Assembly (NCBI GenBank): GCA_902541315.1
Contig: CACBQF010000001.1
Span: forward strand, 124,001-188,000
Length of the DNA: 64,000 nt
Reading direction: 5' to 3'
From: an uncultured Pelagibacteraceae bacterium
GTDB lineage: Bacteria > Pseudomonadota > Alphaproteobacteria > Pelagibacterales > Pelagibacteraceae
In this document: positions 1 to 64,000 of the stretch, in pieces
Numbering within the stretch: the stretch's first letter is position 1
Layout of the letters: every line of letters begins with the position of its first letter
Translations under genes and position numbers: made by a program
The notes under the pieces: model-generated
What the model was told of the DNA's origin: nothing
Seen by the model: the letters and a program-made list of their open reading frames with translations, nothing else
Database searches by the model: none

Positions 1-1
1 T

Positions 2-1150
2 CTTTTTACAATTAAACAAAAGGTAATAAATGAGAGTAGTAATAAATATGACTTTTATTCCTACGGACAAATTATAAGAAATGAAATTCCTGAAATTATT
101 GATTTTCTGATTCTTCATGAAGGTCTCATTGCAACTTTGGATGGGGAGCTAATAGAGGAGGATTATGATGATATTCAGGAAAAGAAATTTACTAAAGTGG
201 CAACTAAAGGGTGGTTAGGAATAAGTGATAAATATTGGATTACTTCCTTAATACCGCCAAAAAACAAAGAGTTTAAAACAACTTTTGATTATAAAAATAA
301 ATTTAGAGCAAATTTTATTTCAACAGAACCTTTAGCATTAAATGAAAAAAGCTCGATCGAAGAGGAATTACAAATTATTGTTGCTGCAAAAAGAGTAGAT
401 GTAATTGATGGTTATTCTCAGTCTTTAGATATTGATAAATTTGATTTAGTAATTGATTGGGGTTTTTTATACTTCATAACTAAGCCTTTATTTTATGGAA
501 TTGATTATTTTTTTAAACTATTAGGAAACTATGGTTTAGCAATCATAGCTATCACTATTTGTATTCGTTTAGTTTTTTTCCCATTGGCTAACTTTTCGTT
601 TAAAAGTATGGCAAAAATGAAAGTGCTTCAACCAGAAATGGTTCGTTTAAAAGAGCTGCACAAAAATGATAAAATGAAACTTCAACAAGAAATGATGGCT
701 CTTTACAAAAAAGAAAAAGTAAACCCAATGTCAGGTTGTTTGCCAATTCTTGTTCAAATACCTGTATTTTTTGCATTATATAAAGTTTTGTTTGTCACTA
801 TTGAAATGAGACAAATGCCATTCTATGGATGGATTCATGATTTAAGTGAGAGAGATCCTACAAGTATATTTAATATTTTTGGTTTATTACCCTACGACGT
901 TCCAAGTTTTTTGGTTATTGGAGCTTGGCCAGTAGCAATGGGAGTTTCGATGTGGGTGCAACAAAAATTAAATCCCGCACCTACTGATCCAATGCAGGCT
1001 AAAATTTTTGCTTTCTTCCCGCTTTTCTTAACTGTAATACTAGCACCATTTCCAAGTGGGTTAGTTATTTACTGGACCGTTAATAATATTTTAACAATGG
1101 CTCAGCAAGTATTTATTATGAGAAGAACAACAGTCAAAACGACAACCTAA
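2..1150 (+). CDS. yidC: Membrane protein insertase YidC (5' end outside window)
   Basis: YidC/Oxa1-family insertase that integrates and folds inner-membrane proteins, alone or with SecYEG. The frame is open from the first bases of the window, so the start lies upstream; a methionine at 137 is internal. The first ~135 visible residues are the end of the periplasmic beta-sandwich domain (SDKYW, FISTEPLAL). The conserved core follows: a hydrophobic segment with CIRLVFFPL, a charged cytoplasmic hairpin rich in Lys/Met, then GCLPILVQIPVFFALY and a final membrane segment ending in a Thr-rich tail. The gene sits 21 bp ahead of argB. In many alphaproteobacteria engB lies between these two genes; it is absent here. 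Identification is secure from the core motifs. Confidence 0.96.
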   Translation, partial: LFTIKQKVINESSNKYDFYSYGQIIRNEIPEIIDFLILHEGLIATLDGELIEEDYDDIQEKKFTKVATKGWLGISDKYWITSLIPPKNKEFKTTFDYKNKFRANFISTEPLALNEKSSIEEELQIIVAAKRVDVIDGYSQSLDIDKFDLVIDWGFLYFITKPLFYGIDYFFKLLGNYGLAIIAITICIRLVFFPLANFSFKSMAKMKVLQPEMVRLKELHKNDKMKLQQEMMALYKKEKVNPMSGCLPILVQIPVFFALYKVLFVTIEMRQMPFYGWIHDLSERDPTSIFNIFGLLPYDVPSFLVIGAWPVAMGVSMWVQQKLNPAPTDPMQAKIFAFFPLFLTVILAPFPSGLVIYWTVNNILTMAQQVFIMRRTTVKTTT

Positions 1151-1171
1151 ATTTTAATTTAAAATAAATTA

Positions 1172-2020
1172 ATGGACTTAAAAAAAATTCTTCCTGAAAA
1201 CGGACCCCCAATAAACGAGGTTAATAAATACATAGAAAAATATAAAAATGACTTGATTGTCATTAAATATGGAGGAAATGTTTTAATTGATAGAAATATC
1301 TTTGATAATTTTATTACTGATTTGAGTATCTTAAATAAATTAGGTCTTTCAGTTATTGTAGTTCATGGTGGAGGTCCAAGGATCAAAAGAGAATTAGATA
1401 AATCTAATATTCATTCAAAATTTATAAGAGGGTTAAGAGTCACTGATGAAAAAATTATAAATATTGTTGAGTCAGTCTTAATAGATTTTAACAATGATAT
1501 TGTAAGCTCTTTAAACAAAAAAAATACAAAAGCGGTCTCCATCCACACTAAAAAAGATAATATTATTGAGGTCGTACCAGAGGCAAAAGAACTAGGTTTT
1601 GTTGGTCTACCAAATAAGATTAATAACGATATTTTATTGGATATAATTCAACAAAATAAAATACCGATTATTTCACCACTAGGCTTAGATAAGAACAATC
1701 AAACACATAATATTAATGGTGATACTGCGGCAATGGCTGTAGCCAAATCTGTCAAATCAAGGAGATTACTATTGATGACAAATGTTGATGGTGTTTTAAA
1801 TAAAGAAAAAAAACTTATAGATGAAATATCCTCATCCGAAATATTAGAGATGGTAAAAGATGAGACAATCACTGAAGGAATGATACCCAAAATAAATGCT
1901 TGTCTAGATGCTGTTAATAATGGAGTTACAGCAGCAGGTATAATTAATGGCACAAAACAGCATTCTTGTTTATGGGAAATTTTCTCAGACAGGGGATCAG
2001 GTACATTAATAAGAAAATGA
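1172..2020 (+). CDS. argB: Acetylglutamate kinase
   Basis: Phosphorylates N-acetyl-L-glutamate with ATP, the second step of arginine synthesis, in the cytoplasm. At 282 residues it has normal family length. The amino-acid-kinase fold is shown by KYGGN at 32-36 and HGGGP at 65-69 (phosphate and substrate binding), the NINGDTAAMAVAKS segment near 181-194, NVDGV, and the C-terminal EGMIPKINACLDAV stretch that closes the active site. The start ATG lies 21 bp after yidC. Its TGA stop overlaps the ATG of the next gene (ATGA), which implies translational coupling. argH, near the other end of the window, serves the same pathway. Confidence 0.96.
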   Translation: MDLKKILPENGPPINEVNKYIEKYKNDLIVIKYGGNVLIDRNIFDNFITDLSILNKLGLSVIVVHGGGPRIKRELDKSNIHSKFIRGLRVTDEKIINIVESVLIDFNNDIVSSLNKKNTKAVSIHTKKDNIIEVVPEAKELGFVGLPNKINNDILLDIIQQNKIPIISPLGLDKNNQTHNINGDTAAMAVAKSVKSRRLLLMTNVDGVLNKEKKLIDEISSSEILEMVKDETITEGMIPKINACLDAVNNGVTAAGIINGTKQHSCLWEIFSDRGSGTLIRK

Positions 2021-2706
2021 ACTTAAAAGAAAAAAAATATTTGCTACTTGATCTTGATGGTGTTTGTTATGGAAAGCATAATAACTATTCTTTAGAGCGT
2101 GTATTTGGTCAAGTTTCAAAGAGGATGACTCAATTTATATCTGAAAAACTTAAAATTGATAAAGATAAAGCTAAAGAATTACAAACAAATTATTTCTATA
2201 AATATAATACATCATTAAGAGGATTAATGGTCCATAATGGAATATCACCAGATGAATTTTTATCTTACGTCCATGAAATTGATTTATCATTTATGAAAGA
2301 AGATAAAATTATGAGAAATGAGCTTAAACAATTAGATATGGAAAAATTTATCTTCACCAATGGTAGTGCTGAACATGCTGCTAATATTTTAACTCACTTG
2401 GGTGTGTATGATTTGTTTGGAAGAGATAAGGTTTTTGATATCAAAGACGCTGGTTATGTACCTAAACCAGAAGCAGAAACCTTCGACTTAATGGTAAAAA
2501 AATTTGGTATAAATCCAAAAGAGACTATTTATATTGAAGATATAGCTAGAAATTTAAGTATAGGTCACGAACGAGGTTGTACAACTGTTTGGTTAATTAA
2601 TGATGAGCATTTTGGAAAAATGGATGCAGACAAAGATTTTATTTCACACAAAATTGAAAATCTGTCTTTATTTCTAAAAGAAATAAGGCTATTAAAAAGT
2701 AATTAA
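2017..2706 (+). CDS. HAD-superfamily hydrolase, pyrimidine 5'-nucleotidase type
   Basis: Haloacid-dehalogenase-like phosphatase of 229 residues, resembling the pyrimidine 5'-nucleotidase subfamily often found between argB and dapD in alphaproteobacteria. Visible HAD motifs are DLDGV at 12-16 (nucleophile and acid Asp), TNGS at 114-117 (motif II), a lysine in PKPE at 149-152 (motif III) and ED at 174-175 (motif IV). The chosen start at 2017 overlaps the argB stop as ATGA and places motif I near the N-terminus. An earlier in-frame start at 1966 would put 17 unrelated residues inside argB. Substrate is unproven; a UMP/CMP-type nucleotide is a family-based guess. Confidence 0.85.
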
Positions 2707-2708
2707 TT

Positions 2709-3536
2709 ATGTCTTTAGAAAAAATAATCAATGATGCTTGGGAAAATAAAGATCAGGTAAACCAAAATTCTGACCAAAATTTAAAAGATGCTATTAACCA
2801 TGTTATTGCTGATTTAGATAGTGGTAAATCTAGAGTTGCTGAGAAAATAAATGGAGAATGGGTAACTCATCAGCACCTTAAGAAAGCTATAATGTTAAGT
2901 TTTAGAATTTACCCAATGGAAAATTTAAATGGTCCTTATAGTAGTTGGTATGATAAATCACATTTATTAAAAGGTAAAACTGCAGGATGGACCAAAGCTG
3001 ATCATGAAAAAGCAGGTTTTAGAATGGTTCCGAACTCACCAGTAAGAAAAGGTTCATTTGTCGGAAAAAACGCTGTTCTTATGCCATGTTATGTAAACAT
3101 TGGAGCATATATTGACGAAGGAACGATGATAGATACTTTTGCAAGGGCTGGTAGTTGTTGTCAGATAGGTAAGAATTGCCATATTTCTGCAGGTTCGGGT
3201 GTTGGTGGAGTTCTAGAGCCTGCGCAAGCTTTACCAACAATCATAGAGGATAATGTATTTCTTGGAGCGATGTCAGAGGTAGTTGAAGGCGTAATTGTTG
3301 GAGAAGGTTCAGTTTTAAGTATGGGTATGTATATTGGTCAATCAACTAAAATAGTTGAGAGGGAAACTGGGAAAATTACTTATGGTAAAATACCACCTTA
3401 TTCAGTTGTAGTCCCAGGCTCGTTGCCTGATAAAAATAATTCTTCTGCACCCTCCTTGTATTGTGCAGTAATAATTAAACAAGTTGATGAAAAAACAAGA
3501 TCTAAAACTTCTATTAACGACCTCTTAAGAGACTAA
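2709..3536 (+). CDS. dapD: 2,3,4,5-tetrahydropyridine-2,6-dicarboxylate N-succinyltransferase
   Basis: Transfers succinyl from succinyl-CoA to tetrahydrodipicolinate in the succinylase branch of lysine and meso-diaminopimelate synthesis. The 275 residues match the family length. The C-terminal two thirds form a left-handed beta-helix of hexapeptide repeats (for example [20 protein letters not shown] and [13 protein letters not shown]), preceded by an alpha-helical N-terminal domain. It starts 2 bp after the HAD gene and is followed 2 bp later by dapE, the enzyme two steps further on in the pathway, so these are clearly one operon. Confidence 0.96.
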
Positions 3537-3538
3537 AA

Positions 3539-4696
3539 ATGAAAACTTTAAATGAGTTAAAATTAGCTAAAGAGCTAATCAGATTTCCTTCTATCACCCC
3601 AGTTGATGCTGGGGTAATGAAATTTTTAGAAAAAAAATTAAAAAAATTAGGTTTCAAAACAAAAATATTGGAATTTAAAGAAAGAGAATTTCAGCCTGTG
3701 AAAAACTTGTATGCAAGATTAGGATCTAAGAAACCGAATTTTATGTTTGCAGGACATGTTGATATTGTCCCTCCAGGAAACATTAAGGATTGGACAGTAA
3801 ATCCATTTAAACCATCTATTAAAAAAGGCCATTTAATTGGGAGAGGTGCCAATGATATGAAAAGCTCTGTTGCAGCTTTTGTGTCTGCTGTAAGCACTTT
3901 TTTATCAAAAAATAGAAAATTCAATGGATCAATAAGTTTACTTATTACAGGAGATGAAGAAGGTGATGCGGTAAATGGCACCAAAAAAGTTGTAGATTAT
4001 TTAAAAAAAAGGAAAGAGAAAATTAACTTTTGTCTTGTTGGTGAACCAACAAATCCAAATAAATTAGGTGAAATGATAAAGATTGGACGTAGGGGTAGTT
4101 TAACTGGTAAATTAAATATTTTTGGTCAGCAAGGCCATGTTGCATATCCTCATAGAGCTAATAATCCCTCAACTATAATTGTAAAAATTTTAAAAGAATT
4201 AAAAGATATTAAATTTGATAGAGGATCAAAAAACTTCCAACCTACAAACTTAGAGGTTACAAAAATAAATATAAATAACAACGCTGACAATGTTATCCCT
4301 GCTATGGCTGAGGCAACATTTAATATAAGGTTTAATAATAAACATTCGTCAAATTCTATTAAAAATAGACTTAATAAAATTTTTAAAAAAATAACCAAGA
4401 AAAATAAATCAAAATTTAAAATTGATTATAGAGTTTCAGGTGAAGCATTTCTAACAAAGCCAAATGAAACAACGTACATGATACAAAATATCATAAAAAA
4501 AGTGACCAAAATTAAACCAAAGCTGTCTACTACAGGTGGAACCTCAGATTTAAGATTCATAAGAAAAATATCACCTGGATTAGAATTTGGGCTTGTTGGA
4601 AAAACAATGCATAAAGTTGATGAAGCCGTATCTTTAAAAGATTTGAAAAATCTTAAGAAAATTTATGAAAACATTTTAATAAATTATTTTAAATGA
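3539..4696 (+). CDS. dapE: Succinyl-diaminopimelate desuccinylase
   Basis: Zinc metallopeptidase (M20 family) that hydrolyses N-succinyl-LL-diaminopimelate to succinate and LL-DAP. It has 385 residues, normal for DapE. Metal-site motifs are visible: AGHVDIVPPG with H73 and D75, GRGANDMKSS with the bridging D106, and TGDEEGD with the catalytic glutamate pair at 139-140. A late STTGGTSDLRF segment and a terminal H-K-V-D motif complete the active site. The final codons overlap the next start as ATGA. Directly after dapD, it belongs to the lysine/DAP operon. Confidence 0.96.
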   Translation: MKTLNELKLAKELIRFPSITPVDAGVMKFLEKKLKKLGFKTKILEFKEREFQPVKNLYARLGSKKPNFMFAGHVDIVPPGNIKDWTVNPFKPSIKKGHLIGRGANDMKSSVAAFVSAVSTFLSKNRKFNGSISLLITGDEEGDAVNGTKKVVDYLKKRKEKINFCLVGEPTNPNKLGEMIKIGRRGSLTGKLNIFGQQGHVAYPHRANNPSTIIVKILKELKDIKFDRGSKNFQPTNLEVTKININNNADNVIPAMAEATFNIRFNNKHSSNSIKNRLNKIFKKITKKNKSKFKIDYRVSGEAFLTKPNETTYMIQNIIKKVTKIKPKLSTTGGTSDLRFIRKISPGLEFGLVGKTMHKVDEAVSLKDLKNLKKIYENILINYFK

Positions 4697-5616
4697 AAAC
4701 AGCGATCATAAATTCTGACTCATATGAAAAACATAACACTGGCGATGGTCATCCTGAGCAGCCTAAAAGAGTAATTGCTATAAAAGAAAAGTTAAAAAAA
4801 AGAAAAGACCTAATCTGGGATAAGCCAGATCATGTTCCTGATGATATATTGTCTATGACACATTCAGAAGACTATATAAATAATTTAAAAGATTCTTTTC
4901 CTCAAAAAGGCCTTAAGTTTCTAGATGGCGATACTGTTGTATCACCTGAAAGTAAAAAAGCAGTTTTTGATGCTGCTGGTTCAACAATAAGAGCAATAGA
5001 TGGAATAGAGAGTAATCAATTTAAAAATGCATTCTGTTTGGCTAGACCACCTGGGCACCACGCTGAAAAAAATAAAGCTATGGGATTTTGTTGTATATCA
5101 AACGCGGGAATAGCAACAAACTATTTAGTGTCAAAATATAAATACAAAAAAATTGCCTGTGTAGATTTTGACGTGCACTGGGGAAATGGAAATTATGATG
5201 TCATGCGTAATAATAAAAATTCATTATATATCTCTACGCACCAATATCCTTTTTATCCTGGGGGTGGAACAGATAAAGATAAAGGAGACTTTAATAATTC
5301 ATTGAATATCCCTTTGCCCGCTGGGACGAACTCCGAAAAATACTTTAATGCATTTGATAGGGTTTTAGAAAGATTAGTTCAATATAAACCAGATTTTCTT
5401 ATATTTTCAGCAGGTTTTGATGCACATAAAGATGATCCATTAGCTCAATTTCAACTTAGTTCAAAAGATTTTTATGAAATTACTAAAAGAACATTAGCGG
5501 CTACTAATAAGTTTACCGCAGGTAAGGTTGTTTCTATACTTGAAGGTGGATATGATTTAAATGCTTTAGCAGAAAGCGCTAACGAACATGTTAATGCATT
5601 GGTAGAATTCAATTGA
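4693..5616 (+). CDS. Histone deacetylase-like amidohydrolase (class II HDAC fold)
   Basis: Zinc amidohydrolase of the arginase/deacetylase fold, 307 residues. The complete HDAC active site is present: PPGHHAE (H122, H123), VDFDVHWGNG (zinc ligands D160 and H162), SAGFDAHKDDP (D243) and LEGGYDLN with the transition-state tyrosine Y287. Bacterial members deacetylate acetyl-lysine, acetylpolyamines or other acetylamides; the sequence alone does not say which. The start overlaps dapE by four bases, so it is co-translated with lysine biosynthesis. An N-acetyl-lysine, acetyl-DAP or acetyl-polyamine substrate would suit that context but is inference. A SET-domain gene follows after 30 bp. Confidence 0.9.
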   Translation: MKTAIINSDSYEKHNTGDGHPEQPKRVIAIKEKLKKRKDLIWDKPDHVPDDILSMTHSEDYINNLKDSFPQKGLKFLDGDTVVSPESKKAVFDAAGSTIRAIDGIESNQFKNAFCLARPPGHHAEKNKAMGFCCISNAGIATNYLVSKYKYKKIACVDFDVHWGNGNYDVMRNNKNSLYISTHQYPFYPGGGTDKDKGDFNNSLNIPLPAGTNSEKYFNAFDRVLERLVQYKPDFLIFSAGFDAHKDDPLAQFQLSSKDFYEITKRTLAATNKFTAGKVVSILEGGYDLNALAESANEHVNALVEFN

Positions 5617-5646
5617 TAAATATCTAGCCCATCATAAATCGACTTC

Positions 5647-6141
5647 ATGAAACTATACAAAATAAGAAAATCAAAAATTGATAATAGAGGTCGTGGACTT
5701 TATGCTAATAAAAATATCAAAGAAGGTACAAAAATTATTAATTACTTAGGAAAAATAATTACAAATAAAGAAGTTGAAGAGTCAGACAAATATGACAATA
5801 AAAAACCTATTTACCTTTTTACTTTGAATAGAAAATATACTTTGGATGGTGATTTCTCATTCAATATTGCTGGGTTAGTCAATCATAGTTGCGATGCAAA
5901 CGCACGTTATGATGGTAAGGGTTTAAAGATTTGGATTACAGCTGATAGAGATATTAAGAAAGATGAAGAGATAACTTGTGATTATGGTTTTAGTTTTGAT
6001 AAAGAAGATTACAAACAATTTCCTTGTAAATGTAAATCAAAGAATTGTTGTGGTTTTATTATTCGTGAAGAAAGTCGATGGAGAATTCATCGTAAATTTG
6101 CAATGAGTAATAAAAAAAAATTAATAAATAACTCTCGTTAA
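5647..6141 (+). CDS. SET-domain protein (lysine methyltransferase-like)
   Basis: Small SET-domain protein of 164 residues. Ordered motifs are RGRGLYA (14-20, start of the fold and SAM contact), NHSCDAN (79-85, the pseudoknot NHSC motif), ITCDYGF (109-115, with the active-site tyrosine) and a Cys-rich post-SET-like segment, C127-x-C129-x4-C134-C135, which in this family binds zinc. No other domain is present. Eukaryotic relatives methylate histone lysines; bacterial substrates are mostly unknown. The gene lies 30 bp after the HDAC-like gene on the same strand and converges on truA, their 3' ends overlapping by 21 bp. Methyltransferase activity is inferred from intact motifs. Confidence 0.88.
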   Translation: MKLYKIRKSKIDNRGRGLYANKNIKEGTKIINYLGKIITNKEVEESDKYDNKKPIYLFTLNRKYTLDGDFSFNIAGLVNHSCDANARYDGKGLKIWITADRDIKKDEEITCDYGFSFDKEDYKQFPCKCKSKNCCGFIIREESRWRIHRKFAMSNKKKLINNSR

Positions 6142-6861
6142 ATAAAGGCCTTGTGATGGTGCAGGTGGGGCACATAATGATCTTTTTTTAGAATTTAATA
6201 CATTAACAAATTTTTTTAGTGTCCATTTTTTTTCCCCAACATATTTTAAACAACCAACCATGGACCGGACCTGCTGTTGTAAAAAAGATTTTGATCTAAA
6301 TTCTATTTCTATCTTATTTTTTTTAGATTTGATTTTTACTACTTTCATAGTCTTTATTGGACTTTTAGCTCTACAACTAGATTTTCTAAAAGTACTAAAA
6401 TCCATGGTTCCTATTAATTTTTCTGCACTTTTTCTCATTAGTTTTAAATCAAGATCTTTCATAATATGCCAGCCCCTATTTTCATCCAAAACTGGTCCAC
6501 TCATCCGATTTATTATCACGTAATTATAAACTCTCATTTTAGCTGAAAATCTAGCATGAAAATTGTTACTTCTTTTTTTAATCTTAAGTATTGCTACTCC
6601 CTCTTTATTCAAAAAATGATTTATTGATTTTAAAAATTTATCAAACTCAATGATTTTATTTCTACAATCAAAATGTGCTGATTGTTCCTTTGCATGAACG
6701 CCAACATCTAATCGTCCAGCTCCAAATATGATAATTTTTTCTTTCAATAATTTTGAAATTTTGTCCTGCAATATTCCTTGAACTGTTTTTCCTTTTTTTT
6801 GAATTTGCCACCCGCTAAAATTAGTACCCACGTATTCAATTAAGATCTGATATCTAAACAT
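6121..6861 (-). CDS. truA: tRNA pseudouridine(38-40) synthase
   Basis: Converts uridines 38-40 of the tRNA anticodon arm to pseudouridine. The 246 residues match TruA. The catalytic aspartate is D52 in GRLDVGVHA, preceded by FSGWQIQ and followed by the QSAHFD segment; a C-terminal QQVRSMVG motif is also typical. It overlaps the end of fmt by 8 bp on the same strand, so def-fmt-truA forms a translation-related operon. Its 3' end overlaps the convergent SET-domain gene by 21 bp, leaving no room for a separate terminator. Confidence 0.95.
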   Translation of the reverse strand: MFRYQILIEYVGTNFSGWQIQKKGKTVQGILQDKISKLLKEKIIIFGAGRLDVGVHAKEQSAHFDCRNKIIEFDKFLKSINHFLNKEGVAILKIKKRSNNFHARFSAKMRVYNYVIINRMSGPVLDENRGWHIMKDLDLKLMRKSAEKLIGTMDFSTFRKSSCRAKSPIKTMKVVKIKSKKNKIEIEFRSKSFLQQQVRSMVGCLKYVGEKKWTLKKFVNVLNSKKRSLCAPPAPSQGLYLTRVIY

Positions 6862-7786
6862 TTAATAAATTTGTGCCTTTTTTGATTTTAGAGCCCAACA
6901 TAAATTCATTAATTTTTTGTGGTTTTTTTCCTTGTCTCTGAATTTCAAGAATTTTAATAGAATGATTGTTCTTACATGCTATTTCTAGCTTATTTGAAAT
7001 TACTTCTCCAACTTGACCTGCACCATTTCCAACTACAGCCTTTAAAATTTTGTATCTTTCACCATTAAAATTAAAAAAAGCACCTGGAAAAAGAAACAAT
7101 CCATTAATTTTGCCGATAATTTTAGAGGCATCATCACTCCAATTAATTTGAGATTCATATTTATGAATTTTTTTTGCGTAAGTTGCTTTTGAGTGATCTT
7201 GATCAATAAATTTTGCTTTATCTTCAAGTATATCATCCATATTATCCAAAATTTTTTCTGCAGCTAAAATAGAAAGTATTTTTGAAATTTCTTCTGCATT
7301 TTGATTTTGACCTATCTTGATTTTATATATATTGCTTACTGGTCCACTATCTAACTCCTCATTTATCTTCATTATACTTATTCCTGTCTCAGAATCTAAA
7401 TTCATAATCGATCTTTGAATTGGTGCTGCTCCTCGCCAGTATGGAAGTATTGAAGCATGTATATTAACAAAACCTTTTTTAGTTAAATTTAAAAAATTTT
7501 TTGGAATGATTTGACCGTAAGCACAAACTATCGCAAGATCAGCATCTAACTCTTTTAAAAATTTATACTCTGCGTCATTATTTTTAAGATTCTTAGGTGT
7601 TCTACATTCTATATTTAAAATTTCTGAGATATCCTGAATTGGACTTTTATTTATTTTTTGCCCTCTGTGAGATTTTTGTGGTGGTTGCGTATATGTCGTT
7701 ACAATATTATAACCATTTTGATGTAGAGATTTTAAAATAGGAACACAAAATAACGGAGTACCCATAAAGATAATCTTATTCGCCAT
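6854..7786 (-). CDS. fmt: Methionyl-tRNA formyltransferase
   Basis: Formylates the initiator Met-tRNA using 10-formyl-tetrahydrofolate. Length is 310 residues, normal. The N-terminal formyltransferase domain shows FMGTPLF, the catalytic triad N108/H110/D146 in FVNIHASILPYWRGAAPI and NEELDSGPV, and the folate-site WRGAAPIQRS. A smaller C-terminal domain follows from about residue 205. It begins 2 bp after def on the same strand. Together with def it covers formylation of the initiator tRNA and removal of the formyl group from the finished N-terminus. Confidence 0.96.
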   Translation of the reverse strand: MANKIIFMGTPLFCVPILKSLHQNGYNIVTTYTQPPQKSHRGQKINKSPIQDISEILNIECRTPKNLKNNDAEYKFLKELDADLAIVCAYGQIIPKNFLNLTKKGFVNIHASILPYWRGAAPIQRSIMNLDSETGISIMKINEELDSGPVSNIYKIKIGQNQNAEEISKILSILAAEKILDNMDDILEDKAKFIDQDHSKATYAKKIHKYESQINWSDDASKIIGKINGLFLFPGAFFNFNGERYKILKAVVGNGAGQVGEVISNKLEIACKNNHSIKILEIQRQGKKPQKINEFMLGSKIKKGTNLLNV

Positions 7787-7788
7787 CT

Positions 7789-8313
7789 TTAAACTACTAT
7801 TCTGTCTGGATTTTTTTTAATTTTTGAGATTTTTTTAATAATAAAATCTTTTTTTAATTTTGATAAATGATCAATTATCAATTTTCCATCTAAATGATTG
7901 ATCTCATGTTGGATACAGGTTGATAAAAGTCCGTCACATTCAAGATTTTTTTTTGAGCCTTTTTCATCAATATACTCAACTTCACATATTTTTGGTCTTT
8001 CAATTTCAATAAATGTTTCAGGTATCGAGAGACATCCCTCCTCATAAACTGATGTATCATCACTTAAATTTGTAATAACCGGGTTGATTAATACTATTGG
8101 TTGATTTTTTTCATCTTTAGTTGAAACATCAACAACTAAAATTCTTTTAAGAATACCTATTTGGACGGCAGCAAGGCCAATCCCGTTTGAAACGTACATA
8201 GTCTCAAATAAGTCATCAATCAATTTTTTTTCATTAATACCAATTTTTTCAACAGGATCAGAAATTTTTTTTAAAATTTCATCTGGTACTGTAATTATTT
8301 CTTTAGCGCTCAT
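7789..8313 (-). CDS. def: Peptide deformylase
   Basis: Metallo-hydrolase that removes the formyl group from nascent protein N-termini. The 174 residues contain all three family motifs: GIGLAAVQ (44-51), EGCLS (92-96, with the metal-binding cysteine) and QHEINH (135-140, the HExxH metal site). Metal is usually Fe2+ or Zn2+. It lies 2 bp upstream of fmt and 23 bp downstream of a large exported-protein gene on the same strand. Confidence 0.96.
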   Translation of the reverse strand: MSAKEIITVPDEILKKISDPVEKIGINEKKLIDDLFETMYVSNGIGLAAVQIGILKRILVVDVSTKDEKNQPIVLINPVITNLSDDTSVYEEGCLSIPETFIEIERPKICEVEYIDEKGSKKNLECDGLLSTCIQHEINHLDGKLIIDHLSKLKKDFIIKKISKIKKNPDRIVV

Positions 8314-8336
8314 ACAAGGAATAATTAAACTAATTT

Positions 8337-10100
8337 TTAAACTTTTAAAGGAAGAACTTTAAGTAATATCTGATTTCTTATAAAGTCTATATTTAATTGA
8401 TTTAAAGTACTTATAATAAAATAAATTGTATCTTCATCCATTCTTTCAAGTCTATCTGAACCAATGACTTCAACAATTCTTAACATTGCGGCGCCTATCT
8501 CATTATTGTTAATCATAATTTGTATATCTGTAGGTATTTCAGAATCATTTATCACATACAAATCATCAAATTTATTTGAAATTTTTATCCCATCAGATTT
8601 TAATGCCTCAAGAAAAATTATATCTTTTTTTGAAAATAAATATTTTTTGTTTTTTCGTATTTTTTTTAAAAAATTATCAACATCTTTTTCAATTTTTGAT
8701 TTAGCGTAATCTCCGTTAAAATAATTAATCAATTTAGATTGATACATAATATCGTTATTATATTCGATTTTATCTGAGTAATTTTTATCAATTTGAATGT
8801 TTGTATAATAAAAACTAGTTAAATTATCAGGTATTTCTAATGGATCCATTTCTTTGAGAAATTTTTTTAGTTGAGTATCGAAAGCATTACTTAAATTATC
8901 CTTTTTAAAAGATGTTTTCAAAATTTTTAAAAGTTTCAATTTTTCTATCATTTCAGACTCAAGTAAAATCCTTTGATAAATCAAAGCTCGAGCCTCAATA
9001 TTAGACAGAGATTTATAAGTTTCTTTTACATTTAAAAGTTGATTTATATTAAATTGAAATCTCTTGTAAATCTCGAATAACTCTTTTTCTGAGTAATTTT
9101 TATTATGAACTGCTTTCTCAATATTTGAAATCTTATCTAACTGAGTAATTTCTATTTCCTTAAAAGAGGTTAACAAATCTGACGATGATAGATATTTCCA
9201 AATAATCTTTTTTGTTTTCTCTCCTGGTTCGAATTCAAATTTTGGGTTTGTTTTATGGGCTAAATGAAAATCTAATATTGATCTTTCAGATATTGTCTCA
9301 TCAACTTTTGAGATATATCCCAATAAATAATTTATCTTTTTTTCAAAATATTGATCATTAAATCCTAATTCCTTTTTTAAATCTAAAATCAATTGGGCTT
9401 CTTCATTTTTACCTGAGATAATTAAACAATAAATGTTAAATTTAGAGAGGTATTCATCAGTAATTGGTTTTATGTTTTTTGAAAAAACATTACATGCTTT
9501 TTCTACTTTTGCATTTGACAAATGTTGATCAATCAAGAACTTTGTTAGTTTAGGGTTATCGTTTAGAATTTGGTTTTTTAATAAATATGCCTCGATTAAA
9601 TCTAAATTTGAGTTTTTAATTAACCAATCAGATTTAAATTTTAAAAATTCTTTTTCAGTGATGTTATTTTTGGGATGATTGGCATTTGTCAAGATAGAAA
9701 TATTCATTAATTCTGCTGCATCCTCAGAAAGATTCAATTTTGATATTCTTCCAAACAAATTTTTTAATTGATCTCCATTTGAGTTCGTCCACATATTTAA
9801 GTCTAAATCGTAATCTTGTGGATCATATAATCCTGTAATTTTTATTTTTTTAGAATTTAAAGTGGTATCCTCAATTATATCTTCTATTACTTTGCTTTTT
9901 TCTATTTTGAAAATATTAACTTCGTTATTTAAATTATTATTACCATCTAATGAGGAATCTAATTCTAAACTTTTATTATTTTTTTTTTCATTAGATTTCC
10001 AAATATCTATTGGTTCATCTGTAGCATGTAAACTAAAAGAAAATGATAATAAACAAATATATATTAAAAAATTCCTACTTAATAATTTTAAAGTTTTCAT
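8337..10100 (-). CDS. Exported protein of unknown function (587 aa)
   Basis: I do not recognise a named family. Residues 1-27 look like a Sec signal peptide: basic N-terminus, hydrophobic core LIYICLLSFSFSL, and a plausible cleavage site after LHA. The mature part is predominantly helical by composition, rich in Lys, Asn, Leu and Ile, with no cysteines in obvious pairs and no catalytic motif I can name. It could be an array of degenerate helical repeats, and its location is probably periplasmic. It overlaps a 59-residue membrane protein gene by 26 bp and precedes def by 23 bp, so it may share a transcript with the def-fmt-truA operon. Confidence 0.75.
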   Translation of the reverse strand: MKTLKLLSRNFLIYICLLSFSFSLHATDEPIDIWKSNEKKNNKSLELDSSLDGNNNLNNEVNIFKIEKSKVIEDIIEDTTLNSKKIKITGLYDPQDYDLDLNMWTNSNGDQLKNLFGRISKLNLSEDAAELMNISILTNANHPKNNITEKEFLKFKSDWLIKNSNLDLIEAYLLKNQILNDNPKLTKFLIDQHLSNAKVEKACNVFSKNIKPITDEYLSKFNIYCLIISGKNEEAQLILDLKKELGFNDQYFEKKINYLLGYISKVDETISERSILDFHLAHKTNPKFEFEPGEKTKKIIWKYLSSSDLLTSFKEIEITQLDKISNIEKAVHNKNYSEKELFEIYKRFQFNINQLLNVKETYKSLSNIEARALIYQRILLESEMIEKLKLLKILKTSFKKDNLSNAFDTQLKKFLKEMDPLEIPDNLTSFYYTNIQIDKNYSDKIEYNNDIMYQSKLINYFNGDYAKSKIEKDVDNFLKKIRKNKKYLFSKKDIIFLEALKSDGIKISNKFDDLYVINDSEIPTDIQIMINNNEIGAAMLRIVEVIGSDRLERMDEDTIYFIISTLNQLNIDFIRNQILLKVLPLKV

Positions 10101-10254
10101 TTGGAATGATTTTTTTTATATCTTTTTTTGGTGTAGGAAAATCAACTTTATCCAAAAAAAAAACAATTCCAAGAATAAATAGAAAAATTAAAGTTAATTT
10201 AATAAGTATTCCAATTAAACTTTGTCTTGAACTTGTTTTTTTATAAAATTGCAT
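10075..10254 (-). CDS. Small single-pass membrane protein (59 aa)
   Basis: Read on the minus strand from ATG at 10254 to TAG at 10075-10077. The product has a short basic, polar N-terminus (MQFYKKTSSRQS), one long hydrophobic segment at about residues 13-34 that ends in IVFFLDKV, and a short Lys-rich tail that would lie in the periplasm or cytoplasm. The final 26 bp overlap the start of the exported-protein gene in another frame, which suggests translational coupling. The divergently oriented aroK begins 57 bp away. Composition and gene packing match its neighbours, so I believe it is real. The function is unknown. Confidence 0.62.
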   Translation of the reverse strand: MQFYKKTSSRQSLIGILIKLTLIFLFILGIVFFLDKVDFPTPKKDIKKIIPNENFKIIK

Positions 10255-10311
10255 ATAAATTTAAATAATTTCAAATTAAGACATATTTGTGTTTTTTCAA
10301 TAAAGAAACAT

Positions 10312-10842
10312 ATGGAATCAAAAGAAAATATTGTTTTTTTAGGTATGATGGGATCGGGTAAATCAATCATTGGACTATTAATATCAAAAAAACTAAATTT
10401 ACAATTTTATGATATCGATCAACTCATTGAAAAAGAATTAAAAATGAGTATTTCAGATATATTTGAAAAAAAGGGAGAAAAGTTTTTTAGAGAATTTGAA
10501 GAAAAAATCACTCTTAAAGTCCTTAAAAAAAAAGAGACTATTGTTTCATTAGGTGGTGGTGCTTTTATGAATAAAAAAATTAGAGAGGAAATTAGAAAAA
10601 ATCACTTTTCTTTTTGGCTAAAATGGGACTCAAAAACTTTAATAAAAAGAATCCAAAATAATACCAAAAGACCTATTGCAATTAAGTCTAGCACTAGTGA
10701 ATTGCTAGATTTGATAAAGAAGAGATCTAAAGTCTATTCTAGATCAAAATATAAAATTAATTGTGAACAATTATCAAAAAATGAGATAGTAAATAAAATT
10801 ATTGATGTATATGAAAACAACAAAATTGTTAATAAAAACTAA
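10312..10842 (+). CDS. aroK: Shikimate kinase
   Basis: Phosphorylates shikimate with ATP in the chorismate pathway. With the ATG at 10312 the protein has 176 residues, normal for AroK. The Walker A motif GMMGSGKS is at 11-18, followed by the D-x-D-x-x-I shikimate-binding segment (DIDQLIE), the conserved FREFE, and SLGGGAF. A TTG codon at 10249 would add 21 residues unlike the family, so I reject it. The 3' end overlaps aroB by 32 bp, so the two chorismate genes are coupled. Confidence 0.93.
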   Translation: MESKENIVFLGMMGSGKSIIGLLISKKLNLQFYDIDQLIEKELKMSISDIFEKKGEKFFREFEEKITLKVLKKKETIVSLGGGAFMNKKIREEIRKNHFSFWLKWDSKTLIKRIQNNTKRPIAIKSSTSELLDLIKKRSKVYSRSKYKINCEQLSKNEIVNKIIDVYENNKIVNKN

Positions 10843-11917
10843 TCATTCTAAATATTCGATATTTATTGGTTCAAAACTTATTTCGAATTTAAGTGAAATT
10901 ATTGAAAAACAATCAATTGAATTTAAGAAATGTTTATTAGTTATAGACAAAAATGCTCCAAAAAAAAAAGTTTACGAAATTAAAAAGAAACTAAATAAGA
11001 AAAAATTATTTTTTCATTATATTAGAGCAAACGAAAAAAACAAAAATCAAGACACTACAAATAAGATTTTAGAAATTTTGTTAAAAAATAATTTTTCTAG
11101 AGAAGATTGTTTAATAAGTGTTGGTGGAGGTATAATTGGTGATATAAGTGGATACGCTGCAAGTCTTTTTAAAAGAGGGTTAAAATTTATAAACATACCA
11201 ACTACACTTCTTGCACAAGTAGACTCCTCAATAGGTGGCAAAACAGGAGTGAATACTAAACATGGAAAAAATTTAATTGGTAGCTTTTATCAACCACAAC
11301 TAGTAATAAGCGATATTGATTTTTTAAGCACTCTTCCTAAGAGAGAGGTTATATGTGGATATGGTGAAATTTTAAAACATTCGTTAATTTCAAATAAAAA
11401 ACTCTTTAAATTTCTTAACAAGAATTTTAAAAATATCTTAGCTTGTCGGAAGCCATATATAGTAAAAGCGATTTTTGAAAGTTGTAAAATCAAAAAAAGA
11501 ATAGTTGAGGAAGACGAAAGAGAGAAAAATACTAGAAAAGTCCTAAATTTCGGCCATACTTTTGGTCACGCGTATGAGGCCAGTTTGGGTTTTTCTAAAA
11601 AACTAAACCATGGTGAAGCAATAATTTTGGGCATGTCTAGTGCTCTACAATTTTGTAAATTAAATAAAATTTTATCTTCTAAAGATTATGATATTATTTT
11701 AAATCACATAAAAAACAATAAATTACCGAATAATATAAAAAAATTTTTTTCACTAAGAGATACAAATAAAATTTTATCGTTTATGATGAACGATAAAAAA
11801 AATATAACAAACAAAATTAATCTAATTTTATTAAAAAGAATTGGAACACCAGTGATTAGCAAAAGTTTTGATAAAAATAAAATTGAGTCATTTTTTAAAA
11901 AAGAATTATTCAACTAA
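10811..11917 (+). CDS. aroB: 3-dehydroquinate synthase
   Basis: NAD- and metal-dependent cyclisation of DAHP to 3-dehydroquinate, second step of the chorismate pathway. About 368 residues from the ATG at 10811; ATG 10805 or TTG 10802 are alternative starts inside the aroK end. Motifs include SVGGGIIGDISGYAA (NAD binding), the metal-site region CGYGEILKHSLI, and LNFGHTFGHAYE with the two metal-binding histidines. Its 3' end overlaps the convergent bolA-like gene by 8 bp. Confidence 0.95.
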   Translation: MKTTKLLIKTNHSKYSIFIGSKLISNLSEIIEKQSIEFKKCLLVIDKNAPKKKVYEIKKKLNKKKLFFHYIRANEKNKNQDTTNKILEILLKNNFSREDCLISVGGGIIGDISGYAASLFKRGLKFINIPTTLLAQVDSSIGGKTGVNTKHGKNLIGSFYQPQLVISDIDFLSTLPKREVICGYGEILKHSLISNKKLFKFLNKNFKNILACRKPYIVKAIFESCKIKKRIVEEDEREKNTRKVLNFGHTFGHAYEASLGFSKKLNHGEAIILGMSSALQFCKLNKILSSKDYDIILNHIKNNKLPNNIKKFFSLRDTNKILSFMMNDKKNITNKINLILLKRIGTPVISKSFDKNKIESFFKKELFN

Positions 11918-12170
11918 TTAAAATTTGAAGAGAATGTATATTATTTTTCAATTCTTTATCTAAAATTTTATAAATTTTTTTATTACTCTCAATTCTGTTC
12001 ATCTTAGAAAGTTCATCAGAGGATATTAAAATTCGTAAATGAAACTTTTTTTTATCATTACCTTTGTGCCCAATATGTAAAAAAGACTTATCCTCAATCT
12101 CAATACTTTGTATTACGATTTTGTCATTTAATTTTTTTTTTACGATTGCAATTAAATCGTTTATATTCAT
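11910..12170 (-). CDS. BolA/IbaG-family protein
   Basis: Small alpha-beta protein of 86 residues with the BolA fold. The FHLRILISSDEL segment matches the conserved loop and helix that bears the metal-ligand histidine used in complexes with monothiol glutaredoxins. Family members act in iron-sulfur cluster trafficking or iron sensing. It is a single gene on the minus strand between aroB and the J-domain gene. Its start at 12170 lies 14 bp from the divergent J-domain gene, so the two may share a short promoter region. In several alphaproteobacteria bolA sits beside cobS/cobT, as here. Whether it is BolA proper or IbaG cannot be decided by eye. Confidence 0.82.
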   Translation of the reverse strand: MNINDLIAIVKKKLNDKIVIQSIEIEDKSFLHIGHKGNDKKKFHLRILISSDELSKMNRIESNKKIYKILDKELKNNIHSLQILIS

Positions 12171-12184
12171 ATATTAATTATATC

Positions 12185-12712
12185 ATGAAAAATATTTGTG
12201 ACTGGAATAATTGTAAGAATCTAGGTGAATATAAAGCACCTAAAGAAAAAGATAACAGTAAAAAATTCAGAATGTTGTGTTTAAAACATATCAAGGAATT
12301 TAATAAAAATTGGAATTATTTCTCAGGAATGAGTGACAGTCAAGTAACAGACTTTTTAAAATCTGACATGACATGGCATAAGCCCACCCAGAGTTTTAGT
12401 TCTTCAGATAATTTTTTCAAAGTACTATGGAATAACACCTTAAAAGATGATTATGAAAATAGAAAAATTAAAAATGATTATGATTACATGCGTCAATTTA
12501 AATTTGACCACAAAGATATAAAGGCTTTTGAAATATTAGGGTTAAATGTTGGAATGAAATGGGGAGAAATACAGGAAAAATTCAAAGTGCTTGTCAAAAA
12601 ATTTCACCCTGATATGAATTTAGGCAATAAAAAATATGAGGAAAAACTAAAATTAATTACACTAGCTTATACTCAGTTAAAAAACACTTATAGAGAAAAA
12701 ATTGATACCTAA
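12185..12712 (+). CDS. J-domain (DnaJ-like) protein with N-terminal zinc-finger-like segment
   Basis: 175 residues. The C-terminal part is a J domain: [19 protein letters not shown], then the Hsp70-stimulating HPD at 141-143 and the final helix. The N-terminus has C5, C10, C32 and H35 (C-x4-C-x21-C-x2-H), which resembles a small zinc site, followed by the K-x-W-N-Y-F-x-G-M-S segment typical of this alphaproteobacterial family. The ATG at 12185 puts the first cysteine at residue 5. The gene overlaps cobS by 11 bp. A role as co-chaperone for the CobS/CobT AAA+ machine is inference from the coupling. Confidence 0.88.
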
Positions 12713-13676
12713 CTTAGCAATACAACCAGATATAAAAGTTTCAATTAAACAAACTTTTGGAATAGACTCACAAATGGAAGTTGATGCTTTTTCTGAAAAA
12801 AGTGAGTACGTTCCTGAAATAGACAAAAACTATAAATTTGATAGAGATACTACTCTAGCTATCATATCTGGGTTTGCATTTAATAAAAGAGTTTTAGTCC
12901 AAGGTTATCACGGCACAGGTAAATCTACTCATATAGAACAAATTGCTGCAAGGTTAAATTGGCCATGTATTAGAGTAAACTTAGACAGTCATATAAGCAG
13001 AATTGATTTGATAGGAAAGGATGCAATTATTTTAAAAGACGGTAAACAGGTCACAGAATTCAAAGAGGGAATACTTCCATGGTCTATTCAAAATCCTGTA
13101 GCACTAGTTTTTGACGAGTATGACGCTGGCAGACCAGATGTAATGTTTGTTATTCAAAGAGTGCTTGAAGCAGAAGGAAATTTCACACTTCTTGATAAAA
13201 ATAAAGTAATAAAACAAAATAGTTATTTTAGATTATTCGCTACTTCGAATACTATAGGTCTTGGTGACACGAGTGGTCTTTATCATGGCACTCAACAAAT
13301 TAATCAAGGTCAGATGGATAGATGGAACATAGTTACCACATTGAATTATCTTAGTCTTGAAAAAGAAATGGAAATCATTTTAGCTAAAAACAAAAATTTC
13401 AACAACGCTAAAGGTAAAGAAAAAGTCTCAAACATGATCAAGGTGGCTTCATTAACAAGAAAAGGATTTATTTCGGGTGATATATCAACAGTTATGAGTC
13501 CTCGAACAGTCTTACATTGGGCAGAAAATTCAGAAATATTTAAGGATACTGGTTACGCATTTAGAGTAACCTTTTTGAATAAGTGTGATGATTTAGAGAA
13601 GAATATTATTGCCGAATATTATCAAAGATGTTTTGGAGATGAACTACCAGAGTCTCTTGTGAATATTCAAATTTGA
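12702..13676 (+). CDS. cobS: CobS-like AAA+ ATPase (cobaltochelatase small subunit / MoxR type)
   Basis: AAA+ ATPase of 324 residues. In aerobic cobalamin synthesis CobS pairs with CobT to drive cobalt insertion by CobN. Seen here: the CobS-type N-terminus ([11 protein letters not shown]), Walker A GYHGTGKS at 68-75, Walker B VFDEYDAG near 140, sensor segment FATSNTIG, and an arginine finger region. The start is TTG at 12702 inside the J-domain gene; the family N-terminus begins just after it and no ATG fits. The stop overlaps the cobT start. No cobN or other cobalamin gene is in the window, so chelatase function is uncertain and a general metal-insertion or remodelling role is possible. Confidence 0.88.
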
Positions 13677-15481
13677 TGACAAAAAATCATAACGATACAA
13701 ATATTAAGGAAAAATTAAGACAAGCACTTATATCTACTGTAAAAGTTATTTCTGAGGATTTTAGAAAAGATATTGAAATTAAAAACGAAAAAGCCGCTAG
13801 GAAATTTGATTTTATTGATTTAGATAATCTAGTTACAAAAAAAGACTTTCTTAAAGCAAGAGCCACCTCAGATTCTGTAGCATTAAAGAGAAAGTTCTCA
13901 AATGAAAATATCTATAAAAAAAATTTGCCATCAAACTCATCCTGTAAATCACTCTACTCAATTGCTGAAAAAATTCGATATGAGTGTTTGGGGGCAAAAA
14001 TGCTAAAAGGAATAAAAAAAAATTTAGAGGATAACTATAATCAAATCATACATTCAAAAAAAATTGAGCAACCAAAATCTAAAGATGACGTTAATATATC
14101 CGAGGCTTTTGAATTATATATGCTTAAAAAATTTCATGGTATAAAACTTAATCATATTACATCACAAATATTAAGTTTTTGGAAAAAAGATTTTGACAGA
14201 ACGATTGAAGAACATATTGATTTTTTGAAAAATAATTTAAACCATCAAGAAAATTATTCATCCAAATTCTCAGAACTATTAGATAAAATGGATATTTTTC
14301 AGTCAGCAGAAGATGAAATTAATGAAGAAAATCATCAAGATGCACAAAATAATCCTTCAGACGAAAATCAAGATTCAACGGATGAAGACAATAAAGATCA
14401 AAATAAAGATGATATAACTGAAACAAGTTTAGAGTCTGAATACGATATCTCTGAATATAAATTAAATGAAGAAATTCTTGAAACTGATAGTGATCAAAAT
14501 ATTAACGACCAGATAATTCAAAAAAATAGTTTTAAAGATTTAAACATTGATTACAAGATTTATACAAATCAGTTTGATGAAATAATAAAAGCTGAGAATT
14601 TAGAAAATTCAGATGACGCTAGTAAACTTAGAAAAACTCTTAATCAACAATTAATAGGATTTCATGATATTGTGACCAAACTTGCCAATAAATTACAAAG
14701 ACAATTATTAGCGAAACAAAACCGTTCATGGAATTTTGATTTAGAAGAAGGTTTATTAGACAGCTCCAAATTGACTAGAGTAATAATAGATCCATTTAAT
14801 TATTTATCATTTAAAAAAGAGAAAGACTTAGATTTTAAAGATACTATTGTAACTTTGTTGATTGATAATTCAGGATCTATGAGAGGTCGGCCGATAACAA
14901 TAGCAGCTATTTGTGCTGATATTTTATCAAGGACCTTAGAGCGTTGCTCTGTGAAAGTTGAAATTTTAGGATTTACAACAAAAAATTGGAAGGGAGGTCA
15001 AAGTAGGGAATTCTGGAATAAGAATGGAAAAATAAAGTTACCAGGAAGGCTTAATGATTTAAGACACATTATTTATAAAAGTGCCGATGTTCATTGGAGA
15101 CAGGCGAAAAATAATTTAGGTTTAATGTTAAAAGAAGGCTTACTTAAAGAAAATATTGATGGTGAGGCAATATTATGGGCATTCAATAGATTAAAAAAAA
15201 GAAGAGAAGAAAGAAAAATTTTAATGGTCATTTCTGATGGGGCTCCAGTTGATGACTCAACACTCTCAACAAACTCTGGAGACTTTTTAGAAAAACATTT
15301 GAGAAAAGTTGTCAAATTTATAGAAGATAAATCTGATATTGAAATTCTAGCAATTGGTATTGGTCACGATGTATCTCGATATTACAATCGTGCTATTAAA
15401 ATAACCGATGTTAATGAGTTAGGTGATGTAATGGTATCACAATTAAGTTACTTGTTTGATAAAAAAAACAAGCTCAATTAA
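13676..15481 (+). CDS. cobT: CobT-like von Willebrand A protein (cobaltochelatase subunit)
   Basis: 601 residues, close to alphaproteobacterial CobT. The N-terminal ~200 residues are helical. The middle (about 210-290) is strongly acidic and Asn/Gln/Asp-rich, the low-complexity hinge typical of CobT. The C-terminal VWA domain starts near 385 with a MIDAS motif DNSGSM at 397-402, then a [10 protein letters not shown] stretch and [10 protein letters not shown] carrying further MIDAS residues. The ATG at 13676 shares a base with the cobS stop (TGATG). Partner of CobS in an AAA+/VWA machine. The 3' end shares a TTAA with the stop of the convergent regB. Confidence 0.9.
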
Positions 15482-16758
15482 ATATTAAATAGATCTTTAT
15501 TTCTCCATTTTATAACAACTTCTGCACCAGTTCTTGTTTTAGAATTCCAGCATTCCACTAAAGCAAAGTTTTTTTCTAACAATGTTTTTCCAATAAAAAT
15601 TCCCAAACCTAAACCGAGCTTTTGTTTATTAGAAAAAGCAAATGACCTTAAATAGGGTTCACCAATTTTTGAAATTATATCATTAGGATAACCATCACCA
15701 TCATCTTCAATCGTAACAGTGGTAAACTCATTATTTGATTTTAAGTTGATAAAAATTTTACTTTTACAAAATTTATTCGCATTACCAATAAAATTTCTGA
15801 GACCATAAACTATCTCTATGGATTTTGTAATTTTTTTTGGAGTTGAGTCTTGTTCAAAATTAAAATTAAATTCTTTATTACTTGTTTCTTTAAATGATGT
15901 AATAATCTCTTTTAATAAATCTCTCATGGTTAAATCATCATCAATAAAATTATCTTCAATATCCGGGTTTAATGATAGTCTTCTCAAAATTTGGTTGCAT
16001 CTCTCAACTTGGCTTGACAATAATTCAATGTCCTGAATGACATCTTTTTGGTTTTTTAATTGCTTAGTTAACTCTTGAGTGATTATTTTAATAGTAGATA
16101 GTGGAGTACCTAGAGAATGAGCAGCTGCAGCAGCTTGTCCACCTAAAGACAACATCTCATGTTCCTTTGCCATAATTTCCTCCATTTTATTCAAGGCCTC
16201 TTTTCTTAAACGAGATTCTGTTCCAAAAATTATCGCAAAATAGTTGAAAAAAATTAATGCTATTATTAAAGCAATAGGCACAGAATAATAAACATAACTA
16301 CTAACATGATAATGTAAATCTAAAGGCGCAGGCAGATCTTTTGAGTAAAATGTAAGAAAAGCTATGACTAGAGAAGTTAATAATACAAGTAATAAATTGG
16401 TTCTTATCCCAAGATTTGTTGACGCAAATACACTTGGGATGATTAAAAATATTATAAATGGATTTTTTATTCCACCGGTTAAGTAGATTAAAAAGCCTAA
16501 CTGCATAATATCTATTAATAAAAATAATAAAGCCGATTTGTCTGATAGTTGAGTTTCTTTGTTAAGAAAAACTAAGTACAAATTACTAATTATTCCAAGA
16601 ATAATTATTAAATTTGAATAAAAAAAATTAAAGTCAAAATTAAAAAAAAAATATACTAAATAAATCGAGATTAATTGTCCAATTATCCCTATCCATCTTA
16701 AATTGATGTATGTAGATTTTTTTAGTGTGTGGTATTTCGAAATTTCGAAGAACCCCAT
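15478..16758 (-). CDS. regB: Redox-responsive sensor histidine kinase, RegB/PrrB family
   Basis: 426-residue membrane histidine kinase. Residues ~20-175 contain about six hydrophobic segments. The quinone-binding heptapeptide GGIKNPF is at 95-101, a hallmark of RegB. The H-box [11 protein letters not shown] has the phosphorylated H214. C254 in VERCNQIL is at the position of the redox-active cysteine. N-box NFIGNANKF and G-boxes EDDGDGYP and [10 protein letters not shown] complete the ATPase domain. RegB senses quinone redox state and oxygen and phosphorylates RegA, which is not adjacent here. The gene is 2 bp downstream of gyrB and probably transcribed with it. Confidence 0.9.
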
Positions 16759-16760
16759 TT

Positions 16761-18863
<2,103 letters not shown>

Positions 18864-18928
18864 TTATTTATAATTTAATTATTAGCTACAATTTATAAAA
18901 AAATTACCCTTCTTTTTTTGATTTTTTG

Positions 18929-19018
18929 TGGCGGAGAGGGCGGGATTCGAACCCGCGATAGAGTGAACCCTATACACGCTTTCCAAGCGTGCGCCTTAAA
19001 CCTCTCGGCCACCTCTCC
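18929..19018 (-). tRNA. tRNA-Ser (anticodon GGA)
   Basis: 90-nt class II tRNA on the minus strand. The acceptor stem pairs GGAGAGG (19012-19018) with CCTCTCC, followed by discriminator G and an encoded CCA (18929-18931). The D-loop contains GGCCGAGAGG, the anticodon GGA is at 18982-18984 within CTTGGAAAG, there is a long variable arm, and the T-loop has GGGTTCGAATCCC. It reads UCC/UCU serine codons. It lies between gyrB and the start of the deoxysugar island, a typical position for an island boundary, although no integrase or repeated tRNA end is seen. Confidence 0.97.
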
Positions 19019-19028
19019 TTTTAGTTGG

Positions 19029-19056
19029 AGTATAATCCAATAGCGATTGTAAACAA
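19029..19056 (-). promoter_or_regulatory. Promoter for tRNA-Ser
   Basis: Minus-strand -35-like TTGTTT (19051-19056) and -10 TATACT (19029-19034) are separated by 16 bp, with the tRNA 5' end 10 nt further on. The plus strand reads TATAAT at 19031-19036 over the same bases, so the element might also serve as the -10 for the island gene starting at 19079. Both assignments rest on hexamer matches alone. Confidence 0.45.
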
Positions 19057-19078
19057 AATTTAATATATTAATCGTTGA

Positions 19079-19888
19079 ATGAATACTACAGTAATTATAG
19101 TTTCTTATGAAAGTGAACATCTAATTGAACAAAACATAAAATCTTATGATGAAAATACCAAAATCATAGTAATTGAAAATTCAGAAAATTTCTCACTAAA
19201 GAATAAAATTGAAAGAAAGTATAAAAACGTTGAGATAATTTTAAACAAAAATTATGGTTTTGGACAGGCTGCAAATCTTGGTGCAAAATTAACAAAAACT
19301 AAAAATATTCTTTTTTGTAGTCCTGATAATTTTGTAGAAAAAGACTCTATAAATAAACTTGAGAAACTCAGTGAAAAATTCAATGATAAATTTAACATTT
19401 TTATACTTTCGGATGAGAATGATTGTCCAGTGAATGTTGAAAAAATAAAAAAAACTAGAGGCATGTTATGTTTTTTTATAGAAAAAGAAATATTTCTTAA
19501 ACTTTCGGGTTTTGATGAAAAATTTTTTTTATACTACGAAGATGCAGATTTTTTAAGAAGAGCTTTAAAAAAGAAAATTAATATTTATCAAGTACCAATT
19601 AAATATTCTAACAAATTAGGATCACATAATAAAAGATTTAATCATCCTGTTGAGGTAAATAGGAATTGGCATCTTATGTGGTCTAAATTTTACTACAAAA
19701 GAAAATATTACGGTTATATTTACTCTTTTATATCAACATTACCTTATTTAATACGATCATTAATAAGACTAATGATTTACTCAAAAAACCCTACACAAAA
19801 AGAAATATATTTAGCTAGAATTAGTGGATTATATAATTCATATATATTAAAAGAACCTTGGTATCGGCCAAAGATAAATCAAAAATGA
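19079..19888 (+). CDS. Family 2 glycosyltransferase (rhamnosyltransferase-like)
   Basis: GT-A fold glycosyltransferase of 269 residues using a nucleotide-sugar donor. It starts with VIIVSYES, has NYGFGQAANLGAK (the N-x-G-x-A-x-x-x-N segment that binds the donor nucleotide), SPDNF at the acidic metal-binding position, and EDADFLRRA, the acidic catalytic segment typical of rhamnosyltransferase-like GT2 enzymes. There is one weak hydrophobic segment near 215-235. It is the first gene of the island and overlaps rfbB as ATGA, so it is the best candidate for transferring the deoxysugar made by the following genes. Acceptor unknown. Confidence 0.85.
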   Translation: MNTTVIIVSYESEHLIEQNIKSYDENTKIIVIENSENFSLKNKIERKYKNVEIILNKNYGFGQAANLGAKLTKTKNILFCSPDNFVEKDSINKLEKLSEKFNDKFNIFILSDENDCPVNVEKIKKTRGMLCFFIEKEIFLKLSGFDEKFFLYYEDADFLRRALKKKINIYQVPIKYSNKLGSHNKRFNHPVEVNRNWHLMWSKFYYKRKYYGYIYSFISTLPYLIRSLIRLMIYSKNPTQKEIYLARISGLYNSYILKEPWYRPKINQK

Positions 19889-20910
19889 AAAAAATTTTAG
19901 TTACAGGTGGTTCGGGGTTTATAGGTACAAACTTTGTAAATTTAATTTCATCCAAAAATTATAAAATATTAAATATCGATAAAATATCTGAAGTTTCTAC
20001 TCCAGAAAGGTTCAAAATAATTAAATATCCAAAGAAATATTTTTTTATCAAAAATGATCTTAAAAATTATAAAAAAATTTTGGATACTTTAAAAAAATTT
20101 AAACCTGATTTGATAATAAATTTTGCAGCCGAAAGTCATGTTGATAGATCAATAAATGATCCTCTCAATTTTATCAAAAATAATATAGATCTTTCAATAA
20201 ATCTTTTTTTTGCTTACTCTCATTATTTAAAAATTAAGAAAATAAAATTTTTTCAAATTTCTACTGATGAAGTATATGGATCTCTAATTAAAGGATATTC
20301 AAAAGAAACCGATCCATACGATCCTTCATCACCTTATTCTGCTTCAAAGGGTAGCGTGGATCTTATCGCGTCATCATTTAACAGAACCTATAAAACAAAT
20401 ATTAAAATCATCAATCTTTCGAACAATTATGGACCCTATCAATATCCAGAAAAATTTATACCAACTTTAATATTACATTACTTAAAAAATAAACCTGCAC
20501 CTATTTATGGTAAAGGTAAAAATATTAGAGAATGGATACATGTAAAAGATAGTTGTGAGGCTATTTTAAAAACAATAATGTCTAAGAGAAATTTTAAAAA
20601 GATCAATATTGGTTCAAGTTTACGAGTTTCTAATATAGAGATTGCAAATCTCATTTTTAAAATAATGAAGTCAAAAGGATTGACAGACCTTAGTAAAAAA
20701 AAATTTTTAACGACTGTAAGAGACAGACCTGGCCATGACGAAAGATATGCACTTAATACAAGTTTATTTAAAAAAATAATCAATTATAAAATGCAAAAAA
20801 GTTTAAAAGTTGGATTAGAAGATACAATTAATTGGTATCTAAATAACGAAAATTGGTTAAAAAGTACTCACAAAACTTACAACTACAAAAGGCTCGGTTT
20901 AATTGATTAA
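19885..20910 (+). CDS. rfbB: dTDP-glucose 4,6-dehydratase
   Basis: Extended short-chain dehydrogenase (341 residues) that converts dTDP-glucose to dTDP-4-keto-6-deoxyglucose, the branch-point intermediate for deoxysugars. Motifs: GGSGFIGTNF (NAD Rossmann), FAAESHVDRSI, STDEVYG containing the catalytic D-E pair, YSASK (Y-x-x-x-K catalytic pair), NNYGPYQ, and RPGHDERYALN near the end. It starts at ATG 19885 overlapping the GT2 stop. The downstream neighbour rfbA supplies its substrate. Its AT content looks like that of the rest of the island. Confidence 0.94.
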   Translation: MKKILVTGGSGFIGTNFVNLISSKNYKILNIDKISEVSTPERFKIIKYPKKYFFIKNDLKNYKKILDTLKKFKPDLIINFAAESHVDRSINDPLNFIKNNIDLSINLFFAYSHYLKIKKIKFFQISTDEVYGSLIKGYSKETDPYDPSSPYSASKGSVDLIASSFNRTYKTNIKIINLSNNYGPYQYPEKFIPTLILHYLKNKPAPIYGKGKNIREWIHVKDSCEAILKTIMSKRNFKKINIGSSLRVSNIEIANLIFKIMKSKGLTDLSKKKFLTTVRDRPGHDERYALNTSLFKKIINYKMQKSLKVGLEDTINWYLNNENWLKSTHKTYNYKRLGLID

Positions 20911-21769
20911 AAAAGCAATAATATTATGTGGAGGTACAGGTTCAAGAATGTTTCCTGTAACTAAGTCTGTGAATAAACAATTGCTTCCTTTATTCGACAA
21001 ACCAATGTTTTATTATCCACTGTCTTTAATGATGCTTTCTGGAATTAAAGAATTTATTTTCATAATTAATGAAAGACAAGAAGTCAATTTTAAGAAAGCA
21101 TTAGGTGATGAGAAAGATTTAGGTATTAAAATAAAATTTATTGTGCAATCTAAGCCAAGAGGTCTTCCAGATGCATTTATTTTGTCTCAAAAATTTATTC
21201 ATAATGAGTCTGTGGCAATGATACTTGGTGATAATTTTTTTTATGGAAATATGCTATCACCTATTATAAAAAGCTCTTTTAAAAAAACTCTTGGTTGCAA
21301 TATATACCTTTATCCAAGCAATAATACCTCGGCATATGGAGTGGTAGAATTTGACAGAAAAAATAGAATAAAACGTATTGTTGAAAAACCCAAAAAAACT
21401 AATTCAAATTTAATTATTACAGGACTTTACGTCTTCGACAAAAAAGTTTCAGAATATGCAAAAAAACTAAAACCTTCTAAAAGAGGTGAAATAGAAATTG
21501 TTGATTTAATAAATTTTTATAAAAAAAAAAGGAAGTTAAGTGTAGTCAAGCTTGGCCGGGGATCAGCTTGGATGGATGTTGGTAATTTTCACGATCTACA
21601 TAGTGCTAACAATTTTATTCAAAATATTGAAAGTCGACAAAGTTTTAAAATTGGTTGTTTGGAGGAAATTGCCTTAAATAACAAATGGATAAACAAAAAG
21701 AATATTTTGAATAGAATTAGATTTAATAGAAATAGTAGATATTCTCAGTATTTAAAAAATTTAATTTGA
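20903..21769 (+). CDS. rfbA: Glucose-1-phosphate thymidylyltransferase
   Basis: Makes dTDP-glucose from glucose-1-phosphate and dTTP, the first committed step of the island's pathway. It has 288 residues, normal. Signature LCGGTGSRMFPVTKSVNKQL lies at the N-terminus with the catalytic arginine; GDNFFYG supplies the metal aspartate; AYGVVEFD and VEKPKK are also conserved. The start is TTG at 20903, overlapping the end of rfbB by 8 bp; the conserved N-terminus follows at once and no ATG is available before the nucleotide loop. Confidence 0.94.
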   Translation: MIKKAIILCGGTGSRMFPVTKSVNKQLLPLFDKPMFYYPLSLMMLSGIKEFIFIINERQEVNFKKALGDEKDLGIKIKFIVQSKPRGLPDAFILSQKFIHNESVAMILGDNFFYGNMLSPIIKSSFKKTLGCNIYLYPSNNTSAYGVVEFDRKNRIKRIVEKPKKTNSNLIITGLYVFDKKVSEYAKKLKPSKRGEIEIVDLINFYKKKRKLSVVKLGRGSAWMDVGNFHDLHSANNFIQNIESRQSFKIGCLEEIALNNKWINKKNILNRIRFNRNSRYSQYLKNLI

Positions 21770-21774
21770 AATAG

Positions 21775-22251
21775 ATGCTTCCGATAAAATACAAAAGCAA
21801 GTTGTTTAAAGATAAACGTGGATATCTAATAGAGATAACTCCAAAATTAATGATTTCAAAATTTTCTTACAGTATCTTAACAAATTCGAGAAAAAATGTT
21901 TTAAGAGGTATGCATTTTAATAAAAATATGGATGAAGAAAAATTAGTTTATATAATTGACGGTAAAATTTTTGATGTCACAGTAAATTTAAACAAAGGTA
22001 AAGATTTTGGAAAAATTTTTTACCATAATTTAAAAAAAAATGACGTTCTTTTTATACCAAAAGGATTTGCGCATGGATATTCTTGCTTAGATAAATCAAA
22101 TACAGTTCTTTATCTATTAAATAAAAAATACTCAATCAAAAATAATAGTGGATTTATTTGGAATGATAAAAAATTTAAAATTAAATGGAATATAAGAAGA
22201 CCAAATTTATCCAAGAAAGACAAAAATTTAAAAGAATATATCTTATCGTGA
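21775..22251 (+). CDS. rfbC: dTDP-4-keto-6-deoxyhexose epimerase, RmlC family
   Basis: Cupin epimerase of the RmlC/TylK family, acting at C5 or C3 plus C5 of a dTDP-4-keto-6-deoxysugar. It is short (158 residues against ~180-200) because the N-terminal strands are trimmed. Conserved elements remain: DKRGYLIE, LRGMHF with the active-site histidine, GKIFDVTVNL, IPKGFAHGY, VLYLLNKKYS with the tyrosine region, and GFIWND. The site looks intact, so activity is likely; whether it is a 3,5- or 5-epimerase cannot be read by eye. Its TGA overlaps the GTG start of the reductase gene. Confidence 0.85.
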   Translation: MLPIKYKSKLFKDKRGYLIEITPKLMISKFSYSILTNSRKNVLRGMHFNKNMDEEKLVYIIDGKIFDVTVNLNKGKDFGKIFYHNLKKNDVLFIPKGFAHGYSCLDKSNTVLYLLNKKYSIKNNSGFIWNDKKFKIKWNIRRPNLSKKDKNLKEYILS

Positions 22252-22958
22252 AAACAATTCTAATTTCAGGAGGTCAAGGAAAATTTGCACAAGCAATCAA
22301 AAAAGTTAATTCGAAGTACAAAATCATTGCTCCTAACAAGAATGAGATGAATATTAACAATTTGTCCTCGATAGATAATTTCATTAAGAAAAAAAAGATA
22401 GATTATTTTATTCATGCAGCTGCATTTTCAACTCCTATGATTGATCATAAAAAGAAATTAGAAAAAAGTATTTTAACTAATATTGTGGGAACTGCTAATG
22501 TTACTTTGGCATGTATTAGAAAAAAAATTAAACTTATTTACATTTCAACTAATTTTGTTTACCCAGGAAAACAAGGGAACTATACAGAAAAAAATCATTT
22601 AATGCCCTTTAACGAATATGGTTGGTCCAAACTCGGAGGTGAATGTGCATGCCATATTTATAAAAATTCATTAATTCTGAGAGTTTGTATGAATGATGAT
22701 AATTTTCCACACAAATCAGCTTTTAGTAATTATCTAACTTGCTTTATGAAAAAAACTGACGCAGCAAAATTAACTTTAAAACTTCTAAACAAAAAAGGAA
22801 TAATAAATATTGGGGGAAAAATTCAAAGTGCTTACAATTTTGCAAAAGAAATAAATGCAAATGTAAAAAAAATTAAGATAAACAACAAATCTAAGAATTT
22901 GATTGGAATTAACACGAGTATGAATACAAATAAACTCAAAAAGATCATTAACATATGA
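22248..22958 (+). CDS. dTDP-4-keto-deoxyhexose reductase-like SDR (RfbD-like)
   Basis: Short-chain dehydrogenase of 236 residues, shorter than RfbD (~290). The nucleotide-binding start is ISGGQGKFAQA; FIHAAAFST, STNFVYPG and the catalytic pair in YGWSK (Y-x-x-x-K) follow. It most likely reduces the C4 ketone, the last step of the deoxysugar pathway. The start is GTG at 22248 overlapping the previous TGA; the 5' extension is excluded because it would lie within the epimerase gene. It is followed by an ATGA overlap with the methyltransferase gene. Confidence 0.8.
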   Translation: MKTILISGGQGKFAQAIKKVNSKYKIIAPNKNEMNINNLSSIDNFIKKKKIDYFIHAAAFSTPMIDHKKKLEKSILTNIVGTANVTLACIRKKIKLIYISTNFVYPGKQGNYTEKNHLMPFNEYGWSKLGGECACHIYKNSLILRVCMNDDNFPHKSAFSNYLTCFMKKTDAAKLTLKLLNKKGIINIGGKIQSAYNFAKEINANVKKIKINNKSKNLIGINTSMNTNKLKKIINI

Positions 22959-24136
22959 AAAAAATTAGTTTTTTAAATTTGGGAAAACATCCAATAACAA
23001 ACAATTTTTTGAAAACCAATAAACCTAAAAACGAATTTTTTTATAATCTGAAACTGATCTATCATAAAGAAACCAAATTAGTCTCTTTAGATAACTTTGT
23101 ACCACCAAAAAAAATGTTTAATGATAAATATGCTCACAGAGCATCAGCATCCATAACGATGCAAGAAGCATACAAAAATTTAGCTTATAAAATAAAAAAA
23201 AAGTTTAAACCTAAATCAATTTTAGAAATTGGTAGTAATGATGGTGTTTTCATAAAATATTTTTCAAACATAAATAATGTAGGGGTTGAGCCTTGTAAAA
23301 ATTTGGCAGATCTAACCTCAAAAATGAAAATTGAAACTTATGACAAATTTTGGACATTTCAATTATCAAATAAAATTTTAAGTAAACATGGAAAATTTGA
23401 TATTATCTATTCCGCTAACACAATTAGCCATATTCATAATTTAAATGAGACTTTTAAAGCTATAGAAAATTCACTTAATTCCAATGGAATTTTCATTCTT
23501 GAGGATCCATCATTATTAAAGTCTCTTCAAAAATTATCTTATGATCAATTTTATGATGAACATGCCTATGTATTTTCAATAACTGCACTAAAAAATATTA
23601 CAAAACAAAGTGGTTTAGAAGTATTTAATGTTGAAGAACTTAAAACTCATGGTGGCTCAAACAGAGTGTATTTTAAAAAAGTTAATAACAAAACAATTAA
23701 AATTTCGAATACTGTAAAAAAACATTTATTAAAAGAAAAAAATTTTGGAATGAATAAATTACAAACATATCAAATTTTTGCCAAAAAAGTTTTGAAATCA
23801 AGAAAAAATCTGATAAAAATTTTCCAAAAACTAAAAAAAGAGAAAAAAAACATAATAGGATATGGTGCTACCTACAAATCAAGTACAGTCCTAAATTTTT
23901 GTAAGATTGATAAAAAATTTATAAAATATTTTTTAGATACTACCCCAACAAAAGCTGGTAAATTTACCCCCGGTACTCACATCCCTATAAAAAAATATAA
24001 CGGTATTCCAAGTAACGTCGACTATGCTTTTTTGGGAGCATGGAATTTTAAGGATGAAATATTTAAAAAGGAAAAAAAATTTATTAATAGAGGTGGGAGA
24101 TTTATTACTCATGTCCCCTCCCCAAAAATTTTATGA
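22955..24136 (+). CDS. Sugar C-methyltransferase (TylC3/NovU-like)
   Basis: SAM-dependent methyltransferase of 393 residues with the three-part build of deoxysugar C-3 methyltransferases. The N-terminal domain retains LGKHPITNNFL but lacks every zinc-binding cysteine (first Cys at 114). SAM motif I EIGSNDGVF is at 91-99. The active-site segment FYDEHAYVFS has E202-H203 at the position of the catalytic Glu-His pair. THGGSNR at 231-237 and the C-terminal GYGATYKSSTVLNF and FTPGTHIPI motifs are well kept. Relatives methylate C3 of dTDP-4-keto-2,6-dideoxyhexoses. It overlaps both neighbours as ATGA, so it is an integral part of the pathway. Confidence 0.85.
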   Translation: MKKISFLNLGKHPITNNFLKTNKPKNEFFYNLKLIYHKETKLVSLDNFVPPKKMFNDKYAHRASASITMQEAYKNLAYKIKKKFKPKSILEIGSNDGVFIKYFSNINNVGVEPCKNLADLTSKMKIETYDKFWTFQLSNKILSKHGKFDIIYSANTISHIHNLNETFKAIENSLNSNGIFILEDPSLLKSLQKLSYDQFYDEHAYVFSITALKNITKQSGLEVFNVEELKTHGGSNRVYFKKVNNKTIKISNTVKKHLLKEKNFGMNKLQTYQIFAKKVLKSRKNLIKIFQKLKKEKKNIIGYGATYKSSTVLNFCKIDKKFIKYFLDTTPTKAGKFTPGTHIPIKKYNGIPSNVDYAFLGAWNFKDEIFKKEKKFINRGGRFITHVPSPKIL

Positions 24137-24840
24137 AAATTAAAAAAAACGAGATACTTAAACTAAGAAGTGAATTATCTGGTAACTATAAATCCCTTAA
24201 TTCAATTAAAGATATCAAGAGTTGGTATAGAAATATAATAAAAAAATCTAAAATAAAAATAAAAACCATACCTCTTACTAAATGTAATAATTGGAAAATA
24301 AATACTAAAGGACAAATGATACACACTTCTGGCTCATTTTATAAAGTAGAGGGAATAAGAGTGATTAAAAGTTTCAAAAGAGAAGTGAATAAAGGTTGGG
24401 ATCAACCAATGTTCACAGAGCCTGGCTATGATGGTGGAATATTAGGCCTTTTGAAAAAGGATATAAACAAATCACCGCACTATCTAATTAATGCAAAATT
24501 TGAACCTGGTAACTATAAATTTATTCAATTAAGCCCTACGGTTCAAGCTACGTTTAGCAACATCAAGAGATCTCATGGAGGCAAAGAGGTAAAATATTTA
24601 AAATATTTTAAATATCCAAAAAAAAATAATTGCAAAGTCATCTTTAAACAGTGGGTGTCTGAAGAAGGAGGAAGACTTAAAAATAAGAGAAATCTTGGAA
24701 TTCTGGTTGAACACGTTGGAAAAAGTGAGGTCAGAATTGGATCTGACTTTAAATGGATTACTTTGAAACAGATTAAAGAATTAATTTTAGAAAATGCAAT
24801 TGTAAATCCTCATTTAAGAACCTTGGTTTCTTTTATATAA
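24133..24840 (+). CDS. NDP-hexose 2,3-dehydratase, single-repeat form
   Basis: Member of the NDP-hexose 2,3-dehydratase family (TylX3/EvaA-like), which removes the C2 hydroxyl of dTDP-4-keto-6-deoxyglucose. Conserved blocks: GWDQPMFTEPGYDGGILGLL, FEPGNYKFIQLSPTVQATFSN and YLKYF. Known enzymes are ~460-480 residues made of two similar halves; this one has 235 residues and only one. It begins as ATGA within the methyltransferase end and finishes as TAATG with the next gene, so it is not a truncated relic at a rearrangement edge. It may act as a homodimer. Activity is unproven. Confidence 0.82.
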   Translation: MKIKKNEILKLRSELSGNYKSLNSIKDIKSWYRNIIKKSKIKIKTIPLTKCNNWKINTKGQMIHTSGSFYKVEGIRVIKSFKREVNKGWDQPMFTEPGYDGGILGLLKKDINKSPHYLINAKFEPGNYKFIQLSPTVQATFSNIKRSHGGKEVKYLKYFKYPKKNNCKVIFKQWVSEEGGRLKNKRNLGILVEHVGKSEVRIGSDFKWITLKQIKELILENAIVNPHLRTLVSFI

Positions 24841-25790
24841 TGTACAAACTTGCAATATGGTCTTTTAGTAATCATTTTCAAAATAAAGTTTTTCCAAGTA
24901 TTAAAGATAACAAAAATATTAAGATAAAATATATCTTAACTAAAAAAATTAATAAAAATAAAAATTTTAAAAATGTGAAATGGTTAAAAAATAAAGATGA
25001 GTTAAAATCAAAAAAAAATATAGATTTTGTTTATATTTCCTCAAGAAACTCTGATCATTTCAAAAATATCAAATTTGCATTACAAAACAAAATCAATGTC
25101 ATATGTGAAAAACCAATTTGTTTAAAAACTTCTCAATTAAGACGATTAGTAAAAATTTCAAAAATAAATAAAGTCAGATTTTATGAGATTATACAATATA
25201 AACATCATCCACTATTTTTAAAATTAAAGACAATTTTGAAAAAAAAACTCATTGGTGATATCAAAAAAGTGGAATCAGAATTCAAAATACCATTAAAAGA
25301 AAAGGATAATTTCCGTTTTTCAGAGAAAATGGGAGGTGGTGCAATAAATGATGTTGGATTTTACCCTTTATCAATAATGTTTACTTTATTTAACTCAAAA
25401 AAAATAAATATTTTAAAAAAAAAAATTATAAAAGAAAATAAATTAGATATTAAAGGAAATTTAACTGCTGAAAACGAAAATAAAGTTCTTTTTAAATTAG
25501 CATGGGGTTTCAAGTCATTGTATAAGAACTATATTACAATTATCGGTGCAAATGGTAAAATAAAAGTTAAATTTATTTTTTCAAAAAAAATAATTCAAAA
25601 TGCCGAAATAAAATTTTTACGCACCAAAAACAAAATTTTAAAAATTAAAAAAGCCAATCAAATTAATTTAGCATTTAATGACATTCTTAGATCGGATTTA
25701 AATTATTATAGGGATAATTTAAATTTAAGTTTTTCAATATTAAAAACAATTGAAGTCCTTAAAAAAAAACAGAATGTAATTATATATTAA
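24840..25790 (+). CDS. Gfo/Idh/MocA-family oxidoreductase (probable 3-ketoreductase)
   Basis: 316-residue NAD(P)-dependent oxidoreductase. The Rossmann domain has a diverged glycine loop, then YISSRNSDHF and the family hallmark CEKPICL with the EKP lysine; KHHPLF and GGGAINDVGFYPLS mark the C-terminal catalytic domain. In dideoxysugar pathways the enzyme acting directly after the 2,3-dehydratase is a 3-ketoreductase of this family, which fits its position as the next gene (one-base overlap). Its 3' end overlaps the convergent fkbM-like gene by 11 bp. Function inferred from context. Confidence 0.82.
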   Translation: MYKLAIWSFSNHFQNKVFPSIKDNKNIKIKYILTKKINKNKNFKNVKWLKNKDELKSKKNIDFVYISSRNSDHFKNIKFALQNKINVICEKPICLKTSQLRRLVKISKINKVRFYEIIQYKHHPLFLKLKTILKKKLIGDIKKVESEFKIPLKEKDNFRFSEKMGGGAINDVGFYPLSIMFTLFNSKKINILKKKIIKENKLDIKGNLTAENENKVLFKLAWGFKSLYKNYITIIGANGKIKVKFIFSKKIIQNAEIKFLRTKNKILKIKKANQINLAFNDILRSDLNYYRDNLNLSFSILKTIEVLKKKQNVIIY

Positions 25791-26487
25791 TAAGATCAAA
25801 AAACTTATTAACACTACTACTTTTTGTAAAAAACATCGTAACTCCAATTATATTAATTATTTGGTAATTTTTTTCATTCATTAAATTTATTATTATTTTT
25901 TTATTTTCACTATGTAAATCAAAACTATTATCTTCAACTGAAATCAATTGTGGTTTAATAACATCGAATTTAATACTTTGTATAATATCAATTTCGTTTC
26001 CCTCAGTATCTATATTGAGATAATCACATTGAGTAACATTTTTCTTTTTTAAAAGATCGTTAAGTGTAAAAGCATTAACTTTAATTTCTTTTTGATGATT
26101 ATTTCTTTTTATAAGTGAATTTTGTTGGTTTATTTCAGAATTTTGATAATAAAGTGTTTCTCCACTAAAATTTGTTATAGCACAATTTACATTGAGATCA
26201 TTCGGTCTTGCAATTTTAAACAATTCGATAGAGTCTTCACTTAAATCTATATTCAATCCTCTCCATCCTTTTTGAAAAAGTAAAAAGGTCAAAGAACCTT
26301 TAAAAGGATGATAAGCTCCTATATCAATATAAAAACCAGATTTTAAGTTCTTAAATACACGATTTATAAAGATATCCTCAGCAAATTCTCCATAATGAAA
26401 ATTAGGTTTTTTATTTTTATAAATTTTTTGAATTTTATAAATCCAATTTAAGATTAAATTTTTTTTAATTACAGATTTTATATCCAT
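25780..26487 (-). CDS. FkbM-family methyltransferase
   Basis: SAM-dependent methyltransferase of 235 residues. FkbM signatures are GFYIDIGAYHPFKGSLT (SAM motif I) near residues 50-68, GLNIDLSEDSI, and DYLNIDTEGNE, the acidic post-motif. Such proteins often O-methylate sugars in glycolipids or polysaccharides. It faces the deoxysugar operon and ends the island, 25 bp upstream of lepA on the same strand, so it may be co-transcribed with the translation genes. The substrate is unknown; a sugar hydroxyl of the neighbouring pathway's product is plausible. Confidence 0.85.
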   Translation of the reverse strand: MDIKSVIKKNLILNWIYKIQKIYKNKKPNFHYGEFAEDIFINRVFKNLKSGFYIDIGAYHPFKGSLTFLLFQKGWRGLNIDLSEDSIELFKIARPNDLNVNCAITNFSGETLYYQNSEINQQNSLIKRNNHQKEIKVNAFTLNDLLKKKNVTQCDYLNIDTEGNEIDIIQSIKFDVIKPQLISVEDNSFDLHSENKKIIINLMNEKNYQIINIIGVTMFFTKSSSVNKFFDLINI

Positions 26488-26512
26488 TTTTAAGTGGCCA
26501 AGTATTTGTTAT

Positions 26513-28321
26513 TCATTTTTCTTTATTAATTTTCAAAACACCAATAAAAGCTTCTTGGGGTATTTCTACTCTACCAAATTGTTTAGATCTTGCTTTCCCT
26601 TTTTTTTGTTTTTCAAGTAACTTTCTTTTTCTGTCAGTAGCTCCACCACCATGAATTTTGGTTAATACATCTTTTTTAAACCCTTTGATTGTCTCCCTAG
26701 CTATTATTTTCCCTCCAATTGCAGCTTGAAGCGGTATCATGAAATTATGTCTAGGTATCAAATCTTTTAGTTTTTCACAAACTTCTCTGCCAGTCTTTTG
26801 TGCAAAGTCCTTGTGTATCATCATAGCCAAAGCATCAACAGGTTCACCATTTACTAAAATTCCAAGTTTTACTAAATCACCATCTCTATGACCTATTATC
26901 TCATAATCAAAACTTGCATATCCGCTTGTCATTGATTTTATTCTATCGTTAAAATCAAAAACAACTTCATTAAGTGGAAGTTCGTAAGAAATAACCGCTC
27001 TATTTCCGGAATAACTTAAATTTGTTTGAATTCCTCTTTTGTCCTGACACAATTTAATTATTGATCCTAAATAATTGTCTGGTGTTATAATTGTAGCTTT
27101 TATCCATGGTTCTTCGATCGATTGAATGAGAGTCGGATCAGGCAAACTTGATGGATTTTGTAAATCTTTGATTTCTCCGTTATTCATTTTAACTTTATAG
27201 ACAACACCTGGCGTTGTTGTTAATAAATTTACATCAAATTCTCTTTCTAATCTCTCAGATATAATTTCAAGATGTAGTAATCCTAGAAATCCACATCTAA
27301 ATCCCAAACCTAAAGCTGAAGATGACTCTGCTTCGTAAGAAAAACTTGCGTCATTCAATTGTAATTTTGCCAATCCATCTTTCAGTTTTTGATACTCAGA
27401 GCTGTCCACTGGAAACAAACCACAAAAAACTACTGGTTTACTTGGTTTAAAGCCTGGCAAAGCTTCAACTTTTGGTTTTGAAGCGTCACAAATTGTATCT
27501 CCGACTTTGGTCTCTGATAATACTTTTATACCGGTAGTTATAAATCCTATTTCTCCAGAATTTAGTTCACTAATATCTTTTGGCTTTGGAGTAAATAATC
27601 CAACTTTCTCTACAATATAATCTTGATTAGTTGAAAGCATTTTAATTTTCATATTTTTAATAATTTTACCGTTAATAACCCTGACTAAAATTACAACCCC
27701 AAGATAAGTGTCATACCAACTATCTACTAACAGGCACTTTAAATCTTGATTTAGATTACCCTTTGGTCCAGGAAGCTGATTAACTATTTGTTCCAATATG
27801 TCATCTATACCTTCACCTGTTTTTCCTGAACAGGGAATGGCATTTTCAGTTTCAATACCAATCACATCTTCAATTTGTTTTTTTGTTCTATCTAAATCTG
27901 ATGCTGGTAAATCAATCTTATTTAGAACAGGTATAATCTCATGGTTTATATCCATTGCTTGATAGACATTTGCTAGTGTTTGTGCCTCTACGCCCTGAGT
28001 ACTATCAACAATAAGTATAGAACCTTCACATGCATAGAGAGATCTACTTACCTCATAGCTGAAATCTACATGGCCAGGTGTATCTATTATATTCAAAATA
28101 TATTCTTTACCGTTTTTAGATTTGTAATTAAGTTTCACTGTTTGAGCTTTGATAGTGATACCTCTTTCTCGCTCAATTTCCATTGAGTCTAAAACTTGAG
28201 CTTTCATCTCTCTTTCGGTCAATCCTCCACATTTGTGAATTATTCTATCTGCTATTGTAGATTTGCCATGGTCTATATGTGCAATTATTGCAAAATTTCT
28301 TATATGATCAATTGTGGTCAT
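26513..28321 (-). CDS. lepA: Elongation factor 4 (LepA)
   Basis: Ribosome-associated GTPase of 602 residues. G-domain motifs: AHIDHGKST (P-loop), the RGITIKAQ switch I, DTPGHVDF (G3) and NKIDLP (G4). Domains II, III and V follow, then the LepA-specific C-terminal domain with [12 protein letters not shown] and the basic [19 protein letters not shown] stretch near the end that contacts the ribosome. Length is standard. It lies 5 bp after pheT on the same strand and closes the translation cluster. Confidence 0.97.
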
Positions 28322-28326
28322 TTTTA

Positions 28327-30732
28327 TTAAGAACGGATCTTTGCGCCAGTTTTATTTTCTACTGTTTCAATAATTAATTTATTAATATTTTCTAAATCAT
28401 TGTCATTTAATGTTTTCTCTTTAGATTGTATAGTAACACTTATTGCTATCGATTTTTGATTCTCAGGAATATTGTCACCTTCATAAACATCGAAAACTTT
28501 AATATTACTTATCAAATTCTTATCTACACTTGCAATAGCATTAATTAGGTCTTGCGCATTAACATCTTTGTTTATGATAAATGCAAAATCTCTTTCAGAC
28601 TTTTGATAATCTGAAACATTAAATTTATTTTTTTGATCATTTAAGGTTTTTACTGGTAATTTTAAATTATCTAAAAAAATTTCAAAACCTACTAGCGATT
28701 CTGTTTTCATGTCGATTTTTTTAGTTATGTTAGGGTGAATTTCTCCAAAATAAGCTGCTACTAAGTCTGCGTCTTTTTTTAAAAATAATCTACCAGATTT
28801 ACCAGGATGATAATAATTTGGAGTTTTGTTGTCTATAAAAAATTCTTCTGATTTATACCCTGCCTCAATTAAAGTTTGGACTACGTCTTTTTTGACATCA
28901 AAGACATCAACATTTCTCTCTTTTTCAATCCAAGATAATCTTGATTTTTTTCCTGATGACAAACCACATACCACAGTATTTTGTTCACCTGGCTTAGAAC
29001 CATTAAAAGTTGGGCCAATTTCATAAATCGATAAATCCTTAAAACCTCTATCAAGATTTTTATTCATATATATTATCAAGTTTGAGAATATTGAATTTCT
29101 TAAAACATCTAATTCTGTACTTATTGGATTTACAATCTTAACTTCTTTTTTAGTGTCTCTGAAGTAATTATTGTAATTTGAATCTGTAAATGACCAAGTG
29201 ATTGCTTCTAGATAACCTTTAGAAGCAATTGATCTCTGTAAAAAATGAAATAATTTTTGGGATTTATTTAAAGTAGACTTCTTTCTTTTCTTGATTGGAT
29301 CTATAATCCTTATTTTATCGTAACCACTTATTCTAACCAATTCTTCAACAATATCTATTTCTTGCGTGATATCAGGTCTCCATGATGGAACAATTAATTC
29401 AAAAAAAAATTTTTTCTTTTTAAATTTGAAACCAAGATTTTCTAAAATTTTAAAAATTTCTTTAGTAGAAATTTTAAAACCTGCTACTTTTTCAACTAAA
29501 TTTATATCAAATTCAATTATTTTTGTTTTATGAGGTTCAATTTTTTGAACATCAATATTACTGATTTTACCACCACAAATTTCTTTAATCAATATTGCGG
29601 CTTTATTTAAGCCGTCCTCAATTGATAATGGATCAATTCCTCTTTCAAATCTAAACTTTGCATCAGTATCAAGATTCAATTTTTTTGCAGTGGTCCTTAT
29701 TGATCCAGGTTTAAAATAAGCTGACTCTAATAATATATTCTTTGTATCTAATTCTGTTCCTGATCTTGTTCCACCAATAATTCCGCCCAGTCCTAAAACA
29801 CCTTTGTGGTCACTGATCACACACATTCCATCTTCAAGCTTATAATCCTTATTATCTAAAGCAGTAAATTTCTCTCCTGATTTTGAATTACGAACAATAA
29901 TACCCTTTTCGATTTTATCAGCATCATAAGCATGTAACGGACGATTAAGATCGAACATTACATAATTTGTAATATCAACTATTGCAGAAATTGGTTTTTG
30001 GCCTATTGAAATCAATTTGTCTTTAAGCCATTGAGGGCTTTCAGTATTCTTTACATCGGTAATAAGGCAACTACCAAATATGCTACATCCCTGATTTTTT
30101 TCTTTTTTTATTTTTACTTTTAAAGAATGTCTATTATTTGATCTAATTTTTTTTTTCTTAAAATCAATCAATTTTCCAAACCCTGAAGCGGCCAGATCTC
30201 TTGCAATTCCTCTTATGCCAAGACAATCTGGTCTATTAGGTGTTATAGATAAATCAATCAAGTTAGATTTTGATTTTGAAAAATAACTCTTGCCAACAAT
30301 TTTTTTGTATCCTGAAGATAGTTCAATTATACCATCACTCTCGTCAGATAAATTTAATTCAGACTCTGAGCAAAGCATTCCATAAGAAGTAACTCCTCTT
30401 ATTGTAGCCACAACTAATTTTGTTTTAGTTTTTGGGATAATTGATCCTGGAGGTGCATATACTGTAATTAGTCCCTCAACTGCATTAGTAGCCCCACATA
30501 CAACTTTTTTAAATTCTTTTTCTCCGACATCAACATCACAAACTTTTAGCCGATCTGCATTTGGGTGCTTTATTGTTTTAATAATTTTAGCGACTTTAAA
30601 AAGTTCTTTATCTGGAGAAAGATTTTGTACTCCTTCTACCTCTAATCCAACATTGGTAAGTTGTTCTAAAAGATTTTTTTCTTTTAAATTTGTTTTTAAG
30701 TGATCTTTAAGCCAGTCAAATGTGATTTTCAT
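28327..30732 (-). CDS. pheT: Phenylalanyl-tRNA synthetase beta subunit
   Basis: 801 residues, normal for the bacterial beta chain of the alpha2-beta2 enzyme that charges tRNA-Phe. The EMAP/OB tRNA-binding domain is at about 40-150 ([21 protein letters not shown]). B3/B4 editing region and B5 domain follow (FRFERGIDP and the [14 protein letters not shown] block), and the C-terminal ferredoxin-like anticodon-binding domain begins near 705 ([16 protein letters not shown]). Its ATG overlaps the pheS stop (ATGA), so the two subunits are translated in a coupled, balanced manner. Confidence 0.97.
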
Positions 30733-31796
30733 CTACTCAAGCCTCTATAATTTGTTGGTACATCTAAAGGATCAAATCCAAAATGATTTAACCATCTATA
30801 GTCACAATCGAAAAAAGCTCTTAAATCGTTAATTCCATACTTTAACATAGCCAACCGATCAATGCCCATCCCAAATGCATATCCTTGAAACTTTATTGGA
30901 TCTACTTTAACATTTCTTAAAACATTTGGATGTACCATCCCACACCCCAAAATCTCAAGCCATTGATCACCTTCACCAATTACTATTTTGCCATCCTTCA
31001 TCTCGTATCCTATGTCAACTTCAGCAGACGGCTCTGTGAAAGGAAAATGACTTGGTCTAAATCTCATTTTAATTTTATCCAATTCAAAAAATTCCTTAAT
31101 AAAATAATTTAGACATCCTTTTAAATGTCCCATATTAATATCTTTGTCTATATGAAGACCTTCAACCTGATGAAACATAGGTGCGTGTGTCTGATCGCTA
31201 TCTGACCTATATGTTCTGCCAGGAGCTATTATTTTAAACGGTGGTTTGTCTTTTAACATTGTTCTAATTTGTACTGGAGAAGTATGAGTGCGTAATAATC
31301 TTTCTTTTTTTTCATCTAGATAAAATGTGTCATGCATATCTCTAGCTGGATGATTTTCCGGCGTGTTGAGTGCAGTAAAATTATTATATTCACTCTCAAC
31401 ATCTGGACCTTCTTCAACGCTAAAACCAATTTCAGAAAAAATCGAGGATATTTCATCTATTGTTTGTGACACAGGATGAATTTTGCCTCTTACAAATGGT
31501 CTCTCAGGCAGAGTAATATCAATTTTTTCTTTTTGTAACTTTTCTCTAATTTCCTCATTTTCAATTTCCTTTATTTTCAAATTAATTAAATCTTGTAATT
31601 CATCTTTAATAACATTGAGTTCTGAGGCAAATTTTTTTCTCTCAGTTTCTGCGATGGTTCCTATCTTTTTAAATTGTGATGAAACTAATCCATTCTTACC
31701 AAATAAATCAGATTTCATTTGATTTACCTCTGGCAAGTTTAATTTACTTTTCAGTTTCAAAAGAAGTTCATCTTTTATTTTTTTAAGATCTGACAT
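30729..31796 (-). CDS. pheS: Phenylalanyl-tRNA synthetase alpha subunit
   Basis: Catalytic subunit of PheRS, 355 residues. An N-terminal coiled coil (~1-95) is followed by the class II synthetase core: motif 1 region around [24 protein letters not shown], motif 2 near [23 protein letters not shown], and motif 3 GFAFGMG-like [11 protein letters not shown]. These define substrate Phe-AMP formation. It lies 43 bp downstream of rplT and overlaps pheT by four bases. The gap before it holds no leader peptide of the type that controls E. coli pheST, at least none I can see. Confidence 0.97.
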
Positions 31797-31839
31797 TTTT
31801 ACAGATTATTTCTTCAGTGAAATAAAACAATAGTGAAGA

Positions 31840-32196
31840 TTAATTTAGTGCAGATTGTGCTTTTTGGACAATAGTTTTGAAGGCTTCTGGACTATCATAT
31901 GCTATCTCAGCAAGTATTTTTCTATCAATTTTAATTCCACATTTATTTAGGCCATTAATAAATTTGGAATAAGTTAATCCTTCAGCTCTTACACCTGCAT
32001 TAATTCTTTGAATCCACAAAGATTTAAAATCTCTTTTTTTATTTCTTCTATCTCTGTATGCATATTGCATTGCCTTTTCCATGGCTTGTTTTGCAGCTCT
32101 AATGGTATTTTTTCTTCGACCCCACTGACCTTTAACAGCTTTTAAAACTTTTTTATGTTTTGCTCTACTTGTAACACCTCTTTTTACTCTAGCCAT
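31840..32196 (-). CDS. rplT: Ribosomal protein L20
   Basis: 118-residue basic large-subunit protein essential for early 50S assembly and, in some bacteria, a translational repressor of its own operon. Recognised by [16 protein letters not shown], the [13 protein letters not shown] segment and the globular C-terminal end with [13 protein letters not shown]. It begins 1 bp after rpmI. The order infC-rpmI-rplT is the conserved bacterial arrangement. Confidence 0.98.
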
Positions 32197-32197
32197 T

Positions 32198-32404
32198 TTA
32201 ACCTCTTAAACTATAAGGCATATACGACTTAACAATTTTTCCATCTTGCTTTGACATTGTGGTAGTGCCTCTTAATTTTCTTATTTGTGAATTAGTTCTT
32301 TTAATCATTCCATGCCTTTTGCCAGCCTGGGCCATGATAACTTTTCCTCTAGCCGATATCTTAAATCTTTTTTTTGCTGAGCTTTTGGTTTTTAATTTTG
32401 GCAT
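32198..32404 (-). CDS. rpmI: Ribosomal protein L35
   Basis: 68-residue basic protein of the large ribosomal subunit. The N-terminus [17 protein letters not shown] and the later RHGMIKR segment are typical of L35. It lies between infC (53 bp gap) and rplT (1 bp gap) on the same strand, as in most bacteria. The 53-bp space before it is the only possible site for an L20 autoregulatory element; no clear pseudoknot is recognisable by eye. Confidence 0.97.
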
Positions 32405-32457
32405 AATTGAGCGAGGTTATACATACAAAGAAATAAATTTACAACCTATATTAAGGC

Positions 32458-33003
32458 TCATAAAGGCTGAATTACCATAATCATTTGTTTACCATCAAAC
32501 TTTGGATGTAATTCTATTTTGCCAATATCTTTCATATCCTCTTTAATTTTAGCCATAAGCTCGTTTCCAAGGTGAGAGTGTTGAAGTTCTCTACCTTTAA
32601 ATCTTATTGTAAATTTTACTTTATCACCTTTAGCAATAAATTTTTTTGCATTTTTTACTTTGAATTCATAATCATGGGTCTCTGTAACAGGTCGCATCTT
32701 TATTTCTTTCAATGAAACTATTTTTTGCTTTTTCTTTGCAAGGTTTGCTTTTTTTTGAGCATCATATTTAAACTTTCCCATATCCATAATTTTACAGACA
32801 GGTGGATTAGCATTGGGAGATATTTCTATAAGATCTAGTCCCTCCCTTTTCGCAATTGCAATTGCCTCATTTGTACTCAAAATTCCTAAATTATTTCCAT
32901 CATTTGCAATAACCTGAACTTCGGGTGATGAAATTCGATTATTAGATCTTGGGCCACGATCTTTAGTTCTTTTTTGGAAATAATTTTGTTTGATGTCTGG
33001 CAC
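32458..33003 (-). CDS. infC: Translation initiation factor IF-3
   Basis: 181-residue factor that keeps ribosomal subunits apart and checks the start codon. The N-terminal domain has LGILSTNEAIAIA and LIEISPNANPPVCKIMD, then the Lys-rich linker (AQKKANLAKKKQK), then the C-terminal domain with IRFKGRELQHSHLG. The start is GTG at 33003 rather than the rare AUU-type codon used in E. coli autoregulation; an in-frame stop directly upstream rules out a longer form. It begins 6 bp after thrS, so it is translated from the same message. Confidence 0.96.
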   Translation of the reverse strand: MPDIKQNYFQKRTKDRGPRSNNRISSPEVQVIANDGNNLGILSTNEAIAIAKREGLDLIEISPNANPPVCKIMDMGKFKYDAQKKANLAKKKQKIVSLKEIKMRPVTETHDYEFKVKNAKKFIAKGDKVKFTIRFKGRELQHSHLGNELMAKIKEDMKDIGKIELHPKFDGKQMIMVIQPL

Positions 33004-33009
33004 TAAATT

Positions 33010-34923
33010 TTAAGATACTTTGTTTAGTGCAGAAAAACTTTTTAAAAATAAATCTAGTTTCATATTTTCTTGTTTATTAGAATCCAATCTTCTAATGGTT
33101 ACACTCTTACTGTCAACTTCTTTTTTACCACAAATCAGTAGAATTGGTATTTTTGCTAAAGAATGTTCTCTAATTTTATAATTTAGATTATGTTTTTTTA
33201 AGTCAACAATTGAACTTATACCTGCATCTTTTATTTTTTTAGTTACTTCTTTTGCATAGTTCTCAAAGTCTTCTGAGATAGGTATTACCACAGTTTGTAA
33301 AGGAGAAATCCAAAAAGGGAATTTGCCAGCATAATTTTCAATTAATATTCCAATAAATCTCTCAAGCGAACCAAACATCGCTCTATGTAACATCACTGGT
33401 ACTTTTTTTGCTCCATCCTTATCCACATAGGAAGCATCTAATCTCCCTGGTAAATTTAAATCGACTTGTACTGTCCCACATTGCCAATCTCTACCAATTG
33501 CATCTCTTAAAACAAATTCAATTTTAGGTCCATAGAAAGCACCTTCACCTTTATTGATGGTATATTCAAGTTTGGTAGCTTTTACTGCTTCCAATAAAGA
33601 GGCCTCTGCTTTATCCCAAACATAATCTTCGCCAACTCTTACCTCGGGTCTGTCTGCGTATTTCAAAATAACATTTTCAAATCCTAAATCCTTATAAATA
33701 TCTAAAATTAAATTTGTTACGTTTAAACATTCGCTAGTAATTTGATCCTCTGAGCAGAAAATATGCGCATCATCTTGAGTAAAAGCTCTCACTCTTAAAA
33801 GGCCATGTAAAGCACCTGAAGGTTCATATCTATGGACTTTTCCGAATTCTGTAATTCTTAATGGTAAATCTCTGTAACTTTTAAGCCCTTGGTTAAAAAC
33901 TTGAATATGACCTGGACAATTCATTGGTTTGATAGCGAAAACTTTTTCATCAGGTGTTTGAGACGTATACATATTTTTCCCATATTTTTCCCAGTGACCA
34001 GATTTTTCCCAAAGTAATCTGTCTAATACCTCTGGAGTATTTACTTCTTTGTATCCTGCTTTATCTTGTTTAGCTCTTAAATAACTGATAAGTTTTTGAA
34101 AAATTGCCCAACCTTTTTCGTGCCAAAAAACAGAGCCAGGACTTTCCTCTCTAAAATGAAATAAATCCATTTCTTTACCTAATTTTCTATGATCTCTTTT
34201 CTCAGCTTCTTCAATTCTTCTTAAATAATCATCTAAGTCTTTTTTAGTTGCCCAACCAGTTCCATAGATTCTTTGAAGCATTTCATTATTGGAGTCGCCA
34301 CGCCAATATGCCCCTGATACTTTAGTAAGTTTAAAAGCTTTTCCAATTTTACCTGAGGATAACAAATGTGGCCCTCGACATAAATCATGCCAAGTATCAC
34401 CGTGATGGTAGATTGAAAGCTCCTCACTTTCAGGAATACTTTCGATGATTTCTGCCTTATATTTTTCTCCAATCTTTTTGAAATGCTTAATTGCTTTATC
34501 TCTGTCCCAAACTTCTCTTCTTGTTTTTACGTCTTTGTCTATTATTTCTGACATTCTTTTCTCAATTTTTTTAAGATCTTCATCAGTAAATGGATCTTTT
34601 CTTGCAAAATCATAATAAAATCCATTCTCTATCACTGGTCCAATAGTAACTTGTGTTCCAGGATATAATTCTTGAACAGCCATAGCCATAATGTGAGCAG
34701 CATCGTGTCTAATGACTTCTAATCCCTCTGGATCTTTTGCAGTAAAAATTTTTACTAAAGAGTCTTCTTTTATCAAAAAGTATAAATCTTTGAGCTCACC
34801 ATTTACACTCATTATCAAGGCTTCTTTATAAAGAGATTTGCTTATTTTTTCTGCAATTTCTAAACCTGTGACCTCTTTTGGAAACTTAAGATTATTTCCA
34901 TCTGGTAATTTTATTGTAAGCAT
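33010..34923 (-). CDS. thrS: Threonyl-tRNA synthetase
   Basis: 637 residues, full-length. Domains: TGS (about 1-60), editing domain with the HDAAHIMA metal/editing histidines around 73-77 and a later CRGPH, class II catalytic core (MNCPGHI, RITEFGKVHRYEPSGALHGL, and TQDDAHIFC), and a C-terminal anticodon-binding domain (ISPLQTVVIPIS). The ATG at 34921-34923 directly abuts the TAA stop of the upstream glycosyltransferase gene with no gap, so it is translationally linked to it. It is followed by infC, as in many bacteria. Confidence 0.97.
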   Translation of the reverse strand: MLTIKLPDGNNLKFPKEVTGLEIAEKISKSLYKEALIMSVNGELKDLYFLIKEDSLVKIFTAKDPEGLEVIRHDAAHIMAMAVQELYPGTQVTIGPVIENGFYYDFARKDPFTDEDLKKIEKRMSEIIDKDVKTRREVWDRDKAIKHFKKIGEKYKAEIIESIPESEELSIYHHGDTWHDLCRGPHLLSSGKIGKAFKLTKVSGAYWRGDSNNEMLQRIYGTGWATKKDLDDYLRRIEEAEKRDHRKLGKEMDLFHFREESPGSVFWHEKGWAIFQKLISYLRAKQDKAGYKEVNTPEVLDRLLWEKSGHWEKYGKNMYTSQTPDEKVFAIKPMNCPGHIQVFNQGLKSYRDLPLRITEFGKVHRYEPSGALHGLLRVRAFTQDDAHIFCSEDQITSECLNVTNLILDIYKDLGFENVILKYADRPEVRVGEDYVWDKAEASLLEAVKATKLEYTINKGEGAFYGPKIEFVLRDAIGRDWQCGTVQVDLNLPGRLDASYVDKDGAKKVPVMLHRAMFGSLERFIGILIENYAGKFPFWISPLQTVVIPISEDFENYAKEVTKKIKDAGISSIVDLKKHNLNYKIREHSLAKIPILLICGKKEVDSKSVTIRRLDSNKQENMKLDLFLKSFSALNKVS

Positions 34924-36078
34924 TTAAATAACTAATTTTTTATATTCTGAATAAGTAGAAAAACACATTTTTTCAACATTAAATTTTTTTACAATGTTTT
35001 TTCTACCTTCAATACCCATAGTTTTCAATAAGCTTTCATCCATAGTTAAAGCTTGGATTATTTTTTTACTTAAAGATTTTGGATCTCCAGACTCAAACAA
35101 TAAACCTGTTTTTTCATTAATCACAGTTTCATTTGATCCACCAATATTACTAGCAATTATCATCTTTTCCATTGATTGAGCCTCTACTGCAACTCGTCCA
35201 AATGCCTCTGGTTCAATTGATGCTGAAACAATTATATCTGAAACTTTATAAGCCAAAGCCATATTTTTACATGAGTCAATGAATTTTACTTGGTTAGAAA
35301 TTTTGAATTGTTCACAAAGATGGTGTAACTTTTTTTTATACGCTTCTCGTCCTTGATCATTTCCCAGGACTACTGCATAAAATGCTTCGTAACCTAATTC
35401 AATGTTAACCAAATTTATCGCTTCAATAAATAGTTCCTGACCTTTCCAGGATGTTAATCTACCAGGTAACAAAATAATCTTTTTATTTTCTAATATACCC
35501 CATTCGTTTAATAATTTTTTTTCATCTTTTTCTAACATTGTACTGGAGTCAAAATAATCAACATTTACACCTCTAAATATTACAAGTAATTTTTTTTTTA
35601 CATCAATGAGATTTGAATATTTTTCTTTAATGTGGGAAAAAATAAAATTAGATCCAGCTATAACAAGATCTGACCTAACCATAACCGAATTATAAAATTT
35701 TTTGATTTTTCCATTGAAATTGTATGTACCATGGAAAGTTGTTACAAATTTTCTTCTTGTTAATTTAGTTGCAATTAAACAAGACCAGGCTGGCGCTCTA
35801 CTTCGAGCGTGAACTATGGGTATATTGTAAAATAAAATTATAAAAACTAAAATTATTGAGTTTAATAAAATTAAAAGAGGATTTTTGCTATGAACAGGTA
35901 ATCGAATTAATTTTACTTTTTTTCTATCTATAAATTTTATTAGCTCGCCACCACTTGTAACTATGAAAGATTTACAGTTATTTTCTGGAAGATAATGAGC
36001 AATATCATAACAACCGGTTTCAGCTCCCCCATAGCCTAGTTTGGGGATAACTTGTAAAACTTTTAAATTAAATGACAT
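34924..36078 (-). CDS. Family 4 glycosyltransferase
   Basis: GT-B fold glycosyltransferase of 384 residues. The acceptor-side N-terminal domain starts VLQVIPKLGYGGAETGCY (the GGAE-type loop). A hydrophobic stretch near 68-85 could attach it to the membrane. The donor-binding C-terminal domain has LLPGRLTSWKG and EAFGRVAVEAQSMEK, the E-x7-E motif of retaining GT4 enzymes. Likely acts on lipid-linked cell-envelope glycans at the cytoplasmic face. It is the first gene of the thrS-infC-rpmI-rplT-pheST-lepA run and ends directly against the thrS start, an unusual partner for translation genes. Confidence 0.88.
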   Translation of the reverse strand: MSFNLKVLQVIPKLGYGGAETGCYDIAHYLPENNCKSFIVTSGGELIKFIDRKKVKLIRLPVHSKNPLLILLNSIILVFIILFYNIPIVHARSRAPAWSCLIATKLTRRKFVTTFHGTYNFNGKIKKFYNSVMVRSDLVIAGSNFIFSHIKEKYSNLIDVKKKLLVIFRGVNVDYFDSSTMLEKDEKKLLNEWGILENKKIILLPGRLTSWKGQELFIEAINLVNIELGYEAFYAVVLGNDQGREAYKKKLHHLCEQFKISNQVKFIDSCKNMALAYKVSDIIVSASIEPEAFGRVAVEAQSMEKMIIASNIGGSNETVINEKTGLLFESGDPKSLSKKIIQALTMDESLLKTMGIEGRKNIVKKFNVEKMCFSTYSEYKKLVI

Positions 36079-36120
36079 TAGAATTAATTATATAATAATC
36101 GAAATAACTAATAAACTTTT

Positions 36121-36867
36121 ATGACTAAGTTTAAATACTTAAAACTAACAAAAACTAAAAGAATAAGATATTTGACGAATTTTAAGAGGAAAAACACTTA
36201 TCTTGTTTTTCTTCATGGTTTTAAATCAGACCTCGAGGGTCAAAAACCCAAAACTTTTTTAAGATTTGCAAAAAAAAATAATTTAGGTTTTTTAGCTTTA
36301 GAATATTCCGGCCATGGAAAATCATCAGGAAAATTTATTGATGGGAATATAACAAAATGGACAAATGAAACTTCACAACTAATTAGAAAAATTGTCAAAA
36401 AAAATAACATAATATTAATTGGGTCAAGCATGGGTTCTTGGATTTCATTAAATCAATTTAAATATTTTAAGAAACAAATCGTAGGTTTTTTGGGGATTGG
36501 GTCTGCACCCGAATTTCTTGAACACTTAATGTGGAGGAAGTTTACAAAAAAAGTTAAATTGGAAATTATTAAAAATGGTATATATCCTCTTAAACACGGA
36601 AAATACACTTATCCAATTACACACCAATTGATAAAAGATGGAAAAAAGAATAAAGTTTTAAACAAAAAAATAAATCAAAATGTAAATGTAACAATGGTTC
36701 ATGGGAGTAAAGATGAGTCTGTTCCTGTAATTTATTCAAAAAAAATTTTGAAAATGTTTAAATCGAAAAAAAAGAAATTAGTAATTGTAAAAGACGGTGA
36801 TCATAGTTTGTCTTCACCTAAATGGCTTAAAATATTGAAAAGAGAGGTAAAATTCATAATTAGCTAA
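36121..36867 (+). CDS. Alpha/beta-hydrolase
   Basis: Serine hydrolase fold, 248 residues. Visible elements: FLHGFKSDLEGQK (oxyanion loop), YSGHGKSSGKF, the nucleophile elbow IGSSMGSW (Ser in G-x-S-x-G), VHGSKDESVP with the acid residue, and DGDHSLSS with the catalytic histidine. This pattern is nearest to the ABHD10-like thioesterase/carboxylesterase group. The substrate cannot be deduced. It stands alone on the plus strand, divergent from the GT4 gene by 42 bp and overlapping gltB at its 3' end by 8 bp. Confidence 0.85.
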   Translation: MTKFKYLKLTKTKRIRYLTNFKRKNTYLVFLHGFKSDLEGQKPKTFLRFAKKNNLGFLALEYSGHGKSSGKFIDGNITKWTNETSQLIRKIVKKNNIILIGSSMGSWISLNQFKYFKKQIVGFLGIGSAPEFLEHLMWRKFTKKVKLEIIKNGIYPLKHGKYTYPITHQLIKDGKKNKVLNKKINQNVNVTMVHGSKDESVPVIYSKKILKMFKSKKKKLVIVKDGDHSLSSPKWLKILKREVKFIIS

Positions 36868-39800
36868 CTTTTTGTATTTTTGGTTTTATAGAAATTGGAT
36901 TTTTGAGCTTATCTATCATTTCTTTTGGACAAACCTGTACAAAATTCTTTAACTCGTTCTCAAAATCATCGATTATTTTTTTTGACAAATTAGATCCAGT
37001 TTCATTACTATGTTCGAGTACTAATTCTTTTAAAAATTTTGACCAATATTCAGTTTCTACATTTTGCCATACGACTGAGTCAGGGTTAACTTTTTTTTCA
37101 AATTCTTTTGATTTATCATAAATAAAAGCCATACCCCCTGTCATGCCGGCTGCAAAATTATCACCAACATCTCCAAGAATTACTGCCGTTCCACCTGTCA
37201 TATATTCACAACCATTTGAGTCACAACCTTCGATAACAGTTATTGCACCAGAATTTCTTACTGCAAATCTATCCCCAGCTTGACCGGCTGCAAAGAGTTT
37301 ACCTGAAGTTGCACCATAAAGAACTGTGTTACCAATAATAGTATTCTCATTTGAAATTAAATTACTTTCATCGGGAAGTTTAATTGAAATGGTAGCTCCT
37401 GATAAACCTTTACCAACGTAATCATTTGCATCACCTTTTAAATTAAGTTTAAGACCTTTTGCTGTAAATGCCCCAAAAGATTGTCCAGCTGAACCTTTAA
37501 AATCAAGAGTTAAAAAATTTTCCTCTAATTTTTCATAACCATATTTTTTATACAAGTGATGTGAAATTCTAGTACCCACAGCTCTATTAGTATTTTGAAT
37601 TAAAAACTCATTATTTATTTTCTCAGAGTTATCTAAAGCTTTTTCTATTTGAGGCCAAATCTCTTGATCCAGCGTATCTGGAACTTCGTTAATTTCTGAT
37701 ATCTCACAGTATCTCTTGTTATTACCAGGGTCTGCTTGTACAAATAGTGGATTAAGATCTAAATCATCTAGATTAGGCGAGGCTTTACTTACTTGCATCA
37801 ATAAATCTGTTCGACCGATAACTTCATTTAAAGATTTAAAACCAAGTGAAGCTAAAATTTCTCTTACCTCTTTAGCAATAAACGTAAATAAATTTACTAC
37901 TTTATCAGGAGTTCCAGTAAATTTTTCTCTTAATTTTTCATCTTGTGTACATACTCCTACAGGACAAGTATTTGAGTGACATTGTCTTACCATAATGCAG
38001 CCCATCGCCACTAAAGCAGTAGTTGCTACACCATATTCCTCTGCACCCATCATAGCTGCAATAACAACGTCTCTTCCCGTTTTAATGCCTCCATCAGTTC
38101 TTAAAGTAACTTTGTGTCTTAAATTATTTAATGTCAAAACTTGATTTGCCTCTGTAAGTCCCATCTCCCAAGGAATGCCTACATATTTTACACTTGTTTG
38201 TGGTGTAGCTCCAGTTCCTCCATTATGTCCTGAAATTAAAATTATGTCAGCTTTAGCTTTTGCCACTCCAGCTGCAATGGTACCAACGCCAGATGACGCA
38301 ACTAATTTAACTCCAATTCGTGCCTTTGGATTAATTTGTTTTAAATCATAAATGAGCTGAGCCAAATCCTCAATTGAATAAATATCATGATGTGGAGGTG
38401 GAGAAATTAATGTTACACCTGGCGTTGAATGTCTTAGCTTAGCAATTTCATCTGTTACTTTAAATCCTGGTAATTGACCACCCTCACCAGGTTTTGCACC
38501 TTGAGCAATTTTAATCTCAATTTCATTACAATTATTTAAATAATTTATAGTTACACCAAATCTTGCGGATGCGATTTGCTTCACTCTCGAATTCGCACTG
38601 TCACCAGAGTCCATGATTTTGAATCTATTTGCATCTTCACCACCTTCTCCGCTACAGGATGCACCTTTAATCCTATTCATCCCAATAGCCAAAGTTTCAT
38701 GTGCCTCCTTAGATAATGCTCCATGAGACATACTCCCACTACCAAATCTCCTTAATATTTTTTCTATCGGTTCAACCTCAGAAATTTGAATAGATGGGCC
38801 TAATTTTTTTTTTCTAAAGTCAATCAAATCCCTTAAATTAATTGGTGGCAAGTTATATATTCCTTCAGCATATTTTTTATATGCTGAATAAGAATTTAAC
38901 CCAACTGCACTTTGTAATAAGTGGATTAATCTACCTTGATATTGATGTGTTTCTCCATTCTTTCTGTATCTATAAATACCACCTATAGGCAAAACCGTAT
39001 CAGTGCTCTCAAATGCCTCTTTATGTATTACACGTATTTTTTTTTCAATTCCTGACAATCCAATACCAGAAATTTTTGAGGTAACTCCTGGAAAATAATC
39101 ATCAACTATTGATCTACTTAGACCAACAGTCTCAAAATTACATCCACCCCTATAAGAACTTAAAACAGAGATACCCATTTTTGACATGATTTTTAACAAT
39201 CCTGCATTCACTGATTTGATATACCTTTCGACACATTCATCAAAACTATACTGACCAAATAACTTTTTCTCATGTCTTTGGTATAAACTATCAAAAGCTA
39301 TATATGGATTAACTGTAGTTGCTCCAACTCCTATCAATGTTGCAAAAGAGTGGGTATCTAACGCCTCACCAGACTGAACATTGATTGAAACATATCCTCT
39401 CAATTTTTTATCAATTAAAAAAGTATTAATCGCTCCAACGCATAACAACATTGGCATAGGCATTCTCTTATCTGAAATATCTTTGTCACTTAAAACTAAC
39501 TGTGTCACACCTTGTCTAACAGCAATTTCTGACTCTTTTTGGATCCTTTTAATAGAGTCAAATAAATTTTGCTCATTCGAAAAAGTACAATCTATAGAAA
39601 CTGAGTTTTTGCCAAAAAAATTAATAAATTTATTAAATTGTGAATTTGATAATACCGGGCTATTCAAAACATAAATATTTTCTTTCGTTAAGGTATCGAA
39701 ATCTAAAATATTCCCAAGATTACCAAATCTAGTTTTCAAACTCATAACTTTATTTTCTCTTAGAGAGTCAATCGGTGGGTTAGTCACTTGGCTAAAGTTT

Positions 39801-41365
39801 TGTCTAAAAAAATGATAAAGTGGTCTGTATTTATCTGATAAAACTGCTAACGGTGTATCATCACCCATAGAACCCGTTGCCTCTTTAGCGTCTTCTGCCA
39901 TTGGATGTAAAATTAACTCTAAGTCTTCTAAGCTTATTCCGAAAGTGTGTTGTCGTCTCCTTAGATCCTCGCCATCAAAATTATGTTTCTCATTAGAAAT
40001 CAATAATTTTTCATCTAAATCTATTATCTGAGAATTAAAATGTTTATATTCTTTCGCTAAATAGTCTTTAATTTGGTTATTCGTAAATAATTTACCTTTT
40101 TCAATTCTAACCCCAATTATCTCACCAGGGCCTAGTCTACCTTTGGATAAAATTCTTTTTTCATTTAACTCAATCATTCCAGTTTCAGATCCAGCAAAGA
40201 GAAACTTATCTTTTGTTATTGCGTATCTTAAGGGTCTTAAACCATTACGGTCATTTGCTGCAATAACCCACTCATTATCTGTTGCAGCAATTGCTGCAGG
40301 ACCATCCCAAGGTTCCATAGTACTATTTAAAAAATTAAACAGTTGTTGATGGTTTTTTGGTAGAGTTTTATTTCTTTTTGACCAAGCATCAGGGATCATC
40401 ATTAATTTTGCTAAAGGAGCGGGTTGACCTGATTTATTTAATAACTCAAAAACATTATCTAGGGCCGCAGAGTCTGAAACACCTTTTTGAATAACTGGTT
40501 TTAAATTTTCAATATTTTCAAAAAAAGGACTACTCATCTCTTGTTCGTGAACTCTCATCCAGTTTTTGTTTCCTTTATAAGTATTAATTTCACCATTATG
40601 GGCGACTGCTCTAAACGGTTGAGCCAAACTCCAGCTCGGAGCGGTGTTGGTTGAAAATCTCTGATGAAAAATTGCAAATCTTGAAATAAATCTCACATCT
40701 TTTAAATCCAAGAAAAAATCTGAAATAGCCTCAGCTAAAAACATGCCTTTATAGATAATTGATTTAGCGCTTATTGAACAAATATAAAAATTATTTAATG
40801 ATAAATTGAACGCTTTATTCTCAATTTTTTTTCTTGTTTCATAAATTTTTCTCTCAAGATCTTTATCAAGTAGATTTTTATTATTTGCTTTGAAAAGTAC
40901 TTGAATTATCTCTGGCATTGTTTGAAGAGCCTTTTCTCCTAAAACTTTTGGATTAACTGGCACCTGCCTCCAACCATAAATACTAAAATCATTTTTAGTT
41001 AACTCACTTTCTACAATTGTTTTACAGCTTTCCTGTGCAGCATAATCATTCCTAGGTAAAAAAATCATCCCAACACAAATATCAGAGCCATCGTGTGTGT
41101 GACCTGTAACTTCTATTTTTTCAATAAAGAAATCTTTAGGTATTTCTAAATGTATTCCTGCCCCATCACCCGTTTTTCCATCAGCATCAACAGCCCCTCG
41201 ATGCCAAACAGCTTTTAAAGCTTCAATTCCATATTCTACAACTTCTCTTGATTTTTTTCCCTCTGTCGATGCAATTAACCCTACTCCACATGCATCATGT
41301 TCCATCTCTTTAGAATAAACATTATTTTTAGCAAGTAATTCTAAATTTTTCTTATAAGTACTCAT
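36860..41365 (-). CDS. gltB: Glutamate synthase (NADPH) large subunit
   Basis: Makes two glutamates from glutamine and 2-oxoglutarate. The 1501 residues match the family. The class II glutaminase domain begins at C26 in HDACGVGLIAS after a 25-residue propeptide that is removed on maturation. Then come the central domain, the FMN/3Fe-4S synthase domain (GEGGEDANRFK, HNGGTGATP and the cysteine cluster in CIMVRQCHSNTCPVGVC), and the C-terminal beta-helix (GGTAVILGDVG, GMTGGMAFIYD). It begins at the last base of gltD. With glutamine synthetase (not in the window) this is the main ammonium assimilation route. Confidence 0.97.
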   Translation of the reverse strand: MSTYKKNLELLAKNNVYSKEMEHDACGVGLIASTEGKKSREVVEYGIEALKAVWHRGAVDADGKTGDGAGIHLEIPKDFFIEKIEVTGHTHDGSDICVGMIFLPRNDYAAQESCKTIVESELTKNDFSIYGWRQVPVNPKVLGEKALQTMPEIIQVLFKANNKNLLDKDLERKIYETRKKIENKAFNLSLNNFYICSISAKSIIYKGMFLAEAISDFFLDLKDVRFISRFAIFHQRFSTNTAPSWSLAQPFRAVAHNGEINTYKGNKNWMRVHEQEMSSPFFENIENLKPVIQKGVSDSAALDNVFELLNKSGQPAPLAKLMMIPDAWSKRNKTLPKNHQQLFNFLNSTMEPWDGPAAIAATDNEWVIAANDRNGLRPLRYAITKDKFLFAGSETGMIELNEKRILSKGRLGPGEIIGVRIEKGKLFTNNQIKDYLAKEYKHFNSQIIDLDEKLLISNEKHNFDGEDLRRRQHTFGISLEDLELILHPMAEDAKEATGSMGDDTPLAVLSDKYRPLYHFFRQNFSQVTNPPIDSLRENKVMSLKTRFGNLGNILDFDTLTKENIYVLNSPVLSNSQFNKFINFFGKNSVSIDCTFSNEQNLFDSIKRIQKESEIAVRQGVTQLVLSDKDISDKRMPMPMLLCVGAINTFLIDKKLRGYVSINVQSGEALDTHSFATLIGVGATTVNPYIAFDSLYQRHEKKLFGQYSFDECVERYIKSVNAGLLKIMSKMGISVLSSYRGGCNFETVGLSRSIVDDYFPGVTSKISGIGLSGIEKKIRVIHKEAFESTDTVLPIGGIYRYRKNGETHQYQGRLIHLLQSAVGLNSYSAYKKYAEGIYNLPPINLRDLIDFRKKKLGPSIQISEVEPIEKILRRFGSGSMSHGALSKEAHETLAIGMNRIKGASCSGEGGEDANRFKIMDSGDSANSRVKQIASARFGVTINYLNNCNEIEIKIAQGAKPGEGGQLPGFKVTDEIAKLRHSTPGVTLISPPPHHDIYSIEDLAQLIYDLKQINPKARIGVKLVASSGVGTIAAGVAKAKADIILISGHNGGTGATPQTSVKYVGIPWEMGLTEANQVLTLNNLRHKVTLRTDGGIKTGRDVVIAAMMGAEEYGVATTALVAMGCIMVRQCHSNTCPVGVCTQDEKLREKFTGTPDKVVNLFTFIAKEVREILASLGFKSLNEVIGRTDLLMQVSKASPNLDDLDLNPLFVQADPGNNKRYCEISEINEVPDTLDQEIWPQIEKALDNSEKINNEFLIQNTNRAVGTRISHHLYKKYGYEKLEENFLTLDFKGSAGQSFGAFTAKGLKLNLKGDANDYVGKGLSGATISIKLPDESNLISNENTIIGNTVLYGATSGKLFAAGQAGDRFAVRNSGAITVIEGCDSNGCEYMTGGTAVILGDVGDNFAAGMTGGMAFIYDKSKEFEKKVNPDSVVWQNVETEYWSKFLKELVLEHSNETGSNLSKKIIDDFENELKNFVQVCPKEMIDKLKNPISIKPKIQKVS

Positions 41366-42804
41366 TATGCAACTTTTGATTTTTTTAATTCGATATTTTC
41401 AAGATAAGACTTGATTGATGACGCAGCATCTCTTCCATCTTTTATTGCCCATACCACTAAAGATGCACCTCTTACAATATCTCCAGCAGCAAAAACACCT
41501 TTGATATTTGTCTCCATAGTATCAAAGTCAGCTTTTATTGTTCCCCATTTTGTAACTTGTAACTCTTGTGCTTCAAATAATAATGGCAAGTTTTCTGGAT
41601 CAAATCCTAAAGCTTTTATTACCATATCTGCTTTAATTTCAAATTCAGATCCTTGTTTAATTTCTGGTCTTCTTCTACCTGAGTCGTCTGGATCTCCAAG
41701 TTGAATTTGATCTACAATTAATTTTTCAATTTTATTTTTGCCTTTAAATTCTTTTGGACTAGACAACCAAACAAATTCAACACCTTCTTCTTCAGCGTTA
41801 GCTACTTCTCTTGCAGATCCAGGCATATTATCTTTATCTCTTCTATATAAGCATTTAACCGAGTTAGCTTTTTGTCTTACTGAGGTTCGAACACAATCCA
41901 TTGCTGTGTCCCCGCCTCCAATAACTACAACATCTTTACCCTCAGCATTTAATATGCCTTTATCAAATAAATCAACTTTATCTCCCAATCCTTTTTTGTT
42001 TGATGCAGTTAAAAACTCCATAGCAGGAAAAATATTATCTAGGTCGTTCCCTGGTAGGTCAATTTCTCTTGCTTTATAAACCCCAGTAGCAATTAAAATT
42101 GCATCATGTTTTTTTCTCAGTTGCTCTAGAGTTGCATCCTTACCAACCTCAAAATTTTGTTCAAATTTGATTCCACCATCTTTTAACAATTTTGTTCTTC
42201 TCTCAACTACATGTTTTTCTAATTTAAAATTAGGTATACCATAAATTAATAAACCACCCGCCCTGTCATATCTGTCATATACGGTTATTTGATATCCATT
42301 CTTTCTAAGTTGCTCCGCAGCTGCAAGTCCTGCAGGACCAGCACCAATTATTCCAACACTTTGATTTTTTTCATTTTTAATTGAGATTGGCTTTACCCAA
42401 CCGTTTTCCCAAGCACTATCTGTAATATATTTTTCGACTGATCCAATTGTTACCGTGCCATGTCCTGACTGCTCAATAACGCAGTTTCCCTCACATAATC
42501 TGTCTTGGGGGCATATTCTACCACAAACCTCAGGCATATTATTTGTGCTTTGAGATAACTCATAAGCCTCTTTTAACCTGCCTTCAGCAGTCAATTTGAG
42601 CCAATCTGGAATGTTGTTACTTAACGGACAATGAACTTGACAAAAAGGAACACCGCATTGAGAGCATCTACTAGACTGCTCTTGTGCTTTTTGAGTTATA
42701 AATTCGTCATAAATTTCATTAAAATCAACTTTTCTTTTATCTACTTCTCTTTTAGGTGGAGTTTGTTGACCTATTTTGACGAATTTTAACATTTTATCAG
42801 TCAT
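41365..42804 (-). CDS. gltD: Glutamate synthase small subunit
   Basis: FAD/NADPH-binding subunit that passes electrons to GltB. 479 residues. Two cysteine clusters at the N-terminus for 4Fe-4S centres (CSQCGVPFCQVHCP and CGRICPQDRLCEGNC), FAD-binding GAGPAGLAAAEQLRK, NADPH-binding GGGDTAMDCVRT, and the C-terminal AAGDIVRGASLVVWAI. It is the first gene of gltD-gltB, with the order reversed relative to E. coli. A 7-bp inverted repeat lies 57-77 bp upstream and may regulate it. Confidence 0.97.
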   Translation of the reverse strand: MTDKMLKFVKIGQQTPPKREVDKRKVDFNEIYDEFITQKAQEQSSRCSQCGVPFCQVHCPLSNNIPDWLKLTAEGRLKEAYELSQSTNNMPEVCGRICPQDRLCEGNCVIEQSGHGTVTIGSVEKYITDSAWENGWVKPISIKNEKNQSVGIIGAGPAGLAAAEQLRKNGYQITVYDRYDRAGGLLIYGIPNFKLEKHVVERRTKLLKDGGIKFEQNFEVGKDATLEQLRKKHDAILIATGVYKAREIDLPGNDLDNIFPAMEFLTASNKKGLGDKVDLFDKGILNAEGKDVVVIGGGDTAMDCVRTSVRQKANSVKCLYRRDKDNMPGSAREVANAEEEGVEFVWLSSPKEFKGKNKIEKLIVDQIQLGDPDDSGRRRPEIKQGSEFEIKADMVIKALGFDPENLPLLFEAQELQVTKWGTIKADFDTMETNIKGVFAAGDIVRGASLVVWAIKDGRDAASSIKSYLENIELKKSKVA

Positions 42805-42860
42805 AATTTTTTTAATTTTGTCGCAAGATATACATTGTTTTTATTAGTAAAAGAAATATA

Positions 42861-42881
42861 TAGGTCAGTTAATTTGACCTA
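42861..42881. promoter_or_regulatory. Inverted repeat in the gltD / uppP divergent region
   Basis: Perfect 7-bp arms TAGGTCA (42861-42867) and TGACCTA (42875-42881) around a 7-bp AT-rich spacer. Centre-to-centre spacing of the half sites is 14 bp, near one and a half helical turns. It lies 57 bp upstream of gltD and 107 bp upstream of uppP in the longest intergenic gap of this part of the window. It resembles a dimeric regulator site; it is a poor terminator because no T-tract follows and no gene ends here. The regulator is unknown. Confidence 0.4.
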
Positions 42882-42987
42882 ATTATAACAATATTTAGCT
42901 TAAAACCTAGTTATTCTGATTTTTGCATATCTAATATGATTAAATCGAATTGTTTAAAATGAATATTTTTTAAGTTACGACACTTGT

Positions 42988-43755
42988 ATGTTTCGAGATT
43001 TTATAGAAATTTTAATTCTTTCTTCAGTTCAAGGAGTTTCTGAATTTTTACCCGTAAGCTCATCAGCTCATTTAATATTGGTATCAAATTTTTATGATTT
43101 AGAGACAAGTTCTTTGTTGATAGATATAAGTTTACATTTAGGCTCGTTAATTGCAGTAATTTTTTATTTTAGAAAAGAGTTATTTGATCTAAAAAATAAT
43201 AATAAATTATTAAATTTAATAATTATTGGTTCTTTGCCTTTAATAATATTCGGATATATTTTGTACACCACTGAATTTATTCATCTTTTAAGAAACACAA
43301 AAATAATTGCATCAACAACATTGTTTTTTGGATTTATACTTTTTTTTGCTGATCAAAGAAAAACTGATCGAAATATCTCTACAGATTTGAATATTAAGTC
43401 AGTTTTATTAATAGGTTTATTTCAAATATTAGCATTAATACCAGGGGTTAGTAGAGCTGGAATAACAATTACTGCAGCAAGATTTTTAAATTTTAATAGA
43501 ATTGACTCCAGTAAAATTTCTTTTTTACTATCAATACCTGCTTTAGCAGGAGCAAGCTTCCTAGGTTTAAGGGAGGCTTTTGAACAATCTATAGAAATAA
43601 ATTATTTATTATTAATTGCCACTTCATTATCATTCATGTTTTCATTTTTTACAATTAAATATTTCCTTAAATTTATAAATAAAATTTCCTTCAATATATT
43701 TGTAGCATATCGAATAATTCTTGGCTTAATTTTATTTTTAATAATATATACTTAG
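42988..43755 (+). CDS. uppP: Undecaprenyl-diphosphatase
   Basis: Polytopic membrane phosphatase (255 residues, about 7-8 hydrophobic segments) that recycles undecaprenyl pyrophosphate, the lipid carrier for peptidoglycan and surface polysaccharide. The two active-site motifs are intact: GVSEFLPVSSSAHL at 16-29 and PGVSRAG near 151. Length is slightly below the usual ~265-275. Its stop TAG shares bases with the stop of the convergent EamA gene (4-bp overlap). Confidence 0.95.
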   Translation: MFRDFIEILILSSVQGVSEFLPVSSSAHLILVSNFYDLETSSLLIDISLHLGSLIAVIFYFRKELFDLKNNNKLLNLIIIGSLPLIIFGYILYTTEFIHLLRNTKIIASTTLFFGFILFFADQRKTDRNISTDLNIKSVLLIGLFQILALIPGVSRAGITITAARFLNFNRIDSSKISFLLSIPALAGASFLGLREAFEQSIEINYLLLIATSLSFMFSFFTIKYFLKFINKISFNIFVAYRIILGLILFLIIYT

Positions 43756-44642
43756 TTACTTTTCTTAATTAATGGAACTAATTGAGATAATAAGACTCCA
43801 CTTAATATGAAAAAACAACCAAGTAAATTATTAATTCCTAATATTTGATTTAAAAGAAACCAAGCAGCAATCGTTGCAAATACACCTTCCAAAGAAAAAA
43901 TTATTGCTGCTGGTGCTGGTGTTATATTTCTTTGGGCATAGATTTGTAAAACAAAAGCAAAACCACCTGACAAGATTCCAGCATATAAGATTGAGTCTAT
44001 TTCATTCAAAATATTATCAATTACAAATTCTTCAGAAAACAAAGCTATAATAAATGAAAATAAAGCAACTAGTAAAGTTTGAATTGCACCTATTGTCAGT
44101 GGTAAGTTATACTTTTTAATAATCATTCCAGTAAAAATAATATGTGTGCTCCAAAATAAAGCTCCCAAAACTACAAGAGTATCACCTAATCTAACAGTTG
44201 CATCATGAAAATTTGTTAATAAATATCCACCAATTAAACATAAAATTACTGAAGGCCATACACTCCAATGCAAAAAATCTTTTTTGAAAATGAAAACAAT
44301 TATTGGGACCATCGGCACATAAAAAATTGTAAAAAAAGCAGCATTTGCTACATCGGTGTAAAGCAATGCAACCTGTTGCAATGCTGAGCCTAAAAATAAC
44401 GACACTCCAATTAAAAAGGATAAAATAATAAATGTTTTCGTATCAAGTTTAAATTCCTTTTTTAGTTTTTTTACCTCAAACAATAATGCTAAAGGAATGA
44501 TTGCTAAAAAACCTACAAAAAATCTTACGGAATTGAAAGTGAATGGACCGATGTCGTCCATACCTGTATCCTGTGCAATGAATGTAGTCCCCCAAATGAA
44601 AGTGCATAGTAATGCACTAGATAATGAGAGAGTTTTTGACAT
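43752..44642 (-). CDS. EamA-family (DMT superfamily) transporter
   Basis: Membrane protein of 296 residues with about ten hydrophobic segments, arranged as two EamA repeats of five. The N-terminal FIWGTTFIAQD motif and late YAQRNITPAPAAIIFSLEGVFA and LNQILG segments are typical drug/metabolite transporter signatures. Members export or import small metabolites such as amino acids; nothing here fixes the substrate. It follows aceF by 5 bp on the same strand, so may be read with the pyruvate dehydrogenase genes. Confidence 0.88.
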   Translation of the reverse strand: MSKTLSLSSALLCTFIWGTTFIAQDTGMDDIGPFTFNSVRFFVGFLAIIPLALLFEVKKLKKEFKLDTKTFIILSFLIGVSLFLGSALQQVALLYTDVANAAFFTIFYVPMVPIIVFIFKKDFLHWSVWPSVILCLIGGYLLTNFHDATVRLGDTLVVLGALFWSTHIIFTGMIIKKYNLPLTIGAIQTLLVALFSFIIALFSEEFVIDNILNEIDSILYAGILSGGFAFVLQIYAQRNITPAPAAIIFSLEGVFATIAAWFLLNQILGINNLLGCFFILSGVLLSQLVPLIKKSN

Positions 44643-44647
44643 ATTCT

Positions 44648-45910
44648 TTATACAGCTAATTTATAAGCAAAATTTTTTCCCAGATTATCTTTCAAATCGT
44701 TGTTAAATCGAGCAGCTTCAGCTCCATCAATTATTCTATGATCATATGATAAAGATAAAGGTAGAATTGTTCGAGTTATGAACTTTCCATCAATAAAAAT
44801 TTGTTTTTTTTGAGATTTGCCAACTCCTAGGATTGCAACTTCAGGATAATTTATAATTGGTGTAAAAAAAGAACCACCAATACCTCCTAGACTTGTTATG
44901 GTCATGGAGCCACCAAATAATTCTTTTTTATCAATTTTAAGATTTTTACATTGATCACTTATTTTTTTTAGTTCAGTACCTATTAAAGATATATTCTTAT
45001 TATCAGCATTTCTTAATTTTGGTACCATAAGCCCATGCTTAGTATCCACAGCTATTCCAATATGATAATATTTTTTAAAAGTCATTTTTCCTTTATCAAT
45101 TTCATCAATAGATGAATTAAAATTTGGAAATTTTTTAAGTGATGTAGTTAAAGCTTTGACAATAAAAGCTAAAGGAGTAATTTTTTTTTTTTCTCCAGTG
45201 TAAATATCTGTAAGAGAAGTTCTAAACTCCTCTAATTCAGTTATATCTGCTTCATCGTGATTGGTCACATGAGGAATATTGGACCAAGAATTCATAAGAT
45301 ATTTAGATGAAAGTCTTTTTACTCTTGGAATATCCTTTATTTCTGTTTTTCCAAATTCGGAGTGAGGATACTCTAGTTCTATCATTTCATCTTTTTTTAA
45401 TTCTTTTTCAATATTTCTCTCAGGGGTTTTTGCAACAAATGACTTAACATCATTTTCAGTTACTCTTCCTAATCTTTCACTACCTTCAACTTTGCTAATA
45501 TCGATACCAAGTTCTCTAGCAAATTTTCTGACTTTTGGTGAGGCTGAAGTTTTTTTTGAAAAATCTTTTACGATAATATTTTTTAGTCTAACTTCTTTTT
45601 CAATTTCTATTTTGTTGTCTTTGATATTTTCTTTTTTGATTGATTGTATTTCTTTAGTCTCTACATTGTTATTTTTTAATTCAATTTCTAAAATCTTACT
45701 ACCTTCAGAAACCTTATCACCAACTTTTAAGTTTAATTCTGTAACTAATCCATTATGTAATGAGGGAATTTCAACGCTTGATTTATCACTTTCAATTGTG
45801 ATTAAAGGATCATTTTTTTTAATCTCTTGACCTTTTTTGATTAAAATTTCAATAACCTCTACATCTTTGAATTCACCAATGTTTGGAACTTTTATATCTT
45901 TTTTTGGCAT
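44648..45910 (-). CDS. aceF: Pyruvate dehydrogenase E2, dihydrolipoamide acetyltransferase
   Basis: 420 residues from the ATG at 45910, which directly precedes the conserved start of the lipoyl domain; an upstream in-frame start would add 26 unrelated residues within the end of aceE. Domains: one lipoyl domain (1-76) with the lipoylated K43 in ESDKSSVEIPS, a flexible Lys/Glu-rich linker, the subunit-binding domain (about 125-165, SASPKVRKFARELGI), then the catalytic acetyltransferase core ending in SYDHRIIDGAEAA with the active-site histidine. It is one base downstream of aceE. E3 is not in the window. Confidence 0.94.
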   Translation of the reverse strand: MPKKDIKVPNIGEFKDVEVIEILIKKGQEIKKNDPLITIESDKSSVEIPSLHNGLVTELNLKVGDKVSEGSKILEIELKNNNVETKEIQSIKKENIKDNKIEIEKEVRLKNIIVKDFSKKTSASPKVRKFARELGIDISKVEGSERLGRVTENDVKSFVAKTPERNIEKELKKDEMIELEYPHSEFGKTEIKDIPRVKRLSSKYLMNSWSNIPHVTNHDEADITELEEFRTSLTDIYTGEKKKITPLAFIVKALTTSLKKFPNFNSSIDEIDKGKMTFKKYYHIGIAVDTKHGLMVPKLRNADNKNISLIGTELKKISDQCKNLKIDKKELFGGSMTITSLGGIGGSFFTPIINYPEVAILGVGKSQKKQIFIDGKFITRTILPLSLSYDHRIIDGAEAARFNNDLKDNLGKNFAYKLAV

Positions 45911-45911
45911 T

Positions 45912-48900
45912 CTATAGTTTTGTTGGCATAGGTTTATAAGTATCAATCTTATACTTTTTAATTGCTTCTTTAGCATATTTTGATGCAATAAGCTGTTCCT
46001 TAGCTAAAATGCTCAACCCATATGTTGTGATATGTTCCTTGTCAACCTCAAAAAATTTTCTTAACTCTTTTCTTGTATCACTTCGTCCAAATCCATCTGT
46101 TCCTAGTGAATAAAAACTTTTATTTACATAAGGTCTTATCTGATCGGAGTTCATTCTCATATAATCAGAGGCTGCTAAAATTGGTCCTTCAGCGTTACCT
46201 AAACATTTTTCTACATAGCTTTTTTTAGGTTCTTTATCAGGGTTTAAAAGATTATATCTCTCTACTTCAAGACCGTCCCTTCTTAATTCATTAAAGCTTG
46301 TTACACTCCAAATTTCACTATCGATTTGATATTCATTTTGTAATATTTCTGCACCAGCTATCATTTCTCTTAATATTGTGCCAGATCCAAGAAATTGAAT
46401 TTTAGTTTTTTTATACTTATTAAACTCCTTTATTTTGTACATTCCTTTTAAAATACCCTCCTCACATGATTTATCTTTTGGCATTTCTGGATGAGGATAA
46501 TTTTCATTCATGGTTGTAATATAATAAAAAATATTTTCTTTTTTTTCATGCATTCTTCTTAAACCTTCTCGAAAGATGACTGCAAGCTCATAATGAAATG
46601 TTGGATCATATGATCTGCAATTAGGAATAGTCGAAGCCATTAAATGACTATGACCATCCTGATGTTGTAAACCCTCTCCAGCAAGAGTTGTTCTTCCAGC
46701 AGTAGCTCCAATCAAAAATCCTCTAGACTGACTATCTGCACCTGCCCAAGCAAAATCACCAATTCTCTGAAAGCCAAACATTGAGTAGAAAAGATAAATT
46801 GGGATCATTTCAATATCATGATTGGTATATGAAGTTCCAGCAGCTATCCACGATGACATTGCTCCAGCTTCATTAATTCCTTCTTCTAAAACTTGACCGC
46901 TCTTTTCCTCTTTATACGAACTTAGTTGAGCAGAATCCTCTGGCTCATATTTTTGACCCTCATGAGCGTAAATTCCTATCTTTTGAAAAAATCCTTCCAT
47001 TCCAAAAGTTCTTGCTTCATCAGGAATGATTGGGACCAGTCTTGGCGCAACATTTTTATCTCTCAAAAGATTTGTCAACATTCTAACTAGTGCCATTGTA
47101 GTCGACATCTCTTTTTCACCTGTTGAAACTTTCATATTATCGAAAATGTCTTTTGGAGGTGCTTTAATAGGTTTTGCATAAGTAGTTCTCTCAGGAATAA
47201 AGCCACCCAACTGAAGTCTTCTCTCTTTAATATATTTTATTTCAGGGGAATTTTGATCTGGCTTATAATACTCAATATTTTTGACCTGCTGGTCTGTTAA
47301 TGGAACATCAAATCTATCTCTATAATACATTAGGTCTTCAACATCTAATTTTTTAGTCTGATGAGTTGTATTTACGCTCTCACCACTTTTACCCATGCCA
47401 TAACCCTTTATAGTCTTAGCAATTACTACGGTGGGACTACCGACATTTTTAGATGCTTTATCATATGCTGCAAAAACTTTATGGGGATCATGCCCACCTC
47501 TATTTAATCTCCAAATATCCTTATCTGAAAGACTTGAGACAAGTTCTGAAGTTTCTGGATATTTTCCAAAAAATTTTTCTCTAACGTAAGCTCCATCTCT
47601 TGCTTTCATTGCTTGATATTCTCCATCAACTGTTTCATTCATTGTCTTAATAAGATGGCCTGTTTTGTCATTTGCTAACAGTGAATCCCAATAAGAACCC
47701 CAAATTACTTTAATAACATTCCATCCAGCTCCTCTAAAAATTCCCTCTAATTCTTGTATAATTTTTCCATTACCTCGCACTGGACCGTCTAATCTTTGAA
47801 GGTTACAATTTATAACAAATATTAGATTATCTAAATTTTCCCTAGCAGCTAATCCAATTGCTCCTAAAGATTCTGGTTCATCCATTTCGCCATCACCTAA
47901 AAATGACCAAACTTTTCTACCCTCGTCCTTAATTAGGCCTCTATTAATCAAGTATTTCATATATCTTGCTTGATAAATCGCTAACATTGGTCCTAAACCC
48001 ATAGAGACTGTTGGAAATTGCCAAAAGTTTGGCATTAACCAAGGATGTGGATATGAAGATAAACCGCCAGGCTTAACTTCTTGTCTAAAACTGTCCAATT
48101 GTTTTTCATTAAGCCTTCCTTCAAGGAATGCTCTGGCATACATACCAGGTGCACTATGACCTTGAAAATAAACAAGATCTCCACCGAATTTATTATTTTT
48201 AGCTCTCCAAAAATGATTCATTCCAACATCATATAAAGTTGCTGCAGATGCAAAAGTTCCAATATGACCTCCAAGTTCAGGGAATTTTTTATTTGCTCTT
48301 ACCACCATTGCAGCAGCATTCCATCTAATTAATGATCTAATCCTTCTTTCAATATTCTGATCACCATTTGATTTCTTCTCCTCACTCACAGGAATCGTAT
48401 TTATATAAGGGGTATTTTGTGTGTATGGAATATTGGCGCCCTCCATGTAAGCTTTGTTAATTAATTCCTTAATCAAATAGTGAGCTCTGTGATTACCATC
48501 TTTTTCGATGACATCTGAAAGAGACTCTAACCATTCACTTGTCTCTAAAGGATCAATATCACCTTCCTTTACAACTTCAATTTTGCTAGGTTTTTCTTTC
48601 TCTAATTCTGGAATTTGCTTTTCTTGTTCTTTATTTTTCTTTAAAGAATTTTCTGCCTCTAAAATTAAATTTTCAGTATTTTTTGGAACCTCTTCTAATT
48701 TAGACAATTTTTTACTAGGGCTTGATATATTGAGAAGCAAATCCCCTTTTGAAACTTTATCACCAACTTTTACCTCGATGTTTTCAACTTTCCCTGAAAA
48801 AGTTGATGGAATTTCAACACTAGATTTGTCACTTTCAATAGTGACCACAGGATCATTTATTTTAATTTCTTGACCTTCTGTAACAAGTAATTCAATTACC

Positions 48901-48950
48901 TCAACATTTTCAAAATCACCGATATCAGGAACTAATAATTTTTCAGTCAT
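45912..48950 (-). CDS. aceE: Pyruvate dehydrogenase E1 (homodimeric AceE) with N-terminal lipoyl domain
   Basis: 1012 residues, about 125 more than the ~887 of E. coli AceE. The extra part is an N-terminal lipoyl domain (1-76) with the lipoylation lysine K42 in ESDKSSVEIPS, and a charged linker (77-130). The E1 proper starts near 131 (DPLETSEWLESL). ThDP-binding motif GDGEMDEPESLGA and its C-terminal NCNLQRLDGPVRGN are clear, as are HDPHKVFAAY and GEGLQHQDGHSH. It decarboxylates pyruvate and acetylates lipoyl groups. Most alphaproteobacteria use an alpha/beta E1 instead, so the homodimeric type is itself notable. Confidence 0.95.
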   Translation of the reverse strand: MTEKLLVPDIGDFENVEVIELLVTEGQEIKINDPVVTIESDKSSVEIPSTFSGKVENIEVKVGDKVSKGDLLLNISSPSKKLSKLEEVPKNTENLILEAENSLKKNKEQEKQIPELEKEKPSKIEVVKEGDIDPLETSEWLESLSDVIEKDGNHRAHYLIKELINKAYMEGANIPYTQNTPYINTIPVSEEKKSNGDQNIERRIRSLIRWNAAAMVVRANKKFPELGGHIGTFASAATLYDVGMNHFWRAKNNKFGGDLVYFQGHSAPGMYARAFLEGRLNEKQLDSFRQEVKPGGLSSYPHPWLMPNFWQFPTVSMGLGPMLAIYQARYMKYLINRGLIKDEGRKVWSFLGDGEMDEPESLGAIGLAARENLDNLIFVINCNLQRLDGPVRGNGKIIQELEGIFRGAGWNVIKVIWGSYWDSLLANDKTGHLIKTMNETVDGEYQAMKARDGAYVREKFFGKYPETSELVSSLSDKDIWRLNRGGHDPHKVFAAYDKASKNVGSPTVVIAKTIKGYGMGKSGESVNTTHQTKKLDVEDLMYYRDRFDVPLTDQQVKNIEYYKPDQNSPEIKYIKERRLQLGGFIPERTTYAKPIKAPPKDIFDNMKVSTGEKEMSTTMALVRMLTNLLRDKNVAPRLVPIIPDEARTFGMEGFFQKIGIYAHEGQKYEPEDSAQLSSYKEEKSGQVLEEGINEAGAMSSWIAAGTSYTNHDIEMIPIYLFYSMFGFQRIGDFAWAGADSQSRGFLIGATAGRTTLAGEGLQHQDGHSHLMASTIPNCRSYDPTFHYELAVIFREGLRRMHEKKENIFYYITTMNENYPHPEMPKDKSCEEGILKGMYKIKEFNKYKKTKIQFLGSGTILREMIAGAEILQNEYQIDSEIWSVTSFNELRRDGLEVERYNLLNPDKEPKKSYVEKCLGNAEGPILAASDYMRMNSDQIRPYVNKSFYSLGTDGFGRSDTRKELRKFFEVDKEHITTYGLSILAKEQLIASKYAKEAIKKYKIDTYKPMPTKL

Positions 48951-49044
48951 TTTTATGTTTTATACACTATAAAAATTTAGTTAATTGCAAATTTTAACAC
49001 ATTCTGTCCTATTTTTTGACACTCTTTTACTCTTAAATGCAAAA

Positions 49045-49161
49045 ATGATTAAAAAGTTATTAAAATTTCTTATTCATTCAAATGATAATACACACATGGA
49101 CGCTAAAATATGGATACAAAAAATATTGCTAGAAGGGAGGTATGGAAAGACAAATTCTTAA
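49045..49161 (+). CDS. Possible 38-residue ORF in the aceE-thiolase gap
   Basis: ATG at 49045 to TAA at 49159-49161, convergent with the thiolase gene and overlapping its last 4 bp. The product is basic with a short amphipathic start (MIKKLLKFLIHS) and a tail containing Trp and Gly-Arg-Tyr-Gly. I do not recognise it. It occupies an otherwise empty 207-bp gap in a genome with little spare DNA, the only argument in its favour. It could equally be a chance frame or the remnant of a longer gene. Confidence 0.25.
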   Translation: MIKKLLKFLIHSNDNTHMDAKIWIQKILLEGRYGKTNS

Positions 49162-50333
49162 ATTTTTTCAATACATAGAGCTATACCCATTCCACCACCA
49201 ATACAGAGAGTCGCACAACCCTTACTTTTTTTTTGTCTCTTCATTTCATGTACTAAAGTTACAAGTATTCTAGCTCCTGATGCACCAATAGGATGACCTA
49301 GTGCGATTGCACCACCATTAACATTAACTTTATTTGGATCAATGCCCAACTCACGAATTACAGCTATACTTTGAGCTGCAAAAGCTTCATTAATTTCAAA
49401 TAGATCCACCTCATCTAAATTCCATCCAGCTTTTTTAACTGCTTTTCGAACAGCCTCTATTGGACCTAAACCCATTAGAGTTGGATCAACTCCCACTGAT
49501 GACCATGACACTATTTTTGCAAGCGGTTTGATAGATTTTTTTTCTGCTTCTTTAATAGTAGTTAAAAATAAAGCTGCAGCGCCATCATTTATACCAGAAG
49601 AATTTCCAGGCGTGACTGTTCCATTTTCTTTGAAAACTGTTTTAAGTTTTTCTAAATCCGAAATTTTTAAACCTTTTCGTGGATGCTCATCTAAATCTAG
49701 CATATTATCACCTTGATTAATCTTGATTAATTCATCGTCAAATTTATTATTTTTGATAGCGTCCTCTGTCTTTTTTTGAGAATTTAGAGCAAACTCATCT
49801 TGTTCCCTTTTAGATATGTCAAATTTTTTTGCAATATTTTCTGCTGTAACTCCCATGTGATAATTATTAAATGCATCCGTTAATCCATCATTAATCATTG
49901 TATCTGTCAGTTTATCTTCTGAAATTTTTCTCTCGTCTCTAAAAAAAATTGAATGTGGTGCTATTGACATATTCTCTTGTCCTCCAGAGATAACATTTAA
50001 TGACTCTCCTAATTTGATAGATTGATATCCAGATATTACTGCTCTTAATCCAGACCCACAAACTTGATTAATTATATGGGCTGGTTTTGAAATTGGTATT
50101 CCAGCATTTATTGCAGCTTGTCTAGCAGGGTTCTGTCCAGCCCCAGCGGTCAATACTTGGCCCATTATTACTTCATCTACTTCATCTGAGCTAAATTTAG
50201 TTAATTTTAAAGCCTCTTTGATCACTAAAGATCCAAGCTGATCAGATCTCATTTTTTTTAATGAACCTTTATAAGATCCTATAGGTGTCCTAACAGCGCT
50301 AACAATCACCACTTCTTTTGATTTATCTATCAT
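49158..50333 (-). CDS. Acetyl-CoA C-acetyltransferase (thiolase)
   Basis: 391-residue thiolase that condenses two acetyl-CoA to acetoacetyl-CoA or cleaves it. Active-site motifs are intact: INQVCGSGLRAV with the nucleophilic cysteine near 91, NVNGGAIALGHPIGASGARIL with the catalytic histidine, and CIGGGMGIALC with the second cysteine near the end. Length matches biosynthetic thiolases (PhaA/AtoB). It stands alone on the minus strand, with no phaB or phaC next to it, so polyhydroxybutyrate synthesis is not implied. Confidence 0.92.
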   Translation of the reverse strand: MIDKSKEVVIVSAVRTPIGSYKGSLKKMRSDQLGSLVIKEALKLTKFSSDEVDEVIMGQVLTAGAGQNPARQAAINAGIPISKPAHIINQVCGSGLRAVISGYQSIKLGESLNVISGGQENMSIAPHSIFFRDERKISEDKLTDTMINDGLTDAFNNYHMGVTAENIAKKFDISKREQDEFALNSQKKTEDAIKNNKFDDELIKINQGDNMLDLDEHPRKGLKISDLEKLKTVFKENGTVTPGNSSGINDGAAALFLTTIKEAEKKSIKPLAKIVSWSSVGVDPTLMGLGPIEAVRKAVKKAGWNLDEVDLFEINEAFAAQSIAVIRELGIDPNKVNVNGGAIALGHPIGASGARILVTLVHEMKRQKKSKGCATLCIGGGMGIALCIEKI

Positions 50334-50405
50334 TAATTTTTAAATTTATCTTATAATTAAAATATACTAAAAATTAATATATTGTATTTAAATAAAATTA
50401 TAAAT

Positions 50406-50482
50406 GCGCCTGTAGCTCAACTGGATAGAGCGCTTGGCTACGGACCAGGAGGTTCTGGGTTCGACTCCTAGCAGGCGCACCA
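50406..50482 (+). tRNA. tRNA-Arg (anticodon ACG)
   Basis: 77-nt tRNA with encoded CCA. Acceptor stem GCGCCTG (50406-50412) pairs with CAGGCGC (50472-50478), discriminator A, CCA at 50480-50482. D-arm TAGCTCAACTGGATAGAGC, anticodon ACG at 50440-50442 in loop CTACGGA, T-arm GGTTCGACTCC. The A34 is normally deaminated to inosine by TadA, reading CGU/CGC/CGA. A tiny possible ORF starts 10 nt after its CCA end. Confidence 0.97.
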
Positions 50483-50492
50483 AAAAATATAA

Positions 50493-50591
50493 ATGTTTGA
50501 TTGGCTCCTTAAATCTTCCTTACAAATGTCTGTGATTTATTTTTTCATAATAATCTTTATAATTTTATTAATTTTAACTTTTATATTATAA
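50493..50591 (+). CDS. Possible 32-residue single-pass membrane peptide
   Basis: ATG at 50493 to TAA at 50589-50591, 10 nt after the tRNA-Arg CCA end and 6 bp before the thioesterase start. The product is an amphipathic start (MFDWLLKSSLQMS) followed by about 19 nearly uninterrupted hydrophobic residues (Ile/Leu/Phe), a membrane segment reaching the C-terminus. The tight spacing on both sides argues for a real gene; the Ile/Phe-rich composition could also arise from T-rich DNA. Function unknown. Confidence 0.4.
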   Translation: MFDWLLKSSLQMSVIYFFIIIFIILLILTFIL

Positions 50592-50597
50592 AATTCT

Positions 50598-51011
50598 ATG
50601 ACAGATAAATTTGAGCAAATTAGTCTAAAAACAGGATTTATGAAACACAATGGTGGAGTTTTATTTAGACAAATTTCTGAAAATCATTATGAATTCAAAT
50701 CTACAATAACAAAAAATCATCTGAATTCAGCTGGCATCACTCACGGTGGTTACCTTGCGGCTTTGATTGATGCGGGTTCCGGTTCAGCCGCTCACAGATC
50801 AGCCGAACCTTCACCTTGTGTGACCATTTCATTAGATTTGAAATTTATTGGCACATCTAAAGTTGGTGATGAAATAATAGGTCGTGTCAAAATTTTAAAA
50901 AAGACCAAAACACTTGTTTTTTTATTTTGTGAGCTAAAATGTAACAATAATATAATAGCATCGGCAAACGGTATTTGGAAAATCTTAAAAAGTAGGATGA
51001 CTAATAGCTGA
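50598..51011 (+). CDS. Hotdog-fold thioesterase, PaaI-like
   Basis: 137-residue acyl-CoA thioesterase of the PaaI/4HBT type. The conserved ITHGGYLAALIDAGSGSAAHRSAE block carries the H-G-G and the acidic catalytic residue on the long hotdog helix; SLDLKFIGTSKVGDEIIGRV forms the following strands. It probably hydrolyses a small or aromatic acyl-CoA; its substrate is unknown. No neighbouring gene shares an obvious pathway. A 220-bp gap follows before the helicase gene; apart from a promoter-like element I see nothing in it. Confidence 0.85.
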   Translation: MTDKFEQISLKTGFMKHNGGVLFRQISENHYEFKSTITKNHLNSAGITHGGYLAALIDAGSGSAAHRSAEPSPCVTISLDLKFIGTSKVGDEIIGRVKILKKTKTLVFLFCELKCNNNIIASANGIWKILKSRMTNS

Positions 51012-51100
51012 ATTTTAAAAATTTGTTAGCACTGAAACAAATTGAATATGATCTTTTTAATCCATAAAAGAATTAACAATTATTTAAAATTTTATATATA

Positions 51101-51109
51101 TGCTAGAAT
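51101..51109 (+). promoter_or_regulatory. Possible extended -10 promoter for the SUV3-like helicase operon
   Basis: TGCTAGAAT, a TGn-extended -10 (TAGAAT matches TATAAT at five of six positions), located 122 bp upstream of the helicase ATG in the 220-bp gap after the thioesterase gene. No convincing -35 hexamer at 17 bp. The long leader would contain no open frame of note. Weak, motif-only evidence. Confidence 0.3.
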
Positions 51110-51231
51110 ATGTTTGGATAACTTTAAAATGAGAACTTTTTAGCCTGCGATTCGGTCTTGTTTTAGTCTGTTTTTGTTCTTTAACACTAACAATATCTAG
51201 TAGGTTAAAAAAAAAGTACACTAAAGATAGA

Positions 51232-53718
51232 ATGATTAAAAATAAAATATCTGCGATTCTTGGTCCAACTAATACTGGAAAAACGCATCTAGCAATTGAA
51301 ACAATGTTGTCTTTTGAAAGTGGAATGATTGGTTTTCCACTAAGATTATTAGCACGTGAGGTTTATGACAAAGTGCTTAAAAAGATTAACTCAGAAAAAG
51401 TAGCATTAATTACTGGTGAAGAGAAAATAATTCCATCAAATGCAAAATATTTTTTGTGTACAGTCGAGTCTATGCCAATCGATAAACAATTAGATTTTGT
51501 TGCTGTAGATGAAATTCAAATGTGCTCAGATCATGAGCGTGGACATATTTTTACGGATAGACTTTTAAATATTAGAGGTGAAAAATTAACAATGTTTATG
51601 GGTTCAAATACAATTAAAAATATTATCAACAAGTTAGAGGATGATATAGAATTTATTAATAGAAATCGTTTGTCAAAACTTTCGTACTCTGGACATAAGA
51701 AAATTTCTAGAATCGATCGAAAAACCGCCATAATCGCATTTTCTGCGGAAGAGGTTTATGCAATAGCTGAACTTATCAGAAGACAGAAAGGAGGTGCATC
51801 AATTGTCATGGGATCTTTAAGTCCCAAAACTAGAAATGCTCAAGTAGAATTATATCAATCTGGTGATGTTGATTTTTTGGTTGCAACTGATGCTATAGGT
51901 ATGGGAATTAATATGGACTTAAATCATGTTTACTTTTCAAATCTAAAAAAATTTGATGGAAGAAAATTGAGGCGATTAAATTTATCTGAAATGGGTCAAA
52001 TTGCTGGTAGAGCAGGTAGGTATATGAATGACGGTAGCTTTGGTATTACTGGACAATGTAGAGAAATTACTCCTGAGGAAGTAGAATTACTTGAAAATCA
52101 CAAATTTGAGGAAATAAATTTTTTATTTTGGAGAAATTCAAACTTAAATTTTAATAGTCCATCTTTGTTAATAAAATCACTGGATGAAAAGCCTCAGAAT
52201 GATTGGTTAAGAAAAATTTATGAATGTGAGGATGAAAAAGCCTTAAAGTTTTTTTTAAGAGACAAAAACTTTGAAAATAGAGAATTTAATCAAGAAAAAT
52301 TGAAACTTTTATGGGAGTGTTGCCAAATTCCTGATTTTGTAAAAAAAACTTACGGTAATCACTATGAGGTAATTGGAAATGTTTTCAAATATTTAAATAG
52401 CAAAAAAGGCAAAATTACTGATGATTATATGCGAATACAATTGATGAAACTTGATAAATTAGAGGGAAATGTAGATTCTTTATCAAATAGAATTGCAAAT
52501 GTAAGAACTTGGTCATATGTTTCAAATAAAAATAATTGGGTAGAAAATCAAAGCTACTGGATTGAAAAAACAAAATTATTAGAGGACAGACTTTCAGAAA
52601 GATTACATGAAGAACTTACAAAAACTTTTATTGATAAACGTGCAAGTGTTCTTGCAAGAGGTTTGAAGCAGGATATGGAATTTAATACAAAAATTTTAGA
52701 AAATAACGAAGTAATGATCGACAATCAGTTTATTGGTAAAATAAACGGGCTTAAACTACAATTAGATTTAAAAAAAGGAGCCTTGGAAACAGACATTAAA
52801 TCTCTAAAGAAAGCAGCGAGACAAACTGTAGGACCTGAGCTCCAAAAAAGAATTAAAATTATTATTGATACTGGTCTAATTGAACTTAAAAACGATTTTA
52901 AAATTTATTGGAGCAACTCCGCTATAGGAAAATTATCTTCGGGTAAGGATTATCTTAATCCCAATTTAGAATTAATAGTTGATGATATTTTAGAGCAAAA
53001 TCAAAAACAAAAATTATTAGATTTCATGAATAAATGGTTAAAAAACAAGATTAACACAGTTTTAAGAAGTTTAGTTGATCTAAAAAATATTAACGAGAAA
53101 AATTCCTCCACAAAAGCTTTAGCTTACCAACTATATGAAAATAATGGTGTTATTAAAAGAGAGCAAGTTACTGAATATTTAAAAAATTTAGGTCAAAATG
53201 AAAGAAAAATTTTACGTAACTTAGGAGTAAAATTTGGAAGATACCATGTTTTTTTATATAAACTAATTAAACCTGAGGCAGTTTCTCTTAGAACTCTGTT
53301 GTGGAAAAACTATCATCAAAAATATCATGATTTAAAACCACCAGCATTTGGTTTGAATTTTTTAGATGATAAAAATTTTCAAAATAAAAACTTTATGTTA
53401 TTATGTGGATTTGAGAAGTTTAGCACTTTTTTTGTTCGGATTGATATCCTTGAAAGACTTTTTATAAAAATTATGAATTCTAGAAATGATAAAGAAAAAA
53501 AAGATGAAATCAAAATGGTCCCAGATATGATTAATCTCTTGGGGTGTAGCAAAGAGAATTTCAAAAAACTTCTTAAACTGATGAATTATAAAGTAACGGC
53601 TAGAAATGATGAAGTTTACTTTAAATACAACCCGGTAAAAAAAGTGAAAAAAATATTTACAAAAAAAACTAATAAAGAAAGCCCATTTGTTGTACTTAAA
53701 GATCTTAATTTAAATTAA
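51232..53718 (+). CDS. SUV3-like ATP-dependent RNA helicase
   Basis: 828-residue superfamily 2 helicase related to the mitochondrial degradosome helicase SUV3. Walker A is GPTNTGKTHLA at about 10-20, with MIGFPLRLLAREVYDK following; the DEVD-like Walker B reads DEIQM; later motifs are GSLSPKTRNAQVELYQSG, VATDAIGMGINMDLNHV and GQIAGRAGRYMNDG. A long C-terminal half without recognised domains ends in a basic tail. Mitochondrial SUV3 unwinds RNA for 3'-5' decay; the alphaproteobacterial homologue is assumed to act in RNA turnover. Followed after 3 bp by the TerB-like gene. Confidence 0.9.
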   Translation: MIKNKISAILGPTNTGKTHLAIETMLSFESGMIGFPLRLLAREVYDKVLKKINSEKVALITGEEKIIPSNAKYFLCTVESMPIDKQLDFVAVDEIQMCSDHERGHIFTDRLLNIRGEKLTMFMGSNTIKNIINKLEDDIEFINRNRLSKLSYSGHKKISRIDRKTAIIAFSAEEVYAIAELIRRQKGGASIVMGSLSPKTRNAQVELYQSGDVDFLVATDAIGMGINMDLNHVYFSNLKKFDGRKLRRLNLSEMGQIAGRAGRYMNDGSFGITGQCREITPEEVELLENHKFEEINFLFWRNSNLNFNSPSLLIKSLDEKPQNDWLRKIYECEDEKALKFFLRDKNFENREFNQEKLKLLWECCQIPDFVKKTYGNHYEVIGNVFKYLNSKKGKITDDYMRIQLMKLDKLEGNVDSLSNRIANVRTWSYVSNKNNWVENQSYWIEKTKLLEDRLSERLHEELTKTFIDKRASVLARGLKQDMEFNTKILENNEVMIDNQFIGKINGLKLQLDLKKGALETDIKSLKKAARQTVGPELQKRIKIIIDTGLIELKNDFKIYWSNSAIGKLSSGKDYLNPNLELIVDDILEQNQKQKLLDFMNKWLKNKINTVLRSLVDLKNINEKNSSTKALAYQLYENNGVIKREQVTEYLKNLGQNERKILRNLGVKFGRYHVFLYKLIKPEAVSLRTLLWKNYHQKYHDLKPPAFGLNFLDDKNFQNKNFMLLCGFEKFSTFFVRIDILERLFIKIMNSRNDKEKKDEIKMVPDMINLLGCSKENFKKLLKLMNYKVTARNDEVYFKYNPVKKVKKIFTKKTNKESPFVVLKDLNLN

Positions 53719-53721
53719 TAT

Positions 53722-54138
53722 ATGTTTTTTAAAAAAAAAGAGAATGAAACCATTGGTAATGATCTAAAGAAGATATGCGCTCTTCTTATATATGCGGCAA
53801 AAATAGACGAGGATTTCTCAGATAAAGAAGAAAAAATAATAAAAGAGACAATGCTTAAGATTGGGGTAAGAAAAGATAATTTGGAAAAATTATTTATCGA
53901 TGCAAAAAACATTGAACAAAATGCTAATCAAATTCTAAGTTTTACTAAAGAAGTCAAAAATATGAATGAGCATAATAAAATTAAGATTATTGAAGCTCTA
54001 TGGCATATTATATATTCAAATAACGAAGCAGATATTTATGAAACAAATTTAATGAGAAGACTTGCTGGATTATTATACATTGACAGTAAAGTAATGGGAG
54101 ATATTAAAGAAAAGATTAAACGGGAGAGTTCACAATAA
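53722..54138 (+). CDS. TerB-like (tellurite-resistance fold) protein
   Basis: 138 residues, predicted all-helical. The AAKIDEDFSDKEEKIIKETM and YSNNEADIYETNLMRRLAGLL segments resemble the acidic helix pairs of the TerB family that contain a D/E-rich metal site. Despite the family name, no other ter gene is present and tellurite resistance is not implied; an envelope or metal-related role is equally possible. It lies 3 bp after the helicase and 3 bp before the ferredoxin gene, clearly one operon. Confidence 0.75.
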   Translation: MFFKKKENETIGNDLKKICALLIYAAKIDEDFSDKEEKIIKETMLKIGVRKDNLEKLFIDAKNIEQNANQILSFTKEVKNMNEHNKIKIIEALWHIIYSNNEADIYETNLMRRLAGLLYIDSKVMGDIKEKIKRESSQ

Positions 54139-54141
54139 TAC

Positions 54142-54468
54142 ATGACCTATATTGTTAATGATAAATGTATAAAATGTAAGTTGACTGATTGTGTTGACGT
54201 TTGTCCGGTAGATTGTTTTTACGAGGGAAAAAATATGCTTGTAATTAAGCCTGATGAGTGTATAGATTGTGGCGTTTGCGAGCCTGAGTGTCCTGTTGAT
54301 GCAATAAAATCTGACACAGAATCAGGTAGTGAAAAATGGTTGGAAATAAATAGAAAATATTCTGAAATCTGGCCAAATATAAGTGAAAAAAAAGATCCTC
54401 CTTTGGATCACGAAAAATATAAAGATGAGCAAAATAAGTTTGAAAAATATTTTAAAGAGAACATTTAA
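54142..54468 (+). CDS. fdxA: 7Fe-type ferredoxin
   Basis: 108-residue ferredoxin. N-terminal cysteines [17 protein letters not shown] fit the seven-iron pattern (3Fe-4S plus 4Fe-4S), and a second cluster motif [12 protein letters not shown] follows. The C-terminal ~40 residues are a charged extension ([13 protein letters not shown]) as in FdxA of other alphaproteobacteria. It serves as a cytoplasmic one-electron carrier; partner enzymes are not identified. The carD start lies inside its last 44 bp in another frame. Confidence 0.93.
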
Positions 54469-55288
54469 AAAGAAAACAAAGAAAAAAGTAAAAAAAATTA
54501 CCACACCAAAAGTTGCAAAAAAAATAAAAAGACCTGTTAAAAAAATAGCAAAAACAATAATAAAAAAAACACCAATTAAAAAAAAATTAAAAAATAATAA
54601 AAAAGAAATAGAGATAAAATCAGAAAATTTAAGAATTTCTAAAGGAACTGAAATTAAACCTGAAATTAAAAAGGTAAATAAACAAGCAACAGAAAAAAGA
54701 GAATTTAAAATTAAAGATTTTGTAGTTTATCCTAAACATGGTGTAGGTCAAATATCTGAATTTAAAAAAATTAATATTGGTGGAATTGACGTTGAAACGT
54801 ATGTCATAAAATTTGAAAAAGACAAAGCTAACGGTATGGTGCCTGTAAATAAACAATCTCATCTTAGGCCTTTAGCGACTATTAACCAAGTCAATAAATG
54901 TATTTCAATTTTAAAGAGTAAACCAAAAATAAAAAGATCAATGTGGAGTAGAAGAGCACAAGAGTATGAGGCCAAAATTTCTTCAGGTAAAATTTATGAA
55001 TTGGCAGAGGTAGTAAGAGATTTAAATAAAGGAGACGATTTAATGGTTGATCAATCCTATAGTGAAAGACAACTTTTTGAAAAAGCCTATGAGAGAATTT
55101 TGTCTGAATTTAAAATAATATTAAATGTATCTTTGGAGGATACCCAAAAAAAATTGGATAAAGCGCTAAAAAGAAACTTAGATGGCCAAAATAAACCAGA
55201 GACTACAGCAATTAAAAGCTCAGCACCTGAAATACAAGATGAAGAGCCAATTACAGAAAGCGATAATGACGAACCTGTTGATGACTAA
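54425..55288 (+). CDS. carD: CarD-family transcription regulator with Lys-rich histone-like tail
   Basis: About 287 residues from ATG 54425; an in-frame GTG at 54383 is a less likely start. Residues ~1-93 form an unusual basic tail: 26 Lys and 2 Arg in the first 60 with A/P/T spacers, like eukaryotic H1. The CarD/CdnL domain begins at about 94 ([17 protein letters not shown]), the part that binds RNA polymerase beta; the helical DNA-binding part follows ([15 protein letters not shown]). The last ~30 residues are acidic. CarD stabilises open promoter complexes, usually at rRNA and housekeeping promoters. The gene ends at a hairpin terminator. Confidence 0.9.
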
Positions 55289-55290
55289 AA

Positions 55291-55330
55291 AAAACGCCTC
55301 TCACACATAACGTTATGAGAAGCGTTTTTA
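55291..55330. terminator. Bidirectional intrinsic terminator between carD and the 25-residue peptide gene
   Basis: Inverted repeat AAAACGCCTCTCA ... TGAGAAGCGTTTTT: a 13-bp stem with one mismatch around a 12-nt loop, with an A-run on the left and a T-run on the right. It can therefore terminate transcription from both directions. It begins 2 bp after the carD stop and ends 18 bp before the stop of the minus-strand peptide gene. It is the clearest terminator in the window. Confidence 0.85.
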
Positions 55331-55348
55331 ATAAAGAATACTAAGTTA

Positions 55349-55426
55349 TTATCTTCTTCTTCTTTTCTTAGCTTTTTTCTTAGCTTTTTTCTTAGCCTTC
55401 TTTGCTTTTTTTCTTCTTTTAGCCAT
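55349..55426 (-). CDS. 25-residue Lys/Arg/Ala basic peptide
   Basis: Minus strand, ATG at 55426 to TAA at 55349-55351. The peptide starts MAKRRKKAKKA and ends in four arginines. Composition is 13 Lys, 6 Arg, 5 Ala and the initiator Met, with a repeating K-K-A pattern, giving a net charge of about +19. A good ribosome-binding site (AGGGAG, 9 nt before ATG) and a tight intrinsic terminator downstream support a real gene. A hairpin lies in its 5' leader. I cannot name it. Plausible roles: nucleic-acid-binding, charge-neutralising peptide for DNA, or a ribosome-associated peptide. Confidence 0.68.
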   Translation of the reverse strand: MAKRRKKAKKAKKKAKKKAKKRRRR

Positions 55427-55448
55427 CTTTAGCTCCCTTTTTAGTTAA

Positions 55449-55468
55449 ACGAATCAAAATTGATTCGT
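55449..55468 (-). promoter_or_regulatory. Palindrome in the 5' leader of the basic-peptide gene
   Basis: Perfect 8-bp inverted repeat ACGAATCA / TGATTCGT separated by 4 bp (AAAT). It lies 22 bp upstream of the peptide's start codon, just before its Shine-Dalgarno. It could be an RNA hairpin influencing translation or a dimeric operator; no T-run follows it, so it is not a typical terminator. The remaining DNA to 55624 is AT-rich and shows nothing else recognisable. Confidence 0.5.
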
Positions 55469-55624
55469 AATTACTTATTTTTATTTTTTTATACACGTTA
55501 TGTCAATTCTTTAATTGAAGTTAAAATTTTTATAAAAATTTTTTAAATTCAAAAATATTTTTATAATTTCTATGCATAAAAAAGTTAATGTTTATGCGAT
55601 TAATAATCAAATATTTTACTATAA

Positions 55625-57370
55625 TTAATAAAGTTTTTCTAAATCGCCTTTATATTTTTCTAAAATTTTTTTTCTTTTTAATTTCAAAGTTGGTGTTAAC
55701 ATTCCATTTTCAATTGTAAATTCCTCCTTTATTAATTTAAATTTTTTTATTTTTTCTACTAATGACAAAGTTTTATTTAAATCTTCCAAATAAATTTCAA
55801 TTTCTTTTTTGTTTTCATTACTTTCAGTAACGATCAATGCAACCAGATATGTTTTTTTGTCTCCATATACAAAGCTTTGTTTAATTTTTTCATTTAAACA
55901 TAATAAATTTTCAATTTTAGAAGGTGATATGTTATCTCCACCAAGATTGACAATTATTTCTTTTTTTCTATCTGTTATTTTTAAATTTCCATCTTTTGTA
56001 ATTTCACCTATATCCCCAGTATGTAACCAGCCATCTTTAATTACTTCATCTGTCTCTTTCTTTTTATTCCAGTAACCTAACATAATATTTTCACCTTTAA
56101 CTAGGATCTCACCATCCTCAGCAATTTTTACTCGATTAGTTTTGAAAGGAGGGCCTACCGTTTCAATCTTAATTTTTCCGGGAATATTACAACTAACAAC
56201 GGGAGAGGCTTCAGTTAATCCATATCCTTGTAAAGTTGGTAATCCTATAGAATTAAAAAATTCACCAATTTTTTGATCTAAAGCACCGCCTCCGGAAACA
56301 AAGGCCTTTAGTTTGCCACCAAATTGATTTTTAATTTTTCTTCTTACCAAATTTTCACAGAAAATATTAATGAAATTTTCTTTAAAACTTAACTTAACTT
56401 TATTTAGTTTTTTAATTCCAAGTGAGATGGTAGATGAAATCAACTTCTTCTTAAGACCCTTTTGTTTTGAGAAATTCATATAAATTTTACTGTATAAATT
56501 TTGATAAAATCTAGGTACTGCTGTCATTATTGTTGGTTTTGCAACCGACATATTGGATAATAATTTTTCCAGACTTTCAGCGTAATAAACTTTGGCTCCA
56601 AGTGAAATTTGGACAAATTGAACTGTATGTTCATATGAATGAGATAATGGTAACCACGTCAGAAAGACTGGTTTTTCATTTTTAAATAAAGGTACTAAAA
56701 TATCTAGTGCTCCCTCGCAATTGGATAAAATTCCTCCATGACTCAACATTACTCCTTTTGGGTTTCCAGTTGTTCCAGAGGTATAAATAATACACGCAAG
56801 ATCATTTCTTTTTAGGCTGGTGTTTATAGAATGTTGAATTTTAAAGTTCTTATCAATTATTATAGTATTCCAATCAGTAAAAATTTTTTGAAAAAAAACC
56901 AATTCTTCATCAAAGCCGTCCATAGAAATAACTTTAATGTCTTTTGTTAAATATTTTTTAATCTTATCAAATTTTTCTTGAGTAGAGACAATACAAACTT
57001 TTGGCATACAGTCTTTGATTATATATTCATAATCCTTATCAGAATAAGTTGTAAATAAAGGTACAGTCACTCCACCAGCATTCATAATTGATAAATCAGA
57101 GATTAGCCACTCTGGTCGATTTTCTGAAAGTAACAAACACCTATCTCCTCTAGATATTATCTTTTTTAAATAGGTAGATAATATCCTAATTTGTCCATCA
57201 ACTGCTCTCCATGAATAATTGTTAGGCTGTCTTAATTCTGGTAACTCATTTTCTTTTGGTTTTAAATTTGTCAAAAACGTAGACTCATTCACACTAAATT
57301 TTTTTGGTATATTTTTTTCAGATTTTCTAAAAAAAAGTTCTACAAGACTATTGATATTTTTTAATTCCAT
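55625..57370 (-). CDS. Long-chain-fatty-acid-CoA ligase-type AMP-binding enzyme
   Basis: 581 residues from ATG 57370. It activates a carboxylic acid to acyl-AMP, then acyl-CoA. Seen: IIYTSGTTGNPKGVMLSH (P-loop-like A3), LTWLPLSHSYE, LQGYGLTEASP (A5), DGWLHTGDIG (A7) and DRKKEIIVNLGGDNISP (A8). The pattern matches the long-chain (FAA1-like) acyl-CoA synthetases, though substrate length is not provable. An upstream in-frame extension runs through the tRNA-Leu gene and is discarded. The ATG is only 5 nt from the tRNA CCA end, so its mRNA may be freed by tRNA processing. Confidence 0.9.
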   Translation of the reverse strand: MELKNINSLVELFFRKSEKNIPKKFSVNESTFLTNLKPKENELPELRQPNNYSWRAVDGQIRILSTYLKKIISRGDRCLLLSENRPEWLISDLSIMNAGGVTVPLFTTYSDKDYEYIIKDCMPKVCIVSTQEKFDKIKKYLTKDIKVISMDGFDEELVFFQKIFTDWNTIIIDKNFKIQHSINTSLKRNDLACIIYTSGTTGNPKGVMLSHGGILSNCEGALDILVPLFKNEKPVFLTWLPLSHSYEHTVQFVQISLGAKVYYAESLEKLLSNMSVAKPTIMTAVPRFYQNLYSKIYMNFSKQKGLKKKLISSTISLGIKKLNKVKLSFKENFINIFCENLVRRKIKNQFGGKLKAFVSGGGALDQKIGEFFNSIGLPTLQGYGLTEASPVVSCNIPGKIKIETVGPPFKTNRVKIAEDGEILVKGENIMLGYWNKKKETDEVIKDGWLHTGDIGEITKDGNLKITDRKKEIIVNLGGDNISPSKIENLLCLNEKIKQSFVYGDKKTYLVALIVTESNENKKEIEIYLEDLNKTLSLVEKIKKFKLIKEEFTIENGMLTPTLKLKRKKILEKYKGDLEKLY

Positions 57371-57375
57371 AAAAA

Positions 57376-57460
57376 TGGTGGGCGAAGAGAGAATCGAACT
57401 CTCACTTCTTACGAAACACGATTTTGAGTCGTGCGCGTCTACCAGTTCCGCCATTCGCCC
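57376..57460 (-). tRNA. tRNA-Leu (anticodon CAA)
   Basis: 85-nt class II tRNA on the minus strand. Acceptor GGGCGAA (57454-57460) pairs with TTCGCCC (57380-57386), discriminator A, encoded CCA at 57376-57378. The D-loop has GGCGGAACTGGTAGACGC, anticodon CAA (57424-57426) lies in loop CTCAAAA, a long variable arm follows, and the T-loop is GAGTTCGATTCTC. It reads UUG leucine codons. The acyl-CoA synthetase start codon follows after only 5 nt (TTTTT). Confidence 0.97.
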
Positions 57461-57519
57461 ATAATTGTTTAATAATTTATTAAATAGTATAAGAACTAAA
57501 ATTATAATAAAACCAAAAA

Positions 57520-58125
57520 ATGTTTAATAATCTTTATAAAAAGTGTTTAGATTTAGCAGCACACAAAAGTTCAAAGTACTATTTAGCAATTGTATCTTTT
57601 GTTGAAAGTTCTTTTTTTCCTATTCCTCCAGACGTTATGATTATACCAATGGTGATTTCAAAAAAGAATGATTTTATCAAAATCTTTCTTATAACTACGA
57701 TTTTTTCTGTTTTGGGTGGCATGTTAGGTTATTTAATTGGAGCTTTCTTTTTTGATTTTGGATCACAAATTATGAGTTTTTATGGATATGAAAATAAATT
57801 ATCGAGTATCAAAGAAAATTTAGTTAATAGTGATGGTTTTTATGCCTGGCTAAGTATACTTTTTTTAGCAGGATTTACACCTCTTCCCTATAAAGTTTTT
57901 ACCATTGCAAGTGGCCTAATAAGTTTTAATTTTTTTATATTTATAGTTATTAGTTTGGTTTCAAGAGGGTTGAGATTTTTTATAGTGTCATACCTCTCTT
58001 ATAAATTTGGGAATTTATTTACTGAATTTATGGAAAAGCACGGGTCAAAATGGTTTACAATAATTGGATTAATAATTGTTATAATTGGCTTATTGATTTA
58101 CCTAATTATAAAATTTTATGTTTGA
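57520..58125 (+). CDS. DedA/VTT-family membrane protein (YqaA-like)
   Basis: 201-residue polytopic membrane protein of the SNARE-associated/VTT family. The conserved ESSFFPIPPDVMIIPMV motif near residues 28-44 (with E and P-P-D), the GGMLGYLIGAF segment, and FTPLPYKVFTIASG are characteristic of the YqaA branch. Family members help maintain membrane potential or flip phospholipids and lipid carriers. It is divergent from tRNA-Leu by 59 bp and overlaps dsbB by 8 bp. Confidence 0.87.
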   Translation: MFNNLYKKCLDLAAHKSSKYYLAIVSFVESSFFPIPPDVMIIPMVISKKNDFIKIFLITTIFSVLGGMLGYLIGAFFFDFGSQIMSFYGYENKLSSIKENLVNSDGFYAWLSILFLAGFTPLPYKVFTIASGLISFNFFIFIVISLVSRGLRFFIVSYLSYKFGNLFTEFMEKHGSKWFTIIGLIIVIIGLLIYLIIKFYV

Positions 58126-58603
58126 TTTAAAAAATGAATTCTATTTAAAAATTATTTTAATTATTAGCTTTACTGCATTAATTTTTGCGTATTTCGTAGA
58201 GCATATTTTAGGTCATCAACCATGTAATTTATGCATTATTGAGAGAATTCCTTATGGGATAAGTATAATCTTAATAGCAATGATTTTCATCATAAAGAAA
58301 AATCAAAAATTTTTAACTTTGTTGCTAATTCTTACCTTTGTCTTTTCGTTTACAATTTCTGTTTACCATTATGGAATTGAGCAAGGTTTTTTTCAAGAAT
58401 CAACTGTATGTAATGCGAGAAATTTTACAGAAAATATAACTAAAGAAGATTTACTAAGAGAATTGAGTAAAAAAACCATAAGCTGTAAAGATGTGACATT
58501 TAGGATTTTAGGATTATCACTAACAAGTATTAATATTGTAATAAGTTTATTATTTATTATAACTTTTATAAAAATTTTTATTAAATATGAAAAAAACAAG
58601 TAA
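58118..58603 (+). CDS. dsbB: Disulfide bond formation protein DsbB
   Basis: 161-residue inner-membrane protein with four hydrophobic segments that reoxidises DsbA using quinone. Cysteine pairs are intact: C36-x2-C39 (CNLC) in the first periplasmic loop and C98/C123 in the second. The QPCNLCIIERIPY block matches the family. It overlaps the DedA-like gene (8 bp) and coq7 (17 bp), so is translated together with a quinone-synthesis enzyme. DsbA is not in the window. Confidence 0.92.
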   Translation: MFDLKNEFYLKIILIISFTALIFAYFVEHILGHQPCNLCIIERIPYGISIILIAMIFIIKKNQKFLTLLLILTFVFSFTISVYHYGIEQGFFQESTVCNARNFTENITKEDLLRELSKKTISCKDVTFRILGLSLTSINIVISLLFIITFIKIFIKYEKNK

Positions 58604-59117
58604 TAAAGTTAAAGAATTTATAAGAGTTGATCATGCAGGTGAAAGAGGGGCTGTCAAAATTTATGAAGGTCAGCTGTTGGCTCTAAATACAATTGTCAAG
58701 AATGAGAGTCTAAAAAAGACAATTGAAGATATGAAAGAGCATGAGATAGAACATTGTCAATTTTTTGAAAATGAAATAAAAAAAAGAAATATTAAACCTA
58801 CAAAATTTTTACCTTTATGGGACTTAATGGGTGTAGGTTTAGGATTTGGATCAACGTTATTAGGAAAAAAAGCAGCGATGTTGTGTACTGCTTCAGTTGA
58901 AGAAGTGATAGACAAACATTATCTAGATCAAATTAATCAGTTAGGTCCAGAAGAAAAGGAATTGAAAAAAAAAATAACTAAATTTAGACAAGATGAGCTA
59001 GATCATAAAGATATAGCCTATGAGGAGGGTGCATCAAAAAAAGGTTTTTATTCAATTATGGACAAAATAATTAAAACAGGTTCAAAAATAGCTATTCGTA
59101 TTTCAGAAAAAGTTTAG
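58587..59117 (+). CDS. coq7: Demethoxyubiquinone hydroxylase (Coq7-type)
   Basis: 176-residue di-iron monooxygenase of ubiquinone synthesis; hydroxylates 2-polyprenyl-3-methyl-6-methoxy-1,4-benzoquinone. Metal-binding residues are in repeated E-x6-Y/E-x-x-H patterns: IYEGQ (E27), EHEIEHCQFF (E53/H56 region), ASVEEVIDKHY and RQDELDHKDIA. Length fits Coq7. It overlaps dsbB by 17 bp, a sensible pairing because DsbB hands electrons to quinone. The convergent HNH gene ends 3 bp away. Confidence 0.93.
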   Translation: MKKTSNKVKEFIRVDHAGERGAVKIYEGQLLALNTIVKNESLKKTIEDMKEHEIEHCQFFENEIKKRNIKPTKFLPLWDLMGVGLGFGSTLLGKKAAMLCTASVEEVIDKHYLDQINQLGPEEKELKKKITKFRQDELDHKDIAYEEGASKKGFYSIMDKIIKTGSKIAIRISEKV

Positions 59118-59120
59118 AGA

Positions 59121-59690
59121 TTAAGCTTCAAGCTCAACATCCCAATATAAATAATCCATCCAACTTTTATGTAAATAATTTGGAGGAAAATTTTTTCCGT
59201 TACGATGTAAATCTTCTGTTGTAGGTTGATAAGGGTACTGACTTAACTTCATTCCTGATGTTTTTAAAAGTTTACCACCCTTTTTAACATTACATTCAGA
59301 ACAAGCCGTTACAACATTATCCCAATTAGTTTCTCCCCCTTTAGATCTTGGCAACAAGTGATCAAAGGTCAGCTCTTCACCACTACCACAATATTGACAA
59401 GAAAATTTATCTCTTAAAAAAACATTAAATCTTGTAAAACTTGGTTTAGTTTGGGGCACAATATAGTTTTTTAATGCAATAACGCTCGGTAGCTGCATAT
59501 TAAAAGATGGGCTCCTAATTATTCTGTCATAACTACTTACTATAATAACTCTATCTAAAAATACCGACTTGACAGTATCTTGCCAAGACCACAAGGATAA
59601 AGGATAATAGCTCAGCGGTCTATAATCTGCATTTAAAACTAATGCAGGACACTTTTCTAAAGAAACATTTTGTTCAACAAAATTATTCAT
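59121..59690 (-). CDS. HNH endonuclease
   Basis: 189-residue HNH-family protein common in alphaproteobacteria as a single gene. Zinc-binding CQYCG and CSECN pairs flank the active site LTFDHLLPRSKGGETNWDNVVTAC (the H, N and H positions). The N-terminus (ALVLNADYRPLSYYPLSLWSW) is the family's conserved leader. The DNA or RNA target is unknown; there is no phage, toxin or restriction gene nearby, so this is a housekeeping-type HNH rather than a mobile one. Confidence 0.9.
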   Translation of the reverse strand: MNNFVEQNVSLEKCPALVLNADYRPLSYYPLSLWSWQDTVKSVFLDRVIIVSSYDRIIRSPSFNMQLPSVIALKNYIVPQTKPSFTRFNVFLRDKFSCQYCGSGEELTFDHLLPRSKGGETNWDNVVTACSECNVKKGGKLLKTSGMKLSQYPYQPTTEDLHRNGKNFPPNYLHKSWMDYLYWDVELEA

Positions 59691-59728
59691 TAAGTAATAG
59701 TAGCTTAATTAAAAAATTATTTCAATAA

Positions 59729-60388
59729 TTAGAGATTATTAAATTTTTCTAAAATATAATTTAATCCTATGCTTGAGGCTTCTACTGGTATATGATGACC
59801 GCAGTTTTTTATGAGTTGTGTTTCAACATTAACACTATTCCTAATAAAAAAATCTTTAGCTTCAAGTAAAAAGTTGGGTGATACTATTTCATCTGCGTCA
59901 CCATGAATCATCAAAATATCTGCATCAACATTTTTTTTTTTCATCAAATATTCTTGATTAATTATTTTTCCTGAAAAACCTACTATACAGCTATATCTTT
60001 GATCAGAGATTAACCCTAAGTTTAATGACATCATACACCCCTGGCTAAAACCAGATAAACAAATTTTATTATTCTGTAAGTTAAACTCATTTTTTATTTC
60101 ATTTATAAATTCATTTATTTTAATCTCTGCTTTTTTGGATTCATTTAGAATATATTCAGGATCATCCTTTGATAAATCAAACCACTGATAACCTGAGGGG
60201 TTTATTTTGCATTTTTCATGACCGTTTGGACAAATAAAAATTGTGTTAGGCAAATAACGTTTCCAGCCTAAAGATAACATGCTAATGTCTTGACCATCAC
60301 CCCCATATCCATGGAGTAAAATTATTGCATTCTTAATCTCCAAATCATTCTCAGGTTTCAATATTATTGAATCAAGACAAAATGTCAT
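59729..60388 (-). CDS. Phospholipase/carboxylesterase (alpha/beta-hydrolase)
   Basis: 219 residues of the LysoPL/carboxylesterase type. LLHGYGGDGQD forms the oxyanion loop, LSGFSQGCMM is the nucleophile elbow (Ser in G-F-S-Q-G), HGDADEIV holds the catalytic aspartate and NCGHHIP the histidine. Such enzymes hydrolyse short acyl esters or acyl-thioesters. It lies 38 bp upstream of the HNH gene on the same strand and is divergent from the HIG1-like gene; substrate unknown. Confidence 0.9.
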   Translation of the reverse strand: MTFCLDSIILKPENDLEIKNAIILLHGYGGDGQDISMLSLGWKRYLPNTIFICPNGHEKCKINPSGYQWFDLSKDDPEYILNESKKAEIKINEFINEIKNEFNLQNNKICLSGFSQGCMMSLNLGLISDQRYSCIVGFSGKIINQEYLMKKKNVDADILMIHGDADEIVSPNFLLEAKDFFIRNSVNVETQLIKNCGHHIPVEASSIGLNYILEKFNNL

Positions 60389-60436
60389 AGTTTGTAATTA
60401 ATGTTTTTTTACTGTAAAACACCCTACAATAAACTG

Positions 60437-60640
60437 ATGATTTCTGAAATAATTTTAAAAGTATTATCAATAGCGCTATTAATCGTCGTAGGATTAGTCC
60501 TTATACTTGGAATTGGAACTTTATTTAAAGGTGGAGAGACTAGTAAAAAATACTCAAATAAATTAATGCAGTTAAGAGTGATATTACAGTTTATTGCTAT
60601 TATCGTATTAGTGGGTTTTGCTTATTTTTTTAAAAACTAA
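60437..60640 (+). CDS. HIG1-domain twin-transmembrane protein
   Basis: 67 residues from ATG 60437, with two hydrophobic segments (about 8-30 and 46-64) flanking a short basic loop with GGETSKKYSNKLMQLRVILQF. This is the HIG_1_N pattern, known in mitochondrial respiratory supercomplex factors and in alphaproteobacteria. A role near cytochrome c oxidase is inferred from the family. A 5' extension to 60401 adds 12 residues without family likeness. Its TAA shares bases with the stop of the convergent thioredoxin gene. Confidence 0.8.
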   Translation: MISEIILKVLSIALLIVVGLVLILGIGTLFKGGETSKKYSNKLMQLRVILQFIAIIVLVGFAYFFKN

Positions 60641-61146
60641 TTATAAAGTTTTAGCCACTCGATAAAATTTTCTTCATTAAAATTTATTGAACCAATAACC
60701 CTAGCAAATTCTTTTCCATTTTTATTTAGTAAAATTGAAGTCGGAATTCCTCTTAAGGCAAACTTTTTTGTTAAATTTATATTTTCATCAAAATATAAAT
60801 TTAAATTTTTAATATTCAAATCATCAAAAAATTCTTTGGCTTTTTTAACATTGTCCTGTCCAACATTTACAGGAAATATTTTAAGGTTATTTAAGCCTTT
60901 GTTTGATTTCAATAAATCTAACGATGGCATCTCTTCTTTGCATGGAGCACACCAAGTTGCCCAAAAATTCAGTAATAAAATGTTTCCTTTATAGTCACTT
61001 AAATTTATTTGGTTATTTTGATCATCTAAGACGCTTAAATTTGTATATTCTTTTAATTCTTTATTAATTATAAGGTTTTTAATATTCAGAGTTTCATTTG
61101 CAAATGTATTTGAAATTAAAAATATAAATATTACTAAAAATCTCAT
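60637..61146 (-). CDS. Exported thioredoxin-like protein (TlpA/ResA type)
   Basis: 169 residues with a Sec signal peptide (MRFLVIFIFLISNTFA, cleavage after TFA). The mature thioredoxin fold has the redox motif WCAPC in FWATWCAPCKEEMP, LLLNFW before it, and a cis-proline segment RGIPTSILL. TlpA/ResA-like proteins reduce periplasmic disulfides, for example in cytochrome c or oxidase maturation, fitting the adjacent HIG1-like gene. It is divergent from argH by 24 bp. Confidence 0.9.
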   Translation of the reverse strand: MRFLVIFIFLISNTFANETLNIKNLIINKELKEYTNLSVLDDQNNQINLSDYKGNILLLNFWATWCAPCKEEMPSLDLLKSNKGLNNLKIFPVNVGQDNVKKAKEFFDDLNIKNLNLYFDENINLTKKFALRGIPTSILLNKNGKEFARVIGSINFNEENFIEWLKLYN

Positions 61147-61170
61147 ATTAAAAAGGTATAAATAATTAGC

Positions 61171-62562
61171 ATGATAAAAAATAAAAACAATAAGGCAATT
61201 TGGAATACTCGAATAAAAACAAAGACATCTGCTCTCTATAAAAAATATGGAAGCTCAATTAACATTGATAAGAAACTTTTTAAAGAAGACATAATGGGAT
61301 CTATCGCTCATGTAGAAATGCTTTTTAAACAAAAAATTATTTCTTTTAAAATTAAAAACAAAATTGTTTATGGACTCAATAAAATTGAAAAAGAAATATT
61401 AAATAATAAATTCGAATTTAATCAAGAATTTGAGGATATTCACATGAACATTGAAAAAAGACTTACACAATTGATAGGTGATGATGCTGGATACATTCAT
61501 ACAGCTAGATCAAGAAATGATCAAGTTATTACAGATTTGAAAATATGGATGAAATCAGCTACCCAAAATATAGACTTGAATTTAAAAAAATTGATCAAGA
61601 CCAATCTTAAGATTGCAGAAAAAAATATTAAAACTATCATGCCAGGTTTTACTCATTTAAAAAATGCTCAAGCTCTATCTTTAGGCCATTACTTAATGTC
61701 TTATGTTGAAATGTTTACTAGAGATAGAAAAAGATTTTTAAATAATTTGGAAAGTCTTAATGAAAATCCTCTTGGTGTGTGTGCATTAACAGGAACTTCT
61801 TTTAATATAGATAGAAAACTTACAACAAAAAAATTAGGTTTTAAAAGCCCTACCAACAATTCTGTGGATACGATATCAGATAGAGATTTTGTTATAGACT
61901 TTTTATATAGTTGTTCTGTATGTGCAATGCACATATCAAGAATAGCTGAAGAATTAATAATTTGGAACTCTGATGGTTTTAATTTAATAAATTTATCGGA
62001 CAAAGTCGTAACAGGATCTTCAATTATGCCCCAAAAAAAAAATCCGGATATGCTAGAATTTTTGAGAGGAAAAACGGGAGGAATTTACGGTAATTTATTT
62101 TCAATGTTAACTGTGCTTAAAGGTTTGCCATTATCTTATTATAAAGATCTTCAGGAAGATAAAGAGATAATCTTTAAAACTAATGATACTTTAAATAACT
62201 GTTTAAAAATTCTTGACGAAATTTTAAATAATTTCAGTCCAAATAAAAAAAAAATGTTAGAACTGGCCAGCAGTGGTTATATTACCGCGACCGATTTAGC
62301 TGACTATATTGTTAAAAATCATGCTAGATCTTTTAGAGAAGCTTATCAAAAAACAGCCGCTATAATAAATATGGCTGAGAAAAGAAAAAAAAAACTAGAT
62401 GAACTAACATTATTTGATTTAAAAAAAATTGAACCAAATTTGACAAAAGATGTTCTAAAAGTATTCGATATAAGTAATTCTGTAAATTCGAAGAAATCTT
62501 ATGGAGGAACCGCTTTTGATAATATTAAAAAAATGATATTAAAATATAAAAAACAATTATGA
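61171..62562 (+). CDS. argH: Argininosuccinate lyase
   Basis: Last step of arginine synthesis: argininosuccinate to arginine and fumarate. 463 residues, full-length. Signature motif SSIMPQKKNPDMLE holds the flexible catalytic loop; HTARSRNDQV and AGFTHLK-like PGFTHLKNAQALSLGHY are the other conserved blocks of the fumarase/aspartase fold. The stop overlaps the next start as ATGA, coupling it to a small lipoprotein gene and then lysA. Confidence 0.96.
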   Translation: MIKNKNNKAIWNTRIKTKTSALYKKYGSSINIDKKLFKEDIMGSIAHVEMLFKQKIISFKIKNKIVYGLNKIEKEILNNKFEFNQEFEDIHMNIEKRLTQLIGDDAGYIHTARSRNDQVITDLKIWMKSATQNIDLNLKKLIKTNLKIAEKNIKTIMPGFTHLKNAQALSLGHYLMSYVEMFTRDRKRFLNNLESLNENPLGVCALTGTSFNIDRKLTTKKLGFKSPTNNSVDTISDRDFVIDFLYSCSVCAMHISRIAEELIIWNSDGFNLINLSDKVVTGSSIMPQKKNPDMLEFLRGKTGGIYGNLFSMLTVLKGLPLSYYKDLQEDKEIIFKTNDTLNNCLKILDEILNNFSPNKKKMLELASSGYITATDLADYIVKNHARSFREAYQKTAAIINMAEKRKKKLDELTLFDLKKIEPNLTKDVLKVFDISNSVNSKKSYGGTAFDNIKKMILKYKKQL

Positions 62563-62684
62563 TAAAAAAATTTTATCTTTTATTGATAATTTGCCTACTA
62601 GTAATGTCTTGTGGAAAAAGGGGAGATCCTACCTATCAAGAACCGACTTCCGAAATACCTTATTATGTCACAAAATATTCATGA
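62559..62684 (+). CDS. Small lipoprotein between argH and lysA (LptM-like)
   Basis: 41 residues, ATG 62559 to TGA 62682-62684. Signal peptide with hydrophobic core FYLLLIICLLV, lipobox VMSC with the lipidated C18, then GKRGDPTY and a short Pro/Tyr-containing tail. This corresponds to the tiny lipoprotein (LPS translocon maturation chaperone LptM-type) that sits between argH and lysA in many proteobacteria. It overlaps both neighbours by ATGA. Identification rests on lipobox, size and position, not on a full alignment. Confidence 0.78.
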   Translation: MIKKFYLLLIICLLVMSCGKRGDPTYQEPTSEIPYYVTKYS

Positions 62685-63895
62685 AATATGTAAATAAAAA
62701 TTTTTTTGTAGACGGTATTAAAGCATCTCATTTAGCCAAGAAATTTGGAACTCCACTTTATTGTTATTCATCAGAAAAGCTAAAAAATAACATAAGTAAT
62801 TTAAAAGATAATTTTAAAAAAATTGATCCAATTATATGTTTTTCTGTAAAATCTAATCCCAATACAAATCTATTACGCGAAATTAACAAACAAGGTTTGG
62901 GTGCTGATGTTGTTTCAATTGGTGAACTAATGAAAGCCCTTAAGGCAGGTATAAAGCCAAAAAATATTGTTTTTTCAGGAGTTGGTAAAACAAAAGTTGA
63001 AATTGAATACGCAATAAAAAAAAAAATTTTACTTATAAATGCAGAGTCTAAAAATGAAATTTTGCAAATAGAAAAAATTGCTAGGAGACACAAAACTAAA
63101 GTTGATGTAGGAATTAGATTAAATCCAAATACTGACGCGAAGACTTTGAGCCAAATATCAACAGGTAAAAAAGAAAATAAATTTGGAGTTTCCGATAAAG
63201 TATTCTTAACACTTGTCAAATATGTAAAAAAATCAAAAAATTTAAATTTAAAGTGTTTAAGTGTCCATATAGGAAGTCAAATCTTAGACTCAAAACCATA
63301 TGAAAAAATGTTGATGATACTTGATAAGATTATAAAAAAAACAAAGTTCAATTTTGAATATATTGATTTAGGCGGTGGAATGGGAATTAGTTATAATAAT
63401 GAGAAGAAAACATTAAATCTAGATAAATATTCCAGTAGTATAAAAAAATTTTTAAAAAAAAATAAATCTAAAATTATACTAGAACCAGGTAGATCTATAA
63501 TTGGTAATACAGGTATTTTAATATCAAAAGTAATTTACAATAAAGAAGGATATAAAAAAAATTTTATAATATTAGATGCTGCGATGAATGATCTAATGCG
63601 ACCAGCTTTATATAATGCAAAACATCAGATTAAACCAGCCATAAGAACTAATAGATATTCAAATAAAGTTTATGAATTTGTTGGCCCGATTTGTGAGAGC
63701 ACTGATAAATTTGGATCATATAAAAAGTTTCAAAAATTAAAAGAGAATGATTTTATCGTAATTTTTGATGTCGGAGCTTATGGGGTATCCTTAAGTTCAA
63801 ATTATAATTTAAGACCCAAGCCAGCAGAAATATTAATTAAAGAATCAAAAGCTAGTGTGATCTCAAAGAGGCAAAAACTTATTGAAATAATATAA
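62681..63895 (+). CDS. lysA: Diaminopimelate decarboxylase
   Basis: PLP enzyme that decarboxylates meso-DAP to lysine, the end of the pathway begun by dapD/dapE at the other end of the window. 404 residues from ATG 62681, which overlaps the lipoprotein stop; a start at 62591 would read 30 residues out of frame through the lipoprotein gene. Motifs: PLP-binding lysine in FSVKSNPN, HIGSQ, GGGMGI (phosphate), ILEPGRSI and GPICESTDKFG. Full-length and typical. Confidence 0.95.
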   Translation: MKYVNKNFFVDGIKASHLAKKFGTPLYCYSSEKLKNNISNLKDNFKKIDPIICFSVKSNPNTNLLREINKQGLGADVVSIGELMKALKAGIKPKNIVFSGVGKTKVEIEYAIKKKILLINAESKNEILQIEKIARRHKTKVDVGIRLNPNTDAKTLSQISTGKKENKFGVSDKVFLTLVKYVKKSKNLNLKCLSVHIGSQILDSKPYEKMLMILDKIIKKTKFNFEYIDLGGGMGISYNNEKKTLNLDKYSSSIKKFLKKNKSKIILEPGRSIIGNTGILISKVIYNKEGYKKNFIILDAAMNDLMRPALYNAKHQIKPAIRTNRYSNKVYEFVGPICESTDKFGSYKKFQKLKENDFIVIFDVGAYGVSLSSNYNLRPKPAEILIKESKASVISKRQKLIEII

Positions 63896-63907
63896 AGTTG
63901 TCTAAAT

Positions 63908-64000
63908 ATGATAAGAAACTTTTTATTTTCACTTTCTTTTTTTTCAGGAATTATTTTTATATCAATAATTTTTTTACCTTCACTTTTATTACCACAAAAA
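63908..64000 (+). CDS. Start of a probable 1-acylglycerol-3-phosphate acyltransferase (3' end outside window)
   Basis: Open frame from ATG 63908 to the window edge, 31 residues: a Phe/Ile/Leu-rich membrane segment ending in FLPSLLLPQ. This resembles the N-terminal membrane anchor of PlsC-type acyltransferases. The catalytic H-x4-D motif would lie beyond the edge, so the identity is tentative. It begins 12 bp after lysA. Confidence 0.45.
   Translation, partial: MIRNFLFSLSFFSGIIFISIIFLPSLLLPQK

Follow-up and report, generated by a model that had tools for sequence, protein, structure and literature searches.

In tylosin and erythromycin producers L-mycarose is made through 2,3-dehydration, 3-ketoreduction, C3-methylation, epimerisation and 4-ketoreduction, and the N-terminal cysteines of TylC3/TcaB9-type methyltransferases are structural zinc ligands. 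A 2022 review presents EvaA as the sole well characterised member of the 2,3-dehydratase class, built from two fused domains of which one pocket is inactive, with E139 and E190 as the essential glutamate pair (PMC8987622). Glycan variability in SAR11 is documented for HVR2, a published variable glycan island (PMC2217521). The locus described here displays the same step classes as the L-mycarose pathway, but its host is a streamlined Gram-negative, its reductase is of the Gfo/Idh type, its dehydratase is half-size, and its surroundings are a glycan slot and not a polyketide cluster. It is a novel variant built from known parts. We consider it likely to be a self-contained SAR11 nucleotide-sugar cassette for a 2,6-dideoxy-3-C-methylhexose that is moved by a GT2 enzyme to a surface glycan, with the dehydratase acting as a symmetric homodimer.

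Layout, distribution and origin of the cassette

Eight genes occupy positions 19079-25790 on the plus strand of the window (the whole 64,000-nucleotide stretch analysed), and an FkbM gene lies opposite on the minus strand in convergent orientation. The starts of these nine genes were refined from the DNA to give the following coordinates.

18929..19018, minus strand: tRNA-Ser(GGA), landmark of the variable slot (ARAGORN)
19079..19888, plus strand: GT2-family glycosyltransferase, first cassette gene (PF10111 45.8 bits, PF00535 36.1 bits, both above cut-off)
19885..20910, plus strand: RmlB, dTDP-glucose 4,6-dehydratase (ATG start in an ATGA overlap; TIGR01181)
20903..21769, plus strand: RmlA, glucose-1-phosphate thymidylyltransferase (TTG start; TIGR01207)
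21775..22251, plus strand: RmlC-like 3,5- or 5-epimerase (PF00908 117.1 bits)
22248..22958, plus strand: RmlD-like SDR, presumed 4-ketoreductase (GTG start; PF04321 87.9 bits)
22955..24136, plus strand: sugar C3-methyltransferase, TcaB9/TylC3 type (PF08484 159 bits)
24133..24840, plus strand: single-domain NDP-hexose 2,3-dehydratase, EvaA fold, half length (PF03559 184.9 bits)
24840..25790, plus strand: Gfo/Idh/MocA reductase, presumed 3-ketoreductase (PF01408, PF22725)
25780..26487, minus strand: FkbM-family methyltransferase, accessory, outside the conserved cassette (PF05050, TIGR01444, above cut-off)

The refined starts and the Pfam and NCBIfam matches confirm all nine genes, their order and their strands as given in the initial annotation, and the ATGA-type overlaps that it described are seen at four junctions (ATGA or GTGA at 19885, 22248, 22955 and 24133). 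RmlB and RmlA overlap by 8 nt, RmlA and RmlC are separated by 5 nt, and a TAATG is located at 24838. For all nine proteins one or more Pfam matches score above the gathering cut-off. The dN/dS ratio against the closest relative ranges from 0.06 to 0.19 across the eight cassette genes, with 0.19 for the dehydratase, and these genes are under purifying selection. The Pfam matches, the recurrence of the eight-gene order and these dN/dS values together argue that the cassette is not a chance assembly. Promoter-like sites number 60 against 55.8 expected and terminator-like sites 6 against 1.7 expected (sd 1.6); all six of the latter lie on the minus strand within plus-strand genes, and thus mark no operon end.

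The cassette is found in eight other SAR11 genomes and sits between gyrB and lepA wherever the contigs permit checking. Its eight-gene order is intact in the window and in five of these genomes, and contig ends truncate it in the remaining three. Those eight loci carry AG- isolate names, which we take to denote single cells, and the window genome is 83.8% complete, so that absences of the cassette or of its genes carry little weight. A comparison of presence and absence across related genomes, suggested earlier as a check, placed the cassette in the slot of two of 30 lepA loci (its own included); the slot holds other genes in 21, the tRNA-Ser only in five, and is cut off in two. The tRNA-Ser(GGA) is present in all 25 loci checked, and glycan genes (GT17, GT9, Rml-type) fill the slot in other genomes. 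That close relatives carry different genes at the same orthologous position is the pattern of a replacement flexible genomic island and, as in HVR2, envelope-glycan genes are swapped at a single site. In contrast, HVR2 spans 48 kb with rRNA-gene flanks and the present slot is small, located at tRNA-Ser(GGA) between lepA and gyrB. By comparison of gene tables, it is absent from HVR1-4 as listed in that publication (PMC2217521), and no paper on it was recognised among the open-licence literature matches listed. The initial annotation regarded such a surface sugar as unexpected in a streamlined ocean bacterium; variable glycan islands, however, are no surprise in SAR11, as HVR2 shows (PMC2217521).

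The FkbM gene, which the initial annotation described as facing the sugar genes, was rejected as a pathway member, since it is present in two of the eight cassette genomes where its position is visible (the window and L033; the position is cut in L039). Recent import of the cassette was also rejected, because across six genomes its amino-acid identity follows that of gyrB+lepA+pheT, with a purely descriptive Spearman coefficient of 0.85 from 15 pairs that are not independent. Against L033 the dS of the cassette genes is 0.16-0.29, near that of gyrB (0.25) and under that of lepA (0.39). A phage origin was discarded as no match was found among 50,697 phage records. The single-domain dehydratase does occur on four IMG/VR contigs, and two of nine ORFs tested from three of them match a PHROG (an endonuclease and a sialyltransferase), so the viral status of these contigs rests on the collection label.

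The half-length 2,3-dehydratase

The dehydratase has 235 residues in one domain, against 471 in EvaA, and covers positions 3-202 of the 203 in the PF03559 (Hexose_dehydrat) model with 184.9 bits (gathering cut-off 25). It shares with EvaA of Amycolatopsis orientalis (4j7g/4j7h) the predicted fold, both glutamates, the Hexose_dehydrat domain and a deoxysugar operon context. Residues E124 and E177 align with EvaA E139 and E190 and are kept in 49 of 49 single-domain proteins. The same 49 proteins all carry P125, S142, H148, G150 and K185, which are retained by the N-halves of two-domain enzymes and mostly lost by the C-halves. R83 displays the opposite distribution, as it is present in all 49 single-domain proteins and 29/29 C-halves and in 3 or 4 of 29 N-halves. 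E84 was dropped as a second mark of the C-half because its count depends on the aligner (3/29 N-halves by MAFFT, 13/29 by hmmalign), leaving R83 alone in that role. EvaA consists of two fused domains, and the window protein of one domain that combines the N-half set with an arginine of the C-half.

The protein matches both halves of EvaA 4j7g, and the score to the N-half (118 bits) is twice that to the C-half (59 bits). Similarly, the structure model (pLDDT 92.0) superimposes on EvaA residues 16-246, the N-half, with a Z of 18.6 and an rmsd of 2.5 Å over 220 residues, the next family reaching Z 9.4. Both comparisons would suit a secondarily shortened two-domain enzyme, a monomer using the catalytic half only. 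This origin appears unlikely when set against the distribution of R83, the occurrence of the single-domain form in archaea and in bacteria with 4-Mb contigs, and a tree in which one branch (support 99/99, recovered in all 200 bootstrap trees) separates the single-domain proteins, with that of the window among them, from all N- and C-halves, and hence from the two-domain EvaA/TylX3 form. The N-halves do not form one group in the same tree (4 changes); as the tree is unrooted, an ancient truncation keeps a small share of the probability.

These relatives come from a contig scan with patterns derived from single-domain proteins, a sample that favours such forms, and comprise the best 80 of 109 confirmed. 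Five loci (L075, L093, L095, L096 and L110) fall outside the domain set, the dehydratase domain being absent from their ORF lists, and seven were left out as duplicates (same genome or identical score). L028 runs into a contig end, which makes its single-domain status unsure, and L041 and L053 carry long N-terminal extensions. The gene immediately after the dehydratase is a same-strand Gfo/Idh gene in 37 of 47 evaluable loci of the single-domain type and in 8 of 29 of the two-domain type; of the 1042 remaining ORFs in these loci, with adjacent ones counted, 59 match Gfo/Idh, the loci not being independent.

Most likely, the dehydratase functions as a symmetric homodimer, each subunit of which combines the contributions that in EvaA-type enzymes are distributed over two halves, and we infer that it resembles the unduplicated ancestor of EvaA. 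More tentatively, and with less than an even chance of being correct, the single-domain form in general may be the unduplicated sugar 2,3-dehydratase, whose subunit interface would house two complete active sites. Once the gene had duplicated, the catalytic set would have stayed with the N-half (or gene A), and the arginine that reaches over from the partner with the C-half (or gene B). Adjacent A/B gene pairs in Nitrospirota and the fused EvaA-type proteins would derive from this form, which would itself be the version of the enzyme that is widespread in the sea and serves envelope glycans.

Pathway enzymes and the predicted product

At the level of enzyme classes every step type of a 2,6-dideoxy-3-C-methylhexose pathway is present in one operon. 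The complete mycarose-type enzyme set of the initial annotation therefore stands for the step types, through relatives of EvaA, 3-C-methyltransferases and 3-ketoreductases. This support extends to the enzyme classes and not to L-mycarose in particular, which would require a specific configuration at C3, C4 and C5. RmlB matches TIGR01181 over nearly its full length (333.8 bits, cut-off 365.1) and RmlA matches TIGR01207 over its full length (330.5 bits, cut-off 360.65), the rest of the genome (83.8% complete) offering only weak partial RmlA matches. The RmlC-like protein reaches 116.1 bits with TIGR01221 (cut-off 155.75), and its H47, K56, Y113 and D149, presumably the catalytic positions of RmlC, align with residues of solved RmlC chains. 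All three matches fall under the NCBIfam equivalog cut-offs, which speaks against the pathway proposed here, as do the short SDR and the missing N-terminal cysteines of the methyltransferase. The RmlD-like SDR is short, with a PF04321 match restricted to residues 5-149, and displays a YGWSK motif kept in every aligned row. The best solved relative of the Gfo/Idh reductase is the sugar 3-ketoreductase 3rbv (E 2.7e-16), which we take to be KijD10; the two share the Gfo/Idh/MocA family and the EKP and GxYP stretches, but similarity is low (63.5 bits), with an uncharacterised oxidoreductase close behind (62.6 bits). The GT2 enzyme, presumed to transfer the finished deoxysugar, has a sub-threshold match to rhamnosyltransferase TIGR01556, and its identity to its counterparts is 92% in L033 and 49-59% in five further cassette loci.

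In phmmer searches the C-methyltransferase matches 5t64, 3ndi and 4rv9 (E 8.5e-69 to 4.8e-53). Its closest solved relatives are 5t64, presumably KijD1, and TcaB9, with the D-mycarose methyltransferase 4rv9 lower; we assume that the best-matching methyltransferase and ketoreductase structures are tetronitrose-type pathway enzymes. TcaB9, 5t64 and 4rv9 align with the window protein over nearly the full length and share the YDEH stretch, which is retained together with the Methyltransf_13/23/14 architecture. In contrast, their N-terminal cysteine pattern is absent from the window protein and the aligned cassette homologues: no N-terminal cysteine pair is found in the 14 rows of the alignment, and the CHACG stretch of 5t64 aligns with YHKET.

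RmlA and RmlB would yield dTDP-4-keto-6-deoxyglucose, from which the single-domain dehydratase would remove the C2 hydroxyl to give a 3,4-diketo-2,6-dideoxy sugar. C3 would be reduced by the Gfo/Idh enzyme encoded directly downstream, C3 methylation would follow by the SAM-dependent enzyme, the RmlC-like enzyme would epimerise C5 and/or C3, the RmlD-like SDR would reduce C4, and GT2 would pass the 2,6-dideoxy-3-C-methylhexose to a surface glycan. This order is modelled on actinomycete pathways, and the stereochemistry and glycan destination are putative. Other alleles of the slot (G003) encode C-methyltransferase homologues without a 2,3-dehydratase, so that methylation and 2-deoxygenation need not go together in this group, a further point against the proposed pathway. 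Such alleles would also suit a C-methyl 6-deoxy sugar with its C2 oxygen intact; in that case the dehydratase homologue would be devoid of 2,3-dehydratase activity, whether by loss or from the start, and would, for example, bind or isomerise the nucleotide sugar. Virenose is a Gram-negative C3-methyl 6-deoxy sugar of this kind (PMC3539893), and no biochemical record of, or dedicated paper on, the single-domain form was recognised among the open-licence literature matches listed. Such a product is nevertheless quite improbable, given that both essential glutamates and the five N-half positions are invariant, that the dehydratase is under purifying selection and that the Gfo/Idh gene so often follows it.

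A rare branched sugar destined for the cell surface is the probable product of the cassette. The surface-glycan reading of the initial annotation is strengthened by the exchange of glycan genes that this locus undergoes in SAR11; the destination, like any effect on phages or grazing, is a matter of prediction. Decoration of a small secreted molecule would accord with the nearest solved homologues, which by their names we take to be antibiotic-pathway enzymes. Nonetheless, it is very improbable, as no synthase-size ORF occurs in positions 1-32196 of the window (the largest listed has 801 residues), glycan genes fill the slot elsewhere, and the block left of the window on the same contig holds 12 further epimerase-family matches.

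Implications for SAR11 surfaces and for the dehydratase class

Slot variability, the half-length dehydratase, the methyltransferase without the N-terminal cysteine pattern and purifying selection are new beyond the initial annotation, and no paper on mycarose-type sugars in Pelagibacter was found in the open-licence literature. A one-domain dehydratase that unites residues which two-domain enzymes mostly distribute over their halves provides a minimal model for a sparsely characterised class. Few cells in the ocean are as abundant as SAR11 bacteria and, to our knowledge, little is known of the direct chemistry of their surfaces. A conserved C-methylated dideoxysugar cassette, in a slot that relatives fill differently, is a concrete candidate for a surface polymorphism.

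Gene content, host and conservation of the cassette

Gene calls on the window bore out the nine genes of the initial annotation in their proposed arrangement. Pfam and NCBIfam assign them to GT2, RmlB, RmlA, an RmlC-like cupin, an RmlD-like SDR, a three-part sugar C-methyltransferase, Hexose_dehydrat and Gfo/Idh/MocA, with FkbM on the opposite strand. Four gene junctions, read from the DNA, are ATGA or GTGA overlaps, and reading of the junctions revised three starts:

19885, plus strand: ATG start of the RmlB gene
20903, plus strand: TTG start of the RmlA gene
22248, plus strand: GTG start of the RmlD-like gene

The left flank comprises tRNA-Ser(GGA) and a gene recognisable as gyrB, and the right flank genes recognisable as lepA, pheT and pheS. 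The source assembly (G000, 1.03 Mb in 35 contigs, 83.8% complete) holds the window at G000:C1:124001-188000. The streamlined ocean bacterium proposed at the outset is indeed a SAR11 member, since the closest named contig found is that of Pelagibacteraceae AG-337-G11 (L033, the same contig as L022), which displays a 99% identical LepA and cassette proteins 92-96% identical to those of the window.

The cassette is carried by eight named SAR11 loci (L033-L040). L033, L035, L036, L037 and L040 have all eight genes in an unchanged order and, like the window, are flanked by both gyrB and lepA, while contig ends interrupt L034 (lepA flank), L038 (gyrB flank) and L039 (neither). In G023, the genome containing L038, the cassette contig ends after the dehydratase and the lepA contig stops within a Gfo/Idh gene 55% identical to that of the window. 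Among the cassette loci FkbM is confined to the window and L033. Between these two, dN/dS is 0.06-0.19 for the eight cassette genes, 0.14 for FkbM, 0.05 for gyrB and 0.01 for lepA.

Elsewhere in the window, CobS-like and CobT-like cobaltochelatase genes adjoin at 12702-15481 (PF12556, PF11775, PF06213), which is odd for SAR11, a group not known to make cobalamin. To the left of the window, a block with twelve epimerase-family matches (G000:C1:9902-65702) is probably the main envelope-glycan island of the genome.

Nucleotide-sugar enzymes

Scores of the RmlA, RmlB and RmlC models fall below the NCBI equivalog cut-offs. The RmlC-like epimerase matches RmlC chains, and its residues H47, K56, Y113 and D149 are in register with RmlC residues that have a catalytic role. 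RmlA is otherwise represented in the genome, as assembled, by weak partial matches only, and dTDP-sugar synthesis in the host therefore seems to depend on the cassette. The top solved match of the Gfo/Idh protein is the sugar 3-ketoreductase 3rbv (63.5 bits), presumably KijD10, closely followed by an uncharacterised oxidoreductase (62.6 bits).

Sequence searches of solved structures matched the C-methyltransferase (METHYLTRANSFERASE) to the sugar 3-C-methyltransferases 5t64/5t6b, TcaB9 and the D-mycarose methyltransferase. The YDEH stretch is kept, the CHACG cysteine stretch of 5t64 is replaced, and the N-terminal domain is still detected (PF08421, 36.9 bits). An N-terminal cysteine pair is missing from each of the 14 rows of the alignment, among them two genes represented twice. 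This loss looks specific to the cassette group, because distant methyltransferases from other alleles of the interval between gyrB and lepA (L165, L168, L172) start with such a pair.

The half-size dehydratase

The only solved structure matched by the dehydratase is EvaA (1.4e-51), through both of its halves. According to a 2022 review (PMC8987622), EvaA is a dimer of two-domain chains. Its active site is pocket A, where E139 and E190 are indispensable, and pocket B is an inactive remnant of duplication. In contrast, the window enzyme consists of one domain of 235 residues, whose E124 and E177 align with EvaA E139 and E190. An AlphaFold2 model built from 43 single-domain sequences (mean pLDDT 92.0) superposes on EvaA residues 16-246 with Z 18.6 and an rmsd of 2.5 A over 220 residues; the second-best family, Nudix hydrolases, reaches Z 9.4.

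PF03559 was found in 9 of the 200 genomes searched: the source genome, five with single-domain proteins, G104 (cut by a contig end), and G002 and G053 with two-domain proteins. Six aligned SAR11-order proteins were used to scan genome contigs; 109 relatives were confirmed, of which the best 80 loci were kept. These were pooled with the remaining loci of the study, except for seven loci dropped as presumed duplicates and five whose ORF lists lacked a dehydratase domain. The resulting set comprises 49 single-domain proteins, including that of the window, 29 two-domain proteins and, from Nitrospirota, three A/B pairs of neighbouring genes. Single-domain hosts include SAR11, Actinomarina, SAR116, gammaproteobacteria, sphingomonads, Gemmatimonadota, Poseidoniales and a Woesearchaeote, among others, together with three IMG/VR contigs. 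In an unrooted maximum-likelihood tree of 113 domains, a branch supported at 99/99 and recovered in 100% of 200 bootstrap trees separates the single-domain proteins from all other domains; the N-halves do not form one group.

Thirty alignment columns are at least 95% conserved among single-domain proteins. Of these, P125, S142, H148, G150 and K185 occur in 29/29 N-halves but only 0 to 5 of the 29 C-halves, while R83 occurs in all 29 C-halves but only three (MAFFT) or four (hmmalign) N-halves; the pattern at the adjoining E84 changes with the aligner and is not robust. At these six positions the three Nitrospirota A genes agree with N-halves and the three B genes with C-halves. Single-domain proteins thus hold the union of residues mostly divided between the two halves, and we therefore read the split as probable complementary loss after duplication. 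From this reading, the single-domain enzyme is predicted to be a homodimer whose chains share their sites.

The Nitrospirota pairs (L087:7800-9415, L090:7827-9380, L105:5447-6999), each with one N-half-like and one C-half-like gene, look as if EvaA had been divided into two subunits. Two-domain dehydratases adjoin a C-methyltransferase in two genomes of the same genus (L024:9578-10849, L025:11537-12790); the methyltransferase match near L024 crosses stop codons, and the L025 C-half forms the longest end branch of the domain tree.

In the established pathway, 2,3-dehydration yields a diketone, which is taken over by a 3-ketoreductase. Gene context supports the dehydratase function, because among the 47 single-domain loci that could be evaluated, 37 have a Gfo/Idh reductase as the next gene on the same strand. 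The corresponding figure for two-domain loci is 8/29, and Gfo/Idh matches make up 59/1042 of the remaining ORFs in these loci, adjacent ORFs included. Exceptions include L143 and L145, where a DegT aminotransferase follows, pointing to amino sugars. On the 13-kb IMG/VR-labelled contig of L143 (4815-7809), a C-methyltransferase that lacks the cysteine pairs lies in a row with a single-domain 2,3-dehydratase and DegT, which suggests a C-methyl amino dideoxysugar. A second kind of operon in a SAR11-order genome (L021:8319-13183, the contig of L051), RmlB-RmlA-DegT aminotransferase-single-domain dehydratase-Gfo/Idh, is probably for an amino dideoxysugar.

Genomic slot, product and destination

A LepA search of 61 genomes gave the best 30 loci, the source genome included. 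Between lepA and gyrB, two hold the cassette (G000, G023), five only the tRNA (G004, G010, G024, G027, G031) and 21 other genes, and two are cut off (G030, G033). Of the 21 other-gene loci 18 were fetched, and 15 of these reach gyrB, which lies roughly 1.4-11.9 kb away from lepA. All 25 loci checked for tRNA-Ser(GGA) contain it. Nine of ten proteins sampled from other alleles have a Pfam family match (GT17, DUF4422 in two, RmlD-like, RmlA-like nucleotidyl transferase, RmlC-like, SDR, TIM-barrel and GT9) and one has none. The gene tables of published SAR11 HVR1-4 (PMC2217521) give no description of this slot, and none was found in searches of the open-access literature; it is possibly an undescribed flexible island. 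Across L157-L174, the contents of this small SAR11 slot at tRNA-Ser(GGA), many of glycan type, differ between relatives.

Most likely, the cassette builds a 2,6-dideoxy-3-C-methylhexose, which its own GT2 would then attach to an envelope glycan. The enzyme sequences lend good support to this sugar class, but not to a particular stereochemistry, an acceptor or any effect on phages; the term 'mycarose-class' is preferred to 'L-mycarose'. A surface role for the sugar is plausible, because pelagimyophages themselves are reported to encode glycan genes (PMC7029224). The parts of the cassette are known and well conserved; what is new is the host, the place and one uncharacterised half-size enzyme architecture.
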